Source of the DNA: Oscillatoria sp. CS-180
GTDB taxonomy: Bacteria; Cyanobacteriota; Cyanobacteriia; Phormidesmidales; Phormidesmidaceae
Length of the DNA stretch: 55,165 nucleotides
Direction: 5' to 3'
NCBI RefSeq assembly: GCF_028330965.1
Contig: NZ_JAQMUB010000070.1
Location: forward strand, 1 to 55,165
Below the pieces are notes generated by a model. The model saw only the letters and a program-made list of their open reading frames with translations, was not told the DNA's origin and did no database searches. Made by a program: the position numbers and the translations under genes. Shown piece by piece: positions 1-55,165 of this stretch (position 1 is the stretch's first letter; each line of letters starts with the position of its first letter).

Positions 1-64
1 GATACGGAAAGCTTTCGTAAATCGCTTGGCGAAATTGGCGCAGCGGTTCAAGATAGGTTGACAT
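1..64 (-). CDS. Possible transposase N-terminus, cut by the left window edge
   Basis: On the minus strand an ATG at 62-64 opens a frame that stays open to the edge and gives 21 residues, MSTYLEPLRQFRQAIYESFP and one more. The phrase FRQAIYESF resembles the N-terminus of a cyanobacterial transposase family, recalled from memory. Only the first 21 codons are visible, so no catalytic residue can be checked. A competing reading is that this is a chance frame: the plus strand is also open here to a TAG near 151. The neighbouring genes look like an accessory region, which fits a mobile element. Confidence 0.3.
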   Translation of the reverse strand, partial: MSTYLEPLRQFRQAIYESFPY

Positions 65-239
65 CAGTGGTAGGGCTTAGAGTTTCCAATCCTCTACCAC
101 TTTCCTGCTCTTCAGTCACCCTGATTGTCCAAAGTCCAGTTAGTCGTGATTAGAGTAGGCGATCGCTCCAAATCACCCCGATAATTCTCAACATTTGGGA
201 GGGTGATTATACTGAACAAGTCTACCTAACCATAAATAA

Positions 240-830
240 GTGTGGAATCACAACTCTCATTTTCATAACTATCTGCTTTGCCAGTTACCTGACAAGATCA
301 ATCACGCTTTGGATGTAGGTTGTGGACTAGGCGCTTTCACATTGAAACTTTCTGGGAGGTCGGAGTTCGTTGATGCTCTTGATGTTGATGCTGAGACTTT
401 AAAGGAAGCATCAAGGCAGCATGATGCTTCTAATATTTCTTACCAATACACTGATTTCTTGAAGGCTAACTTACCTCAAAATTTTTACGATGCGATCGTG
501 TCAATTGCTGCGTTACATCATATGGATTTAGAAGCGGCACTATGCAAAATGAAGGCTCTTCTGCAGCCATCTGGAAAGTTACTTATTCTTGGGCTTTATC
601 GGGAGGTGACTGTTATGGATTACATGTATAGTTTTATCTCTGTTCCCCTCAATTTCGTCTATTTAATCTGGCATTGTGGATCAACTGCAACACCACAGAA
701 AATTGCTCCAACACGTTCTGCTCAATTGTCACTTGAACAAATCAAGGCAGTAAGCAATCGTGTAATACCTGGTTTTCGCCTTCAAAGACACCCATTTTGG
801 CGTTATTCTCTAGTCTGGCAAAAACGTTAA
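240..830 (+). CDS. Class I SAM-dependent methyltransferase
   Basis: This 196-residue protein has the Rossmann-fold methyltransferase motif I LDVGCGLGAF at residues 24-33, an acidic motif around 45-50 (DALDVD) and a motif IV-like stretch DAIVSIAALHH near 84-94. It should transfer a methyl group from S-adenosylmethionine; the substrate cannot be told. The start is a GTG placed directly after an in-frame TAA, so no longer N-terminus is possible. The opening WNHNSHFHNYLL is typical of a subgroup that usually has about 10 more residues before it, so the gene may be slightly clipped. It stands alone, ahead of the toxin-antitoxin pair. Confidence 0.85.
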   Translation: MWNHNSHFHNYLLCQLPDKINHALDVGCGLGAFTLKLSGRSEFVDALDVDAETLKEASRQHDASNISYQYTDFLKANLPQNFYDAIVSIAALHHMDLEAALCKMKALLQPSGKLLILGLYREVTVMDYMYSFISVPLNFVYLIWHCGSTATPQKIAPTRSAQLSLEQIKAVSNRVIPGFRLQRHPFWRYSLVWQKR

Positions 831-922
831 GTCAGTTTTGAATTAAGTGCTGAGATCGTGAGTCTACCAGGGCTTTTGAAACAGACAGCCATAGAATGGA
901 AAGATTCCCAAATCTATTCCCT

Positions 923-1396
923 ATGAGTGAAACTGTCTACATCGAAACGAGTCTTTTGGGCTATCTCACAGCTAGATCAACTAAAAATCTGATATTAGCT
1001 GCAAATATGGAAATCACCAAGGATTGGTGGGAATTACGTCGAAACACTTTCACTCTCTACACATCAGAGGCTGTTTTGGACGAGGTGACGCGGGGAGATC
1101 CTGAAATTGCAGCTCAACGTTTAGAAATACTGCGTAATCTTCCCCTGCTGGCTTTGAACCAGGCTGTGCAAGGTTTGGCAGCGCAGTTTCTAGCCCGAAG
1201 CAATTTGCCTCCCAAAGCTGAGGTAGATGCCATCCACATTGCTGCTGCAACGGTTCACGGCATGGATTATTTGCTAACGTGGAATTGTAGGCATATTGCA
1301 AATGCTCAAATTCAAGGAAAATTAGCAGAAATCAGCCTCGATTGTGGTTATGTGCTTCCAGTCCTCTGCACACCAAATGAATTGATGGGAGATTAG
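923..1396 (+). CDS. PIN-domain ribonuclease toxin (VapC-like)
   Basis: The 157-residue product is a PIN-domain protein, the fold of VapC toxins that cleave RNA. The first acidic residue lies in YIETS (residues 6-10, Glu instead of the usual Asp). Further candidate metal ligands are Asp53/Glu54, Glu100/Asp102 in KAEVDAIHIA and Asp115. I chose the ATG at 923 because the family begins just before YIETS; an in-frame ATG at 896 would add nine residues. The stop is three bases before the next start, so toxin and antitoxin are co-transcribed, with the toxin gene first. Toxin activity is inferred from fold and pairing. Confidence 0.8.
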   Translation: MSETVYIETSLLGYLTARSTKNLILAANMEITKDWWELRRNTFTLYTSEAVLDEVTRGDPEIAAQRLEILRNLPLLALNQAVQGLAAQFLARSNLPPKAEVDAIHIAAATVHGMDYLLTWNCRHIANAQIQGKLAEISLDCGYVLPVLCTPNELMGD

Positions 1397-1399
1397 GCT

Positions 1400-1597
1400 A
1401 TGTGGAAAGATGAAATTGTTGAAGAAATTCATCGTATTCGCGAAGAATATGCCAAATCTTTTAACTACGACTTGAATGCAATATTTGCAGACCTACGTAA
1501 AAAGCAAGAAGAAAGCGGAAGAGAGATTGTAACCTTATCGCGTGAGCCGGGTCTAGCAACACGTTGGAGCGGGCGGGCGAGAGAAGTAAGTCGGTGA
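1400..1597 (+). CDS. Cognate antitoxin of the PIN toxin, C-terminus probably altered
   Basis: This 65-residue protein starts three bases after the PIN gene. Its first ~47 residues are charged and helical (MWKDEIVEEIHRIREEYAKS onward), the style of a small antitoxin encoded beside YIETS-type PIN toxins. After VTLS the sequence becomes REPGLATRWSGRAREVSR, which is Arg-rich and unlike the front part. Relatives, as I remember them, stop soon after this point. The tail may therefore come from a frameshift or replacement of the 3' end. The gene could still neutralise its toxin if the N-terminal part is enough. Confidence 0.65.
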   Translation: MWKDEIVEEIHRIREEYAKSFNYDLNAIFADLRKKQEESGREIVTLSREPGLATRWSGRAREVSR

Positions 1598-1651
1598 TGA
1601 AGCAAAAGAATCTAGCCGCCGCTCAACTTAGCCGTTGGAGAATGGAATTTA

Positions 1652-1804
1652 TTACTGGGTACGATAGGCTTTCGGTGTGATGCCTGTCAGTTGCCGAAAT
1701 TTTTGCCCTAATTGACTGGGTCTATTGAACTCGCACTTAAGGGCGATCGCGATCGTGCCCTTTGGCAACGCCGCTGAAGGCATGAATTTGCTAAATCCGT
1801 ACAT
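1652..1804 (-). pseudogene. Remnant of an AraC-family regulator (C-terminal helix-turn-helix end)
   Basis: Reading the minus strand from 1804 gives 50 codons ending in TAA at 1652-1654. The last ~35 residues contain IAIALKCEFNRPSQLGQKF and RQLTGITPKAYR. These match the second helix-turn-helix of AraC/XylS regulators (compare IALECGFTSHSHLSKQFRKV in the intact regulator at 8.1-9.0 kb). The part before it, MPSAALPKGT, is encoded by a GCGATCGC-containing palindromic stretch at about 1742-1782 that resembles dispersed cyanobacterial repeats. Effector domain and first helix-turn-helix are missing, so this is a decayed gene end, not a working regulator. Confidence 0.75.
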
Positions 1805-1805
1805 C

Positions 1806-2066
1806 TTAACAACGACGCAGTTGAGTCCAATTCAACTCTCCGTCGCAGTTTTCGATTGGGGTGTCCATCCCCGCTTTAATCGACTCGCGCATACCAGGAA
1901 CTGATAGTAGATAAAGCGTCTCTTGAATGCTGGACCAATCTTCTTCAGACAAAAGCACGGCGTTGCCACTAGCGCCTGTGATGATCACTGGTTGATGTGA
2001 CTGACTCACAGCATCAATTAGCCGCTGCAGTTGGGTCTGTGCCTCATCAATTGGGAATGAAGCCAT
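1806..2066 (-). CDS. Phd/YefM-family antitoxin, without a partner toxin
   Basis: The product has the Phd/YefM fold signature: an N-terminal segment MASFPIDEAQTQLQRLIDAV, a strand QPVIITGASGNAVLLSEEDW and a C-terminal helix SIQETLYLLSVPGMRESIKA. Such proteins bind DNA through the N-terminus and block a RelE/YoeB-type toxin with the C-terminus. I prefer the ATG at 2066, where the family normally starts; an in-frame start at 2114 would add 16 residues. No toxin follows: one base after its stop begins the AraC remnant. It is either an orphan or the survivor of a broken module. Confidence 0.75.
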   Translation of the reverse strand: MASFPIDEAQTQLQRLIDAVSQSHQPVIITGASGNAVLLSEEDWSSIQETLYLLSVPGMRESIKAGMDTPIENCDGELNWTQLRRC

Positions 2067-2293
2067 CGCACTTTCTACCAGCTCAAGTGCTCCCATTGTA
2101 ATGTTTACCGCCAAGAATCCAGTAGCGATCGCAGCCTGCGGTTAATTGACCTGCGTTGGCTTTAGCCACTCCTCACAGCAATCCCCATAAAACTCACCGG
2201 TCAATCCCCACATCTAATCCTCACATCTGGGGACTACGACTCCCCGCATCCGCTTGTAATTTTGGGTTGTTGATGTAACGAAGGTGAACAACC

Positions 2294-2719
2294 ATGAATT
2301 TGCAGAAGCGCATGTTGGCAATGGAAACCAGGGCCAAGCTATCCACCCTGTGGATATTTTTTCTACTCAACATGATATTTCGTGATCTGCATGAATTGGC
2401 TAAGCCGGAATATCTGGAAGCGTTAATGAACGGACAGGTATCAGAACTCATGCTGCTGTTGGCCGGCTTCGTGATCGAGGTACCGATCGCGATGGTGCTC
2501 CTGTCTCGACTATTGCCCTACGGTGCTAATCGCTGGGCCAACATCATTGCCGCCGCGATCATCCTCTCCCTTGCGATCGCCTATGGCACAACCGATCTAG
2601 ACGATATCTTTTTCTTGATTGTTGAAAGTGCGGCGCTGTCCGTCATCATGTGGTCGGCTTGGCGATGGCGAAATCCGGTTCTCAGGCAACCCGCGATCGC
2701 TCAGGAAGTGTCGTCATAA
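2294..2719 (+). CDS. Small four-helix membrane protein (DUF6326-like)
   Basis: The 141-residue protein has four hydrophobic segments at about residues 18-32, 50-75, 80-98 and 105-122. The phrase NMIFRDLHELAKPEYLE is typical of the DUF6326 family; no function is established for it. A purine-rich GAAGGTGA lies about seven bases before the ATG. It is followed 46 bases later by the cupin gene in the same direction, so the two may share a transcript. Confidence 0.7.
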   Translation: MNLQKRMLAMETRAKLSTLWIFFLLNMIFRDLHELAKPEYLEALMNGQVSELMLLLAGFVIEVPIAMVLLSRLLPYGANRWANIIAAAIILSLAIAYGTTDLDDIFFLIVESAALSVIMWSAWRWRNPVLRQPAIAQEVSS

Positions 2720-2765
2720 AATTTGTTGGCCAAACACTTAACCCATCTGATAGGAGAACATCACC

Positions 2766-3263
2766 ATGACTGATGAACAACATTCTCTGCTGAAAGCATC
2801 AGATATCCATTCAATGGAGGCGTTTGAGTTTCATCATCCGCTCAATCCCAATTCGGAAATTTATTTACGGTTTCTTGGCCGTGCCGTTGGTCTCAAACGC
2901 ATTGGTGTGACGATCGCTCGTGTACCGCCGGGTAAGGAATCTTTCATTTACCACGCCCACCAAAATGAAGAAGAATGGGTTTACATCTTGTCAGGTCGAG
3001 GGATTGTAGAAATCGGCGATCAGGAATACGAAGTTGAGCCAGGAGACTTTATGGGATTTGGCCTGCCTCAACAACCCCATCATCTTCGTAATCCGTTCAG
3101 CGAAGACCTTGTATATCTGATTGGTGGAGAAGCAGGACGCTTAGATATTGGCGTTTTTCCTCGGCTTGGTAAACGAGTGATTCAGGATGGTGAGTCAGCT
3201 TACATATTTGATGAGTCAGCGCTTCAGCTTTTTTGGAGCAGTGAGCAATCTACTGAGGATTGA
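2766..3263 (+). CDS. Cupin-domain protein
   Basis: The 165-residue protein has a single cupin barrel. Cupin motif 1 is IYHAHQNEEEWVYILSGRG (H63, H65, then E68-E70), and motif 2 contains EVEPGDFMGFGLPQQPHHL with H105/H106. These residues normally hold one metal ion, so it could be a small dioxygenase, isomerase or sugar-binding protein; the substrate is unknown. A good ribosome-binding site, TAGGAGAA, precedes the ATG. Its neighbours are small accessory enzymes. Confidence 0.85.
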   Translation: MTDEQHSLLKASDIHSMEAFEFHHPLNPNSEIYLRFLGRAVGLKRIGVTIARVPPGKESFIYHAHQNEEEWVYILSGRGIVEIGDQEYEVEPGDFMGFGLPQQPHHLRNPFSEDLVYLIGGEAGRLDIGVFPRLGKRVIQDGESAYIFDESALQLFWSSEQSTED

Positions 3264-3325
3264 TAGCTGCTACTGAGTAAGTTTCTGGCTGCTGTCGATT
3301 TGAGCCTTTAAAGAGAGGAAAACTG

Positions 3326-3868
3326 ATGAATAAAGTCGCTGTATTTGGGAATGCAGGCGGTGGCAAATCCACCCTTAGTAAACGTCTGGCAGAGATAACG
3401 GGACTCCCTTGGGTTCCCCTCGATTCCATCCAGTACCAACCGGGTGGCGATAAAGTCCCTCACACTGAGTTCAAAGCCACTCACGATGCGCTGCTGCAAC
3501 AGGATCAATGGATCGTCGATGGTTTTGGCTCTATAGATACCGTGTGGGAACGACTGAAAGTGGCCGATACCCTGGTTTATCTCGATATGCCCGTATGGTG
3601 GCACTACTGGTGGGTGACGAAGCGATTTCTACAAGGGGCTTGGGTGCCGCCCGCTGGTTGGCCGGAGGGCAGTCCACTGCTCAAAGGGACGCTAAATTCC
3701 TACACCACTGTCTGGTTGTGCCATACCAAATTGACGCCAAAGTATCGGGACTATGTGGCGCAAGCTGAGGCAACCCAGCAGGTTTATCACTTGAGATCGC
3801 GCCAAGACATCACCCAGTTCTACCAGACCGTCGCAGCGCAAACTGATGCTACCTTACCCAGGATTTAA
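3326..3868 (+). CDS. P-loop nucleotide kinase (adenylate kinase/FlaR-like)
   Basis: The 180-residue protein opens with a Walker A motif, GNAGGGKS (residues 8-15). It has the short-kinase layout of FlaR/topology-modulation-like proteins: LPWVPLDSIQYQPGG, then DQWIVDGFGSIDTVWERL, then DTLVYLDMPVWWHYWWVTKR. It probably phosphorylates a small molecule with ATP, but the acceptor cannot be told. The start has a clear AGAGAGGA upstream. The stop is only three bases before the next methyltransferase gene, which suggests an operon. Confidence 0.8.
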   Translation: MNKVAVFGNAGGGKSTLSKRLAEITGLPWVPLDSIQYQPGGDKVPHTEFKATHDALLQQDQWIVDGFGSIDTVWERLKVADTLVYLDMPVWWHYWWVTKRFLQGAWVPPAGWPEGSPLLKGTLNSYTTVWLCHTKLTPKYRDYVAQAEATQQVYHLRSRQDITQFYQTVAAQTDATLPRI

Positions 3869-3871
3869 ATC

Positions 3872-4495
3872 ATGGCTCAATCAAACCAATTTTGGGACAA
3901 AATCGCTGAAAAATACTCAAAACAGCCGATCGCCGATGAAGCCGCCTACCAGAAAAAGCTGACGATCACCCGCGACTACTTTCACCCCGACATGGACGTG
4001 CTGGAGTTTGGCTGTGGAACCGGATCGACGGCCATCCTCCATGCGCCCTATGTAAAGCACATCCGCGCCATTGACTTCTCAAAGAACATGATTGCGATCG
4101 CTCAGGGCAAAGCCGAGGCTGAGCACATCAATAACGTAACCTTTGAACAGGCCACCATTGAAGATCTCGACATTCCTAATCAGAGCTTAGATGCGGTGCT
4201 GGGACTCAGCATTTTGCATTTGTTGAAAGACAAGGAGAGGGCGATCGCTCAGGTCTATCAAATGCTCAAACCGGGAGGCGTCTTCGTGACCAGTACTGCC
4301 TGCATAGGCGACATGATGATCTGGTTTAAGCTGATCGCGCCCATTGGCCGATTCCTCGGATTTTTTCCTTTCGTCGCTGTCTTCACCACCCAAGAACTGG
4401 AAACTAGCCTGACCAGTGCTGGATTTGAGTTGGACTACCAATGGCAACCGAGCAAGGGCAAAGCCATGTTCATCGTGGCCCAAAAGCCTGCATAA
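3872..4495 (+). CDS. Class I SAM-dependent methyltransferase
   Basis: The 207-residue protein has motif I VLEFGCGTGS (residues 43-52), an acidic residue after the second strand in IRAIDFSKNM and a post-motif LDAVLGLSILHLL. This is the small UbiE/Methyltransf_11-type fold. The C-terminal half carries a hydrophobic stretch (APIGRFLGFFPFVAVF) that may cap the active site or touch the membrane. It starts three bases after the P-loop kinase gene and ends six bases before the VOC gene, so the three are probably one unit. Confidence 0.85.
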   Translation: MAQSNQFWDKIAEKYSKQPIADEAAYQKKLTITRDYFHPDMDVLEFGCGTGSTAILHAPYVKHIRAIDFSKNMIAIAQGKAEAEHINNVTFEQATIEDLDIPNQSLDAVLGLSILHLLKDKERAIAQVYQMLKPGGVFVTSTACIGDMMIWFKLIAPIGRFLGFFPFVAVFTTQELETSLTSAGFELDYQWQPSKGKAMFIVAQKPA

Positions 4496-4501
4496 ACGAC
4501 C

Positions 4502-5146
4502 ATGAATCTGAAGCTAGATCACGTCTTTATTCTGGTTGAGCCGACAGCGCAGGTGGCCGATCGCCTGCTAGAACACGGCTTTCGAGAAGGACCGAGCAAT
4601 ACCCATCCCGGACAAGGTACTGCCAACCGTCGGTTTTACTTTGCCAACGGCATGCTGGAGCTGATCTGGGTGCAGGATGCCGATGAAGCGAGAAATGGGC
4701 CGGGTCGAAATCTACACTTTTCTGAGCGGGCTGACAATTTCACCGCTTCGCCGTTTGGCGCCATTTTTGTGCCCCATAAAGACAATGCCAGTTCCGATAT
4801 GCCCTTCCCTGGCTGGCATTATCAACCTGACTACTTCCCACCGCCAAAAGGGTTCCATGTGGGTGCCAATTCTCAGAACTTGAGGGAACCGCTCTGTTTC
4901 TACTTCCCGTTCCATGATCCAGGCGTACCTCGACCACAACCTGAACGCAATTCCCAGAGGATTACGGAGGTGGTTATTTCTACACCCTCGACTGATACTC
5001 ACGGGGTGTTGGCATTGGTATCAAAATGTGATCGCCTATCCATCCAATCAGCTCGTGAACATCTGATGGAAATCACGTTGGATCATCATGCCCTGAAGCA
5101 CACTCAAGATTTTCGACCGGCAATGCCACTCATTTTGCACTGGTAA
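4502..5146 (+). CDS. VOC/glyoxalase-like domain protein
   Basis: The 214-residue protein begins LKLDHVFILVEPTAQVADRLLEHGFREG. That is the usual first beta-alpha-beta unit of a vicinal-oxygen-chelate (glyoxalase-like, PF13468-type) domain, with His at the first metal position. A later segment, RRFYFANGMLELIWVQDADEA, completes the module. Members bind a metal and a small ligand; some give resistance to antibiotics, others are enzymes, and the role here is unknown. It follows the methyltransferase by six bases. Confidence 0.75.
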   Translation: MNLKLDHVFILVEPTAQVADRLLEHGFREGPSNTHPGQGTANRRFYFANGMLELIWVQDADEARNGPGRNLHFSERADNFTASPFGAIFVPHKDNASSDMPFPGWHYQPDYFPPPKGFHVGANSQNLREPLCFYFPFHDPGVPRPQPERNSQRITEVVISTPSTDTHGVLALVSKCDRLSIQSAREHLMEITLDHHALKHTQDFRPAMPLILHW

Positions 5147-5224
5147 CCGTAGTAGAGTATCCAACTCATTCACGATTTTTTCTCGAACGCCACGAGGCAG
5201 GTAAGCTCTCAATCAGGAAGCGAC

Positions 5225-5671
5225 ATGGTTGTTTTAGTTGTACTACTCAGCGTATTTACTGTGACTTGGGGACTATTAGCGATCGCCCAACGCCCTCAAC
5301 GAATTCGTACCGCTGGCTGTATTGCCTTTGCGGCTTTGTTCATCTTCACAGGTATCAGTCATTGTGCTTTGGCCAAGGGCATGGTGCAGATGCTGCCCGC
5401 ATGGGTGCCGGGGCGCTATCCAATCCTTTACATCACCGGGATTATAGAAATTGTTCTGGGACTGGGCTTTTTACGGCCTTCTGTCCGCCGTCTGAGTGGT
5501 TTGCTGACCTTAGCTTTTTTGATTGCCGTATTCCCATCTAATATCTATGCGGCTTTAAACTCCGTTGATTTTGGTGGCAACGTTAACGGCCCTGATTATC
5601 TGTTTTTTCGTGTTCCCCTACAACTTTTCTTGCTGTGGTGGGTCTGGTTTATGGCGGTACGTCGTGCTTGA
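5225..5671 (+). CDS. DoxX-like membrane protein
   Basis: The 148-residue product has four membrane segments, at about residues 1-20, 30-48, 65-110 (two close helices) and 125-145. The phrases FIFTGISHC, GRYPILYITGIIEIVLGLGF and PSNIYAALN match DoxX-like/YphA-like proteins. These are small integral membrane proteins of uncertain function, some linked to thiol or redox stress. A strong AGGAAG precedes the ATG. It lies in the accessory enzyme run. Confidence 0.75.
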   Translation: MVVLVVLLSVFTVTWGLLAIAQRPQRIRTAGCIAFAALFIFTGISHCALAKGMVQMLPAWVPGRYPILYITGIIEIVLGLGFLRPSVRRLSGLLTLAFLIAVFPSNIYAALNSVDFGGNVNGPDYLFFRVPLQLFLLWWVWFMAVRRA

Positions 5672-5830
5672 CCAGTCAACCAACTCAGAAACATTGGGGT
5701 TAGCTCCGGTTCGACCACATCGTCTCACCTAACGGGCTGATTCCACTCCTGGCTCCTGGCGAGTCATAGCTTTCTCACAGCCAAATCTACAAAGCGTATA
5801 GCCCTCTATAACCAGAGGGTCGATTTGACC

Positions 5831-6514
5831 ATGCTATTAAACACCATCCCCACATTAGACCATTGGGAAACTGCTCCCAGCATTGATACCCTACGATCGC
5901 GCTACGATGCATCGGCCCCCCAATGGCATGACAACTTGGCCCGTCTGGGTCAGCTCCACGATTACCAGCTGCTATTTGAAAGTCAGGCCGTGCGCGATCG
6001 CTTGCAGCATCTCAATCAGACCTCTCACATGCTCGACTGTGGGATAGGCACAGGAGCCTTCAGCCTCGCACTTTTAGATAGTATCGATCAGCCAGTACAG
6101 GTCTCCGGCGTCGATATTTCCTACCCCATGTTGACTCATGCTCACCAAAGGCTGAAAAATTACTGCAAGTCTCTCGATTTACGATGGGGAGATATCAGCC
6201 ATCTGCCCTTTGCCGATGAAACCTTCGACGCAGTCATCTTTGCCCATGTTTTGGAGCACATGGCCAACCCCGTGGAAACGTTACGGGAGATGGTCCGCGT
6301 TCTAAAACCGGGTGCCCCGCTGATTGGCTCAGTCACACGCAAAGGGTTAGGTCAGCTCCTGCTGTCTCTGCGCTGGCATAATCGGGGCTATGCTTCCGAC
6401 CAGCTAAACGTTTGCCTGCAAGCCGCTGGACTAGAAGCTGTGAAATCGTTTGACTATGGTACTGGCTGGTCAAAGTGGATGTGCATCGCCGCGATCGCAA
6501 TAAAGCCAGGGTAA
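5831..6514 (+). CDS. Class I SAM-dependent methyltransferase
   Basis: The 227-residue protein has motif I MLDCGIGTGAFSLALL (from residue 67), an acidic partner in VSGVDISYPM and the motif DAVIFAHVLEHMANPVETL characteristic of Methyltransf_11/UbiE-like enzymes. The preferred start is the ATG at 5831; a TTG two codons earlier is in frame. This is the third SAM methyltransferase within 6.5 kb. A short CCCTCT/AGAGGG inverted repeat (5802-5819) lies just before the start and could hold a regulator or end upstream transcription. The substrate is not known. Confidence 0.85.
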   Translation: MLLNTIPTLDHWETAPSIDTLRSRYDASAPQWHDNLARLGQLHDYQLLFESQAVRDRLQHLNQTSHMLDCGIGTGAFSLALLDSIDQPVQVSGVDISYPMLTHAHQRLKNYCKSLDLRWGDISHLPFADETFDAVIFAHVLEHMANPVETLREMVRVLKPGAPLIGSVTRKGLGQLLLSLRWHNRGYASDQLNVCLQAAGLEAVKSFDYGTGWSKWMCIAAIAIKPG

Positions 6515-6594
6515 GAAGCTTGATGTCTATGGACTTGTAACGATGGCGCTATGGTCGTCGCCAATTCCGCTGAGACAAGACAGCGAGCCATCGG

Positions 6595-7104
6595 CTATGC
6601 CTTCAACTGAGAGAGCAAAACAATCAGCAACGCCGATACCAGGCTGGCAAAAGGGGTTCTCACTAGGTTCCATAGATTCCAACGGGGTTCGAAGTCCATC
6701 CGAGCCACCTTCAGTGCCGTTTCATCCATGACATCGACGTCCAGCGCTTGGAGTTGATTGTTGAGTGGTACGTTGATTGTGAAGGTCGACAATTGCACTC
6801 CCAGGATGTAGACGAGAGGAGCGGAGACCAACAGCAGACGTTGAGCGCCATCCAGTTGTCCGAAGCCTAGCCCAACCGCAGCCACCAATGCCACCACGGA
6901 ACCCATCCACACAGCCACGAATAGCGGCTGATTATTCTGAATGACACCATCAATCACCTGAAATGCTCGAATAAAGTCGCGGTCATTCAACGTTTTGATA
7001 CCAGGCATCACAACTGTGGCAAAAGCAAACAAGAAGCCGGCCACAAGGGAACACAGCAAGGTCGCTACAACTAGAACAAATTGAAAGATGGCTTCAGTAG
7101 ACAT
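6595..7104 (-). CDS. DUF1772-family membrane protein (anthrone-oxygenase-like)
   Basis: The 169-residue protein has four hydrophobic helices (about 8-32, 60-82, 88-112 and 146-167). It has the family phrases AFATVVMPGIKTLNDRDFIR, TINVPLNNQLQALD and FEPRWNLWNLVRT. DUF1772 includes fungal anthrone oxygenases, but most bacterial members are uncharacterised. It is on the minus strand, like the NAD(P)-binding reductase gene 150 bases upstream, so both may answer to the AraC regulator. Confidence 0.8.
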   Translation of the reverse strand: MSTEAIFQFVLVVATLLCSLVAGFLFAFATVVMPGIKTLNDRDFIRAFQVIDGVIQNNQPLFVAVWMGSVVALVAAVGLGFGQLDGAQRLLLVSAPLVYILGVQLSTFTINVPLNNQLQALDVDVMDETALKVARMDFEPRWNLWNLVRTPFASLVSALLIVLLSQLKA

Positions 7105-7254
7105 AGGTCAAGTTCCTTAATTTGAAAAGTCAGCAGTTGAAGAAGATGACGAAGTATTGGGTTGACTAGCAAAGAGCGTTGGGAGGGAACCAGGCGATCG
7201 CGCAGACTACTCGGCTAATTCCCCCTGAGATGTTGCTTTTCAAAAATGAGCAAT

Positions 7255-7884
7255 TCAGTATGACAAACTGGGCGTCTGGTGCAGGGATGACCGATCAGAG
7301 AGTTGCTTCAGGATGAAATCCGCGACGTCCGCCCGAGAAATCTGGAGGGTAATGTTTCTATCAGTGCTGGAGAAATTATGGCGATAATGACCAGTGTGTG
7401 GCCCATTGGTAAAAGCTCCTGGACGCACAATGGTCCAATCCAAGCGACTGTTCTTTACTAGGGCTTCCTGCCGTTCGTGATCGGCAAACACCTGGCGTAA
7501 AATAAAGCCAAACATGACATACTTCCAGTAAAAATCCAGATTGCTCCAGCTATCGCCAGTGCCCAGAGTCGACTGACAAATTAATCGGCGCACCCCCACC
7601 TTTTCCATCGCTTGGATAATTTGTTGGGTGCCTTCTGAGCGAATGGTGCTCTTTAACTTTTTTCCAGAACCCAGTACGCAAACCACAGCATCTTTTCCTA
7701 AAATGGCCTGCTCCACCGCCGAGGAATCCATGACATCCCCTTGAGCGAAGTTGAGTTGAGGATGTTGAACATCAAGTTTGCTGAGATTGCGAGCAAAGGC
7801 AGTGACTATGTGGCCTTGTTCTAAGGCTTGTTGGACTACCTGACGGCCAACGGTTCCGGTTGCACCAAAGATTACGAGTTGCAT
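7255..7884 (-). CDS. NAD(P)-binding atypical short-chain reductase (NmrA-like)
   Basis: The 209-residue protein starts MQLVIFGATGTVGRQVVQQA. The glycine-rich GATGTVG binds NAD(P) in atypical SDR and NmrA-like proteins. FARNLSKL supplies a basic residue suited to the NADP phosphate, and GDVMD is the usual contact to adenine. There is no clear YxxxK catalytic pair, so it may be a redox sensor or a reductase of the SDR_a5 type. It is divergent from the AraC regulator at 8103, with a tandem repeat in the shared promoter, so it is the likeliest regulated gene. Confidence 0.8.
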   Translation of the reverse strand: MQLVIFGATGTVGRQVVQQALEQGHIVTAFARNLSKLDVQHPQLNFAQGDVMDSSAVEQAILGKDAVVCVLGSGKKLKSTIRSEGTQQIIQAMEKVGVRRLICQSTLGTGDSWSNLDFYWKYVMFGFILRQVFADHERQEALVKNSRLDWTIVRPGAFTNGPHTGHYRHNFSSTDRNITLQISRADVADFILKQLSDRSSLHQTPSLSY

Positions 7885-7939
7885 GGATAATTCCTCAATA
7901 AAGACATTCTTAGCCTATGGAGGATGCCGGAGTGGTGCT

Positions 7940-7975
7940 TGTCATTTTTTGCCGGGCTGTCACTTTCTTGCGGTG
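7940..7975. promoter_or_regulatory. Tandem repeat in the reductase/AraC divergent promoter (candidate operator)
   Basis: Two direct repeats start at 7940 (TGTCATTTTTTGCCGGG) and 7958 (TGTCACTTTCTTGCGGT), 18 bases apart. Each has TGTCA, a T-rich run and GC/GG at the end. AraC-family dimers often bind two direct half-sites about two helical turns apart. The site lies between the minus-strand reductase gene (start 7884) and the plus-strand AraC gene (start 8103). Binding is inferred. Confidence 0.4.
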
Positions 7976-8102
7976 ACTTGTGAGACCAGGGAGTAACCCT
8001 TAAGATTGACTCACATTTCAATGTGTAGCAACAAATCCGAGATGGGCCTGTAATGTGCAGCCAGTATCTCGCTATCAGCAACATGACTGTGGCCTTGAAC
8101 CG

Positions 8103-8987
8103 ATGGCTCCTGCTCAATCCCAAGCATCCGATTCCTTTCCTGACGACTCGCTTGAATACGAGTCAGCTCTAGTCCTGAAAACAGAGACCATTCAGATCGA
8201 GCATCTGCAATTTCCTCCAGGCGAAGGAGATTTTCAGGCCGAAGCCCACACGCTGTTTGTAAATCTGACGCCGCGCCCTCTGCATTACCTACAGAAACAG
8301 GATGGGAAAACCCACACCGGGCTGTATTGCCATGGCGATATGCTGCTCACCCCTGCCAATACACCGCTATTTGTGCGATGGGAGAGGGACGAAAATTGCT
8401 TACAAATTCAGCTACCAGAACTGTTCCTGAAGCGGGTTTCGGAGGAAACCTTGGGAAAAGACGGCGATCGCCTCACGCTAGTGCCAACCTTTCAAAGTCG
8501 AAATCAGCCACTGGAAGCGATCGCCACCCTCCTGATTTCGGAGATGCAGCAACGTCAACCCAATGGTGTGCTGTATCTAGACTCACTCGCCAATGTGCTG
8601 GCGGTGCAGATGCTGCGTTACTACGGGACAACCACGGCCCAGTTATCAAGTTATGAAGGCGGGTTACTGACCTATCAGCTCAATCAAGTCCTAGACTACA
8701 TTGATGCTGAATTAGCCCAAGACATGAAGCTAGCTGACCTAGCTGGATTACTTGATATGAGCCCGTTCCATTTCGGACGCCTGTTCAAGCAATCCATGGG
8801 AATTTCGCCTCATCAATATGTCATTCAACAGCGGATAGAACGCGCTAAACACCTACTGAAAAAAAGCGATCGCGCCATCATCGATATTGCTCTGGAATGC
8901 GGATTCACTAGTCACAGTCACCTCAGCAAGCAATTTCGTAAAGTCGTGGGGACAACGCCTAGAAACTTTAGAGTTCAGAAGCTGTAA
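8103..8987 (+). CDS. AraC/XylS-family transcriptional regulator
   Basis: The 294-residue protein has an N-terminal cupin-like effector region (about 1-170) and a C-terminal AraC DNA-binding domain in the last ~100 residues. The first helix-turn-helix is MKLADLAGLLDMSPFHFGRL; the second is IIDIALECGFTSHSHLSKQF followed by RKVVGTTPRNFR. It probably activates or represses the divergent reductase gene and perhaps the DUF1772 gene. I chose the ATG at 8103; a GTG at 8055 would add 16 residues. The effector is unknown. Confidence 0.85.
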   Translation: MAPAQSQASDSFPDDSLEYESALVLKTETIQIEHLQFPPGEGDFQAEAHTLFVNLTPRPLHYLQKQDGKTHTGLYCHGDMLLTPANTPLFVRWERDENCLQIQLPELFLKRVSEETLGKDGDRLTLVPTFQSRNQPLEAIATLLISEMQQRQPNGVLYLDSLANVLAVQMLRYYGTTTAQLSSYEGGLLTYQLNQVLDYIDAELAQDMKLADLAGLLDMSPFHFGRLFKQSMGISPHQYVIQQRIERAKHLLKKSDRAIIDIALECGFTSHSHLSKQFRKVVGTTPRNFRVQKL

Positions 8988-9094
8988 GCATGAGGGGCTA
9001 GAGCGACCTACAGTAAGTTTGCGCTTGCTGGTTTGTGGTGAAACTCAATAGCGATCGCGTGGATACAGCGGGCCTGTCGAACATGACTAACCCT

Positions 9095-9189
9095 CCGCAG
9101 AATGCCTAGTCGAAGCCACCCTTTCAGCTCTCTGGCAAGCGTGAGTCTAAGCGAAAAGTTTGTTTCGCTACGGTTATGACATTCTGCGG
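9095..9189. repeat. Nested palindromic element
   Basis: The perfect inverted arms CCGCAGAATG (9095-9104) and CATTCTGCGG (9180-9189) enclose 75 bases. Inside them is a second hairpin, AGCGAAA (9150-9156) with TTTCGCT (9163-9169) and a six-base loop. This arrangement resembles a small non-coding palindromic repeat or a miniature element without target-site duplication visible to me. Confidence 0.5.
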
Positions 9190-9274
9190 CGCACCTTCTC
9201 CTGCTTCTCCCTGCGGCGCTTTGAATTTAATCGTGCTCTAAAACTTTTGTCCTTGTACTGAGAGTATCCGGATA

Positions 9275-9299
9275 CTATTGGGTGCACAAGCCTAGATGG
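9275..9299. repeat. 25-base near-repeat, copy 1 of 2
   Basis: TGCACAAGCCTAGATGG at 9283-9299 recurs exactly at 53731-53747. The eight bases before it match at six positions (CTATTGGG against CTACTGGA). The second copy overlaps the 3' end of a membrane-protein gene on the minus strand. Confidence 0.6.
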
Positions 9300-9348
9300 T
9301 TAAAGCTGCATATTTGTGCGATCGCCAGTACCACGATCTGAACAGTGT

Positions 9349-9380
9349 AAAAACCCTGAGAGGGTTGCTCTCAGGATTTT
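9349..9380 (-). terminator. Rho-independent terminator of the apcD4-apcB3-isiX unit
   Basis: A perfect 8-bp stem, CCTGAGAG (9355-9362) with CTCTCAGG (9368-9375), has a five-base loop. Read on the minus strand it is followed by GTTTTT, about 70 bases after the isiX stop. On the plus strand it is followed by ATTTT, so it may also stop transcription arriving from the AraC side. Confidence 0.75.
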
Positions 9381-9447
9381 CTAGACGAAGTTTAGCCGTC
9401 ATGGGAAGGCTCTCATATAAGGTCAATAACCCTGTATGATTTTGTCT

Positions 9448-11154
9448 TTACCCAGTAGGGGCTTGATAAAGAGTAGCTTCGTCCGTCTCACCAGAGTTGC
9501 TGCCGCGAGCATTGTTGGGTTCGTAATTGGCAGCGGTGTTGTTGCGGGCATGACTGGGTTCATAAACCACTGCATCTAGGGGTTGGGAAGAATCAAGTTC
9601 ATCAGTTAGTGGCTGAGGCTGTTCATAAAACCGCTCTGCTGATCGCATGCCACCCCCTTTAAACCGCATCTTGGCATCTTTGAGAGCAGAAGATTGGTAA
9701 AAGGTGTCCCCAGTAGAATTCATAGGAGATTGGCTGCGACCGTAGCCTGGTTCATCAACTGTATTCAGGGGTTCAGGGAAAACGAGTTCCTCTCCTACTC
9801 GAATTGATTGTTCATAAAGCCACTCTGGCGATCGCGTATTGTGATCAAACCTCGCTTTGACATCTTCGAGCGCAGAGGGTTGGTAAAACGTGTCTTTTTC
9901 AAGGTGGTAATCGATTTGATAAAGCGTTTTGTGCACCCCATTGATAGTTGTTAAATCGGGTAGCTTGATGCCTTGAGAGCGACAGTAGACGTAATCTTCA
10001 AATGGCTGCTCTCTTTTTAGCAATGGCTGGGGTTCGGCGTCAGGGGCTCCATATTGCACTTCAGACAGTAGCTTAGGCTGGTTCTGAAAAGCATCTTGAT
10101 AAACCAAGCTAGGGTTATCGCTGGTTTCCTCAATTCTCTGCTGCCAGTTTTTCAGGACTTCGTCGAAGTCCAACCCAAGGGACCGTTGAAAATGCCAGAG
10201 AGAACCCTGTAAAACGAAAAAGGCTAGATAAAAGTGGGTATTAGCTAACCAGGTGCGCGATGTATACCCCTGTTCCAATGTTGCATTAGGGTCAAAGTAG
10301 TAGGGCAGCAGGGAAGACTTCAGTTCCAGTGTCGGTCCATAAAACTCTACCGGATAGGCCAGTGTATTGAATCCACAGTAATACGATGCAGCGAATCCAG
10401 CTAAGGCAAGCCCTAGCAGCGAATACGACAAAATGCCGTCTGCAGAAAACTGAAATAGCTCCCTGACCCATTTGAAGGGAGGCACTAAGATGTGCCAAGT
10501 TCCCCCTAAGATCAGCAGCAACGCCACAAGAATGTGCCCACCCACTAGATCTTCTAAAGTACTCACGTCAAACAGATGAGTGCGGTAGTCCCAGAGGATG
10601 CCAATGTTTAAGGTGGGTGCTGTTACCAGCCGCACATCCTCAATATTGGCATCATAGAGTCCCCCAAAAAATAGAGCTTTAGCGACCAGCAGCAGTGCTC
10701 CTATTCCCAGAATGACGAGGTGATGCCCTAAAATTAAGCCAAGTTTTTGAGCATCATCCCATTCGAAATGAAATTTAGTTGGGTTTCCAGACTCAGACTT
10801 CAGGCTTGGAGATAGACGACTGCGATGGAAATAAGCCCCACCGGCCAAAACCCCAGCTGCCACGATGTGAATCACCCCGATCGCAAAGATAGGAGAGGTA
10901 TTAACAATGGCTCCGCCAGAACCGACACCCCAGCCTTCGGTTGCTAGGTGGGGCAGCAGAATCAACCCTTGAGCGTATAAAGGGTCTTTGGGCGAATAGA
11001 CAGCGAGTTCAAACAGTGTAAAGGCACCAGCCCACAGCATGATAAGTGCCGCCTGGGCCGCATGAGCCACGATAAACGTGTTGGATAGGTTAATAAATCG
11101 GGCATTGCCAGCCCACCAGGGATATTGCTCCTGGATTTTGCTTGAAGCGTGCAT
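9448..11154 (-). CDS. isiX: IsiA/CP43-like chlorophyll-binding protein with a repeat-bearing C-terminal tail (IsiX-type)
   Basis: The first ~340 of 568 residues are a six-helix CP43-like antenna of the IsiA/Pcb family: YPWWAGNARFINLSNTFIVA at 11-30, LLPHLATEGWGVG at 66-78, GVIHIVAAGVLAGGAYFHRS at 93-112, GHHLVILGIGALLLVAKALF at 143-162 and NTHFYLAFFVLQGSLWHFQR at 305-324. Histidines in these helices are the usual chlorophyll ligands. IsiA itself has about 340 residues; here ~225 soluble residues follow. The tail holds two copies of a ~50-residue repeat (about 421-473 and 483-537). It is the last gene after apcD4 and apcB3. The LoLiP name isiX is inferred from this context; in the thylakoid it would feed a photosystem in low light. 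Confidence 0.75.
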   Translation of the reverse strand: MHASSKIQEQYPWWAGNARFINLSNTFIVAHAAQAALIMLWAGAFTLFELAVYSPKDPLYAQGLILLPHLATEGWGVGSGGAIVNTSPIFAIGVIHIVAAGVLAGGAYFHRSRLSPSLKSESGNPTKFHFEWDDAQKLGLILGHHLVILGIGALLLVAKALFFGGLYDANIEDVRLVTAPTLNIGILWDYRTHLFDVSTLEDLVGGHILVALLLILGGTWHILVPPFKWVRELFQFSADGILSYSLLGLALAGFAASYYCGFNTLAYPVEFYGPTLELKSSLLPYYFDPNATLEQGYTSRTWLANTHFYLAFFVLQGSLWHFQRSLGLDFDEVLKNWQQRIEETSDNPSLVYQDAFQNQPKLLSEVQYGAPDAEPQPLLKREQPFEDYVYCRSQGIKLPDLTTINGVHKTLYQIDYHLEKDTFYQPSALEDVKARFDHNTRSPEWLYEQSIRVGEELVFPEPLNTVDEPGYGRSQSPMNSTGDTFYQSSALKDAKMRFKGGGMRSAERFYEQPQPLTDELDSSQPLDAVVYEPSHARNNTAANYEPNNARGSNSGETDEATLYQAPTG

Positions 11155-11187
11155 GGTGATAGGTTGACTGCAATAGCGGTTTTCAGC

Positions 11188-11216
11188 AAGGGCCTGCCTT
11201 AGGCAGACAGGCCCTT
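11188..11216 (-). promoter_or_regulatory. Intercistronic hairpin between apcB3 and isiX
   Basis: The arms AAGGGCCTG (11188-11196) and CAGGCCCTT (11208-11216) pair perfectly over nine bases around an 11-base loop. On the minus strand the hairpin is followed by GCTGAAAA, not by a T-run. It is thus more likely an RNA-processing or stabilising structure, or a leaky terminator that lowers isiX relative to apcD4-apcB3, than a full stop. Confidence 0.55.
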
Positions 11217-11234
11217 TAGTCCACGTGCCGGAGG

Positions 11235-11720
11235 CTAGCTGAGGCCGGCAACGATGTGGTCAAGATAGATACCCATTTCTTGACCCGCTTCTGCCCCAAC
11301 CCGTTCGGTGACGACTTCTTTCATAGCTTGAACTGCCTGAATAGTGGGTTCAATTGGAACTCCCAATGAGAGATAGGTTTCTCGCAAACCGTTGAGTACC
11401 CGCTCATCCAGAATGGAGACATCGGCAGCCAGCATGGCATAGGTGGCATAGCGCAGGAAATAAGTTAAATCTCGCAAACAAGCCGCATAACGCCGACAGG
11501 GATACATATTGCCGCCTGGACAGGTGATGCTTCCATAGAGCAAGCTTTTCCTGACTGCATCGCCAATAATGCTGGCGGTGTTAGCCCCGATTTGAGTCGC
11601 TGCTTTGACCCGTAATGCGCCACTCTGGTAGTAGTTCTTGAGCGTATCCAGTCTAGAACCCTCCAGGTATGCACATTCCTCATCAGCAGGGTTAATAACA
11701 GCCGTAATAGTGTCTTGCAT
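11235..11720 (-). CDS. apcB3: Allophycocyanin beta paralogue (ApcB3-type)
   Basis: The 161-residue protein has ApcB length and aligns throughout: [20 protein letters not shown] at the start, PGGNMY with the modified-Asn position N71, and the bilin-attachment Cys81 in [10 protein letters not shown]. It differs from housekeeping ApcB in the GH-loop ([12 protein letters not shown], with extra Cys67 and Cys75) and at the C-terminus ([13 protein letters not shown]). I chose the ATG at 11720; an upstream in-frame start at 11753 adds a poor 11-residue leader. It lies 74 bases after an ApcD-like gene, as expected for the ApcD4/ApcB3 pair. The suffix 3 rests on gene context. Confidence 0.75.
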
Positions 11721-11794
11721 GATCAAAACTCGAATACAACAGTAAACAATCAAAAGCCGTAGTGAAGAGCGTCGGTGTTTTAGAGTTTCAGACC

Positions 11795-12271
11795 CTAAAA
11801 TGCACGAATCAGTTGATCAAAGTAAGGAGCTGCTAAAGCGCCTTCCTCAGCAGTCAAAAGACCCATGGCAACCTCTTTGATGCAGCGGTAAGCCGTTCTG
11901 TGATACGAAAGCGGAAGAACCCCTAGCGATACATACATTTCACGCGCCCCTTCGATGCCGATATCTTCCATAGGCTTAGAATTACCTGCCAGAATGCAGT
12001 AGCTCACCACCCGGATGTACCATCCCTGATCGCGCTGGCAATTAGCTGTTTTTTTCGGATCGCCGCTGTTACTGGGGCAGTTTGGACATTGAGCCCAGTA
12101 ACGCTTGCTACCTTCGTCAACAATTTTTTGCTGATTTTCGGCTAGCTTCTGCGCTGCGCTAATACGCGCCGTTCCATCATTGAAAAAATCTTGAAGTTGG
12201 TTGAGTTCAGCACTGCTCAAAAAACGATTGGCGCGATCGGATTGGGCAATGACCTTAGCTACAATGCTCAT
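11795..12271 (-). CDS. apcD4: Allophycocyanin alpha-type paralogue (ApcD4-type, far-red candidate)
   Basis: The 158-residue protein is ApcD-like: [20 protein letters not shown] at the start, [17 protein letters not shown] at 43-59, the bilin-attachment Cys78 in [11 protein letters not shown] and [20 protein letters not shown] near the end. The loop before the bilin site reads [14 protein letters not shown] (62-75), with two extra cysteines and no PGGNxY motif, unlike standard ApcA or ApcD. A ribosome-binding site GGAGGAAAG fixes the ATG at 12271; the start at 12319 is unlikely. Members of this branch pair with ApcB3 and absorb far-red light. It heads the unit, so it gets the first leader signals. 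Confidence 0.75.
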
Positions 12272-12369
12272 GATTTGAAACTTTCCTCCACTGAAAAATT
12301 TCCGAATTTTAAAGTCCATTAGTTCAAAACAGCAAAATCTACAGCATCGCCGACGTGATGCTTAAACAA

Positions 12370-12389
12370 AGACTTGGTGTATCAAGTCT
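12370..12389. promoter_or_regulatory. Leader hairpin 1 of apcD4
   Basis: The arms AGACTTG (12370-12376) and CAAGTCT (12383-12389) pair perfectly over seven bases with a six-base loop, about 100 bases upstream of the apcD4 ATG. If transcribed it would fold in the 5' untranslated region. Confidence 0.5.
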
Positions 12390-12439
12390 CAATATTTCTG
12401 TTTCCAGGCAAATTCAGATTTGGAAGCAATTCTCAAGTA

Positions 12440-12487
12440 AAGTCTTTCCAACTTCTAGCGCATTGCTATAAAAGCAGGAAAAGACTT
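12440..12487. promoter_or_regulatory. Leader inverted repeat 2 of apcD4
   Basis: AAGTCTTTCC (12440-12449) pairs with GGAAAAGACTT (12477-12487) with one bulged A. Between them TGCT and AGCA form an inner stem around ATAAA. A candidate minus-strand -10 box (TATAGC) lies in the inner stem, so the element may act as DNA or as RNA. Confidence 0.45.
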
Positions 12488-12511
12488 CACTAAATCTACT
12501 CGACTCAAAAT

Positions 12512-12530
12512 TTACTTGACAGTCAACTAA
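12512..12530. promoter_or_regulatory. Imperfect operator-like palindrome upstream of apcD4
   Basis: The sequence is symmetrical about A12521, with TTGAC and GTCAA as inner arms and TTA/TAA outside. Eight of nine pairs match. It lies about 45 bases upstream of the possible -10 box and so could be an activator site. Confidence 0.45.
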
Positions 12531-12564
12531 CCCTGGTGGCTAGCGATCGCATCAAGAAAACCTT

Positions 12565-12582
12565 TGAATTTGCGCAAATTCA
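12565..12582. promoter_or_regulatory. Perfect 18-bp palindrome upstream of apcD4 (candidate operator)
   Basis: TGAATTTGCGCAAATTCA is an exact palindrome 294 bases upstream of the apcD4 ATG. Its right arm plus three bases, GCAAATTCAGAT (12574-12585), recurs exactly at 12408-12419. A perfect palindrome with a repeated half-site is what a dimeric regulator would bind. Confidence 0.5.
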
Positions 12583-12624
12583 GATCAACGTCATGAATTT
12601 TTAGTTAAGATGCATTTTTTCCTA

Positions 12625-12644
12625 GGGCTAAAAGCTTTTCGCCC
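12625..12644. promoter_or_regulatory. 20-bp near-palindrome in the apcD4 upstream region
   Basis: GGGCTAAAAG joined to CTTTTCGCCC matches at nine of ten pairs. On the plus strand TGACTTTTTT follows it. It may be a terminator for an unknown plus-strand transcript, or another operator. Confidence 0.35.
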
Positions 12645-13157
12645 TGACTTTTTTGACATCTCACGTAAACCGGAAAAGCTCCCTCTCATTGGCCGACAGA
12701 AGACAAGCACTAGCTCTCCTACAAGTTAGCTAAAAGCCCTACCACATTAAAACTTTGAACTTACTCGGCTTTACGGTGCTGAGAAACTTGATCAATTCAG
12801 GATTCTCAGGGGTATATCACCTGCTAACTATCTAGTACTTAGAGAAACAAAATTTCGATTTTGCTACTTCCACATATAGATTCAAGCGCTACCCGTTAAC
12901 GACTTCACTAAAGAAATCACATATAAGTTAAAGGAAATTTACCTGCGAGAAAAGGATTTTGCTCTATTCAATTCTTTGGATAGGAAATATCTAATCATCC
13001 TGAGAAATATAGGCTGATTTTGAAGTACCAAGAGGCTGTTTTTTTGTTGAGTATTGTATAGCTGGCCATCTTTCAGTGGCTGAGTTCTGAGAGGTTTCTG
13101 CGAAAGACTATTGCTTAATGTTGAAAGTGTGTCCTGTTTGCAAGTTCTAAGCAATAC

Positions 13158-13199
13158 AGACTATGTACAGACACTGCTTATAGTGCCTGTACATAGTCT
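13158..13199 (-). terminator. Long hairpin after tRNA-Gly (possible terminator or element remnant)
   Basis: The arms AGACTATGTACAG (13158-13170) and CTGTACATAGTCT (13187-13199) pair perfectly over 13 bases. After one mismatch CACT/AGTG adds four more around a six-base loop. It lies 27 bases past the 3' end of the tRNA gene. No T-run follows on the minus strand, so it is not a classic terminator; it may be a palindromic insertion. Confidence 0.45.
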
Positions 13200-13225
13200 A
13201 GGTAAAATATATTCGATTTACTAAA

Positions 13226-13296
13226 GCGGGTAACGCGATTCGAACGCGCGACATTCACCTTGGCAAGGTGACGCTCTACCACTGAGCTATACCCGC
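13226..13296 (-). tRNA. tRNA-Gly (anticodon GCC)
   Basis: The 71-nucleotide minus-strand sequence folds as a standard cloverleaf: acceptor GCGGGTA/TACCCGC, D arm GCTC..GAGC, anticodon stem CACCT/AGGTG with loop TTGCCAA (anticodon GCC) and T arm with GTTCGAATC. The 3' CCA is not encoded, so it must be added after transcription; a CCA-type nucleotidyltransferase is encoded at 14598-17369. Confidence 0.95.
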
Positions 13297-13393
13297 AAGC
13301 GCCATTTCAGGCGTTTATTCAATATCTCAAACGATGATGCGATTGTCAACGTTTGCCGATTAAATTTCCAGGGAAGCTTGCTCTCCATTTTCT

Positions 13394-13966
13394 CTAGCTA
13401 GAGGTCTGCGCTGGAGAGGTTTCTACCACCGCTGAGGGCAATGATGGCGATGAACTGCCCATCAGTCCGTTGGGATTTTCCAAAGGTAAGCTGTGGATTT
13501 GTCCCATTAGGCTGGACATCTCAAGCGCGCTCATAGCGTAGTTCCAGCCAAGGTTGCTTTTAATGCCCGCTCGCTCTAGAGCCTGCTGCATGGTGTCGGT
13601 CGTCAACACACCAAAGACAACGGGAACTCCTGTTTGGAAACTTGTCGCGGCAATCCCCTTAGAGACTTCGGCTGCTACATAGTCAAAGTGGGGAGTATGC
13701 CCTTTGATGACTGCTCCCAAACAAATAATGGCGCTGTATCGGCCTGTCAAAGCAAGTTGACGAGCCACCATTGGGATTTCAAAGCTTCCTGGCACCCAGG
13801 CGTAATCCACTTGATCGCCGTGGGGATCAATGTCCACACCATGACGTTTCAAACAGTCTTGACAGCCTGCGAGTAGCTTTTCTGTAACCAGGTCGTTAAA
13901 GCGACCAATCACAAGAGCAAACCGACGAGGTTCACTCTCGTGAAAATTTCCTTCAAAAACAGCCAT
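13394..13966 (-). CDS. ribH: 6,7-dimethyl-8-ribityllumazine synthase
   Basis: This enzyme makes the lumazine that riboflavin synthase (encoded at 48.5 kb) turns into riboflavin. Family motifs are [19 protein letters not shown], the substrate-binding [36 protein letters not shown] with the catalytic His, and [19 protein letters not shown]. At 190 residues it is about 30 longer than usual. The extra part is a low-complexity Ser/Pro-rich C-terminal tail after about residue 160, absent from E. coli-type enzymes but common in cyanobacteria. It lies directly after psbZ on the same strand, a frequent cyanobacterial pairing. Confidence 0.95.
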
Positions 13967-13989
13967 AAACCCTGCTGAATATCGAACGG

Positions 13990-14178
13990 TTAAACCACAA
14001 GATAGTTGAGGCCACCGACAACTACAACTAGGATACCCCAGGCAACCGAACCCAGCAGGATTAGACGCTTAGACTGCTCCCAGTTTTGGGGGGATGCGTA
14101 GGCTACGGGGACACCAACAACCATTGCGAAAGACAATAGAACCAGTGCAAAAAGTGCTAGCTGGAAAATAATTACCAT
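13990..14178 (-). CDS. psbZ: Photosystem II reaction centre protein PsbZ (Ycf9)
   Basis: This 62-residue two-helix membrane protein is a small subunit of photosystem II, near CP43. Helix 1 is [20 protein letters not shown] (about 5-24), and helix 2 is [20 protein letters not shown] (about 38-57). They are joined by the lumen/stroma loop [13 protein letters not shown]. Length and sequence are standard. The stop is 23 bases before ribH, so the two genes are probably co-transcribed. Confidence 0.95.
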
Positions 14179-14597
14179 TTTGGTTAAATCTCTTCTCTTA
14201 ACACAGCGATGAAGAACGGTGCAGCAGACAATCTGCCTATCACCACCATTACTTTAGTAAGCTATCAGAAATATGAGTGCGACGGAAGTCTTAATGCGAA
14301 GCATGTTAGAGAATTTCCACTGAAGTATTAGGTCCCAAATCGATAGCGTGCTCTCAGTAATTGAGGTGATTTTGATGAACCATAACTTCAGCCATTTAAG
14401 CTTATGCACCCAATCGTGTCCGAATGCTGAGTGGATGGCCAGATGGCTTGCCGTTTTGTTCTAACGGAATCAACGACGGCTATAGCTTAGCGATCGCCTA
14501 GATCGCCCCATCATATAGGGCTACTCACGCATGACCCTCACAAATCAGCCTCTCATAACCTGTCCTCTCGCAAACCATCCCCTCGACTCAATCGCCT
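14179..14597. other. Divergent promoter interval between psbZ and the CCA-type gene
   Basis: About 420 bases separate the two divergent genes. I see one HIP1-type GCGATCGC (about 14490) and no clear hairpin, repeat or small gene. Both promoters must lie here, but I cannot place them with confidence. Confidence 0.5.
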
Positions 14598-17369
14598 ATG
14601 GATTTGGTGCTATGCCATACCACTGCTGACTTTGACACTCTAGGCGCAGCCGTCGCAGTAACCCTGCTAAATCCTGCTGCCCAAATTGTGTTAGCCGGAG
14701 GAGCGCATCCAACAGTACAGCGATTTCTCGCCTTACATCGGGACGAATACTCGCTAGTGGAGCGCCGGGCTGTCGATGTAAACGGTGTCGAATCCATCAC
14801 CATTGTTGATACTCAGTTTGTGGAGCGGTTGGGTCCGCTCGCGCCTTGGATTGCCACGGTGACAGATCGAGGCGGCAGAATTGCGGTTTATGACCATCAC
14901 CCAGCTGCGAACGGCACAATTCCGGCAACAGAGACGGTGATTGAATCCGTAGGGGCAGCGACGACTCTGTTGGTGGAACGCTTGCAGGCTGAGGTGGTGT
15001 CTATCACAGTGGCCCAGGCGACCGTGATGGCATTAGGTATTCACGTGGATACTGGATCGCTAACCTTTACGTCAGCAACAGCGAGAGATGCGCTAGCGCT
15101 GGCCTGGCTGATGGAGCAAGGGGCGAGCCAGAGCGCGATCGCGGAGTTTGTCGAACCGAATCTGTCCTCCACGCTGCAAGATCTGTTGGAAACGGCACTT
15201 GCTACGTATCAGCAGATTCGACATCAAGGCAGTTCTCTCGGTTGGGTTTTGTTAGAAACAAAATGGTACGTCCCTGGATTATCGAGTTTGGCTGAGCGGC
15301 TAATTTCTCTGATCAATGTGGACAGCTTCCTGCTGGGAGCTTGGTTTTTAACGAAGGGCGGTGTCAAGAAGCTGACGTTGATTGGCCGAGCGCAGAGTCG
15401 TGTGATGAGACGAGGCGATCGCGCTGGGGTCGATTTTAACGAGCTGTTTTCGCCCTGGGGGGGCGGTGGACATCCAGCAGCAGCGGCAGTGACGCGGACA
15501 ACAGACGATCCTGAAGCGGATTTTCAGGTCGTCTTGTCTGATTTACGAAGCCAAATTCCAGCGGCTCCCACGGCTCAAGATTTGATGTCGTCTCCTGTTA
15601 GAACCATTCTGCCCAAGACGACTGTTGCAGAGGCCCAGCGAATTCTCCTGCGATACGGCCACTCTGGTCTATCTGTGGTTGACAATGCGGGCCAGCTAGT
15701 GGGGGTCATTTCCCGCCGAGATGTTGACTTGGCGCTGCATCACGGTTTTGGACATGCGCCTGTGAAAGGCTACATGAGCACCGAGGTCAAGACGATTTCG
15801 CCTAAAACGACACTGCCCGAAATTGAGTCAATGATGGTGACCTATGACGTTGGACGACTCCCGGTTTTGGACTCAGAAAAACTCGTCGGCATTGTCACCC
15901 GGACAGATTTGCTGCGACAACTCCATGATGACCAGCAGCAGGAAGCAGATTTCGAGATGACCGAAGCAGCGACTTCGTCCACCCGCCGTCCACCCGCAGC
16001 CTCGCAGCTGTGGCATAGCCTCAAGCAGCGGTTGGATAGCGAACTTTGGGAAATGTTAGAAATTATGGCTGCTGCCGCTGTGGATCGGGGATGGCAGCTG
16101 TATTTGGTGGGAGGGGGGGTACGAGACCTGTTCCTAACGCCGACCTCAGAACCCCTGAAATTGCAGGACGTTGACCTTGTGGTTGATAGCGCCTATCAGA
16201 CTTTGGAGATGGGCGCAGGTGTGGTGCTGGCGGAGACAATCAAAGCCCAGCATCCAGAGGCTGAGCTACAGGTGTATGGACGATTTCAAACCGCAGCACT
16301 GGTTTGGCATGGAGACGCCGCGCAAAACCGAGATCCGTTGATGGTGGATATTGCCACGGCCCGAACGGAGTTTTATCCCTATCCTGCGGCTAATCCAGAA
16401 GTCGAGGCGAGTTCTATTCGCCAGGACCTATATCGTCGGGACTTTACCATCAATGCGTTGGCCGTTCGCCTAACACCACCCCATCGTGGCAAGCTGCTAG
16501 ATTTCTTCGGTGGGCTGGATGATCTGCAACGTCAGCAAATCCGAGTTCTGCATGCCAATAGCTTTATTGAAGATCCCACCCGCATTTATCGGGCGGTGCG
16601 GTTTGCGGTACGTTTGGGATTCACTCTGGAACCGCAAACGGAGGGCTTCATTCGCTATGCCATCAAGAGTGAGGTTTATCAGCGGCTGCAGAAAGAGATG
16701 ACCAAGCTGCCAGCCTTACAAACTCGGCTGAAAGCGGAACTGAACTACATCTTAGAAGCTGCCTACTGGGAACCCGCGCTCTCTCTGCTGGACTCTCTGG
16801 AAGCTTTGGTGTGTCTGCATCCTAGTTTGGCGATGACGAACGACCTCTGGCGGCAAATGCGGCTTCTGAGTCGCTGGCTATCACAGGTGGAATTGCTGTC
16901 GTCTTTGGTTCCCTGGCAGATGCGGTTGGAACTTTTAATTGCAGCGGTGCCCTCGGACGATCGCCAGCGAGTTGCCCGTCATTTACAGTTGCCTCAGGCC
17001 AGTATTGATCGATTAGCCTATCTGATGGAGTCGGAAGCAACGTTGCTGGCGGCGCTGCCCCAGTGCGATCGCCCCAGTCAGTTCGCACAGTGCCTAAAGC
17101 CTTATGACACAGAGACTTTGCTGTTAGTCAGCGCCCGGCATTTTCGGCCACTGGGCTCGACTATTTGGCGATACTTAACCCAATGGTCTCAGGTGAAACC
17201 ACTATTGAACGGTAATGATCTGAAGCAGCTGGGCTATCAGCCTGGTCCTCAATATCGAGAGATGCTGGATACCCTATTGTCAGCTACTTTGGATGGCACT
17301 ATTGCGAATCGAGAAGCGGCGATCGTGCTTTTAAGACAGCACTATCCGGAGATGCCTAAGCGGAGCTAG
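14598..17369 (+). CDS. DHH-CBS-tRNA nucleotidyltransferase fusion (A-adding or CC-adding enzyme)
   Basis: The 923-residue protein joins three parts. At about 1-320 is a DHH phosphoesterase domain with HTTADFDTLGAAVA, AVYDHHPAANG (the DHH motif) and the DHHA1 glycine loop GGGGHPAAAA. At about 326-440 is a CBS pair (AQDLMSSPVRTI, GYMSTEVKTISPKTT). From about 495 onward is a class II polyA polymerase/CCA-adding domain with LVGGGVRDLFL and DVDLVVDS, then RRDFTINALAV and DPTRIYRAVRFAVRLGF. The last part builds or repairs the 3' CCA of tRNAs, which the tRNA-Gly gene here does not encode. Cyanobacteria often split the job between a CC-adding and an A-adding enzyme; which one this is cannot be read. 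The CBS pair suggests adenylate sensing. Confidence 0.85.
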   Translation: MDLVLCHTTADFDTLGAAVAVTLLNPAAQIVLAGGAHPTVQRFLALHRDEYSLVERRAVDVNGVESITIVDTQFVERLGPLAPWIATVTDRGGRIAVYDHHPAANGTIPATETVIESVGAATTLLVERLQAEVVSITVAQATVMALGIHVDTGSLTFTSATARDALALAWLMEQGASQSAIAEFVEPNLSSTLQDLLETALATYQQIRHQGSSLGWVLLETKWYVPGLSSLAERLISLINVDSFLLGAWFLTKGGVKKLTLIGRAQSRVMRRGDRAGVDFNELFSPWGGGGHPAAAAVTRTTDDPEADFQVVLSDLRSQIPAAPTAQDLMSSPVRTILPKTTVAEAQRILLRYGHSGLSVVDNAGQLVGVISRRDVDLALHHGFGHAPVKGYMSTEVKTISPKTTLPEIESMMVTYDVGRLPVLDSEKLVGIVTRTDLLRQLHDDQQQEADFEMTEAATSSTRRPPAASQLWHSLKQRLDSELWEMLEIMAAAAVDRGWQLYLVGGGVRDLFLTPTSEPLKLQDVDLVVDSAYQTLEMGAGVVLAETIKAQHPEAELQVYGRFQTAALVWHGDAAQNRDPLMVDIATARTEFYPYPAANPEVEASSIRQDLYRRDFTINALAVRLTPPHRGKLLDFFGGLDDLQRQQIRVLHANSFIEDPTRIYRAVRFAVRLGFTLEPQTEGFIRYAIKSEVYQRLQKEMTKLPALQTRLKAELNYILEAAYWEPALSLLDSLEALVCLHPSLAMTNDLWRQMRLLSRWLSQVELLSSLVPWQMRLELLIAAVPSDDRQRVARHLQLPQASIDRLAYLMESEATLLAALPQCDRPSQFAQCLKPYDTETLLLVSARHFRPLGSTIWRYLTQWSQVKPLLNGNDLKQLGYQPGPQYREMLDTLLSATLDGTIANREAAIVLLRQHYPEMPKRS

Positions 17370-17372
17370 AAG

Positions 17373-18941
17373 ATGCAAGGGACAGGGTTCCTACTTGCCC
17401 ACTACCTCTACAGGTACTTGTCAACTCTCATGCGCCAGGAGAAACACGACAGGGTAAATTTAAGAAAGTCTAAAATTACCGTTGTTCCCGCTATCGCTTC
17501 TAAACCTATGCCGCTTGCCCCAGGGACTGCCCTTCAGAACGGTCACTACGTTATCGATGCCCTCTTAGATGCAGCCCCCAATGGCGATCTGTATTGGGGA
17601 ACTCACGTCGTTTCTGGAATGCGGGTCTTTATCCAAATTTTTCCGCTCCCGCCTGAGGATAGCTGTGGCGACTTGTCAGCCCTTATTGCTCGTTTAGAGG
17701 GCATTGCATTTTCTCCCCAGTCACCCCTGCCAAATCCGTTTCAGCTATTTCGCGAGGGCGATCGCACGCTGTGTTTAACGATGGGAACCACCATTGGTCT
17801 GCCCTGGTCTTCGCTTCGTAAGTCCTCTGCACCCCTATCACCCAAGCAAGCACTAGAAACCATTCGTCACGTTGCCAATCACATTACCTGGTTGGCTGGA
17901 CAGGGCATCTCTAGCATCGACCTTTCCCCCAACCGAATTTGGTTGACCCAAGACTACGCCGTAACACTGACGGGGTTGCCATTAGCCTATCTCAATCAGT
18001 TTGCCGGTCGTCCGATGTCTGTTGGCAGTCCTGATGGGATGGTGCCGTTCTTGTCTCGGCTGCTCTATAGCTTTTTGACAGGCGAAATCCTAGAGTCTGC
18101 TCAGATGATGGACAGTGTCGGTACACACCTGAGTCAAAAGCAGCCGTCCCTAAGCCCACTTATTGTCCAGGCGATTAGTCAGGGCATTCAGCCAGAGGAC
18201 GGTGGCAGCGAGTCGCGATCGCTGCGTCAATGGCTAGATCAGTTACCTGATGCCGATGCCCCTCATCAGATTAGTTCTCCTAGAAATCAGTTAATGACTC
18301 GACCGGCTCAGCCTGCAGACACTCGACCGGCTCAGCCTACATCTCCTCAAAAGGTGAAAAAACGGCTTTATCCTGCTCTGCTGGGAACGGCTTTTTTGGC
18401 CGCGATTGGAGGCGTTACTTTGGGCACTGTCTGGCGGCTGAGTGCCAAGAACCTGCCCGGCGCTATCCAGTTTGACCCCAATCAATCGTTTCCTGAGCAA
18501 ACTGAATGGTCTGGTGATGACCCGGAGGCAGCCTTTGACTCACCCTATATTCCTGCTCGTGAACAAGAGGACTGGTTTGATTCTGACATGGATGCTCCGC
18601 CTCAGGAGCCGATTTGGGAAGCCCCTGCAAATGCGGCTGACTGGCCTGATGAAGTTCCGCCTGCCTATGTTGAGCCCGAGGTGAATGAGGATACCTTTGC
18701 CGACGAAGAACCGGTAGAACCCGACACGTTTATCGAAGAGACGCCTATCGAAGCTCCCCGCGAAGCTGAGCGTATGCCTCCGGTCGAGAGAGTCCCACAG
18801 GATTTTTCTGTGCCGCCTATTCGAACTCCGGTGGAAGAGGGTCCGGCTAATTTTTCCGATGCAGCTGAAACTTTTCCACAGAATTTTTCTGAAACAGAAC
18901 CTAAAGCTGCCCCAGCTTCCGAAGCAACTTCTGAGGGCTAA
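17373..18941 (+). CDS. Membrane pseudokinase with acidic Pro-rich tail
   Basis: The 522-residue protein begins with a Ser/Thr-kinase-like domain (about 50-290) that seems catalytically dead. The glycine loop is missing (LLDAAPNGDLYWGTHV), the VAIK lysine site reads FIQIFP, and the catalytic loop reads ISSIDLSPNRIWL, which keeps Asp but not the following Lys and Asn. DFG reads LTGLP. A single membrane helix at about 330-352 follows, then ~160 residues rich in Asp, Glu and Pro. It probably acts as a scaffold or sensor. Start candidates are 17373, 17430 (M20) and the Met at residue 47. It follows the CCA-type gene by three bases, so it is likely in the same unit. Confidence 0.7.
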   Translation: MQGTGFLLAHYLYRYLSTLMRQEKHDRVNLRKSKITVVPAIASKPMPLAPGTALQNGHYVIDALLDAAPNGDLYWGTHVVSGMRVFIQIFPLPPEDSCGDLSALIARLEGIAFSPQSPLPNPFQLFREGDRTLCLTMGTTIGLPWSSLRKSSAPLSPKQALETIRHVANHITWLAGQGISSIDLSPNRIWLTQDYAVTLTGLPLAYLNQFAGRPMSVGSPDGMVPFLSRLLYSFLTGEILESAQMMDSVGTHLSQKQPSLSPLIVQAISQGIQPEDGGSESRSLRQWLDQLPDADAPHQISSPRNQLMTRPAQPADTRPAQPTSPQKVKKRLYPALLGTAFLAAIGGVTLGTVWRLSAKNLPGAIQFDPNQSFPEQTEWSGDDPEAAFDSPYIPAREQEDWFDSDMDAPPQEPIWEAPANAADWPDEVPPAYVEPEVNEDTFADEEPVEPDTFIEETPIEAPREAERMPPVERVPQDFSVPPIRTPVEEGPANFSDAAETFPQNFSETEPKAAPASEATSEG

Positions 18942-18981
18942 GCTTAGGCAGGAGGCGCTTTTCAAGAGGTGTACCCACTTT

Positions 18982-19079
18982 CATGGCCCTCACCCTCAAA
19001 TCCCTCTACCGAGCTTAGGACTTTGCATCTCGCTTCCCTTGCCCTGATTTTGGAGAAGGGGCTAGGGGATGAGGGGCAT
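18982..19079. repeat. Dispersed GC-rich inverted repeat
   Basis: CATGGCCCTCACCCTC near 18982 and GGGGCTAGGGGATGAGGGGC near 19058 form imperfect arms around a spacer with GATTTTGGAGAA. This is the CCCTCACC.../...GGTGAGGG type of repeat that is scattered in many bacterial genomes, including cyanobacteria. It fills most of the gap before the next gene and may act as a weak terminator. Confidence 0.5.
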
Positions 19080-19194
19080 TTGCAAAACAGGGATGAACTC
19101 CGTTTCAATTCACTAATTTTCCCTAGATAAAGACAGAGGACTTTTTGGCAAGAACGTTATAATCTGAACGTGAGGTGTAACAAAGTGTGACATT

Positions 19195-19527
19195 ATGAGC
19201 AGTCCTGTTGTCCATGCCTTCTTTATGGGACGGGCGTTAGCGTCCGCGATCGGTGAACAGGTTGAGCAATCTATGACTGAAGCTCTCAGCAACCTGGGTC
19301 GTTTTGACGCTGAACAGCGAGAAAATTTGCGGCAGTTTACTGAAGAAGTCATGGCTCGTGTCCAGCAGCAAGAGTCACAAGTCTCTCAAGAAATGCCAGT
19401 TGACGGCGTTGTAGGCGTCTCCACTGCTGCTGGCTCTCAAGATTTGCAAGCCACTATCGATAATTTACGTGCTGAGATTGCTCAGGTCCGCGCAACTCTG
19501 CAACAGTATCGGGCATCTTTGAACTAG
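19195..19527 (+). CDS. Small conserved cyanobacterial protein (DUF6825-like)
   Basis: The 110-residue protein begins VVHAFFMGRALASAIGEQVE and continues DAEQRENLRQFTEEVMARVQ. This is the signature of a conserved cyanobacterial/plastid family (DUF6825, thylakoid-associated in annotation). The last ~35 residues form a likely coiled coil (LQATIDNLRAEIAQVRATLQ). No signal peptide or membrane helix is seen, and no reaction is known. It lies 62 bases before an UbiB-type kinase gene, and that neighbourhood hints at a membrane-lipid or quinone role. Confidence 0.7.
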   Translation: MSSPVVHAFFMGRALASAIGEQVEQSMTEALSNLGRFDAEQRENLRQFTEEVMARVQQQESQVSQEMPVDGVVGVSTAAGSQDLQATIDNLRAEIAQVRATLQQYRASLN

Positions 19528-19589
19528 TGCGCGATCGCATCAATTATTGGTCATTGTTGTTGTTCTCTAGCTACTTTTCGGGAGTTTGA

Positions 19590-21485
19590 GTGTCTGCTGC
19601 CTACGATTCCGTTTCCTCTTCTAAGACGTTGCCTGATGAAGATTCTGGCAATGGTTTCGTGTCATCTGAGCACCAGGCTGTGAAAGACACCTCGATTACA
19701 GAGGAACACCTACAGCCGGATGCTCAGGCTAGCGTTTTGCCACCGGCTGTCAATATTCAGCCCGAAATTACCTCTACTCCAAACGTCGTCCCAAATGTGG
19801 TGTCGGCTGAACGCGGCAAATCCTATCGCTGGAACCGCAAGCGGTATTCTCGGACGAAGCGCACAGTCGATATTTGGTCGTTTGTGTTCCGATTTCTGGG
19901 TGCTCGATGGCTTTACAAAAAGCCCTGGAGCTATACCGGGAAAATGACGCCCGAGAAGCTGGCGATTCGGCGACGCAGGCAGGCTGTCTGGATTCGAGAA
20001 ACATTTCTTGAGCTAGGTCCTACGTTCATCAAGCTGGGTCAGCTCTTCTCAACCCGAGCAGACCTATTTCCCTCTGAGTACGTTGAGGAACTTTCGAAAC
20101 TACAGGACCGGGTTCCTGCTTTTAGTTACGAACTTGTCGAAGAAATCATTACCTCAGATTTCGGTAAAACCATACCTCAGCTGTTCAAAAGCTTTGATCC
20201 CATTCCTTTGGCGGCAGCTAGTTTAGGCCAGGTTCACCGGGCGCAGCTTCATACCGGAGAAGAAGTCGTCGTCAAAGTTCAACGTCCGGGCCTCGTTCGC
20301 CTGTTCAAAATTGATTTGTCGATCCTCAAGGGAATTGCTCTCTATTTTCAGGGTCATCCTTATTGGGGTAAGGGCCGCGATTGGGTTGGCATTTATGAGG
20401 AATGCTGTCGGATTCTCTGGGAAGAAATTGACTACCTGAATGAAGGCCGCAATGCTGATACCTTCCGCCGAAACTTTCGCCAGCATGACTGGGCACAGGT
20501 TCCCCGGGTGTTCTGGCGGTATGCCTCTCCCCGAGTGCTGACACTGGAATATATGCCAGGCATTAAGATCAGCCATTATGATGCGCTCGAAGCGGCGGGC
20601 CTAGATCGCAAGAATCTGGCTCATCTGGGTGCTAGAGCTTACCTTCATCAGCTGCTGGATGATGGTTTCTTTCATGCTGATCCTCATCCGGGCAATATTG
20701 CTGTAAGCCCTGATGGGGCACTGATCTTTTATGACTTTGGCATGATGGGTCAGGTTCAGCCTGTGACTCGTGAACGACTTATGGTAACGTTCATAGGCAT
20801 TGCCCAGCGAGATGCCGACCTCGTTGTTTCTTCTTTGGTCGATTTGGGTGCTTTAGAAGAAGCTGAAGATATGGGGCCTGTTCGTCGATCAGTCCAATAT
20901 ATCTTGGATAATCTGATGGATAAGCCCTTCGAAGAGCAGTCCATTACTGAGATCAGTGATGACTTGTATGAGATTGCTTACGATCAGCCTTTCCGTTTTC
21001 CAGCCACGTTCACGTTTGTCATGCGAGCGTTTTCCACGTTGGAAGGGGTTGGAAAGGGTCTCGATCCAGAATTCAACTTTATGGAAGCGGCCAAGCCGTT
21101 TGCCGCCAAGCTTATGAGCAATAACGATTTGTCTAACTCAACAGAATCTTTGTTTGGCGAACTAGGGCGTCAGGCTGCTCAAGTAGGTTCTACGGCGTTT
21201 GGTTTGCCTCGCCGATTAGAAGACACCCTTGACAAGTTAGAGCGAGGGGATATTCGAGTGCGGGTTCGGTCCATTGAGACAGACCGTATCTTAAGGCGGG
21301 TGAGTAGCGTTAATATGGCAACCAACTACACGCTATTGGTGGGGGCCTTTGTTCTATCGGCCACCATCTTGCTGGTTTACGGGTTCTTGTGGTTAGCGAT
21401 CGCCGCCTTCATTGTCGCCGGAGTTGCCGGAACTGCCCTTCTAAGGCTGATGATACAAATGGGACGCGCCGATCGGCTACCTTAA
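19590..21485 (+). CDS. ABC1/UbiB/AarF-family atypical kinase
   Basis: The 631-residue protein has the UbiB signature KxGQ as FIKLGQLFSTRADLFPSEY, the Ala-rich loop LAAASLGQVHRAQL in place of a Gly loop, VVVKVQRPG with the lysine, the catalytic FHADPHPGNIAV and YDFGMMGQ as DFG. Such proteins are ATPases that support quinone (here plastoquinone or tocopherol-type) metabolism at membranes. Two C-terminal hydrophobic helices (about 575-620) should anchor it. The N-terminal ~110 residues are low-complexity and poorly conserved. The start is a GTG. A PP2C phosphatase gene follows 18 bases downstream. Confidence 0.85.
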   Translation: MSAAYDSVSSSKTLPDEDSGNGFVSSEHQAVKDTSITEEHLQPDAQASVLPPAVNIQPEITSTPNVVPNVVSAERGKSYRWNRKRYSRTKRTVDIWSFVFRFLGARWLYKKPWSYTGKMTPEKLAIRRRRQAVWIRETFLELGPTFIKLGQLFSTRADLFPSEYVEELSKLQDRVPAFSYELVEEIITSDFGKTIPQLFKSFDPIPLAAASLGQVHRAQLHTGEEVVVKVQRPGLVRLFKIDLSILKGIALYFQGHPYWGKGRDWVGIYEECCRILWEEIDYLNEGRNADTFRRNFRQHDWAQVPRVFWRYASPRVLTLEYMPGIKISHYDALEAAGLDRKNLAHLGARAYLHQLLDDGFFHADPHPGNIAVSPDGALIFYDFGMMGQVQPVTRERLMVTFIGIAQRDADLVVSSLVDLGALEEAEDMGPVRRSVQYILDNLMDKPFEEQSITEISDDLYEIAYDQPFRFPATFTFVMRAFSTLEGVGKGLDPEFNFMEAAKPFAAKLMSNNDLSNSTESLFGELGRQAAQVGSTAFGLPRRLEDTLDKLERGDIRVRVRSIETDRILRRVSSVNMATNYTLLVGAFVLSATILLVYGFLWLAIAAFIVAGVAGTALLRLMIQMGRADRLP

Positions 21486-21503
21486 CGAGGAAAGGACAGG
21501 CCG

Positions 21504-22292
21504 ATGCTCAAGTTAATCTTCTCTGGAATGACCGATCCGGGTCTTTTGCGTTCTAGCAATCAAGATGCTTACTTTATAGACCCCCAGGGACGGTTCTTCA
21601 TTGTGGCTGATGGTATGGGGGGGCATGCAGGTGGACAAGAAGCAAGTAGCATTGCTACTCGCACTATCCGCTCATTTATTGAGCAAAATTGGGAGTCTTC
21701 TTTAGAGACCTCAGACCTGCTGTGTCAAGCATTAAGACTTGCAAACAAAGCCATTTTGAGCGACCAAAAGAGTCATCCTGAGCGGGGTGACATGGGAACC
21801 ACGGTCGTTGTGCTGGTTTTTAGGGAACAGAACGATAGTGAACCTTGGTGTGCTCACGTCGGAGATTCTCGACTCTATCGGCTAAGGGAATCTGATATTT
21901 CACAAATCACGGAAGACCATACCTGGATTGCCCGTGCTGTGCGGGAAGGGGAACTGACGATTGAGCAGTCCCGTAGTCATCCCTGGCGGCATGTCCTTTC
22001 TCAATGCCTGGGCCGAGAAGATCTCAGTCGGATTGATGTTCGGCCTATTGAAGCCAAACCGGGCGATCGCTTCCTACTGTGCACGGACGGTTTAACTGAA
22101 GAATTACCCGATGGCATCATCGCAACTCATCTGAAATCTATTCGAGCGGTCGAGAGTGCAGCTCAAGCGCTGGTTGACTCTGCTAAAAAACAGGGAGGAC
22201 GCGACAACATTACGGTTGTCTTGGTGACTTTGCTCATGGACGAAGAATCCCAGAAAGAGGGTGAGTCTGAAACGGGTTTTATCAAGCCTTAG
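21504..22292 (+). CDS. PP2C-family Ser/Thr phosphatase
   Basis: The 262-residue protein has the full set of PPM motifs: RSSNQDAYFID (motif 1), VADGMGGHAGGQEASS (motif 2, metal Asp), DMGTTVVVLVF, HVGDSRLYRL, CTDGLTEELPD and GGRDNITVVLV. It removes phosphate from Ser/Thr proteins with two Mn/Mg ions. Candidate partners are the two active-looking kinases encoded at 36.6-38.8 and 41.6-43.5 kb. A strong GAGGAAAGGAC precedes the start. It is co-directional with the UbiB gene, 18 bases away. Confidence 0.9.
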   Translation: MLKLIFSGMTDPGLLRSSNQDAYFIDPQGRFFIVADGMGGHAGGQEASSIATRTIRSFIEQNWESSLETSDLLCQALRLANKAILSDQKSHPERGDMGTTVVVLVFREQNDSEPWCAHVGDSRLYRLRESDISQITEDHTWIARAVREGELTIEQSRSHPWRHVLSQCLGREDLSRIDVRPIEAKPGDRFLLCTDGLTEELPDGIIATHLKSIRAVESAAQALVDSAKKQGGRDNITVVLVTLLMDEESQKEGESETGFIKP

Positions 22293-22350
22293 CAGACTGG
22301 TGCGCAATTACTTTGGGTATTCTGGGCTGTGGGAAGTCAAGGTATTATCG

Positions 22351-23169
22351 CTAAAGCACTGAGAGCTGTTCACCTTCGCGCTCTTGCATGACCCGTTCGA
22401 CATCTCCTCTTCGATATAAGGGTCGATTTCGGCGCTTAGAGAAGCGGCTGTCAATACCTGCCTCATTCAACAGTTCCTGGGCGAGTTTAGCAGGGCACTT
22501 CAAGATAGCAGCGGCATCCTGCAAACGAATCCACTGACGGCCAAATCGTTTAAGCAGCTCTGCTTCAGGTTCTGTCTGAATCTGTTTCAGTAGCATTTCC
22601 GCCAGGAGCCAGCAGGCTCGGGTATCTGCCCCAGCGCGATGAGAGGGACCCACGTCAAACTTAAACCGCTTAACCAGATCAGGCAGGCTGCGAGAGGGCA
22701 GGTCTGCTAGCAATAAGCGCGACAGCAAGACGGTACAGAGCTGTTCTTCAACAGGACGAACAAAGGTGTGATCGAGGTGCTGATACTCTGATTTCAAAAA
22801 CCGATAGTCAAATTCCAGATTGTGAGCCGTCAGGACTCCCTTTTCTAAAAGCTCTAAACAGTCGGGCCACACCTCTTCAGGAAACACCCCCTGCGACACC
22901 ATCGACTGAGTAATTCCGGTGACGCGGGTAATCATGGCTGGCACGCGCACTCCTGGATTGATCAGGTGAGTCTCTTGGTGCAAAACGCCTTCCGACAAGC
23001 TGGCTTGCAGGACAGAGACCTCAATGACGCGAGCGCCTTGATAGGGCAGCGATCCAGTTGTTTCGACATCTACCACAGTTAAGCGTGACTGACTGACCTT
23101 GCGGTAATAGGCTAATAAATCCTGGGAAAGAGGAGCTGATTGCCCCTTCATTTTTTTGAGTTTTGCCAT
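22351..23169 (-). CDS. DnaQ-like 3'-5' exonuclease with a helical C-terminal domain
   Basis: The 272-residue protein has DEDDh exonuclease residues: VVDVETTGS (Exo I), HNLEFDYRFLK (Exo II) and SHRAGADTRACWLLAE (Exo III). It should degrade DNA or RNA from the 3' end. The last ~80 residues (AAAILKCPAKLAQELLNEAG..RPLYRRGDVERVMQERE) look like a helix-turn-helix or MerR-like segment and could give sequence or complex preference. It is convergent with the PP2C gene and divergent from the permease gene. Confidence 0.85.
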   Translation of the reverse strand: MAKLKKMKGQSAPLSQDLLAYYRKVSQSRLTVVDVETTGSLPYQGARVIEVSVLQASLSEGVLHQETHLINPGVRVPAMITRVTGITQSMVSQGVFPEEVWPDCLELLEKGVLTAHNLEFDYRFLKSEYQHLDHTFVRPVEEQLCTVLLSRLLLADLPSRSLPDLVKRFKFDVGPSHRAGADTRACWLLAEMLLKQIQTEPEAELLKRFGRQWIRLQDAAAILKCPAKLAQELLNEAGIDSRFSKRRNRPLYRRGDVERVMQEREGEQLSVL

Positions 23170-23628
23170 GTCAGCCTACGATCGCTTAATGAATACCGTT
23201 TCGCTTTTTGGCTACGGATATTGGGGCTAAAAATCTGGAATGCTGATAGCCTCCAGGCCAAAGACGAAAAACCAAAACCACGAAGGGGTATTACCCACAA
23301 TACAGGTATACTCCCAGCTCTGGTCAAGGAAGTTGTAAGGGTATGTTGACGGCATACTTTGGTACCCTCGCCTAAGACAAACGGCTGACGCAAATAAACG
23401 ATGGAAAAGGGATAAAAAGCTGGACAGTGTGACGGTGGTCACAGAGAATACTTTTCAAGGTTTGGTCCCTCGCTTAGAATGCGCCCTAGGCGTCAACGCT
23501 ATCAAGCCGTTTCAAGATGTCTAACTGAACTTTTTGGAGACCGGATGGCTGCGATCGCTGCTCGGCTGCTTCAACGGTTCCGTCAGATCAACAACATCTG
23601 CCAAACGCATCACCCTCTATCTCTCGTT
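23170..23628. other. Interval between exonuclease and permease genes, with a CRP-like site
   Basis: No gene is supported here. It holds a consensus CRP site at 23428-23443 and a weak GTATT/AATAC inverted repeat near 23288-23303. A longer permease start at 23479 would occupy the right part, but the first 50 codons of that frame do not look like the transporter family. Confidence 0.55.
23428..23443. promoter_or_regulatory. Consensus CRP/SYCRP1-type site
   Basis: TGTGACGGTGGTCACA matches TGTGA-N6-TCACA, the consensus for cAMP receptor proteins including cyanobacterial SYCRP1, without a mismatch. It lies 186 bases upstream of the permease ATG (23629) and 258 bases upstream of the divergent exonuclease start. 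Regulation is inferred. Confidence 0.6.
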
Positions 23629-24909
23629 ATGTCACTCACAACAGATTCCCCATCCAGTCTTGGCAACAAAACAGAAGATTTTCCTCTCAGTCCTGTGCCG
23701 ACCACGGCCCGCAAATCAATCATTTCCCTCGCGCCCATCCTGGCCGGATTCACCCTTTATTCCGGGACCTTATTTGCCGGAGGGCTTGTAGGACCATCCT
23801 TCCAGTTTTGGCCAGACCTGATTGGCATCATCTTGCTAGGCAACCTGATTCTAGGGATTTATGCCGCTCTGCTAGGGTTCATTGCGGGCGAAACGGGATT
23901 GACAACCGTACTCATGGCGCGGTTTAGCTTTGGCGATGTGGGATCGCGTTGGGTTGATTTCATTTTAGGCTTTACTCAAATCGGCTGGTATGCCTGGGGG
24001 TCTGCCCTCATGGCTCAATTGCTGAATAGTTTGGCGGGTATTCCAGAGTCTTGGAACTGGCTGATTATTCTGTTCTTTACCTATGCGTTTTGCTCCACCG
24101 CTTACTTTGGCTACAAAGCAATGGACTGGTTAAGTCGGATTGCTGTTCCAGCTATGGTGCTACTGATGGGCCTGAGCTTGTCTGTCGCTGCAGGGGACGT
24201 CGGCGGTTTCTCAGGGCTCCAGGCACAATCCGTTGCTGAGTCGTTGCCTCTGGGGGCAGCCATTACTATTATCGTTGGCACGTTTGTTTCCGGTGGCACT
24301 CAGGCGACCAATTGGAGCCGATTTGCTCAATCTGGGAAGGTGGGCTTTATCGCAACGTTGATTGCTTTCTTCTTGGGCAATGGCTTTCTGATTTTCAGCG
24401 GTGCATTTTGCGCCAAAGTCTATGGCGAACCCGACATTGTCAAAGTCATGGCTACTCAAGGGCTAGTGGTTTGGGGGCTGATCCTGTTTTTCCTAAATAT
24501 GTGGACTACGCAGGACAACACCATTTACGCCTTTTCGATCGCGGGTTCCAATATGTTCAGAACCAGCAAACGGACTCTTTTGGTTTTGGGTGGAGCCACC
24601 TTTGCGCTGATCTTGGCCTGGGGCGGCATCTACGAAATGCTCGTGCAATACCTAATTCTGCTGGGCACGTTTATTCCACCCATTGGCGGCATTATCATGG
24701 CAGATTACTGGATTCATCGTCGCGGTCAGTTTCCTGCGTTGGATACCCCCCAGCCTGCTTTCAATTGGGCTGGCGTCATTGCCTATGTTGCAGCATCTGC
24801 GATCGCCTATTTCACCAGCCAAGCGGGCTGGGGCATTGTGCCGATTAACGGCATTGTGTCGGCCCTAGTCATCTATGTTGTGTTGTCCAAACTCTTCTCA
24901 ACCCGATAA
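23629..24909 (+). CDS. NCS1-family cytosine/purine-type permease
   Basis: The 426-residue product is a 12-helix membrane transporter of the nucleobase:cation symporter-1 family (CodB-like). Family phrases are FTLYSGTLFAGGLVGPSFQF, GETGLTTVLMARFSFGDVGS, GWYAWGSALMAQLLNSL, GTFVSGGTQATNWSRFAQSG and FIPPIGGIIMADYWIHRRG. It probably imports a nucleobase or a related ring compound, a possible nitrogen source. I chose the ATG at 23629 because family homology begins there; an upstream ATG at 23479 adds 50 unrelated residues. A consensus CRP site is 186 bases upstream. The substrate is not determined. Confidence 0.85.
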   Translation: MSLTTDSPSSLGNKTEDFPLSPVPTTARKSIISLAPILAGFTLYSGTLFAGGLVGPSFQFWPDLIGIILLGNLILGIYAALLGFIAGETGLTTVLMARFSFGDVGSRWVDFILGFTQIGWYAWGSALMAQLLNSLAGIPESWNWLIILFFTYAFCSTAYFGYKAMDWLSRIAVPAMVLLMGLSLSVAAGDVGGFSGLQAQSVAESLPLGAAITIIVGTFVSGGTQATNWSRFAQSGKVGFIATLIAFFLGNGFLIFSGAFCAKVYGEPDIVKVMATQGLVVWGLILFFLNMWTTQDNTIYAFSIAGSNMFRTSKRTLLVLGGATFALILAWGGIYEMLVQYLILLGTFIPPIGGIIMADYWIHRRGQFPALDTPQPAFNWAGVIAYVAASAIAYFTSQAGWGIVPINGIVSALVIYVVLSKLFSTR

Positions 24910-25087
24910 TTCAACCCAGCGTTCTTATAGCCCTGTGCAGCTTGGTCAAGTCCATCTCAGTGTCTTAAGGGAACAGCGAATAGGAAATGGGGTGTGCTTG
25001 ACTCAATGCATGCCGCCATAGTTCTGTCCTTATGTCGGCCCTGGGTGGTCCACATGAGCAAGGCTGTACCTACATTCTGCTCAGCGA

Positions 25088-26689
25088 TCAAGATTGATTG
25101 GTAATCAGATGCCAATTCTCGGCTTTGCCCAACTCGGTCAGCGGCACTGAGTTGGCTTGAAAAGGGGCAGGATCTTCCACCAGAAGATAGATGGGCTGAG
25201 ATTGCTGCCATTCGGCCAGCAACGTTTCAAGCGGTTGAGCGACGACCCGACGATCGCTATAAAAATCCAATGACGGGCGATCGTAACCATAGGCGATATA
25301 CACGGGCTGCTTGGGGGCTATCTGTTCGTGAACTAGATCTGCTACAGGCAAGACAGGAAAGGATTCTCCCAACTCCCAAACCCAGTGATCCGACATCACT
25401 AATCCAACCAGTGCAATATACAGCCCTACCAGCAGAGTTGGCACAAATCGAGTTTGTTGGCGCAGAATAAATAGGGCTGCAAGTCCTGTTGCAATCGCCA
25501 CCGTCAAAAATGTGAACTGTAGGGCGATGGAGGGTTCTCCTCCCCAAGGACTGGCATAGATCAGTCCCGCTACTCCTGCAAAACTAAAGAGGGCTAACAA
25601 AAAGCTCCAAACTCTGGGCAATCGCTTGAGTGAAAGACCGCGACCATTCCAGTGCCTATACATATTCCAAGCGGCACTGAGGGCAATGCCGGCGGTCAAG
25701 GCGATCGCTGGATAGATGGGAAAGAGATACCATGGCAGCTTTGTGCCCATTATGGAAATCGCTGTGAGGTAGACCACCGTCCATACCAGCAGCAGCTTAG
25801 CCCAGGATTGATGACGAGACTTCCAAGTCAGCCGTAGACCAACAGGCCAAAAGATGAGCCACGGCCAGCTATATTTCAGTAATTCCAGCAAGTAGTACCA
25901 GGGTGGACCTTGATGGTTGTCAACAGAATTCCAGATACGCTCTAGATTTTGGTTGAACAGTGTTACATCCAGGAACTGCTGTCCGTAGTACTGCCACTGC
26001 AACAAATACCATCCGATGACAGGCAGGGTGCCAATCAAAAGACTCCCCCATAGCCAGGGCGATCGCAGCTCTTTGGGGGCATCCCACGCTAAAAACAGCA
26101 GCGCGATTGCCAACAGCAGCACCCCTAACATCCCTTTGGTTAGGCACATAAGTGCAAAGCAAACGCCGACTCCTACATACCAGCGGGGATGACGGCGCGA
26201 TCGCATCAGCATCCACAGCAGCGCGATGAAAAAACACACAACCGCACCGTCCAGCATTGCTAAACGACCATGGCGCACCACAGGCAAAAAGGTTAGATAA
26301 ACGCCTGTCCCCATCAGGGCACAAAGCCGAGTCGGTAGAAGCTCACGTCCTAATCCCAATAGCAAGGGAACTGAGGTTGCGGTAAGGACGGCCCCTGGCA
26401 AGCGAGCAGCCCAAGTATGAACCCCAAACAGGTCAAAGGCGACTGCAACGAGACCGTGTAGCAGTGGAGGTTTGTTGAGATAAGGCTGTCCCCACAGCTG
26501 AGGATGTAGCCAAGCAGTCCACGTCTCTCCCAAACTGATTTCACGAGCGACCTGGGCAACTGTTCCTTCATCCCAGTCCCTGAGGGGAACGCCCCCCAAA
26601 TCAATGCAAAACAGCAATAGGGCTGCCAACCCTAGGAGGAGGAACCAAATGCGATCGCGCGGTTGCTGTTTTGTCTCCTGTGAAGTCAT
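25088..26689 (-). CDS. ArnT/PMT-type membrane glycosyltransferase (GT39-like)
   Basis: The 533-residue protein has about 12 membrane helices. It has the N-terminal periplasmic-loop motif PLRDWDEGTVAQVAREI, whose Asp-Glu pair is catalytic in PMT/ArnT enzymes, then LNKPPLLHGLVAVAFDLFGV. The C-terminal ~100 residues form a soluble domain (PKQPVYIAYGYDRPSLDFYS). It would move a sugar from a polyprenyl carrier to lipid, protein or polymer at the outer face of the cytoplasmic membrane. A second GT39-like gene lies at 51.5 kb. The acceptor is unknown. It stands alone on the minus strand. Confidence 0.8.
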   Translation of the reverse strand: MTSQETKQQPRDRIWFLLLGLAALLLFCIDLGGVPLRDWDEGTVAQVAREISLGETWTAWLHPQLWGQPYLNKPPLLHGLVAVAFDLFGVHTWAARLPGAVLTATSVPLLLGLGRELLPTRLCALMGTGVYLTFLPVVRHGRLAMLDGAVVCFFIALLWMLMRSRRHPRWYVGVGVCFALMCLTKGMLGVLLLAIALLFLAWDAPKELRSPWLWGSLLIGTLPVIGWYLLQWQYYGQQFLDVTLFNQNLERIWNSVDNHQGPPWYYLLELLKYSWPWLIFWPVGLRLTWKSRHQSWAKLLLVWTVVYLTAISIMGTKLPWYLFPIYPAIALTAGIALSAAWNMYRHWNGRGLSLKRLPRVWSFLLALFSFAGVAGLIYASPWGGEPSIALQFTFLTVAIATGLAALFILRQQTRFVPTLLVGLYIALVGLVMSDHWVWELGESFPVLPVADLVHEQIAPKQPVYIAYGYDRPSLDFYSDRRVVAQPLETLLAEWQQSQPIYLLVEDPAPFQANSVPLTELGKAENWHLITNQS

Positions 26690-26820
26690 TCGCTCAGTCC
26701 ACTCCTACACTTAGAATAGGCCCAGAGTGTTGTGCCAACACGATTGCTCTCATTACCTCGACGCCCATTGCCTTGCTTTACGGCCCTTTCACGCTGTCTT
26801 GTTCCTCAACGACTGCGCTG

Positions 26821-28059
26821 TTAGCTCAGTCGTTCACGAGAGGCTTCGACTGAGCCAATTCCTGGATGAAGCTGTTCCAGCGTGTGCAAAATGGATTCAA
26901 GCTTTTCTTTTTGCTGACTCACAGATAATCCAACGCTGTCTACAATTTGCTGAATAAAGGTATAGGTTTGATCCAGAGAACTGAGGAGTTGTTCGCGATC
27001 GCTACTGTCTGTCCGCTCGCCTGAGCGCTGTGCTGACAATGGCAATGGACTGGAATGACCTTGGTGTTGATGCAATGAATGCTTAGACAGTGGCTTTTGG
27101 CTCGAAACCGGGGACGGTGTCTGTTGGCCCTGCATTTGTTGAAGAGTTTGCTGTAAATTCTCAATGACTCCGTACATCTCAACGGGGTCAAATACTTTCA
27201 GTAGGCTTGTTTGCGTGACAAGGCCTAAACCCTGTCCCCAATTCCAGGAGACGACTAGTCGTCCAACTCTGCGCTTTTGCATCTCTTGATGAGCTACCCA
27301 AAGAGAGTCTTCAGGACTCAGCAAGAAAAGCGGAGCACTCATCACTGTTCGAGCTAGAGTTTTATGTAGGTCAATTTGAAGTGCTTGAAACTGAACAATA
27401 TCGCGCTCAGTGACAATTCCCACTGGATTCTCAATGCCCTCTCGGTTGGGATGGGTAATCACAACACAACTCACTCGATGCATTGCCATCAGCTGCGCGA
27501 GTTGGATAATAGGTGTCTTTAGGTGAGCACAGATCACGGTGCGCGTCATGACGTCGGCAGTACGGCGAGACCGAAGCAAGTTAGCTGGGCGCAAAACTCG
27601 CCGAATGCTTTCATGGGAAACGACGCCAACTAGCTGGTTTTCGTCATCCACAACGGGAACATGTCGAATGCCATAGCGACGAAACAGAAATAGGGCTGCA
27701 AAGACGTCTTGGATAGAGCTTTCTGGTAGTGTAATGACCGGTGACACCATTACATCTGCCACTTTGACTAACTTGAGGTCTAATGCCTGTGCCGTCAGCC
27801 GCACAACATCCCGCTCCGTCAAAATGCCTAAGATCGTTTTCCCCTTCATAACCAAGACACAGCTATTGCGTGCGGTTTTATGAAAAGGACTCAAATCTGA
27901 AGGCGTTATGTCGTCATTCAGCGAACAGGTGTGATATTGAGCTTTGCTGATAAGAGCTATCGCGTCTATTAGCAAAGTATCAGGAGAAACGACTAACGGA
28001 TGACGTGCGATCGCCTCTTTTGGGTCTGGAACCCAGGACAGCGAGGTCTCAAGTTGCAT
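26821..28059 (-). CDS. Four-CBS-domain protein
   Basis: The 412-residue protein has two CBS pairs (four repeats) in the first ~290 residues: VLVMKGKTILGILTERDVVR, VVDDENQLVGVVSHESIRRV, AHLKTPIIQLAQLMAMHRVS with GIVTERDIVQ, and EDSLWVAHQEMQKRRVGRLV. The last ~120 residues are Gln/Ser-rich and probably disordered, ending in a coiled coil (QQKEKLESILHTLEQLHPGI). In cyanobacteria such proteins sit in signalling systems and bind AMP/ATP. The ATG at 28059 is preferred over a TTG at 28074. No output domain is present, so it likely acts through partners. Confidence 0.8.
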   Translation of the reverse strand: MQLETSLSWVPDPKEAIARHPLVVSPDTLLIDAIALISKAQYHTCSLNDDITPSDLSPFHKTARNSCVLVMKGKTILGILTERDVVRLTAQALDLKLVKVADVMVSPVITLPESSIQDVFAALFLFRRYGIRHVPVVDDENQLVGVVSHESIRRVLRPANLLRSRRTADVMTRTVICAHLKTPIIQLAQLMAMHRVSCVVITHPNREGIENPVGIVTERDIVQFQALQIDLHKTLARTVMSAPLFLLSPEDSLWVAHQEMQKRRVGRLVVSWNWGQGLGLVTQTSLLKVFDPVEMYGVIENLQQTLQQMQGQQTPSPVSSQKPLSKHSLHQHQGHSSPLPLSAQRSGERTDSSDREQLLSSLDQTYTFIQQIVDSVGLSVSQQKEKLESILHTLEQLHPGIGSVEASRERLS

Positions 28060-28351
28060 AGTTGTTGTTGGCAAACGTCATGGCAAATAGAACAGCACAG
28101 AACTTTCTAACAGGTAGCCTTCGCCATCCTAATACTCCTACCTCGCAGCAAACCGTAGAATAACGAACCGCTTAGTCCAGGGATGTAACACTCGAAGGGT
28201 CACAAGACTTTTCGGACATTGGTTTTAGTGTTATTTAGGTGTATTATAGACAGATGTTACAAATAAACGCTTGAGATCTATTTAGGGCTAAGTTTTCAGG
28301 TGTTTTTGGTTATTCGATGGACTGATGTTTAGAACTTTGAAAATGTCCTTT

Positions 28352-28729
28352 TCAGGGTTCATGTGTTTCTGGATGGGTTTGTGAAAACATTCCACGGCGT
28401 CTAGGGGACTTGCCATAGAGTCGATCCAATACACGTTTAACAGAGATCCGCTGCCATGACTGACCTCGCTTAGTAGTGTAGCCTCGCTCGTTAAGCCAAT
28501 CTGCAATCTTTTGCAAAGACTTGCCAGATTTGTGATGACGACGAATAAGTTCGATAATTTCGCATTCTGCAGGATTGTCAACTAATTGCCCATCTATCAC
28601 CTTTTGACCAAAAGCAGGCGAGCCATAGCCCGCATAGCCTCCATTTTGAGCTTTGACTTGGCGACCTCGATCAAGTCTTTCCCAAACCTCACGAGGCTGT
28701 AAGTTTTCGGCACTCATAGCGACTGTCAT
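28352..28729 (-). CDS. Stand-alone recombinase-type DNA-binding domain (serine-recombinase remnant)
   Basis: The product (about 125 residues) matches the middle Recombinase domain of large serine recombinases: GGYAGYGSPAFGQKVIDGQL, then AECEIIELIRRHHKSGKSLQ and NERGYTTKRGQSWQRISVKR. The N-terminal catalytic domain with the nucleophilic serine is missing, so it cannot cut DNA alone. It may be the remnant of an integrated element, or a domesticated DNA-binding protein. The ATG at 28729 is a guess; upstream in-frame codons to 28789 read as non-family sequence. Confidence 0.6.
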   Translation of the reverse strand: MTVAMSAENLQPREVWERLDRGRQVKAQNGGYAGYGSPAFGQKVIDGQLVDNPAECEIIELIRRHHKSGKSLQKIADWLNERGYTTKRGQSWQRISVKRVLDRLYGKSPRRRGMFSQTHPETHEP

Positions 28730-28956
28730 TCGTAACCTTGCTTCTAGTTTATAGGTGGATTGCCACAAACAGGTCAATAGGATTGGCAAAGTAAGGGATT
28801 AAGGTATGCCGCTTTTAGGCATCATCCCAAGCCTTTTCTAAGCGGTGCTTAGGCAACCTACTTATCGGCGAGTGAGCTTGTCTAAGATCTCTAATTTTTC
28901 GTCGAATTAGCCATTTGAAACAGCTTGTAGAACATTCTCATTTTGGAGATGCAGTA

Positions 28957-29280
28957 ATGGGTACAGCAACTTTTGTGGAGAACGAAACAGCATTTGATGC
29001 GCTGCTAGCGAGTGAACCTTTAGTCGTCGTGGACTGTACTGCAACCTGGTGTGGTCCGTGCAAATTAGTTGCTCCTTTGATGGATCAGCTGGCGGATGAA
29101 TATGGCGATCGCGCCAAAGTCTTTAAGCTAGACTTAGATGCCAATAGCGCTGTTGCTAAGCGTTTTGGCATTAAAAGTATTCCCGCCGTTATGTTCTTCA
29201 AAGAAGGTGAATTAGTAGAGACTTTGATAGGTGTAAAACCTTATGAGGTTTTCAGCGATACCTTAGGCAAGCTTCTTTAG
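28957..29280 (+). CDS. Thioredoxin
   Basis: The 107-residue protein has the redox site WCGPC (Cys32 and Cys35) in CTATWCGPCKLVAP, the cis-Pro in IKSIPAVMFF and a normal Trx fold length. It reduces disulfides in target proteins using thioredoxin reductase or ferredoxin-thioredoxin reductase. The phrase VVDCTATWCGPCK differs from the m-type VDFWAxWCGPC, which suggests a cyanobacteria-specific type (TrxC-like). I chose the ATG at 28957, with TGGAGA upstream; an in-frame TTG at 28915 has no support. It is followed by a zinc-ribbon gene and two CBS-pair genes in the same direction. Confidence 0.9.
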   Translation: MGTATFVENETAFDALLASEPLVVVDCTATWCGPCKLVAPLMDQLADEYGDRAKVFKLDLDANSAVAKRFGIKSIPAVMFFKEGELVETLIGVKPYEVFSDTLGKLL

Positions 29281-29348
29281 GCATCCCTTGTTTAAGTACT
29301 TCAAGCAGTTGGCTTCAAATCTTATTCTTAATGATTGGGAGGTCTGGA

Positions 29349-29651
29349 ATGACAACTATTCAGATGGTACGCTGCCCAAACTGTGGGAGCTTTGCAGAAC
29401 GCCAACTGTTAAGCGGACAAGGCGATTTAGAAAGCGAGACAATTCTTCGAACAGCCTGCCCAATTTGTGATTACGTAATGGTGATGACTTTACCAACTGG
29501 TAGAGTAATAGAGACCTATATTTCCTTAGGAGAAAAGAGGTTATTGACTTGTGTCAATGACCACACTAGATCGGTAAAACAGGTTCAGACGAACTTTCAA
29601 AGCTCAGCCTCTACTCATAAAAAAGATTCATTTTTTAGTAGGGCTATTTGA
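29349..29651 (+). CDS. Small zinc-ribbon protein
   Basis: The 100-residue protein has two CxxC knuckles, CPNC (residues 9-12) and CPIC (37-40), that should hold one zinc ion, followed by DYVMVMTLPTGRVIETYISL. Short proteins of this pattern occur in many cyanobacteria, often mislabelled as PriA helicase pieces. There is no helicase motif here. A ribosome-binding site GGGAGG lies just before the ATG at 29349, which rules out the earlier in-frame ATG at 29331. It sits 68 bases after the thioredoxin gene; the cysteines could be redox-sensitive. Confidence 0.6.
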   Translation: MTTIQMVRCPNCGSFAERQLLSGQGDLESETILRTACPICDYVMVMTLPTGRVIETYISLGEKRLLTCVNDHTRSVKQVQTNFQSSASTHKKDSFFSRAI

Positions 29652-29755
29652 CCGTGTGTATTAGCTGATTTACCTGCTTTTGTTCTGGGGAAGAGGGTAC
29701 GATTTTACTAGCCTTTTCATCCTAACTGACTCGTTTTTCTTACATAGGTATCTCC

Positions 29756-30364
29756 ATGCTAAAAGCATCCGACATCATGACTAAAGAAGTCATCACGGTT
29801 CGTGGTTCTGATACGGTCGCGGCGGCTGTGCAGCTCATGAAGGATAAAAGCTTGCGAGCTTTGATTGTGGAGCCACGCTATGAAAACGACCCTTATGGCA
29901 TGGTGACTGAGACAGACATCATCTACAAAGTCGCTGCTTTTGGTCATGACCCCAAGCAAATGCGGGTGTATGAAATCATGACCAAGCCGTGTGTTGTGGT
30001 GAATCCAGACCTCGGAGTTGAGTATGTTGCGCGTCTTTTTGCTCAAACCCGTATTCGTCGTGCTCCGGTCATTCAGGGCGGGCTGTTAGGTGTTGTCTCC
30101 ATCAGCGACATCCTAAACAAGAGCGACTTTGTGGAGAGACCCAAGCCTCTCTTTATCGAAGACCGAATTGAGGTTGCCCGCGAGGAGGCTAGAGCGATTT
30201 GCAAGGAGCAAGGTGATACGTCACCAGCTTGTGCGGCTGCTTGGGATGTTGTTGAAGAGTTGCAAATGGCGGCAGCGGATCAGCGCAGGAAAGAGCAAAC
30301 TGCTTCCGAAGATTCCTATGAGGACCACCCCGATGAGGAGGAATATCGGATTTACGAAGACTGA
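29756..30364 (+). CDS. CBS-pair protein A (with acidic C-terminal extension)
   Basis: The first ~140 of 202 residues form one CBS pair: MLKASDIMTKEVITVRGSDT, ALIVEPRYENDPYGMVTETD, KVAAFGHDPKQMRVYEIMTK and RIRRAPVIQGGLLGVVSISD. The last 60 residues are Glu/Asp-rich with a central AREEARAICKEQGD. It binds an adenosine nucleotide in family terms. A paralogue with the same core follows at 30495. It starts about 100 bases after the zinc-ribbon gene and may belong to the thioredoxin group. Plant proteins with a single CBS pair (CBSX) regulate thioredoxins, an intriguing parallel. Confidence 0.85.
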   Translation: MLKASDIMTKEVITVRGSDTVAAAVQLMKDKSLRALIVEPRYENDPYGMVTETDIIYKVAAFGHDPKQMRVYEIMTKPCVVVNPDLGVEYVARLFAQTRIRRAPVIQGGLLGVVSISDILNKSDFVERPKPLFIEDRIEVAREEARAICKEQGDTSPACAAAWDVVEELQMAAADQRRKEQTASEDSYEDHPDEEEYRIYED

Positions 30365-30494
30365 TTGCAGCTCTTTCAGGACGCCTTTACCGATGAATCT
30401 GTTGAGCTACAAATTGGTCTTTAAACCAACCTTGAAAGGTACAGGAAGCGTTCAATCTATGTGAACTTGCGAGAAAAAGGAAGGAGCTACTCCC

Positions 30495-30950
30495 ATGATG
30501 AAAGCTGAGCAAATTATGACCCGAGACGTGGTCACTATTAAAGGATCTGCGACCGTTGCGGATGCTGTGAAGCTAATGAAAGAAAAGGGCTTGCGAGCAC
30601 TCATTGTCGAACCTCGACATGAATTGGATCCTTATGGGATGGTAACTGAGACCGATATCATCTACAAAGTTGCTGCCTTTGGACATGACCCGAAACAAAT
30701 GCGGGTCTACGAAATTATGACAAAGCCCTGCATTGTGGTAAATCCAGAATTAGGCGTTGAATATGTGGCCAGGCTTTTTGCCCAAACCCGCATTCGTCGT
30801 GCTCCAGTTATCAAAGGTGGACTTCTAGGCATTATTTCTATTAGCGATATTCTCAAGAAGAGTGATTTCGTTGAGAAGCCTAAAAGTAGCTTTGAACTGT
30901 ATTGCGAAGAAAATCCCAGTGCACTAGAAGCTCGAATTTATGACGATTAA
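30495..30950 (+). CDS. CBS-pair protein B (short paralogue)
   Basis: The 151-residue protein shares almost its whole CBS pair with protein A: KVAAFGHDPKQMRVYEIMTK is identical, and the second repeat RIRRAPVIKGGLLGIISISD differs at three positions. The acidic extension of protein A is replaced by a short tail. Gene order and similarity show a tandem duplication. A strong AAGGAAGGAG precedes the ATG. Both genes probably act on the same partner, with different C-terminal contacts. Confidence 0.85.
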   Translation: MMKAEQIMTRDVVTIKGSATVADAVKLMKEKGLRALIVEPRHELDPYGMVTETDIIYKVAAFGHDPKQMRVYEIMTKPCIVVNPELGVEYVARLFAQTRIRRAPVIKGGLLGIISISDILKKSDFVEKPKSSFELYCEENPSALEARIYDD

Positions 30951-30975
30951 TTCGAGTCAGTATAGGTAGCCGATC

Positions 30976-31627
30976 GCGGACTATCAGTTCAGCTATGACG
31001 CGGCGAATCGGCTCACCACCTTCGTCGCGCCCGACGGCACCGCCACCTACACCTATGACGCCAAAGGCAACCGCACCAATGCAGGTTATCAAATGCCCCC
31101 CAACAACCAGCTCGCCAGCGATGGGGTATTCACTTACGAATATGACAACGAGGGTAACCGTATTCGGCGCACGCGCATCAGCGGTGGCGCAGTCACGACT
31201 TATGAAGGGGTCATCGCCAGCGACTCGTCGCGGTGACTGAAGGCAATGGCACCACGGCCACTCAGCGCGTTGTCTACTGACCGTCGCCTCAGCCAGTCGG
31301 TAGACGCCGATGGCGATGGCCCCGCCGTGGCCACCACAGAGCATTTTGTTTATGACGGCGACCACATTGCCCTGATATTTAACGAGGCGCTACTACGACC
31401 CGGCGGTGGGGCGCTTCCTCTCAGAAGACCCCATCGGCTTCGATGCGGGCGATGCCAACCTCTATCGTTACGTCTTCAATAGTCCAACGAACTATACCGA
31501 TCCGACGGGTGAAGCCGTTGCGTTAGGTGCTGCTGCCGGGATCGCCGCATTGCCTGTTGTTCTGATCGGGGCAGGGCTTATCCTCCTGAACAACCAATTG
31601 CAACCCGAGGAGGACCGCTTACGATGA
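30976..31627 (+). pseudogene. Decayed Rhs/YD-repeat protein gene
   Basis: Pieces of an Rhs C-terminal core can be read in successive frames: DYQFSYDAANRLTTFVAPDG and TYTYDAKGNRT (from 30979), a TGA at about 31234, then LVAVTEGNGTTATQRVV in another frame, RRLSQSVDADGDGPAV in a third, and finally RYYDPAVGRFLSEDP with DANLYRYVFNSPTNYTDPTGE. There are at least three frameshifts or deletions. The segment is richer in GC than its neighbours, which suggests transfer. After DPTGE an in-frame stop follows within 40 residues; no toxin domain can be recognised. Confidence 0.8.
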
Positions 31628-31813
31628 TCTTGAAGGTATTGCCCAGTGGTGTTGGGAAACTGTCACTGGGGGCTACAATCCCGACCTCACCTCCTGGAAA
31701 TATTCGTCTAGCAATTCCCCAATCTTCCCCTTTACAATGTATTTTCATCGTTGTGGTGTAGCACTCGTTTCTTCTGGAAAGGAGTGCTATTGGAGTGGAT
31801 CAAGTGGTCGTTC

Positions 31814-31843
31814 CCCCTATGTTTTTGGCAATAGGGGTAGTTT
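31814..31843 (+). terminator. Weak hairpin just upstream of mfd
   Basis: CCCCTAT (31814-31820) pairs with ATAGGGG (31831-31837) around a 10-base loop, followed by TAGTTTT. It could end transcription from the Rhs remnant or sit in the mfd leader. Confidence 0.35.
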
Positions 31844-31864
31844 TGGCATTGCTAGAGGCTTAGG

Positions 31865-34800
31865 ATGACATTTTCTTCTGTAATACGGGCATTGGGGCGA
31901 TCGCCGCTCACGTCAGAGCTGTTAACCAAATTGAAGCAGCAAGGCAAGGTGAAGCTCAGCGGTGCGCCTCGTCTGCCCAAAGGCTTAATTGCCTCGACTT
32001 TGGCTCAGGAATCGGACGCCCCCCTGCTGGTCATCACCGCCACCCTGGAAGAAGCTAGTCGCTGGGCGATTCAGCTGGAAGCGATGGGCTGGAGTACGAT
32101 TCACTTCTACCCCACCTCTGAAGCTTCTCCCTATGACCCCTTCGACCAAGAATCTGAAATGACCTGGGGACAGCTTCAAGCCTTAGCAGATTTGACCAAC
32201 GGGCAGGACCTTGAAAGGACGGCAATTATCGCCACCGAACGCGCCCTCCAGCCCCACCTGCCACCCGTTACGGTCCTCAAAGACTACTGTTTGGCCGTCA
32301 GCAAAGGACTCGAAATTAACCTCAAGGAGCTAGCGCTGCGTCTTGCCAAGCTGGGCTACGAGAAAGTGCCCCTAGTCGAAACAGAAGGGCAATGGGCACA
32401 GCGGGGAGACATCATCGATGTTTTTCCGGTCTCCTCCGAGCTACCCATTCGTCTAGAGCTATTTGGTGACGAGCTAGAGCGGATTCGAGAATTTGATCCC
32501 GCTTCTCAGCGATCGCTCGACACCCTGGAGCGACTCGTCCTGACCCCCACCGACTACAGTCCCCTCATCCTGGATGCTCTGAGAGATCAGGGACAACTCG
32601 ACCCAATTTTTCCTGACGAAGCCTTGGAAGCCCTTGATGATGGCATCTTCCCCGAAGGCATTCGTCGCTGGCTCGGTCTCGCCTTTGACGCCCCCGCCTC
32701 CCTGCTCGACTATCTGCCCGAAAACACCGTCATCGCGCTAGACGAGCCAGACCAGTGCCATGCCCACAGCGATCGCTGGGTCGAGCATATCGAAGACCAC
32801 TGGCAAGACGTACAAGCCTCAGACGTCGAAGCGTCAGACCACAAACCAGACGACTCCGAAACTCAAAATTCAAAACCTAAAGTTCAAAACTCAGAACCCC
32901 CTCCCCTGCCCAAAATTCACCGCCCGTTCACCGATGCCCTCGAAGAACTGTCTCTCTTCCCCACCGTTCACCTCACCGAATTGGCCGAAGAAAACGGCGG
33001 ATTGAATCTATCAAGTCGCCCGGTTCCAGCCATTCCCCATCAGTTTGGTAAGTTGGCGGAAACCATTCGCGGAGAGCGCGATCGCAAGTTTGCCATTTGG
33101 CTGATTTCAGCCCAGCCCTCCCGCTCCGTGGCGCTGCTGCAAGAACACGACTGTCCAGCTCAATTTATTCCCAACCCCAGGGATTATCCGGCGATCGAGA
33201 AATTGCAAACCCAACATACGCCAGTTGCCCTGAAGTATTCGGGTCTGGCGGAGTTGGAAGGCTTTGTGCTACCAACCTTTCGCCTTGCCATCGTTACGGA
33301 CCGCGAATTCTTTGGGCAGCAGAGTTTGGCGACGCCAGGCTATGTGCGGAAGCGGCGACGGGCGACCTCCAAACAGGTTGATCCGAACAAGATGAAGCCA
33401 GGGGACTTCGTCGTTCACCGCAATCACGGCATTGGACGCTTTTTGAAACTGGAGAGCTTAACGGTCGATCGCGAGACGCGAGAATACCTGGTTATTCAGT
33501 ATGAAGATGGACTGCTGCGGGTTGCGGCGGATCAGGTAGGTTCCCTCTCCCGCTATCGCGCCACGACGGATCGTCCGCCCACGCTGAATAAAATGACCGG
33601 CAAGGCTTGGGAGAAAACCAAAGGCCGCGCCCGTAAAGCCGTTCAAAAGGTGGCGGTAGACTTGCTGAAGCTCTATGCTCAACGGGCCAAGCTGGAAGGC
33701 TTTACGTTCCCCATTGATACGCCCTGGCAGCAAGAGTTAGAGGATTCATTTCCCTATCAGCCCACCCCCGATCAGCTCAAGGCCGTGCAGGATGTGAAGC
33801 TGGATATGGAGAGCGATCGCCCGATGGATCGCCTGGTTTGTGGCGACGTCGGCTTTGGCAAAACAGAGGTTGCCGTCCGGGCCATCTTCAAGGCCATCAA
33901 CGCTCACAAGCAAGTAGCCCTCCTGGCCCCCACGACCATTCTCACGCAGCAGCACTACCATACGCTGAAAGAGCGCTTTGCACCTTACCCGATTCAAGTG
34001 GGGCTGCTGAACCGTTTCCGAACGGCCCAAGAGAAGAAAGACATTCTCCAACGGCTTAAAACAGGGGAGCTAGATGTGGTGGTTGGCACCCATCAGCTTT
34101 TGGGCAAGTCAGTCAAGTTCAAGGACCTGGGGTTGCTCGTAGTGGATGAGGAACAGCGCTTCGGGGTGAACCAAAAGGAGAAAATCAAAGCGCTGAAAAC
34201 GGAAGTAGATGTCCTGACGCTCAGCGCCACGCCGATTCCGCGAACGCTCTACATGGCTTTGTCTGGCGTGCGGGAGATGAGCCTGATTACGACTCCACCG
34301 CCCTCTCGTCGTCCCATCAAGACTCACTTGTCTCCCTACGATCCAGAGGCAATTCGCAGTGCTGCCCGTCAGGAACTCGATCGCGGCGGCCAGATCTTTT
34401 ACGTGGTTCCCCGGGTAGAGGGCATTGAGGAAGTCTCTGCCCGGCTGAGGGAATGGATTCCCGGTGCCCGCATCATGATCGCTCACGGTCAGATGCAGGA
34501 GGGTGAATTGGAATCGACGATGCTGGCCTTCAGTAGCGGTGAAGCCGATATTTTGGTCTGCACCACCATCATTGAGTCGGGACTCGATATTCCCCGCGTG
34601 AACACCATCCTGATTGAGGACGCCCAGAAGTTCGGACTGTCCCAGCTCTATCAGCTCAGAGGCCGAGTGGGGCGATCCGGGATTCAGGCCCATGCCTGGC
34701 TATTCTATCCGCGACAGCAAAGCCTTACCCCCAAAGCCCGTCAGCGTCTCCGGGCCATTCAAGAATTTGCTCAGTTGGGATCGGGCTATCAACTTGCCAT

Positions 34801-35413
34801 GCGCGACATGGAAATTCGCGGCGTGGGTAATCTGCTCGGCGTGCAGCAGTCAGGACAAATGGATGCCGTTGGTTTTGACCTGTATATGGACATGCTGGAA
34901 GAAGAGATTGCCGAAATTCGCGGTCAAGAGATTCCTAAGGTGGACGACACTCAGGTGGATCTCAAAGTCACCGCCTTTATTCCCAATGACTACATAGACG
35001 ATGTGGAGCAAAAGATGAGTGTTTATCGGGCGCTGGCAGCCGCCGACAGCAAACGAGAACTGGCTCAAATTGCGGCTGACCTGAACGATCGCTACGGCAG
35101 CATTCCGTTTGCCACCGAACAGCTCATTCGCGTCCTCGAACTCAAGCAGTTGGCAAAACAGCTCGGCTTCTCCCGCATCAAGCCGGAGAGCAAGCAGCAC
35201 ATCATTTTGGAAACCCCAATGGAAGAACCCGCTTGGAAATTGCTGTTTGACAAGATTCCCGGCCACCTCAAATCCCGCTTCGTCTACGCGGGTGGCAAAG
35301 TGATGGTGCGGGGGTTAGGCGTATTGAAGCCAGAGAAGCAGGTCGAGAACTTAGTGGAATGGTTCCAGCTGATGAGAGCGGGACTGAGCGATCGCACAGA
35401 AGCCTTGGTGTAA
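31865..35413 (+). CDS. mfd: Transcription-repair coupling factor Mfd
   Basis: The 1182-residue length fits Mfd. It removes RNA polymerase stalled at DNA damage and recruits UvrA. The N-terminal UvrB-like part (about 1-350) includes [17 protein letters not shown], and a CarD-like RNA-polymerase-binding part has [20 protein letters not shown] (about 508-527). The helicase core has Walker [15 protein letters not shown] (about 659), VVDEEQRFG (about 760) and [16 protein letters not shown]. The C-terminal TRCF domain closes it. A low-complexity linker lies at about 315-345 (repeated QNSKPK/QNSEPP). The ATG overlaps the TGA of a short upstream open frame (ATGA). Confidence 0.95.
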
Positions 35414-35421
35414 TGTCCAAA

Positions 35422-36216
35422 TCACAACCAGCCCCGCAAACGATAAACCACAAGGCCGATATATTCCTTCATAGCTCGGCTAACGTTGTCCAGGTTGCTG
35501 GCATTGGGCAGCAGGCTCAGCAAAACGGCCTGACGAGTACCGCCAATTTCCGCGACTGATCGCTCAGACACCAGAAAATCGGTGGGTGCCGCGATCGCGT
35601 TCATGCCCTGCTTCTTGAAAATCGCCAGCGATCGCGGCATGTGCATGGCTGACGTGACCAGCAAAATCGTGTCAATGTTTTCCTGCTGCAAAATCGCCTT
35701 AACGTTGACTGCATTTTGGTACGTATTCAGCGACGTTGGGTCTTCCAAAATATCGGCCTCAGGCACACCCATCGCTACGGCAATTTGAGCCATATCATCG
35801 GATTCCGGAGGACCGCTGCCCTTCCAAGCGATCCGTCCACCGCTGAGGATGAGCTTGGGGGCCTTACCCGCTTTATACAACTGAGCACCATGCAGAACAC
35901 GATCGCCCGACTCCATCATGTCCACCCAAGGACGGGGATAATCCGCAGGTCGGGTGCTGCCCCCCAACACCACAATAGCCGCCGCATTGGGAAGCGTTTC
36001 GGGAGGCAAATTGCGCCACTCCAAAGACTGCACCAGGCGCGTCGCCACCCAAGTGTTACTGCTGACTAAAAGAACAAGCAGGGCGATCGTCGTACTCCAC
36101 AACGCCAATCGCCGCCGTCGTCGCCAAATCCACCAGAGCGTCAGCAGCATCAACAAAGAAGCCAGCCCCAAAGGATAGATCAGCAGCGGCAATAGCTTAG
36201 AGAGAAATAGAAACAT
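35422..36216 (-). CDS. YdcF/SanA-like membrane protein (DUF218)
   Basis: The 264-residue protein has two N-terminal membrane helices (about 7-30 and 36-55) and a DUF218 domain: AAIVVLGGSTRPADYPRPWV, SGDRVLHGAQLYKAGKAPKL and ILSGGRIAWKG, then SLNTYQNAVNVKAIL. DUF218 proteins include ElyC and SanA, linked to envelope or vancomycin sensitivity; the reaction is unclear. It is convergent with mfd, with 8 bases between the stops. A GIY-YIG-like gene lies 22 bases upstream on the same strand. Confidence 0.8.
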   Translation of the reverse strand: MFLFLSKLLPLLIYPLGLASLLMLLTLWWIWRRRRRLALWSTTIALLVLLVSSNTWVATRLVQSLEWRNLPPETLPNAAAIVVLGGSTRPADYPRPWVDMMESGDRVLHGAQLYKAGKAPKLILSGGRIAWKGSGPPESDDMAQIAVAMGVPEADILEDPTSLNTYQNAVNVKAILQQENIDTILLVTSAMHMPRSLAIFKKQGMNAIAAPTDFLVSERSVAEIGGTRQAVLLSLLPNASNLDNVSRAMKEYIGLVVYRLRGWL

Positions 36217-36238
36217 ATTGAAGAAAGATAGAATCCTT

Positions 36239-36511
36239 TCACGGCTCTACCGTTTGTGATTTTTGATAATCCTTTTTGAATAACTTGCGGCCTCTGATTT
36301 GACGGTCCGCATTGACCTGTTCAGCTGTATAAAAGTTAAATCGTCGATCGCCTTTATGCTGCTGCCATTCCTGCTGAATGATTTCGTCTGGAAAGGTTCC
36401 TTCATCGAGCTGCGCCATCATCTTGGGCCAGCGAGACTTGAGATGACTGACTTCACCAACATACAGTTGGACGCTGCCGAAATTCGCGATCGCGTAAATT
36501 CCAGAGGCCAT
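36239..36511 (-). CDS. GIY-YIG-like small protein
   Basis: The 90-residue protein begins ASGIYAIANFGSVQLYVGEV. GIY and YVG, about 10 residues apart, fit the GIY-YIG nuclease signature, and KSRWPKMMAQLDEG supplies a possible Arg. The catalytic Glu usually near residue 60-70 may be E64 in YTAEQVN. It is short, so whether it cleaves DNA is open. It ends 22 bases before the YdcF gene, so the two may be co-transcribed. Confidence 0.55.
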   Translation of the reverse strand: MASGIYAIANFGSVQLYVGEVSHLKSRWPKMMAQLDEGTFPDEIIQQEWQQHKGDRRFNFYTAEQVNADRQIRGRKLFKKDYQKSQTVEP

Positions 36512-36606
36512 AACCCCGATTTATCCCTCACGTTGTCCCCAAGCGTGCCTCAAAACGGTCAATATCGCCACCCTTTAAGAGATTACAGCTTAATTTGCAC
36601 CCAGTG

Positions 36607-38784
36607 CTATTTTTGCATTGGAGGGGACCACAGCCCTCCTATGGAAGGAATGACACCATCGTTGGAAGACGGTTGCATAGAGCTGCGAACCAAGGCATTG
36701 GCGATCGCGCAGCCCACGAAGGCCACCGCAGCAGGCAGCAACGGCAACCAGCCATTGGCGACAAAGGCAACAGCAGGAATACCAATCATCACGAGGCTAC
36801 CGCCAACGAGACCTAAAAACAGTACCCAGGACTGTCTGACTCTCCAACCGATTAGGCTGCCGCTACCTGCCGCTAGCACAATCCAAGCCAGCTCAGCCGC
36901 TTCAGGCAAGGCCCAAGGCAACGTTTCCTCCTCGAAAGCTACTCTCAAAATCTGGCTGACCGCATGAGCATGGAGGATAACCCCTGGCATTAAAAAATCC
37001 TCTTGAGCCGCTTCACTGTAAGGCGTATAGAAGAGATCCTTAGCCGAGGGGGCCGTTGTCCCAATGATGACGAGGCGATCGCGAATCATATCTTCAGTAA
37101 ATTGCCCAGCCAGCAATTCACTCAGGCTTAAACGCGGCAACGCATTTTGAGGTGAGCGATATTGCAGCATGAGTTGATACCCCGCATCATCCGCCCTGTG
37201 ATAGCCACCAAAATTCGCGTTGAGGGGAACAAGGGTGGTATCGTTCAACGCCAGGTAATCTGGATTGAGATCACTTTGAAGCGGCAGGATATCCTGCGGT
37301 TCCAGATAGGCCAGCGCCAACCGCAGGCCGAAGGAGTAAAAAACCTCCCCATCGGGCCGATCGTCGGTCGAAGCAAATAGGAGATTGCGTCGCACTACGC
37401 CATCAGAATCAATGGGAAAATCGTTGAATCCCACTTGATCTGGCGGCATCACTTTAGGAGCCGGAATTGCTTCCGAAGGGCGCATTCCCAACTTGCGAAT
37501 GGTGACGACATTGTCAGCCTTGAGCGTTTCCAAAAGCTCTGCGTGACCCTCACCTTGAGGAATGTCGCGATACAAATCCAGACCAATGACTCTGGGGTCA
37601 TGAGCCTGCAACGTTTGAATCGCCTGGCTCAGGACAGCATCGCTGGGAGTCGATCGCTGGAGTGCTCGCAAGTCAGCTTCAGTGATTTCGACCAGCAGCA
37701 GGCGCTCATCAGGTCCCAAATCGGCCTGCCGCTGTATCCACTCGTCATAGACCAGCAGTTCAAACGGCATCCATCCGCCGACCTGCCGAATGGACAAGAC
37801 GATAAGCGTCACTAGCGACGGCGCGATCGCACCCCTCAGCCATCGCCAGGGTGACTTCGTTGCGCCTTTGCTCTCAGGCACTGGAGTAGGCAAGTGCAAC
37901 GTCGTTTGAGGAAAATCAGCTTTGTGAGCCGCTGATAATGTCTCCAAATTGTTCAGATCCTCAAGCGCCGCTGTTGCCGATGCATAGCGCTGGTAGATCG
38001 AAGCGTGGGTTAATCGTCGCAAGAAGAGTTTTAACCCTGGACTGACATCGGGCACTTCTGTTTCCCAAAGCAGTTCTCCCGTCTGCGGGTTTTCAGCAAG
38101 TTCCGTCGGCGATCGCCCCGTTAGGCCCCGCACTACCGTCATTCCCAGCGAATAGAGATCACTGCTATAGCGGGGACGACCCGCAAGCTGCTCTGGTGCA
38201 GAATAGCCCTGAGTTCCTACGCTGACCGTGAAGCGATCGCTGCCATCTGGATTGACCTGGGTGGTGATTTCTTTAACAGCTCCAAAGTCAATCAGCATCA
38301 GCTTGCCATCCGTACGACGGCGCATCAAATTGCTGGGTTTGACGTCGCGGTGAATAACATGTTGCACATGGATGAATGCCAAGATGGGCAGAACCTCTTG
38401 CAGCAACTCCACGACTTGTGATTCTTGCCAAAGGGGCTGTCGCTGAAAGACCTCACTAAGGGACTCCCCATCAATATATTCCTGCACCAGATAAAACTCA
38501 CCTTGGCTCTCAAAGGCATCCAGCAATTTTGGAATGCGATCGTGGGTTCCCAACTGGCGAAGTGCAGCCGCCTCAGCTTTGAAGAGGCGGCGAGCCGTTT
38601 CCAAAAAAGGCGGCGATGAATTGGCGAGTGTCAGTGGTGTAGAGGAGCCTGGCAACGTTAGATGCTTGATCACACACAGGACATCTTTTTCCTGACCATC
38701 TTGTGCCAAATACGTTTTTGCAAAACCGCCTTCGCCCAGAGGCCGAACCAGCTGATAGCGCTCAAATAGCAAATTCTCTGTCAT
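36607..38784 (-). CDS. Ser/Thr protein kinase with CHASE2 sensor domain
   Basis: The 725-residue protein has an intact kinase domain at about 9-275: GEGGFAKTYLA (glycine loop), CVIKHL (lysine), VIHRDVKPSNLM and LIDFGAVKE, and GTQGYSAPEQ in the activation segment. A membrane helix at about 318-338 leads to a CHASE2 domain (about 345-610, with LLLVEITEADL and VIGLDLYRDIPQGEG), then three C-terminal helices (about 625-705). Small signals outside the membrane should control the internal kinase. Cyanobacteria commonly carry this architecture. The signal and substrates are unknown. Confidence 0.9.
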   Translation of the reverse strand: MTENLLFERYQLVRPLGEGGFAKTYLAQDGQEKDVLCVIKHLTLPGSSTPLTLANSSPPFLETARRLFKAEAAALRQLGTHDRIPKLLDAFESQGEFYLVQEYIDGESLSEVFQRQPLWQESQVVELLQEVLPILAFIHVQHVIHRDVKPSNLMRRRTDGKLMLIDFGAVKEITTQVNPDGSDRFTVSVGTQGYSAPEQLAGRPRYSSDLYSLGMTVVRGLTGRSPTELAENPQTGELLWETEVPDVSPGLKLFLRRLTHASIYQRYASATAALEDLNNLETLSAAHKADFPQTTLHLPTPVPESKGATKSPWRWLRGAIAPSLVTLIVLSIRQVGGWMPFELLVYDEWIQRQADLGPDERLLLVEITEADLRALQRSTPSDAVLSQAIQTLQAHDPRVIGLDLYRDIPQGEGHAELLETLKADNVVTIRKLGMRPSEAIPAPKVMPPDQVGFNDFPIDSDGVVRRNLLFASTDDRPDGEVFYSFGLRLALAYLEPQDILPLQSDLNPDYLALNDTTLVPLNANFGGYHRADDAGYQLMLQYRSPQNALPRLSLSELLAGQFTEDMIRDRLVIIGTTAPSAKDLFYTPYSEAAQEDFLMPGVILHAHAVSQILRVAFEEETLPWALPEAAELAWIVLAAGSGSLIGWRVRQSWVLFLGLVGGSLVMIGIPAVAFVANGWLPLLPAAVAFVGCAIANALVRSSMQPSSNDGVIPSIGGLWSPPMQK

Positions 38785-39021
38785 GGCACGAGCAACGATC
38801 AGGATGCCATATTATAAACTCCCTGACTTCGCCCCTTGCGCAACCCTTTCTCATCAAATTCCATCTCAAGGTTCCTACGGGGGATCAGTAGATGATTTAT
38901 CCTATGAAAGACTGACGAAGTTATCCACGTCTAGTAACTACAAGACGATGGCTACCTTCAACTTACAATTTGCCCTAGTAGAAAATCTAGTCTCGTTTCT
39001 ACTGAAACTGATATCAATCGA

Positions 39022-39861
39022 ATGCTGGATCGCTTACTCGACATTTCCACCAACCTCGGGGTCGATACCCTTTTGTTGCTGCCTGTACTGATTGCTTTGG
39101 AAGCTGTTTTATCGGCAGACAACGCGATCGCTTTGGCCGCGATCGCCCAGGGTCTGCAATCTGAAAAACAGCAGCAGGATGCTCTCAACGTGGGACTTGT
39201 CGCTGCGTTTGGCCTCCGCGTGTTGCTGATTCTAACCGCATCGTGGGTCTTGCGATTTTGGCAATTCGAAGTCGCTGGGGCCGTTTATCTGCTGTGGTTG
39301 GTTTACCAACACTTCACCTCCAACGTTGACGAGGACGAGCATCATCACGGACCCCGCTTTGCCTCGCTTTGGCAAGCGATTCCCACAATTGCGCTGACTG
39401 ATTTGGCGTTTTCTCTCGACAGTGTTACCACGGCGATCGCCCTCTCCCGCGACATTTGGGTCGTCTTACTGGGCGGCACCATCGGCGTCATCACGCTGCG
39501 GTTCATGGCTCAACTCTTTATCCGCTGGCTGGAAGAATACGAATATCTAGAGGATGCGGGGTTCATCACAGTGGCTCTAGTCGGCATTCGCTTGTTAATT
39601 CGAGTTGCCAACGAGGAGTGGGTTCCACCCCAATGGCTCATGGTGGGACTCATTGCAGCTATCTTCGCCTGGGGCTTCTCAAAGAAGACGGCCCATGCCG
39701 ACGCCGATGGCGATGTAGCCCATTTGCAGCAGTCTGACACCTCTCCTCTAGGCGTCGAGAATACTCATACCGAAGGTACCAGCGTTGAAACCTCAGAAGA
39801 ATCTCGTCAACCAGCCGGCGTGTCTGGCTTAAAGTCAGAGCCAGAGGGAAACGAGGATTAA
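39022..39861 (+). CDS. TerC-family integral membrane protein
   Basis: The 279-residue protein has about 7 helices and the TerC phrases LIALEAVLSADNAIALAAIA (about 24-43) and ALTDLAFSLDSVTTAIALSR, with paired acidic residues inside the membrane (E29, D35 and the later D/D set). TerC proteins are linked to metal ion handling, such as manganese export and metalation of exported proteins, and to thylakoid biogenesis in plants. The last ~55 residues are a soluble acidic tail. It is divergent from the CHASE2 kinase. Confidence 0.85.
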   Translation: MLDRLLDISTNLGVDTLLLLPVLIALEAVLSADNAIALAAIAQGLQSEKQQQDALNVGLVAAFGLRVLLILTASWVLRFWQFEVAGAVYLLWLVYQHFTSNVDEDEHHHGPRFASLWQAIPTIALTDLAFSLDSVTTAIALSRDIWVVLLGGTIGVITLRFMAQLFIRWLEEYEYLEDAGFITVALVGIRLLIRVANEEWVPPQWLMVGLIAAIFAWGFSKKTAHADADGDVAHLQQSDTSPLGVENTHTEGTSVETSEESRQPAGVSGLKSEPEGNED

Positions 39862-39954
39862 CCGGACTAAAGGGGAACGAGTGGATATCTCAACGGGCGA
39901 TAGCTCTCGTTTTGCTTAGCGCCAGCATTCTGTCATCCTTCTGCCTTTCACCGC

Positions 39955-40587
39955 TCACCGATGGACAGGATGCTGTCCATAAAAGGGCAAAACGGTTTCC
40001 CAGCTAGGGCGATCGCTCCCTTGCCATTGCGAATGGGCTAGCGCTAATACTCCGGTCACCGTATGGGCTAGCCCGTCTTCAGCTTGAATGAGATCGTAGG
40101 GCGTGGACCATGTACGGAGCTTGCTGTCCCAATCCGCCTGAGAATATACGGCATCGGCAAGAGCGACCTGAACAACGGCAGCTTGACGCTGATAGATAGC
40201 ACCAAACACATCGCCTCGCTGAGCCTGCATAGAGACTGCGATATGAGAGGGTTGAGTCGATTGGTCTGACAGGGTTTGCTGATGCTGCTGAGCGATCGCG
40301 GCCAAGCTTGATATCCCAAACAGGGGCACCGAAAGCTGTTGCGCCAGCGTGCGAGCCACCACGACGCCGATGCGAGTGCCCGTAAAGCCGCCGGGACCTT
40401 TGGCAACAGCCAGGTAAGCAATGTCCCGCCATTGATAGGGTTGCACAAAGTCTTGCAGGCAGGTATGGAGATATTGAGTCAAATCGCGACCCAACGGCCA
40501 GACGCGCGATCGCGTTGTCTCCTCTTCTAGATGAATCAGCGCAAGACCCAGTTCAGGACTGCTCGTATGAATGGCTAACCCGATCAT
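39955..40587 (-). CDS. tsaB: tRNA threonylcarbamoyladenosine biosynthesis protein TsaB
   Basis: The 210-residue protein has the TsaB signature: MIGLAIHTSSPELGLAL at the start (ASKHA nucleotide fold), AVAKGPGGFTGTRIGVVVAR and QQLSVPLFGISSLAAIA. TsaB is needed with TsaD and TsaE to make t6A in tRNAs reading ANN codons. Its ATG overlaps the last bases of the pentapeptide gene (ATGA), so the two are translationally coupled. Confidence 0.9.
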   Translation of the reverse strand: MIGLAIHTSSPELGLALIHLEEETTRSRVWPLGRDLTQYLHTCLQDFVQPYQWRDIAYLAVAKGPGGFTGTRIGVVVARTLAQQLSVPLFGISSLAAIAQQHQQTLSDQSTQPSHIAVSMQAQRGDVFGAIYQRQAAVVQVALADAVYSQADWDSKLRTWSTPYDLIQAEDGLAHTVTGVLALAHSQWQGSDRPSWETVLPFYGQHPVHR

Positions 40588-41426
40588 GACTCACTGCGAA
40601 CCGTTCCGTCAGGCATCACGGTTTCATTGAAAGTCGCCCCTTCCAACACGGCCCCTTCCAAATCGGCATCCTGAAAAACGGTTTGGGTCAGATCAGCACC
40701 GCTTAGGTTCACGTTAGAGAGTTGAGCATTGGCGAAGGATGCCGACTTGAGGTTCGCTCCTAAAAGATTGGCCTCCTTGAGATTGGCATTGGCAAACTCT
40801 GCACCCGCCAAGTTAGCCCGGTTCAGACGTGCTCCGTGTAGGTTCGTCTCTTCCAACGTTGCCTCACTCAAATCGGCACTGAGTAAACGAGCATCTTCCA
40901 AATTGGCATCAGACAAATTGGCCTTCGACAGTTTTGCCCGCTGGAGTTCTGCCCGTTTGAGGTTGGCTCCCCTCAAATCAGCTGCCATCAGGTTTGCCCG
41001 ACTCATCTCGACCCCAATCAGGCTCGCTTTGCTGAGATCGCACTCGCTTAAGTTGACGCTAGATAAATCGGAACGGTTCAGGTTGACGCCGGACAAAATC
41101 GCTTTACTCAGAACCGTTCCCGCCAGGTCAGCGCCTAGCAGATTGGCTCCGGTCAGCGTTGCCCCAGTGAGGTCAGCCTTGTTGACATCGGCACCGCTCA
41201 AGTCCGCACGAGACAGATTGGCACTCGATAAATCAGCTTCTGAGAGGGAAGCGCCGATAAAATTCACACGGGATAGATCCGCTTTGCTGAGGTTAGCGTG
41301 GTTTAGCTCAGCATTGCTGAGATTGGCTCGACTCAAGTCAATTTCAACACCACCATTCTCTTCACGCCATTGATTCCAACCGTCAATACCTGCGCGAAGC
41401 TTTGCAAGCTGCTCTTCATTTGCCAT
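40584..41426 (-). CDS. Pentapeptide-repeat protein
   Basis: After a short lead (about 1-27), the 280-residue protein consists almost wholly of A(D/N)LxX pentapeptides, such as LSRANLSNAELNHANLSKAD and LAGAEFANANLKEANLLGA. These form a right-handed quadrilateral beta-helix. No signal peptide is present, so it should be cytosolic. Such proteins can mimic DNA or bind partners; the function is unknown. It overlaps tsaB by 4 bases, and the two are probably one unit. Confidence 0.9.
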   Translation of the reverse strand: MANEEQLAKLRAGIDGWNQWREENGGVEIDLSRANLSNAELNHANLSKADLSRVNFIGASLSEADLSSANLSRADLSGADVNKADLTGATLTGANLLGADLAGTVLSKAILSGVNLNRSDLSSVNLSECDLSKASLIGVEMSRANLMAADLRGANLKRAELQRAKLSKANLSDANLEDARLLSADLSEATLEETNLHGARLNRANLAGAEFANANLKEANLLGANLKSASFANAQLSNVNLSGADLTQTVFQDADLEGAVLEGATFNETVMPDGTVRSES

Positions 41427-41639
41427 CTTGCCGTCTCGCCCTCCCTGTGTGTGTTTGACAGGCCAACCCCATCTAGACTGTACGCAGAGCTTCCGTCGTA
41501 GACCAAGCTAGCTAGACCATGCGTAATGCCTAGATTAGAACAGAACGCTGGATCAGCCTCATCATATTTGTACTAAGACAACTATTCGACCGCTGTAGCG
41601 CTTTTCAGCGATATTCTACACAACTTCTGATGACAGCCG

Positions 41640-43505
41640 TTATGAAGGATAGACGAAGGTGGACCAAATTTTGACCAATCCAGTTGCTGTGGCACTGAAC
41701 AACTGGGATGAGGCGTCTACATCAGCCGATAAAGTCCGCAGGGCTAGAATAGGTGCGGATTGCTGCGGTGCGATCGCTACCCTTTCGATATTGCTGCCAA
41801 TCCCCTGCTGTTGATTGAGCCGCCAACACTGCATATGCCCATCTTGAGTCCCGATGATGATATCGGGCTGAGTGGGATGCGATAAGAGCGATCGCACGGG
41901 CAAATAAAACCCCTCTGCCTTGACCGATTTCAAAATGCCTCCCGTCTCAGGATCGCGCCAATGCACCGCAACATCCCATCCAGCAGTCACCAAGGCTTGG
42001 TCGTTCGCCAGCCAAGCCAATGCAGTAATCGCTCCCGGCTGACGACTGAGCGTTCTCAAACAGTCGCCAGTCGGCAAATGCCAGATTTTAATCTGCCCTT
42101 CTGTATCGCCACTGGCCAGCAAAGTACCCGAGTGACTGATAGCTAAGCTCGCAATACTGGCTCGATGTGTTGGTTTGAGAACTTGACTTGTTCTTGCCTG
42201 CCAGTTCCATCGGTGAATGCTGCCTTGCTCATCTGTGACCAGCAGCTCTTGCCCATCCGCCGTAAACAGAAGCTGGGTGATGGGCTGAGAGAGTCTCAGC
42301 AGGGCCTGACCTTGCCACTCGTCTTCAGACCAACTCCACTTTTCCACAGTGCCCTGGCGTGTGCCTAGCAAAAAGATCGGTTCAGCGGGATGAAGGACCA
42401 CAGCAGACGGAGCCTGTTCGAGTCGAAGCGTAGACAAGCAATTTGCGGGATCGGTAAGCGATCGCACCTCGATCTCAGGGGTGTCTTTCAACAACAGCAG
42501 ATGATCTACAGACGGAACAGGTACGGCATCCACTATCGTCATCTTCAAGTCGATTTCTCGCTGGGACATCCATCGGCTGTTGGGAACGGCAGCCATCACA
42601 GGCGAAGAAAGTGTTGACACCGTCATAGTGTCCATCCCCAAAGCAGACATCACCGCCTCAACGGTAGCGATACGATCACGCAGGGCAGGCTGCACCATTT
42701 GATCAATCAGGTTTGCCAAATCGGGCTGCACGTCGGGCACAATGCTGCGCCACTGCCACCAGCCATTGAGGCTATCAAATAGATCAAAGGGCGGCAGTCC
42801 GGTAAGCAGATGCAGGCAAACGACCCCCAAACTATAGACATCGCTCGCATAGGTCGCCTCACCGCGTAGCTGTTCAGGAGACACGTAATCAGCGCTGCCG
42901 ACAACGGTGCCGGGTCGAGCCATGCGGGTCGCCGTCATGGGTTTAATGACACCCAAATCGACGAGCCACCAATGGCTCTGTCCAGGAGGACAGCGAAAGT
43001 TGGTGGGCTTAATATCGCGATGGATAATGCGGTTTCTATGCAAATAGTGCAGCACGGGTAAGACGTCCTTCAGAAAAGTCCGCACCTCTTTGCTACTAAA
43101 TGGACCCCGCTTTTCCTGCAAACGCTGGTCAAGATGAGGCCCTTGCAAAAACTGCTGCACTAAGAACTGGTGCTTGTCTCGCTCAAAAGAGGCCAACAGG
43201 TCGGGCAGTTGTGAATGTTGGCTAGCAATAGTGAGGTGATCGACATCTTTGCGAAAGCGTTCTGCTGAGGCTTCTTGCTCTAAAAGAGTATTGCCAAAGG
43301 GGGTGAACTGTTTGATCAAACACTGAGAATCGACAAGCGTCGCGCGATCGCGTCCAATATAGGTCCGACTATTCTGTCCAGGCCCCACCGGGTAAGCAGC
43401 TTCGTAGCGATCGCCCAACTGCAGCCGCCAGCCACACTGCTGACAAAAACGATGGCTGTCAGGATTACGAGGTTTGGCACAGTCCGGATTGAGGCAGTGG
43501 ATCAT
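41640..43505 (-). CDS. Ser/Thr kinase with N-terminal zinc ribbon and C-terminal WD40 propeller
   Basis: The 621-residue protein has three parts. A zinc ribbon (about 4-26) has CLNPDCAKP and HRFCQQCGWR, with four Cys. A kinase domain (about 32-290) has CLIKQF for the lysine, IIHRDIKPTNFRC and LVDLGVIKP (DLG in place of DFG), and VGSADYVSPEQLRGEATYAS. From about 340 there are six WD-like repeats, such as GTVEKWSWSEDEW, SIHRWNWQ, GQIKIWHLPTGDC, AVHWRDPETGG and GLVKIWS. WD40 propellers bind partners. Its ATG overlaps the upstream EEP gene by 4 bases. No membrane helix is seen. Confidence 0.9.
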   Translation of the reverse strand: MIHCLNPDCAKPRNPDSHRFCQQCGWRLQLGDRYEAAYPVGPGQNSRTYIGRDRATLVDSQCLIKQFTPFGNTLLEQEASAERFRKDVDHLTIASQHSQLPDLLASFERDKHQFLVQQFLQGPHLDQRLQEKRGPFSSKEVRTFLKDVLPVLHYLHRNRIIHRDIKPTNFRCPPGQSHWWLVDLGVIKPMTATRMARPGTVVGSADYVSPEQLRGEATYASDVYSLGVVCLHLLTGLPPFDLFDSLNGWWQWRSIVPDVQPDLANLIDQMVQPALRDRIATVEAVMSALGMDTMTVSTLSSPVMAAVPNSRWMSQREIDLKMTIVDAVPVPSVDHLLLLKDTPEIEVRSLTDPANCLSTLRLEQAPSAVVLHPAEPIFLLGTRQGTVEKWSWSEDEWQGQALLRLSQPITQLLFTADGQELLVTDEQGSIHRWNWQARTSQVLKPTHRASIASLAISHSGTLLASGDTEGQIKIWHLPTGDCLRTLSRQPGAITALAWLANDQALVTAGWDVAVHWRDPETGGILKSVKAEGFYLPVRSLLSHPTQPDIIIGTQDGHMQCWRLNQQQGIGSNIERVAIAPQQSAPILALRTLSADVDASSQLFSATATGLVKIWSTFVYPS

Positions 43506-44524
43506 CGTAGCCGTAGTCGCATGAGCACCGGGAGATGATCCGAGGCTTGGGCAGTGGTTTGAGGAATATCGACGTCCACCAACTCAATGCTGTCAGGCGT
43601 ATAGAAAATGTAGTCCAGTTTGTATTGAGGCGAGTCAGACGGAAAGGTGAACTGCTCCGACTGAGTCCAACTTTCAGCAGAAACTGCTGGGGTAAACGTA
43701 GACGACTCCAGGACAGTTTGAATAGAGCGTGGCTCTCCCTCGTCATCACGATTAAGGGCGCTATTGAAATCGCCCACAAGAAGTACCGGATGCTGTTCCG
43801 CATACTGCTCGGCCAATGCTAGAACAAACTCGGTTTGATTTTGACGGGTAGGTCGATCAAAGGCTTCCAAATGCAGATTAATCACAATTAGGGTCTGATC
43901 GCCAATCTGCACATCAGCGACCTGAGCCAAGCGATCCAAATACAGAGCGTTGAAATAGAAGGGATTGGTTGCCACCTTTTCCAGGACGAATCGTTCATGG
44001 CGCGTGATTGGAAAACGGCTCAGAATAGCTTGCCCGGAAAGAATTTCTCCAAAATGGGCTGTAGGAGACCAAGAGGGAAAGGGCACATAGCGCTTGTCCC
44101 AGTTGATGGCGATCGCCTGCTGGGGATATTCAAAAACAGTGTTGAGCGCCTTCACCTGATCAACTCGAAACGACCGCCTGGAGTCAAAATCGATCTCTTG
44201 TAACGCCAGAATATCTGGGTTCAAAGGCTTGAGCGCCTTGATAACCGTATCCAAATTGTCGTCGTACAAGTCTTGAGTACGATTAACGGCCTGATTGTTC
44301 GTTAGCCCTGATAGGTAACCAATGTTGAAGGACAGTACCGTAATCTCGTTCGTCGTCGTTTTGAGCGGATACTCATCGGATGTTTCTAGCCGGGCGTAGT
44401 CCTCTTCAGAATATCGGCTGGAGCTAGCCCAAAGGAAAAATACGCCAACGAACAGCAAGCCTGCTCCCAATAGGATTAGGAGACCTGTCAAAATCTGTAC
44501 ACCCAGTCGAAGAGATGAATTCAC
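43502..44524 (-). CDS. Endonuclease/exonuclease/phosphatase-family protein
   Basis: The 340-residue protein starts at a GTG with a membrane helix (about 10-34) and then the EEP fold: ITVLSFNIGYLSG, LQEIDFDSRRS (metal-binding Glu), LIVINLHLEAFD, VLLVGDFNSALNRDDEG and, at the end, ASDHLPVLMRLRLR (catalytic Asp-His). It may cleave phosphodiester bonds in lipid, nucleotide or nucleic acid outside the cytoplasm. Its stop overlaps the start of the zinc-ribbon kinase gene, and it lies four bases after the SDR gene, so the three form one operon. Confidence 0.85.
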   Translation of the reverse strand: MNSSLRLGVQILTGLLILLGAGLLFVGVFFLWASSSRYSEEDYARLETSDEYPLKTTTNEITVLSFNIGYLSGLTNNQAVNRTQDLYDDNLDTVIKALKPLNPDILALQEIDFDSRRSFRVDQVKALNTVFEYPQQAIAINWDKRYVPFPSWSPTAHFGEILSGQAILSRFPITRHERFVLEKVATNPFYFNALYLDRLAQVADVQIGDQTLIVINLHLEAFDRPTRQNQTEFVLALAEQYAEQHPVLLVGDFNSALNRDDEGEPRSIQTVLESSTFTPAVSAESWTQSEQFTFPSDSPQYKLDYIFYTPDSIELVDVDIPQTTAQASDHLPVLMRLRLR

Positions 44525-44528
44525 AATT

Positions 44529-45296
44529 CTATGTGCTTTGAAACGTAGATCGTAAAAGGATGTCGTGCACTTGAACGTACTCTGGCTGCTCTAAAACATA
44601 GGCCACCGCATTCGCAATATCTTTGGACTGCAACACTGGAAAGCGGGAATAGATTTCCTCAGCTATGGAAGCATCGCCGTGATACTTCTCAGCAAATTCA
44701 GTCTCAGTGAAGCCAGGACTAATGGATGAGATGCGGATTTGGCTATCAGCCATGCGGAGTTCTTGTCGTAGAGCTTCCGTCAGTGCTCGAACGGCGTACT
44801 TGGTAGCCGCATAGACACCACTCGCTCCTGGAACGCGGTGTCCCGACAGAGAACTGATATGAATAATGTGGCCGCGATCGCCTCGTCGCTGCATGTCCTT
44901 CACCGCCTCCCGGGTACAGACACAAAGCGCAAGTATATTCACATCCAACATTTCGCGCCAGGCTTCCGTTTCACCCGACATCAGCGGTGCTTTGTGGCCC
45001 AAACCCGCATTATTAATCAACACGTCAACGCCGCCCCACTGCTGCCGTACCCTCTCAAACAGCGAGAGAATATCAGACTCCTGACGCAGATCGGTAGCCT
45101 GGATAAGAACCTCAACTCCGGCAGCAGTTAGCTTCTCCTTGAGCAGTTCCAGGCGATCGCGCCTGCGGGCACAAAGCGCCACCCGATATCCCTTATTCGT
45201 CAAGGTTTGAGCCACTTCAGCACCAATGCCGCTAGAGGCTCCCGTGATGAGTGCCACGGAGGAAGGGCGATCTTGATTAGGAGAAAGGGAGGTCAT
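44529..45296 (-). CDS. SDR-family NAD(P)-dependent oxidoreductase
   Basis: The classical short-chain dehydrogenase has TGASSGIGAEVAQTL (cofactor loop), LINNAGLGHKAP, and the catalytic set Ser in HISSLSGHRVP with YAATKYAV as YxxxK. The RRRD in ALCARRRDRLE favours NADP. The substrate is unknown. The ATG at 45296 is preferred over the TTG at 45302, and a GGGAGG lies inside this start region on the coding strand's complement rather than as a clear Shine-Dalgarno. It leads the operon with the EEP and kinase genes. Confidence 0.85.
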   Translation of the reverse strand: MTSLSPNQDRPSSVALITGASSGIGAEVAQTLTNKGYRVALCARRRDRLELLKEKLTAAGVEVLIQATDLRQESDILSLFERVRQQWGGVDVLINNAGLGHKAPLMSGETEAWREMLDVNILALCVCTREAVKDMQRRGDRGHIIHISSLSGHRVPGASGVYAATKYAVRALTEALRQELRMADSQIRISSISPGFTETEFAEKYHGDASIAEEIYSRFPVLQSKDIANAVAYVLEQPEYVQVHDILLRSTFQST

Positions 45297-45421
45297 TGCC
45301 AATAGCCCACGGATGTCTCACACCTGGCAAAGTTGTAGCATAGAAATGTACTAATGAAGTTACAAGCCCCAGTTTTTATGAAATAGCTCTTATTATTTGG
45401 CTGTAGGTGTTTTGCAGCAAG

Positions 45422-46372
45422 ATGACTTACTCGCAAATGATTCGTATCGGCATTGGTGTTGTGCTGGGAACCAGCATCCTAACGGGCTGTGGGCCAGGAG
45501 AGACCCCTGTCACAGAGGACCCCTCTCCAGAGTCAGAGGCAGTAGCGCCCGATGCCAGTGCTCCTGATTCTGCCGTTTCTGACCCGGCTGATTCCCCAGA
45601 CGATGCCGCTTCCGAGGAGACCTCGCCATCTGAAGCCAACACTCCCGAGCCATCGACTCCTCAGACAGACGTATCCGACTCCTCAGCCACTGCCGAGGGG
45701 GAAACGCTGATCAATCCTCCGCAAGCCGCAACATTGACAGCGCGACAAGCAGGGTCACGGATTAATTTGCGATCGCAGCCCACAACCGATTCCGAGCGTC
45801 AAGGCTATGGCCTAGTAGGAGACGATGTTGAACTCTTGAGGGCAGCTGAAGGCTCCGATGAATTGACGTGGTACTACGTGAAATTCGACGAATCAGGTGC
45901 CGAAGGATGGATTCGCGGCGACTTCATCGACACTGCTGAAGTCACTGCCAGCGCAACTACAGCGAGCAACAGCACGAGTGCCGCTGGCAATAACAGTGCT
46001 GAGGTCAGCATTGACAGCTTCACTACTGATGAAATCTTTGCGGTAGGCAGTGGTGGATGCGGCATGACCCTCTGGCCGTCTAACACCAATGAGTTCATTT
46101 TCTTCAATGGGCTAGACAATACCGGCATGTGGATGAAACTGGATGGTGATATGATCCAGTTTCGTCGCACGGCTGCATCAGGTCCTGAGTTCTATGGACA
46201 GTCAGGTTCTCAAAGCTTTGTTAGCTTGGATGGAGCCTACGAAGTAGACGTAACAACGACTGCCGGCTCAGACAAAGGCTACGAAGCCATCAATATTGAT
46301 TCGGGCACATTGACGCTGAAAACAGCCGGAGATGCCACCGACATTGCAGTGGAAGGAGACGCTGGGTGCTGA
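45422..46372 (+). CDS. Lipoprotein with an SH3-type domain
   Basis: The 316-residue protein starts MTYSQMIRIGIGVVLGTSIL followed by TGCGPG, a lipobox with a Cys for lipid anchoring. A long linker rich in Pro, Ser, Glu, Asp and Ala (about 24-100) follows. Then comes a bacterial SH3 domain (about 103-165) with RQAGSRINLRSQPTTDS and YYVKFDESGAEGWIRGDFID. The remaining ~140 residues include VGSGGCGMTLWP and VEGDAGC, where Cys pairs may form disulfides. It is probably a periplasmic cell-wall binding protein. A GTG at 45407 is a weaker start. Confidence 0.8.
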   Translation: MTYSQMIRIGIGVVLGTSILTGCGPGETPVTEDPSPESEAVAPDASAPDSAVSDPADSPDDAASEETSPSEANTPEPSTPQTDVSDSSATAEGETLINPPQAATLTARQAGSRINLRSQPTTDSERQGYGLVGDDVELLRAAEGSDELTWYYVKFDESGAEGWIRGDFIDTAEVTASATTASNSTSAAGNNSAEVSIDSFTTDEIFAVGSGGCGMTLWPSNTNEFIFFNGLDNTGMWMKLDGDMIQFRRTAASGPEFYGQSGSQSFVSLDGAYEVDVTTTAGSDKGYEAINIDSGTLTLKTAGDATDIAVEGDAGC

Positions 46373-46400
46373 TCCCCTTTCGTCTGCTGCCCTCCGCTCT

Positions 46401-47531
46401 CTATTCCCACAGTCGCCGCCGTTCAGGTCCATTAAGGCGCTGATGAGCATCGCGCAGTAGATTAGGAATGTCCAGCTTGCTGGGACAGCGGGGTAAGCAA
46501 TCTCCACAATCCGTGCAGCGATTGCCTTTACGGCCTGGAAACCAATGTCCGGCATTCTCGAACATACGATAGCGATACTGACCATAGTCGGTCATATCGT
46601 AAGCGATCGCCAAATTTCGCAATCTCAGGACCTCGGGAATGTTAATGGTTTCAGGACAGGGCAAACAAGCATAGCATTGATGGCAGCGGTCTGCTGCTAG
46701 GGAAACTTGAAGGGCTGCTTCCAGTCGTCCAAAGGCTGCTTGTTCCTCAGCCGTTAGGGGACCGGCGCGATCGCAGACCTGTAGCGGCAACATCAGTTCT
46801 TTGGGCACAGCAGGCCCCATGCTCAAAGTTGTTATTTCGGGTTGGCTCAGCAGCCATCGATAGGTCAGATGCAGTGGCTCAAACGGTGTACAGAGATGCC
46901 GCAGCTTGTCGGGCGGCGTATACAGCAAACCTCCCTTGTCAGCAGGGGAAATGATGAAAACCCCCATGTCGTGTTTGTGAGCAAGCTTCACGACGGACTG
47001 ATGTCGAGGAAAGAACGTGTAATAGTGCAGGTTAACGAAAGCAAATAAGTTTGTCTTGATCGCAGTGGTGATGAGGTCTTGACTGCCGTGGGTTGAAAAT
47101 CCAATGTGCCGTATTTTGCCAGCCGCCTGAGCTTCTTTAAGTGCTGCCATACAGCCGCTAGGATCTTGCACCCAAGCCAAATGCTGAGGGGTATTAAGGC
47201 CATGAACCGCGAGACAATCAATTGTGTCTACCTGGAGGCGAGCTAGGGACTCCTCTAGGTGAGCTGTCATTGTTGCGGCATCAGGCGTAGGCGAAATTTT
47301 GGTTGTGATAGTGAGGTGCGATCGCGCTTCATGGCCTAGTTCTTGAAGCACTTGTCCTAAGAGCGTCTCGCTCTCTCCATAGCCTCGGGCCGTTTCGATA
47401 TGGTTAATACCCCGCCCAAGAGCTGCCTTGACTGTCGCTGTGAAGACTTCAGCCGAGGAAAGCGATCGCATTGTTCCCAAAGAGAAAACGGACAGTTCAA
47501 GTTCCGTTTTTCCAAACCGGCGATACTTCAT
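46401..47531 (-). CDS. Aldo/keto reductase with 4Fe-4S ferredoxin-like domain
   Basis: The 376-residue protein has an AKR barrel: KYRRFGKTELELSVFSLGTM, INHIETARGYGESETLLGQ with the Asp/Tyr region, and VHGLNTPQHLAWV. Its C-terminal cysteine-rich part has CHQCYACLPCPE (about 288-299) and CTDCGDCLPRCPSKLDIP, which should hold one or two 4Fe-4S clusters. Electron flow between cluster and NADPH is likely. The ATG at 47531 is preferred over the TTG at 47546. The family occurs across cyanobacteria, with unknown substrates. Confidence 0.85.
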   Translation of the reverse strand: MKYRRFGKTELELSVFSLGTMRSLSSAEVFTATVKAALGRGINHIETARGYGESETLLGQVLQELGHEARSHLTITTKISPTPDAATMTAHLEESLARLQVDTIDCLAVHGLNTPQHLAWVQDPSGCMAALKEAQAAGKIRHIGFSTHGSQDLITTAIKTNLFAFVNLHYYTFFPRHQSVVKLAHKHDMGVFIISPADKGGLLYTPPDKLRHLCTPFEPLHLTYRWLLSQPEITTLSMGPAVPKELMLPLQVCDRAGPLTAEEQAAFGRLEAALQVSLAADRCHQCYACLPCPETINIPEVLRLRNLAIAYDMTDYGQYRYRMFENAGHWFPGRKGNRCTDCGDCLPRCPSKLDIPNLLRDAHQRLNGPERRRLWE

Positions 47532-47699
47532 GGGGGAATAGGACAAATAACAGTTAGGCTAGTCAAGATAAAAAGCCGTTCAATTGCGGCCAGCGCAACA
47601 TGCCTTACTGCTTTGCCAAAGCTAAAATTGGAACACTTGTAGATAGTCTGCTATTTGGCGCTGCTCAAAAAGATCCTATCGCTTTACCCGTCCACTCAT

Positions 47700-48209
47700 C
47701 TATTGCTCAAAGGTATCGTTACTGATGCCACCACGCTGAGTAAAGTCTGAAGGACTCAGGTTGGAAATAAACTCGCGAAAGGCCTGTTTTTCGGCTTCAT
47801 CGGCAGCCCGATCAACTGGAATGGAAGCATCAGCGATCACTTCTTCCATGACCCAAATGGGTGCATCCATGCGAAGAGCGATCGCGATGGCATCGCTGGG
47901 ACGGGCATCTAGTTCTTTCCGGGTTTCGCCTGCACTGAGGGTGAGCAATGCATAGAAGGTATTGTCTTTCAGAGCATGAATGACGATACGTTCTAGAGCC
48001 ATATCCCAATCGTCCAGCATATTGACGAACAAGTCATGGGTGAGTGGGCGAGGAGTTTGCTGATTTTCTAGAGCATTGATAATTGATTTGGCCTGGTCCT
48101 GTCCGATATAAATGGGAAGCGCACGGCGGTCTTCGGTATCTCGCAAGAGCACCACTGGATTGCGAGAAATCGCATCGAGTGCAATACCAGCGACTTTCAT
48201 CTCAATCAT
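47700..48209 (-). CDS. Bifunctional nuclease family protein (BFN/DUF151)
   Basis: The 169-residue protein has the DUF151 phrases NPVVLLRDTEDRRALPIYIG, RPLTHDLFVNMLDDWDMALE and ELDARPSDAIAIALRMDAPI. Members have been called bifunctional DNA/RNA nucleases in plants. The acidic residues in RPSDAIAIA are probably catalytic. A short C-terminal tail (SPSDFTQRGGISNDTFEQ) is variable. It is divergent from ribE, with no obvious operon partner. Confidence 0.85.
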   Translation of the reverse strand: MIEMKVAGIALDAISRNPVVLLRDTEDRRALPIYIGQDQAKSIINALENQQTPRPLTHDLFVNMLDDWDMALERIVIHALKDNTFYALLTLSAGETRKELDARPSDAIAIALRMDAPIWVMEEVIADASIPVDRAADEAEKQAFREFISNLSPSDFTQRGGISNDTFEQ

Positions 48210-48493
48210 TAGCTTGGCCTCGGGGTCTAGCTGAACTAGGTTGGCAGTGGGAAAACTCCATACTGGATGTGATTTTAAGTGACGGCAACGATTTATTTAG
48301 CTTTCACTCCGTAACAAAATTTAGGCCGAGGTCAGAGGAGTAAACTGTCCCTAGCTCGTAGCTCACCCACTTATTCATGCTATCGAGCACCTCAGTTGAT
48401 GTTAGGGAAGAGAAAAATCGGTATCGTCTTTAAGTATGCCCTTATCTTCTCCTGTATGGGGCTAGATATCGTGATTATTTTGGGTAAAGGATT

Positions 48494-49156
48494 GTGTTCA
48501 CAGGCTTAATACAATCGCTGGGAAACTTAACACGTCTTGATACAAGTCATCTCAAAATCGAGTGTCATGCAGAGACCCGCGATCGCATTCTTCAGGACAT
48601 GGAAATCGGTGACAGTATTGCAGTTGATGGAGTTTGTCTGACTGTCGAAACAGGTTTGCCTAATGGGTTTATTGCTACGGCCTCTCCAGAGACGCTGGCT
48701 CGTTCTACGCTGGGTGAATTGGCAGAGAACGCAGTGGTGAATTTAGAAAGCTCTCTACGAGTGGGCAGCAAAATTGGCGGTCACTTTGTTACGGGCCACG
48801 TAGATGGGTTTGGCACTTTAGAGGCGGTGACGGACACTGAGACATCTTGGGAATTGCGTTTTCGGGTGCCCTCCCCCCAGGTTGCTCGTTACATCGTTCC
48901 TAAAGGCAGCATTGCCGTTAATGGCATTAGCCTCACGGTGGCAGACTGTAGCGCCAGTGGCGACTGGTTTATGATCGCAGTTATTCCTGTGACCTATGCA
49001 GAAACCAATCTGCACTATCTGCGGCTGAACCAGTCTGTCAATTTGGAGGGAGATGTCTTAGGTAAGTATGCCGAGAAGTTCCTGAATTTAGGGCCTTCGT
49101 CCATCATGCAGCCTGAAATCTCTCTAGAATTCCTGACAGAGCATGGATATACGTGA
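48494..49156 (+). CDS. ribE: Riboflavin synthase alpha chain
   Basis: The 220-residue protein has the two homologous lumazine-binding halves: MFTGLIQSLGNLTRLDTSHL (first) and GHFVTGHVDGFGTLEAVTDT (second), with DSIAVDGVCLTVET and GSIAVNGISLTVADC as matching strands. It dismutates two lumazine molecules made by RibH (gene at 13.4 kb) to riboflavin. The start is a GTG. I see no FMN riboswitch in the 280 bases upstream. Confidence 0.95.
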   Translation: MFTGLIQSLGNLTRLDTSHLKIECHAETRDRILQDMEIGDSIAVDGVCLTVETGLPNGFIATASPETLARSTLGELAENAVVNLESSLRVGSKIGGHFVTGHVDGFGTLEAVTDTETSWELRFRVPSPQVARYIVPKGSIAVNGISLTVADCSASGDWFMIAVIPVTYAETNLHYLRLNQSVNLEGDVLGKYAEKFLNLGPSSIMQPEISLEFLTEHGYT

Positions 49157-49325
49157 AGTGACTTAGCAAGAGTTGTCGCCGTAGGGTCGCGAGCGATCCT
49201 TAAGGCCTGTCATCATTAGATCTGCAATGCTTCAGCAATGAGGGCTTCAGCCCCTAGTTTGTGAATCTGAGGCGGGCGCGGAATGCTTATCCTACAAGGC
49301 TCTTAGCACTAATCAATGACGCGAC

Positions 49326-49787
49326 CTAAGGGTAAGCATGCGATCGCAAATGATTGACAAGCGCCTGTAAGCCCAATCGATAGCTCTCAGCCCCAAAGCC
49401 AGAAATCTGTCCAATAGCAACAGGCGCAATATATGAGTGATGTCGAAAAGGTTCCCGCTGATGAATATTACTGAGGTGAACTTCAACGGTGGGAATGGCA
49501 ACGGCGGCGATCGCATCACGAATCGCTACGCTGGTGTGGGTATAGGCTCCAGGATTAATAAGCAACCCGTTAAATACATCAAAGGCACCCTGAATTAAAT
49601 CAACCAGGATGCCTTCATGATTGGATTGCTCAATGGATACAGTCACAGAAAGCCTTTCAGCTTCTGAATTCAGCGATGCGTTAATATCATCCAGCGTTTT
49701 CAAACCATAGATATTAGGTTCACGCTTGCCCAACATATTTAAGTTTGGACCGTGAAGCACCAGTATTTGGGATTGAATCTCTTTCAC
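49326..49787 (-). CDS. aroQ: 3-dehydroquinate dehydratase, type II
   Basis: The enzyme dehydrates 3-dehydroquinate in the shikimate pathway. Motifs are [20 protein letters not shown] (with active-site Arg and Tyr), [18 protein letters not shown] and [20 protein letters not shown] (catalytic His). At 150-odd residues it is a normal dodecameric type II size. I place the start at a GTG at 49787; a TTG at 49814 is also in frame and would overlap the 43-codon gene. Neither has a clear ribosome-binding site, so coupling with the upstream small gene is plausible. Confidence 0.9.
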
Positions 49788-49801
49788 GCTAGCTAAAAAC
49801 T

Positions 49802-49933
49802 TTAGCGGATGCAACGGTCGTCTACTGGAATTGGTATAGGCTCATGTTCAGGCTGCGTCTGAGGCCCAAAGAGCGCATCAGCCAAACGGTTTAACCACTC
49901 TTTCAGCTTATCTAAAATCTTTTCAATATCCAT
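49802..49933 (-). CDS. Small 43-residue protein upstream of aroQ
   Basis: The minus strand encodes [20 protein letters not shown] and then a Pro/Glu-rich tail ending in [13 protein letters not shown] clear Shine-Dalgarno (AAAGGAG, 9-10 bases upstream) and an ATG support it. The N-terminal ~23 residues form an amphipathic helix (Ile/Leu/Trp every 3-4 positions), and the tail has repeated EP and IP. The stop lies 15 bases before the GTG I chose for aroQ. I recall similar small proteins in other cyanobacteria but cannot name one. It could be a membrane-peripheral peptide, or simply an upstream regulator of aroQ translation. Confidence 0.65.
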
Positions 49934-50078
49934 GAAAGCGTTCTCCTTTCAGTGACAGATGCGTCTCTAAGCACAGGTTTCCCCTGCAAGAAACAAACCT
50001 GCCCAACGCATTGGGGCAAAATAGCATCTTTCATCCGATCATAACGAATCTGGAAAAATGATCAAGGTTAAATGAAGA

Positions 50079-51335
50079 TTATTCTGTCTTCAGTAAGAGG
50101 CGCAAAAGATCTAAGGCAGAACAGCAGCTTAGGTGGCGGATCCAATCTCGACCCCGCAAATTGCCAAAACGGTAGCAACGACTTTCGACCCAACCTTTAG
50201 GTCCTGCAACCCCGATATAGACTAGCCCAACGGGTTTCTCCTCAGTTCCACCACCGGGTCCTGCAATCCCGGTAATACTCAATCCCCAATCTGTACCCAA
50301 GCGCGATCGCACACCCTTAGCCATCTGACAAGCAACAGGATCACTAACAGCCCCTTCAGATTCCAGCACGGCAGGTTGGACGCCAAGCAAACCAATCTTC
50401 ACCGCATTGTCGTAAGAAATAATACCGCCCATAAAGTAATCGGAACTACCGGAAACCGCCGTAAGCATGCGTCCCAAGCCTCCACCTGTACAGGATTCCG
50501 CCACCGAAAGCGTTTGTCCTTTTTCTCGCAAGCGTTCGCCAACTACGGATTCAAGGGTATCCTCATCTGTTCCGTAGTAGTGATTTCCGGCAATCTTCAT
50601 AATTTCTTCGGAAATCGGTTTGATTAGCGAGTTGGCCTCTGCCTCAGTAGCAGCCTTAGCAGACACCCGAAGTTTGACGGTACCCTGACTGGCATAGGGT
50701 GCCACAGTTGGGTTCTCTAGCTGTAAAAGGTGAGCCACTCGTTCTGCCAGCGTTGATTCCCCAATTCCCCAAAACTTAAGGGTGCGGCTGTAAATGGGAG
50801 CAGATGACCAGCCGTGTATTTTCAGGTAGGGCACCGCTGTTTCCTGCCACATGATGTGCATTTCTTTGGGCACTCCCGGAAATGTCATCAGTACTAAGCC
50901 TGGGCAGGGTTCCCAAATGATGCCGGGGGCACTCCCTGCCGGATTTGGCAACACATCAGCTCCTTTGGGAATTAGCGCTTGTTTGCGATTGCTGGGGGTC
51001 ATCTCGCGTCCGCGACGAGCGAATTTTTGCTGGATATCCTCCAAGACATCTGATCGCTCCTCCAGCGGCGCATCAAAAAAATCGGCTAGGGTCTCAACGG
51101 TGAGATCGTCAGGGGTAGGACCCAGGCCCCCCGTGAAGAAGAGGAGGCGCGATCGCTCACACGCCACTTTCACAACCTGCTGAATTCGCTGAGGATTGTC
51201 TCCCACAACGGTTTGGTAATAATGAGGAATGCCCAGCTGAGCGAGTTCCTTAGCCAAAAACTGAGCGTTTGTATTGAGAATATCACCGAGCAAAAGCTCG
51301 CTACCGACACAGATAACTTCTGCACTTCCCTTCAT
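50079..51335 (-). CDS. cinA: CinA-family protein (nicotinamide-nucleotide amidase/competence-damage protein)
   Basis: The 418-residue protein has two domains. The N-terminal MoCF_biosynth fold (about 1-170) has AEVICVGSELLLGDILNTNA and FFTGGLGPTPDDLTVETLAD. The C-terminal CinA amidase (about 255-410) has SVAESCTGGGLGRMLTAVSG with its nucleophile region and SITGIAGPGGGTEEKPVGLV. It processes nicotinamide or ADP-ribose nucleotides in NAD recycling, with CinA-type roles in competence. It stands alone, before the 43-residue/aroQ pair on the same strand. Confidence 0.9.
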   Translation of the reverse strand: MKGSAEVICVGSELLLGDILNTNAQFLAKELAQLGIPHYYQTVVGDNPQRIQQVVKVACERSRLLFFTGGLGPTPDDLTVETLADFFDAPLEERSDVLEDIQQKFARRGREMTPSNRKQALIPKGADVLPNPAGSAPGIIWEPCPGLVLMTFPGVPKEMHIMWQETAVPYLKIHGWSSAPIYSRTLKFWGIGESTLAERVAHLLQLENPTVAPYASQGTVKLRVSAKAATEAEANSLIKPISEEIMKIAGNHYYGTDEDTLESVVGERLREKGQTLSVAESCTGGGLGRMLTAVSGSSDYFMGGIISYDNAVKIGLLGVQPAVLESEGAVSDPVACQMAKGVRSRLGTDWGLSITGIAGPGGGTEEKPVGLVYIGVAGPKGWVESRCYRFGNLRGRDWIRHLSCCSALDLLRLLLKTE

Positions 51336-51479
51336 GATCTCCGCTGTCCCAACTGCAGATTAAGCCTTTGCACTATAGAGCTTTCTCATCGTGGCATGAT
51401 TAAGGGCAATAAGCTGTTTGCTGATTCGCGATCGCTCACCCAACATCCTTTTTCAATGCCCCTACGGTAGCGGTCTCTA

Positions 51480-53132
51480 ATGATTCTGTCTCCTTCTATG
51501 AAAATTTTCTTGCCCCAAATGTCCCCAGTCGTTGGATGGTGGTTAGGAGGGGGACTTGCCTTTCGGATAATCGTCGCTGGGCTGCTGCCAATAGGGTTCG
51601 ACGAAGCTTATTACTATCTCTACAGCCGCCATCTCGCTTGGAGCTACTTCGACCATCCAATTATGGTGGCGCTAACAACAGGTCTAGGCTGGTGGCCTAC
51701 TGGCATTATCACTCCGCTCACCATTCGCCTGGGTGCATTAGGGCTTCACACCCTGAGCTTGCTATTGCTATACCTCGTCGCCCGGCATCTATTCAATGAA
51801 AAGACAGGCGTTTTAACGATCGCGATCGCGTCTATCGCCCCTATCTTATGGATTGCTTTCGGCGTTCTCACGTCTCCCGACAACGGTCTAATCTTTTTCT
51901 GGACGCTGACGCTACTGATTGCCGCTTGGGAGTTCATCCCCTATCAGATGTCAAACTCTACAGCACTAAGACCATCGGCTTATAAACCGTCTTACCGCAT
52001 CGCTCTGATTGGGTTGACCTTGGGTTTGACCTGTCTCAGTAAATATCACGGGTTTGTGTTGGGTGCTGGACTGGTCGGGTTTTGTCTCGCCAGCGATCGC
52101 GCTCGTAAGGCCCTGAGGTCGCCGTGGATTGCCCTGTCGCTACTCATTTTTCTGCTCACACTGACGCCTCTTTGGCTGTGGAATAGTCAAAACGAGTGGT
52201 TTTCCTTTCGCTTTCACTTATTTATGCGATTCGAGGGAGACGGAGACCCTAACCCCTATCGCGTTTTGGATGCGTTCGGTACCTGGCTGCTCGGAATACT
52301 CTACCTATCGCCCACGATTGGCTTTCCGCTGTGGTGGAGCACAGGGCGATCACTAGTGCAGTCTTTACACGATCGCTTTACCCACCCCCTCTCTGAGGGC
52401 GAAAAAGCCGCTCGCGATCGCACAGCCCTAATTTTGTGGACTTCTTTACCCCTTGCCTTAGGCTTCACGCTTTTGGGAGGCAAGCAGGCAATTTATCCAG
52501 CTTGGCCTGCTCCAGGCTTTTGGGGACTAACATTGCTGCTAGCTCACAGCGCGGTGAATTGGCGATCGCGTACGCTTCGTCGTTGGCTAGGCGGGACCGC
52601 TGCATTTTTAGGAACGCTGGTGCTGATAGCATTGCTACATCTATCGCTGGGAGTGTTGCAAAAACCAGGTCATTTCAGTCCTCTAGGCGGTTTGGTACCA
52701 GTGGAACAGGATGGCTCAACCACTTTGTTGGATGTGCTGCAAATGCGATCGCGCTTCTCTCAGACGCCAAAACTGACCCAAGCACTAGAGAACGCAGACT
52801 TTGTTTTCACCGATGAGTTCTATCTCTCTGGATACGTTGATATGGCTTTGTACCCGCTAGCGAGCAAATCCATAACTTGCTTTAGCCAAGATCCTCGTGG
52901 GTTTGCGTTTTGGCATGATCCCCAACGGTGGTTAGGACAAGATGCCCTTTATATAACGCTGGACAGTCTGCATCGCGATCGCAATGCCCTGACTGCTGAG
53001 TTCCAGCCTTATTTTCAAACCCTAGAGCTGGTGGAAGAGCTACAGCTTACTCGCGGCGGCGCTATTACAGAAACAGTTTTGATCTATCGTGCTTTGAATA
53101 TGCAACAGGCGTATTCCTATCCTTACCCGTAA
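51480..53132 (+). CDS. GT39/PMT-type membrane glycosyltransferase
   Basis: The 550-residue protein has about 10 membrane helices and the catalytic-loop pattern IGFDEAYYYLYSRHLAWSYF followed by DHPIMVALTTGLG. The acidic pair and the YFDHP phrase are typical of PMT_2/ArnT-like enzymes that use polyprenyl-phosphate sugars. SKYHGFVLGAGLVGFCL marks a middle helix. The last ~130 residues are a soluble domain. It is distinct in sequence from the GT39 protein at 25.1-26.7 kb. The acceptor is unknown. Confidence 0.8.
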   Translation: MILSPSMKIFLPQMSPVVGWWLGGGLAFRIIVAGLLPIGFDEAYYYLYSRHLAWSYFDHPIMVALTTGLGWWPTGIITPLTIRLGALGLHTLSLLLLYLVARHLFNEKTGVLTIAIASIAPILWIAFGVLTSPDNGLIFFWTLTLLIAAWEFIPYQMSNSTALRPSAYKPSYRIALIGLTLGLTCLSKYHGFVLGAGLVGFCLASDRARKALRSPWIALSLLIFLLTLTPLWLWNSQNEWFSFRFHLFMRFEGDGDPNPYRVLDAFGTWLLGILYLSPTIGFPLWWSTGRSLVQSLHDRFTHPLSEGEKAARDRTALILWTSLPLALGFTLLGGKQAIYPAWPAPGFWGLTLLLAHSAVNWRSRTLRRWLGGTAAFLGTLVLIALLHLSLGVLQKPGHFSPLGGLVPVEQDGSTTLLDVLQMRSRFSQTPKLTQALENADFVFTDEFYLSGYVDMALYPLASKSITCFSQDPRGFAFWHDPQRWLGQDALYITLDSLHRDRNALTAEFQPYFQTLELVEELQLTRGGAITETVLIYRALNMQQAYSYPYP

Positions 53133-53181
53133 CACATTCAACTTCGACTTGAGTGTCCGAAATTGAGACGCTCTGGCACCT

Positions 53182-53412
53182 TTAGATCGATGAAGAATCA
53201 GTATAGAACTTGCGATCAACCCAACGCTTGGCTCGTTGAATAGCATCTGCCCTCGTCCAAGCTCGGGGCACAGCTACTGCACAGCCTGTTTCATAGTTCA
53301 CCCAAGCAGCATAAGTGGTGAGGTTGTCCGATGAACCTTGCTCAATTTCGATAGTTAGTCCTCGATAGGGAAACGCTAAAACAATGTCAGGATAGTGGGG
53401 ATCGATAATCAT
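53182..53412 (-). CDS. Small conserved hypothetical protein
   Basis: The 76-residue protein has no family I can name. It starts MIIDPHYPDIVLAFPYRGLT and continues IEIEQGSSDNLTTYAAWVNY, with beta-strand-like alternation, then a basic helix (RADAIQRAKRWVDRKFYTDS). It looks folded and cytosolic. The ATG at 53412 is preferred over a TTG at 53427. It is convergent with the GT39 gene; the two stops are 49 bases apart. Confidence 0.6.
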   Translation of the reverse strand: MIIDPHYPDIVLAFPYRGLTIEIEQGSSDNLTTYAAWVNYETGCAVAVPRAWTRADAIQRAKRWVDRKFYTDSSSI

Positions 53413-53427
53413 GGATGCTAAAGGCAA

Positions 53428-53739
53428 TCAGAGTGATAAAGCCAACGCGGCTCAAGGATCTGTAGAGCAGTTGGCTTCAAGATTCACTCAAATTATGACG
53501 GGTTAGGAATTCTTTCTGTTGCAGCGAATGCCTTAGACACTATTTTGTGAATAACGCTCAAGCTCTCAAATTTTTATTGGGGAGTCCAAACGTATCGGAC
53601 ACAGCCGAGCAACTGGGGAGCCGAGCGCTGCAATGTTCATCCCGTGAAGGAAGGATATAGCCATCGCCAGTGCCGTTAAGACAAAACAGCAAACCTCTGG
53701 CTATGCGCTGAGGGCCCAGAGGCTACTGGATGCACAAGC
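53428..53739. other. Gene-free interval
   Basis: About 310 bases lie between the small hypothetical gene and the membrane-protein gene. I see no hairpin of note, tRNA or open frame with family features. The second copy of the 25-base near-repeat lies at its right end. Confidence 0.5.
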
Positions 53740-53747
53740 CTAGATGG
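53723..53747. repeat. 25-base near-repeat, copy 2 of 2
   Basis: TGCACAAGCCTAGATGG at 53731-53747 is identical to 9283-9299. Here the copy covers the TAG stop (53740-53742) of the membrane-protein gene and the last two codons. Copy 1 may therefore mark the 3' remnant of a paralogue. Confidence 0.6.
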
Positions 53748-54396
53748 CCCTCTGCTTCGAGAGCTGCAACGTCTCCAAGGTGAACTGAGCAAAGGCATAC
53801 AGCATTAGGGTTTCGCCAAGCAGCTCGGCAAATTCTTCTACCGTGATCCGGAGATGTTCCGAGAGAAATACGACTTTGTCAGAAGAGTGAGCTGATAGTC
53901 CAGAGGCGATCACTCCCTTTAACATTTCAGCTCCAAACCCGCCCATCAAGAATACGCCCAACCCCATGCCTACCCAAAGCACCGTAGTTCGGTGGTGCAG
54001 CCATGCCCAAACCAAATCCCGCCAGCCTAATAGAGGAATCCCGATTAATAGCCCCAGATAGATCAGCTTCCAATTAAACTGGTCAAGCATGATATGCAGT
54101 TTGGTCAACTCATCCAAACAAGCATAGAAGCACAACGTTGCAACTGCCGATGGCAAGAACCACGAGCACGGACGCACCATTTGTCGACGCAAGACCAGCA
54201 ACAGCAGGCACAGTCCGCCAATTGTAAACAGATGGGCTGCTTGCAGCAGAGAGGGCAGCGATCGCAATCCATCAAAATCAAAGAGGGCAGCAACTTCACC
54301 CTGCCTAAAGATCATGGTTAGGTAGGCCAAGGCCAAACCCAACTCGACACAAATGAGGGCGATCGTACTTTTCCATAAAACTTTTTGTAGGGTCAT
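53740..54396 (-). CDS. Hypothetical multi-spanning membrane protein
   Basis: The 218-residue protein has about six hydrophobic segments (roughly 8-30, 45-65, 75-95, 105-125, 135-155 and 185-205). I do not recognise its family. Charged loops include RGQ/REV near 32 and a basic RRQMVR near 70. The ATG at 54396 overlaps no other gene. It is divergent from purN, with about 155 bases between starts. The 25-base repeat overlaps its 3' end. Confidence 0.55.
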   Translation of the reverse strand: MTLQKVLWKSTIALICVELGLALAYLTMIFRQGEVAALFDFDGLRSLPSLLQAAHLFTIGGLCLLLLVLRRQMVRPCSWFLPSAVATLCFYACLDELTKLHIMLDQFNWKLIYLGLLIGIPLLGWRDLVWAWLHHRTTVLWVGMGLGVFLMGGFGAEMLKGVIASGLSAHSSDKVVFLSEHLRITVEEFAELLGETLMLYAFAQFTLETLQLSKQRAI

Positions 54397-54552
54397 TAAC
54401 TCTATTCCGGTGACTCAATCCAGCTTGCCCGTAGACGAAGATGAACTGCTGTCGGATTTCGTCGGATTTTGTCCGCAAGAAAACAGCCTGTCAGAATCTC
54501 AAGCTTTGAATTTTGACTTAAGCTGATGCAGGCTGATTTCTAGTAACCCACT

Positions 54553-55165
54553 GTGACTGATGCGCTAATTTCCCCAGCTATTCCTAAGCCTCTACCTCAA
54601 TCTGAGTCTCCTGCCAAATTAGCGATCTTGGCTTCCGGCAACGGCAGTAATCTAGAAGCGATCGCCGCTGCAATCGACAGGGAAGACCTCAACGCAACGA
54701 TTCAGGTCGTTATCTACAACAATCCCGATGCTCAGGTGGCGAATCGAGCAAGCGATCGCGGATTGCCGGCTGTGCTGCTTAACCATCGCGAATTCGATAG
54801 CAGGGAGGCCCTCGACAGAGCCATCATCAATGCTGTAAAAGATCACGATGCGGAATGGGTCATCATGGCCGGATGGATGCGTCGAGTTACGGAGGTGCTG
54901 ATTAACGCTTTTTCCAAACGTATCCTGAATATTCACCCCAGTCTGCTACCCAGTTTTCCTGGCATTCGGGCAGTAGAGCAAGCCCTAACGGCGGGCGTCA
55001 AAGTTACCGGCTGTACGGTTCACTATGTAGAACTCGTCATTGATAGCGGTCCTATCATCATGCAAGCAGTCGTTCCCGTGCAGCCAGATGACACACTCCA
55101 ATCTCTGCAAACACGGATTCAGACCCAAGAACATCGAATCTATCCAGCCGCGATCGCGATCGCGA
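54553..55165 (+). CDS. purN: Phosphoribosylglycinamide formyltransferase, cut by the right edge
   Basis: A frame opens with GTG at 54553 and runs to the window end without a stop (204 codons). It matches PurN, which adds a formyl group from 10-formyltetrahydrofolate to GAR in purine synthesis. Motifs are LAILASGNGSNLEAIAAAID, VVIYNNPDAQVANRASDRG, WVIMAGWMRRVTEVLIN, and the catalytic RILNIHPSLLPSFPGIRAVE (Asn and His), then VTGCTVHYVEL with DSGPII. The first ~25 residues before LAIL are a variable N-terminal extension. The last few C-terminal residues are missing. Confidence 0.9.
   Translation, partial: MTDALISPAIPKPLPQSESPAKLAILASGNGSNLEAIAAAIDREDLNATIQVVIYNNPDAQVANRASDRGLPAVLLNHREFDSREALDRAIINAVKDHDAEWVIMAGWMRRVTEVLINAFSKRILNIHPSLLPSFPGIRAVEQALTAGVKVTGCTVHYVELVIDSGPIIMQAVVPVQPDDTLQSLQTRIQTQEHRIYPAAIAIA

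Follow-up and report, generated by a model that had tools for sequence, protein, structure and literature searches.

A LoLiP-type ApcD4-ApcB3-IsiX operon with a long IsiX tail in Oscillatoria sp. CS-180

A stretch of 55,165 nucleotides from the cyanobacterium Oscillatoria sp. CS-180 (contig NZ_JAQMUB010000070.1, called the window below) carries an operon for the two subunits of a far-red allophycocyanin and the chlorophyll protein IsiX. Sequence comparison supports its assignment to the LoLiP-type ApcD4-ApcB3-IsiX sets, and not to the housekeeping or FaRLiP ones. The explanation favored as a whole, with a probability of about 0.7, is a far-red antenna operon in which the C-terminal tail of IsiX would tether a helical allophycocyanin tube and limit its length. 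Such a multi-site tether would agree with the ruler idea for the IsiX tail, which was published as a proposal from one species. New here are the predicted disorder and tyrosine columns of the tail, tail-only forms in Pleurocapsales, and changes in the pigment pocket of the window proteins.

Layout and surroundings of the operon

Three intact open reading frames lie on the minus strand in the order apcD4, apcB3, isiX, with gaps of 74 bases (apcD4-apcB3) and 80 bases (apcB3-isiX). The frame list and the sequence thus confirm the original prediction of ApcD-like, ApcB-like and IsiA/CP43-like frames in this order on one strand. The features are:

12272–13224, minus strand: leader and presumed promoter region, from tRNA-Gly to apcD4
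11795–12271, minus strand: apcD4, far-red allophycocyanin alpha subunit, 158 aa (ATG 12271, stop 11795)
11235–11720, minus strand: apcB3, beta subunit, 161 aa (ATG 11720, stop 11235)
9448–11154, minus strand: isiX, CP43/IsiA-family chlorophyll protein with long C-terminal tail, 568 aa (ATG 11154, stop 9448)
9355–9375, minus strand: terminator-like hairpin 3' of isiX, 8-bp stem and 5-nt loop, then GTTTTT on the minus strand

The listed ApcD frame opens at ATG 12319; the start of its relatives lies 16 codons downstream, at ATG 12271. The terminator expected at the end of the operon holds in part. A hairpin (CCTGAGAG-CAACC-CTCTCAGG, 9375–9355) followed by GTTTTT is present just beyond the span 9448–12271, and the call is suggestive only, because the pattern scan lists the palindrome on the plus strand only and such sites number 11 against a shuffle mean of 5.4, a twofold excess over shuffles.

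A simple scan found no sigma-70-like site in the leader. In eight distinct Thermostichus/Gloeomargarita-type loci, a promoter element lies 75–81 bases 5' of apcD4; it has no match in the window leader. As a shared control element it was rejected; with two mismatches allowed, its pattern also turned up three times in unrelated sequence, at two distinct loci, and a single shuffled sequence gave three matches. One isolated exact match lies just 5' of an apcD gene in the far-red cluster of the same genome, an observation on which nothing is built here. An AraC gene at 8055–8987 was set aside as regulator, being convergent with the operon. A scan of 30 window proteins, from 70 frames of at least 100 aa and with near neighbors on both sides included, gave no GAF or PHY domain and, as had been claimed at the outset, no other far-red cluster gene. 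It also gave no product of lcyA, which completes the published four-gene cluster; for other cyanobacteria, related operons are reported to have a dissimilar lcyA or none.

Clades and pigment pocket of ApcD4 and ApcB3

Both biliproteins match the Pfam Phycobilisome family (E 1.2e-48 for the ApcD-like, 3.2e-51 for the ApcB-like protein). In a quick tree without bootstrap, the window ApcD falls in the ApcD4 clade (SH-aLRT 99; 43 rows, including Synechococcus (Thermostichus) sp. A1463), and the window ApcB is placed in the ApcB3 clade, 43 rows on one side of a branch supported at 100/99; 14 of 39 loci supplied the FaRLiP rows used in the trees. The top solved relative of the window ApcD is 8ddy_A, the helical ApcD4 of A1463 (249.7 bits; runner-up 153.2). 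For the beta subunit the single-sequence margin is small (237.1 against 231.3 bits). The names ApcD4, ApcB3 and IsiX, at first taken from gene order, are borne out by the trees and by diagnostic residues, and placements with housekeeping ApcA/ApcB or with FaRLiP ApcD2/D3/B2, which would have spoken against them, did not appear. The pair neither joins the genome's white-light subunits nor has the full-length BE loop of housekeeping ApcA/ApcB/ApcD1; it stands outside the FaRLiP ApcD2/3/5-ApcB2 clade, and an IsiA-family protein with a C-terminal extension adjoins it.

The window ApcD4 carries the short BE loop, Ser11, Cys62, Lys74, Cys78, Trp84 and Cys92, the window ApcB3 has Thr4, Pro11, Asn71, Pro74 and Cys81, and the bilin cysteines are kept in the pair. 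An altered bilin-site loop had been noticed in the ApcD-like protein; compared with ApcA and ApcD1 of the same genome it lacks three residues, and its length is that of the loop in FaRLiP ApcDs. Window included, alpha Ser11 is found in 42 of 43 ApcD4 rows, and beta Thr4, Pro11 and Pro74 in 42, 42 and all 43 ApcB3 rows. The structure paper ties alpha Ser11 to helix formation, together with Thr4 and Pro11 of the beta subunit; Pro74 is reported as found only in ApcB3. The FaRLiP ApcD2/D3/D5-ApcB2 rows examined share the short BE loop and beta Cys75 with the window; they lack alpha Ser11 and beta Thr4, Pro11 and Pro74, and their clades are separate.

At the pigment, otherwise invariant residues are replaced in the window by alpha Phe58Tyr, Thr65Cys and Leu77Asn and beta Thr75Cys. 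Position 58 is Phe in 42/42 other ApcD4 rows and 48/48 FaRLiP alpha rows; this Phe has been published as a far-red allophycocyanin hallmark and does not define ApcD4. Cys75 occurs in 16/16 FaRLiP ApcB2 rows and in none of the 42 other ApcB3 rows. Substitutions extend beyond the pigment: ten alpha and three beta columns conserved at 95% or more differ, ApcD has a one-residue insertion, and the window tip is the longest in the ApcD4 clade (0.17).

The nearest known system is the LoLiP apcD4-apcB3-isiX-lcyA cluster of A1463 (structure 8DDY). Its first three genes and their order are shared with the window, as are the clades, Ser11, Thr4, Pro11, Pro74, the short BE loop and the C-terminal extension of IsiX. 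Unlike A1463, the window has an internal tail repeat, alpha Tyr58, Cys65 and Asn77 and beta Cys75, and its tail is 232 aa by our own count against a published 127 in A1463; lcyA and the leader element are the further differences.

IsiX body, tail and distribution

IsiX matches the Pfam PSII family (E 2.9e-57) and is divided as follows:

10147–11154, minus strand: IsiX body, residues 1–336, IsiA-like fold in an AlphaFold model
9451–10146, minus strand: IsiX tail, residues 337–568, 232 aa, predicted disordered from 347
9847–9894, minus strand: internal tail repeat, copy 1, DTFYQPSALEDVKARF
9661–9708, minus strand: internal tail repeat, copy 2, DTFYQSSALKDAKMRF

The body model has six long helices (25–52, 87–113, 135–163, 200–223, 238–262 and 299–325), and its best fold match is PSI-bound IsiA (TM 0.90 by target length). 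The fold is shared, at 56% identity, with the IsiA of PSI-IsiA supercomplexes (9LZJ, 6NWA), to which IsiX adds the tail. In the last helix, position 318 is Gly or Ser in 26/26 IsiX sequences, whereas the genome's own IsiA has His. The window body lies within a single IsiX clade (36 rows, 100/99), which excludes six CP43-family proteins encoded by the same genome; of the 143 columns conserved in the body, it differs at only 3.

The tail is predicted to be disordered from low AlphaFold confidence (26-row alignment, mean pLDDT 59). It is the longest of 39 compared tails (118–232 aa, median 140); the counts omit the isiX of L110 and L101, where the frame is broken, and of L104, which lies at a contig end, and the L112 tail was taken in after its frame had been read. 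Eight columns are invariant, and five of them are Tyr (hypergeometric P 6e-5), at window positions 352, 368, 390, 412 and 424. These lie 12–22 residues apart, with uneven spacing (16, 22, 22, 12). Tyr 416, 510 and 531 are near-conserved (35–37 of 39 tails), Tyr 447 and 486 are internal-repeat counterparts of conserved-column tyrosines, and Tyr 544 and 563 stand further on. The motif Y[EQ] occurs nine times in the window tail (mean 2.4, maximum 7 in 300 shuffles); all 39 tails exceed their own shuffle mean, only 18 exceed the maximum of 300 shuffles, and the L126 tail, of ordinary length, has ten, more than the window.

The window repeat is 79% identical over 48 nt, with a spacing of 186 nt (a 62-residue step). 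Another tail, of genome G182, repeats a 59-residue unit at 95% nucleotide identity. A sister relation of the two with one duplication was rejected: they join at 95 with tail columns, in a tree that also took in an unrelated protein of 785 aa encoded on the far-red contig, and the body-only tree, built without that protein, gives the relation no support (44/5). Since the repeat units differ, the duplications are treated, without proof, as separate events. A search of solved structures with the tail profile gave no credible match. Weak Pfam matches, one at E 0.0031 in a single member of the 39 and one at 0.07, were set aside as chance, and so were PDB matches at E 0.7 (KRas).

The set is of a known kind, found in 32 of 388 genomes searched. 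The tail co-occurs near-exclusively with ApcD4/ApcB3: credible profile matches, at most ten candidates being scored per genome, occur in 32 of the 388, and 31 of these are among the 32 carrying ApcD4. In both mismatched genomes the locus lies at a contig end. A match in G206 (E 0.0066, 28 positions, internal stop) was counted as chance, and the genomes examined for apcD4 did not include G390, for which the family search gave a tail match. No relative was found in viral contigs. In three Pleurocapsales the chlorophyll-binding body is deleted and the tail is kept, adjoining apcD4-apcB3, so the tail need not sit on a membrane protein. These copies are under weak selection (dN/dS about 0.40, P 0.015). 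Between the two most similar copies there are five non-synonymous changes and no synonymous one. Against four relatives, the window genes are under purifying selection (dN 0.12–0.19; dS at least 1.6 or saturated).

Proposed mechanism and alternatives

With one phycocyanobilin bound to each, ApcD4 and ApcB3 would form far-red allophycocyanin, whose assembly is probably a helical tube. Like IsiA, the IsiX body would sit in the thylakoid membrane and pass energy on, most likely to photosystem I; FRL-AP is reported to copurify with IsiX. Spaced tyrosine contacts along the flexible tail may hold successive tube protomers, giving a tether and a length limit. With a tail grown in part by duplication and a changed pigment pocket, the window operon, which may be under low-light control, is predicted to give a longer tube and a shifted far-red band. 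A more detailed version is put forward tentatively: each conserved Tyr motif would dock one or two protomers as a mark on the ruler, duplication of tail modules would let lineages change the length of the antenna, and in some of them the ruler would have come off the membrane anchor to serve as a soluble linker. The window would then have the longest tube, its band re-tuned by alpha Tyr58/Cys65/Asn77 and beta Cys75.

The same antenna might instead use the tail merely as a membrane tether or photosystem docking segment, without measuring, its tyrosines being kept for binding another partner. Predicted disorder of the tail on its own, uneven Tyr spacing, motif counts that do not strictly track tail length, and two published strains that differ in regulation and possibly in partners are all compatible with this. 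It appears unlikely in view of the association of credible tail matches with apcD4/apcB3 across the 388 genomes, of conserved tyrosines spread along the tail and not in one patch, and of tails that persist without a membrane body in three genomes. Decay of the operon, with odd pocket residues and a grown tail from relaxed selection, would suit the long tip, the insertion and the altered alpha and beta columns; it is very improbable given three intact frames, dN well below dS, the few changed body columns, and the retention of the bilin cysteines and all five invariant tail tyrosines.

The set might also be read on the far-red/FaRLiP side, after Halomicronema hongdechloris, which we consider rather unlikely. 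The clades and helix-linked residues of the window are those of ApcD4/ApcB3, and IsiX has no known counterpart in FaRLiP phycobilisomes. In its favor, no photoreceptor was found beside the operon, beta Cys75 is the FaRLiP ApcB2 residue, and contig C83 of the genome carries a FaRLiP-type cluster, near which phytochrome kinase and response regulator genes lie; moreover, G196, a genome of the same genus, was deposited as uncultured Halomicronema. The published H. hongdechloris operon psbA4-apcD4-apcB2-isiA2 (728 nm pair) belongs to the same gene family. Its IsiA is extended, its genome also encodes FaRLiP, no GAF photoreceptor lies near it, and beta 75 is changed. This residue is Trp there and Cys in the window, the H. 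hongdechloris sequence lying outside the compared set; its operon includes a psbA, none being seen in the window, and its extension is about 150 aa. H. hongdechloris, having both systems, induces the set in far-red light, and its authors propose an emitter role. In C. fritschii, also with both systems, far-red light brings no induction, and the set is considered to be outside RfpABC control. Since the two strains differ, "low-light" is used here as the name of the type. A LoLiP response would include a rise in low light and absorption near 700–710 nm.

For the LoLiP-type reading, the window set is a natural test case of the idea that the tail sets antenna length. Tails of 118–232 aa, two duplications differing in unit and age, three tail-only forms and the conserved tyrosines make the ruler idea directly testable. 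For the tuning of far-red pigments, the pocket changes offer a candidate variant; one of them falls at beta 75, a position of importance for the 728 nm form of H. hongdechloris. The operon thereby bears on how helical far-red allophycocyanin may be measured, anchored and coupled to a photosystem.

Layout and identity of the apcD4-apcB3-isiX operon

The genes apcD4, apcB3 and isiX follow one another on the minus strand, separated by 74 and 80 bases, and reading of the sequence bore out this order as first noted. A terminator had also been noted at the operon end, and a terminator-like hairpin was located at 9375-9355. The flanking features are as follows.

13225-13296: tRNA-Gly, upstream of the operon
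8055-8987: AraC-family regulator, downstream of the operon and convergent with it

The spacer of ~950 bases between apcD4 and the tRNA gene contains no further ORFs of at least 100 aa, and a simple scan of this leader found no sigma-70-like site. A long inverted repeat just downstream of tRNA-Gly (13157-13200, 19 pairs counted) probably represents its terminator.

Among solved structures, the best match of the ApcD is chain A of 8DDY (249.7 bits), the helical ApcD4-ApcB3 of Synechococcus A1463. Its runners-up among solved relatives are 9i1r chains deposited as phycocyanin (153.2 bits) and ApcD5 (152.3), and the ApcD2 and ApcD3 structures of the far-red type (FaRLiP) score near 139 bits. The ApcB also ranks 8DDY first (chain B), and since its lead is small (237.1 vs 231.3 bits) a tree was built for this subunit. 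The names ApcD4 and ApcB3, at first deduced from gene order and loop shape, have been upheld by phylogeny. The ApcB falls in a single 43-row clade with support 100/99. In the alpha tree, a quick search without bootstrap, the ApcD lies in a 43-row clade with A1463 (SH-aLRT 99), outside all FaRLiP and all white-light rows. This clade contains Leptolyngbya PCC 6406, Xenococcus PCC 7305 and Chlorogloeopsis PCC 6912, listed as carriers in a passage of Olsen (2015).

Passages of Gisriel (2023) link helix formation to alpha Ser11, beta Thr4 and beta Pro11, and beta Pro74 is described in a published passage as conserved in ApcB3 only. All four residues are present in the window pair, whereas the FaRLiP rows compared have Ala at alpha position 11 (48/48) and other residues at beta positions 4, 11 and 74 (16/16). 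The altered bilin-site loop noticed in the ApcD-like protein is real: relative to ApcA and ApcD1 from the same genome, its BE loop lacks three residues. The bilin cysteines alpha 78 and beta 81 are kept, as is beta Asn71.

The pigment pocket is unusual in other respects. Alpha Tyr58, Cys65 and Asn77 replace the Phe58, Thr65 and Leu77 of all 42 other ApcD4 rows, and beta Cys75 replaces the Thr75 of all 42 other ApcB3 rows. In FaRLiP, Phe58 and Thr65 are invariant too (48/48), and Cys75 is the beta residue in 16/16 rows, as in the window. According to published passages, Phe58, a hallmark of far-red forms, is placed ~3.5 A away from ring A, the backbone nitrogen of beta Thr75 hydrogen-bonds ring D, and the 728 nm form in H. 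hongdechloris requires Trp at the same beta site 75. We infer that the far-red band of the window pair is shifted, with no direction implied. Changes extend beyond the pocket, the total of altered columns with at least 95% conservation being 10 in alpha and 3 in beta, and the ApcD carries a one-residue insertion.

Further changed columns, alpha: 88, 101, 106, 109, 122, 123, 127
Further changed columns, beta: 16, 64

The IsiX body and its tail

The third gene had been read as encoding an IsiA/CP43-like chlorophyll protein. Its body scores 387.9 bits, above the cut-off of 335 for the chlorophyll a/b antenna subfamily, and groups with other IsiX in a single clade (100/99), separate from six members of the CP43 family encoded in the same genome. 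The AlphaFold model (26-row alignment, mean pLDDT 59) matches PSI-bound IsiA in fold, with a TM of 0.90 by target length and 56% identity. Within the last helix, residue 318 is Gly or Ser in all 26 IsiX rows and His in the IsiA of the same genome. Passages of Chen (2019) report that extended IsiA proteins miss two histidines in the last helix and bear a Gln- and Pro-rich extension, to which those passages assign no function. Elsewhere in the genome, three IsiA-like genes are adjacent (locus L006, contig C9); one product, of 520 aa, may be a PsaL fusion, judging from its length and known fusions.

The window tail has no match in Pfam, the tail profile found no credible match in the PDB, and pLDDT stays <50 across residues 347-568. 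In 39 tails, eight columns are invariant, five of them Tyr (window 352, 368, 390, 412 and 424; P 6e-5), and three additional Tyr columns (416, 510 and 531) are conserved in 35-37 of the 39. The usual context is hydrophobic-Tyr-Gln/Glu-Pro/Thr. The Y[EQ] count exceeds its own shuffle mean in every tail and the shuffle maximum in 18; nine such motifs occur in the window tail and 10 in that of locus L126, most others having 4 to 7. Tail length runs from 118 to 232 aa, with a median of 140, and the maximum belongs to the window's tail, which contains an internal repeat whose two copies are 62 residues apart (79% over 48 nt). The second longest tail (196 aa; L046 in genome G182) has a different 59-residue tandem repeat, whose duplication is probably recent because the DNA copies are 95% identical. 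The tail extension and the idea of a ruler are already in print, as published passages indicate; the tyrosine array, the tail repeat and the tail-only form described below were not found in the literature passages searched, and prior reports may exist.

Distribution and tail-only isiX

ApcD4 at 64% identity or more occurs in 32 of 388 genomes of the class, the window's included, above a gap in identities reaching down to 53%. The tail profile matched 33 genomes; one of these matches is weak and attributed to chance. Both co-occur in 31 genomes, and the two exceptions lie at contig ends (G359, and G344, where the edge retains part of apcB3). Besides the window there are 41 distinct loci. The three genes stand in order on one strand in 37, which include two tail-only and two broken-frame isiX; two have isiX on the opposite strand, one is cut by a contig edge, and the last has a tail-only isiX recognised by reading the sequence. 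In Synechococcus sp. SynAce01 (L110, 9182-10578) the isiX frame is broken after residue 241 beside intact apcD4-apcB3, reflecting either a real loss or a sequencing error.

In Pleurocapsa CCALA 161, LEGE 10410 and a Myxosarcina MAG the tail is joined to approximately the first 28-30 residues, the chlorophyll-binding body being deleted.

Tail-only isiX directly after apcD4-apcB3, three Pleurocapsales
L112: 9407-9940
L114: 7621-8142
L115: 9179-9700

These genomes have no second tail, and none of their IsiA/CP43-family matches is located with a tail. Intact-isiX relatives share an open fork with the tail-only strains in the ApcD4 tree, and loss of the body is therefore likely derived. Between LEGE 10410 and the Myxosarcina MAG, dN/dS is ~0.40 (P 0.015 against neutrality) vs 0.15-0.30 for tails of ten intact isiX pairs, and CCALA 161 differs from the MAG by five non-synonymous and no synonymous changes; purifying selection on tail-only copies is therefore weaker, and, judged from these substitutions, it probably still acts. 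A PAS-GAF-histidine kinase gene, a candidate light sensor, lies soon after the tail-only isiX in L115 (10197-12365), and a similar frame follows in L112.

Regulation and proposed working of the antenna

The published low-light (LoLiP) cluster has a fourth gene, lcyA. The 30 window proteins scanned include none of GAF or PHY type. An element, TGCAnnTTTATTTCAAATCACAACTTTTT, located 75-81 bases before apcD4, is common to eight distinct loci (nine genomes) of Thermostichus/Gloeomargarita type and is absent from the window.

Loci with the element: L063, L064, L065, L066, L067, L068, L069, L070, L071 (duplicate records: L121, L122, L124)

An exact match to its core, which may be chance, stands just before one apcD gene of the far-red cluster in the window's genome (L005:12883). 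Contig C83 of this genome carries a FaRLiP-type cluster, and close to it lie a kinase of phytochrome type and a response regulator that binds DNA; the cluster's psbA-like protein scores below the cut-off (458 vs 596 bits).

C83 cluster: PsaA, PsaL, PsbD, PsbC and PsbB paralogues, an ApcE-like protein, ApcB2, three far-red ApcDs

In the proposed working of the antenna, light near 700-730 nm would be absorbed by tubes of far-red allophycocyanin and its energy handed to a photosystem by way of IsiX, whose tail would hold the tube. With 7 protomers in every 72.6 A, the tube described in print advances ~10 A per protomer along its axis, and tail steps of 12-23 residues could span neighbouring or next protomers.
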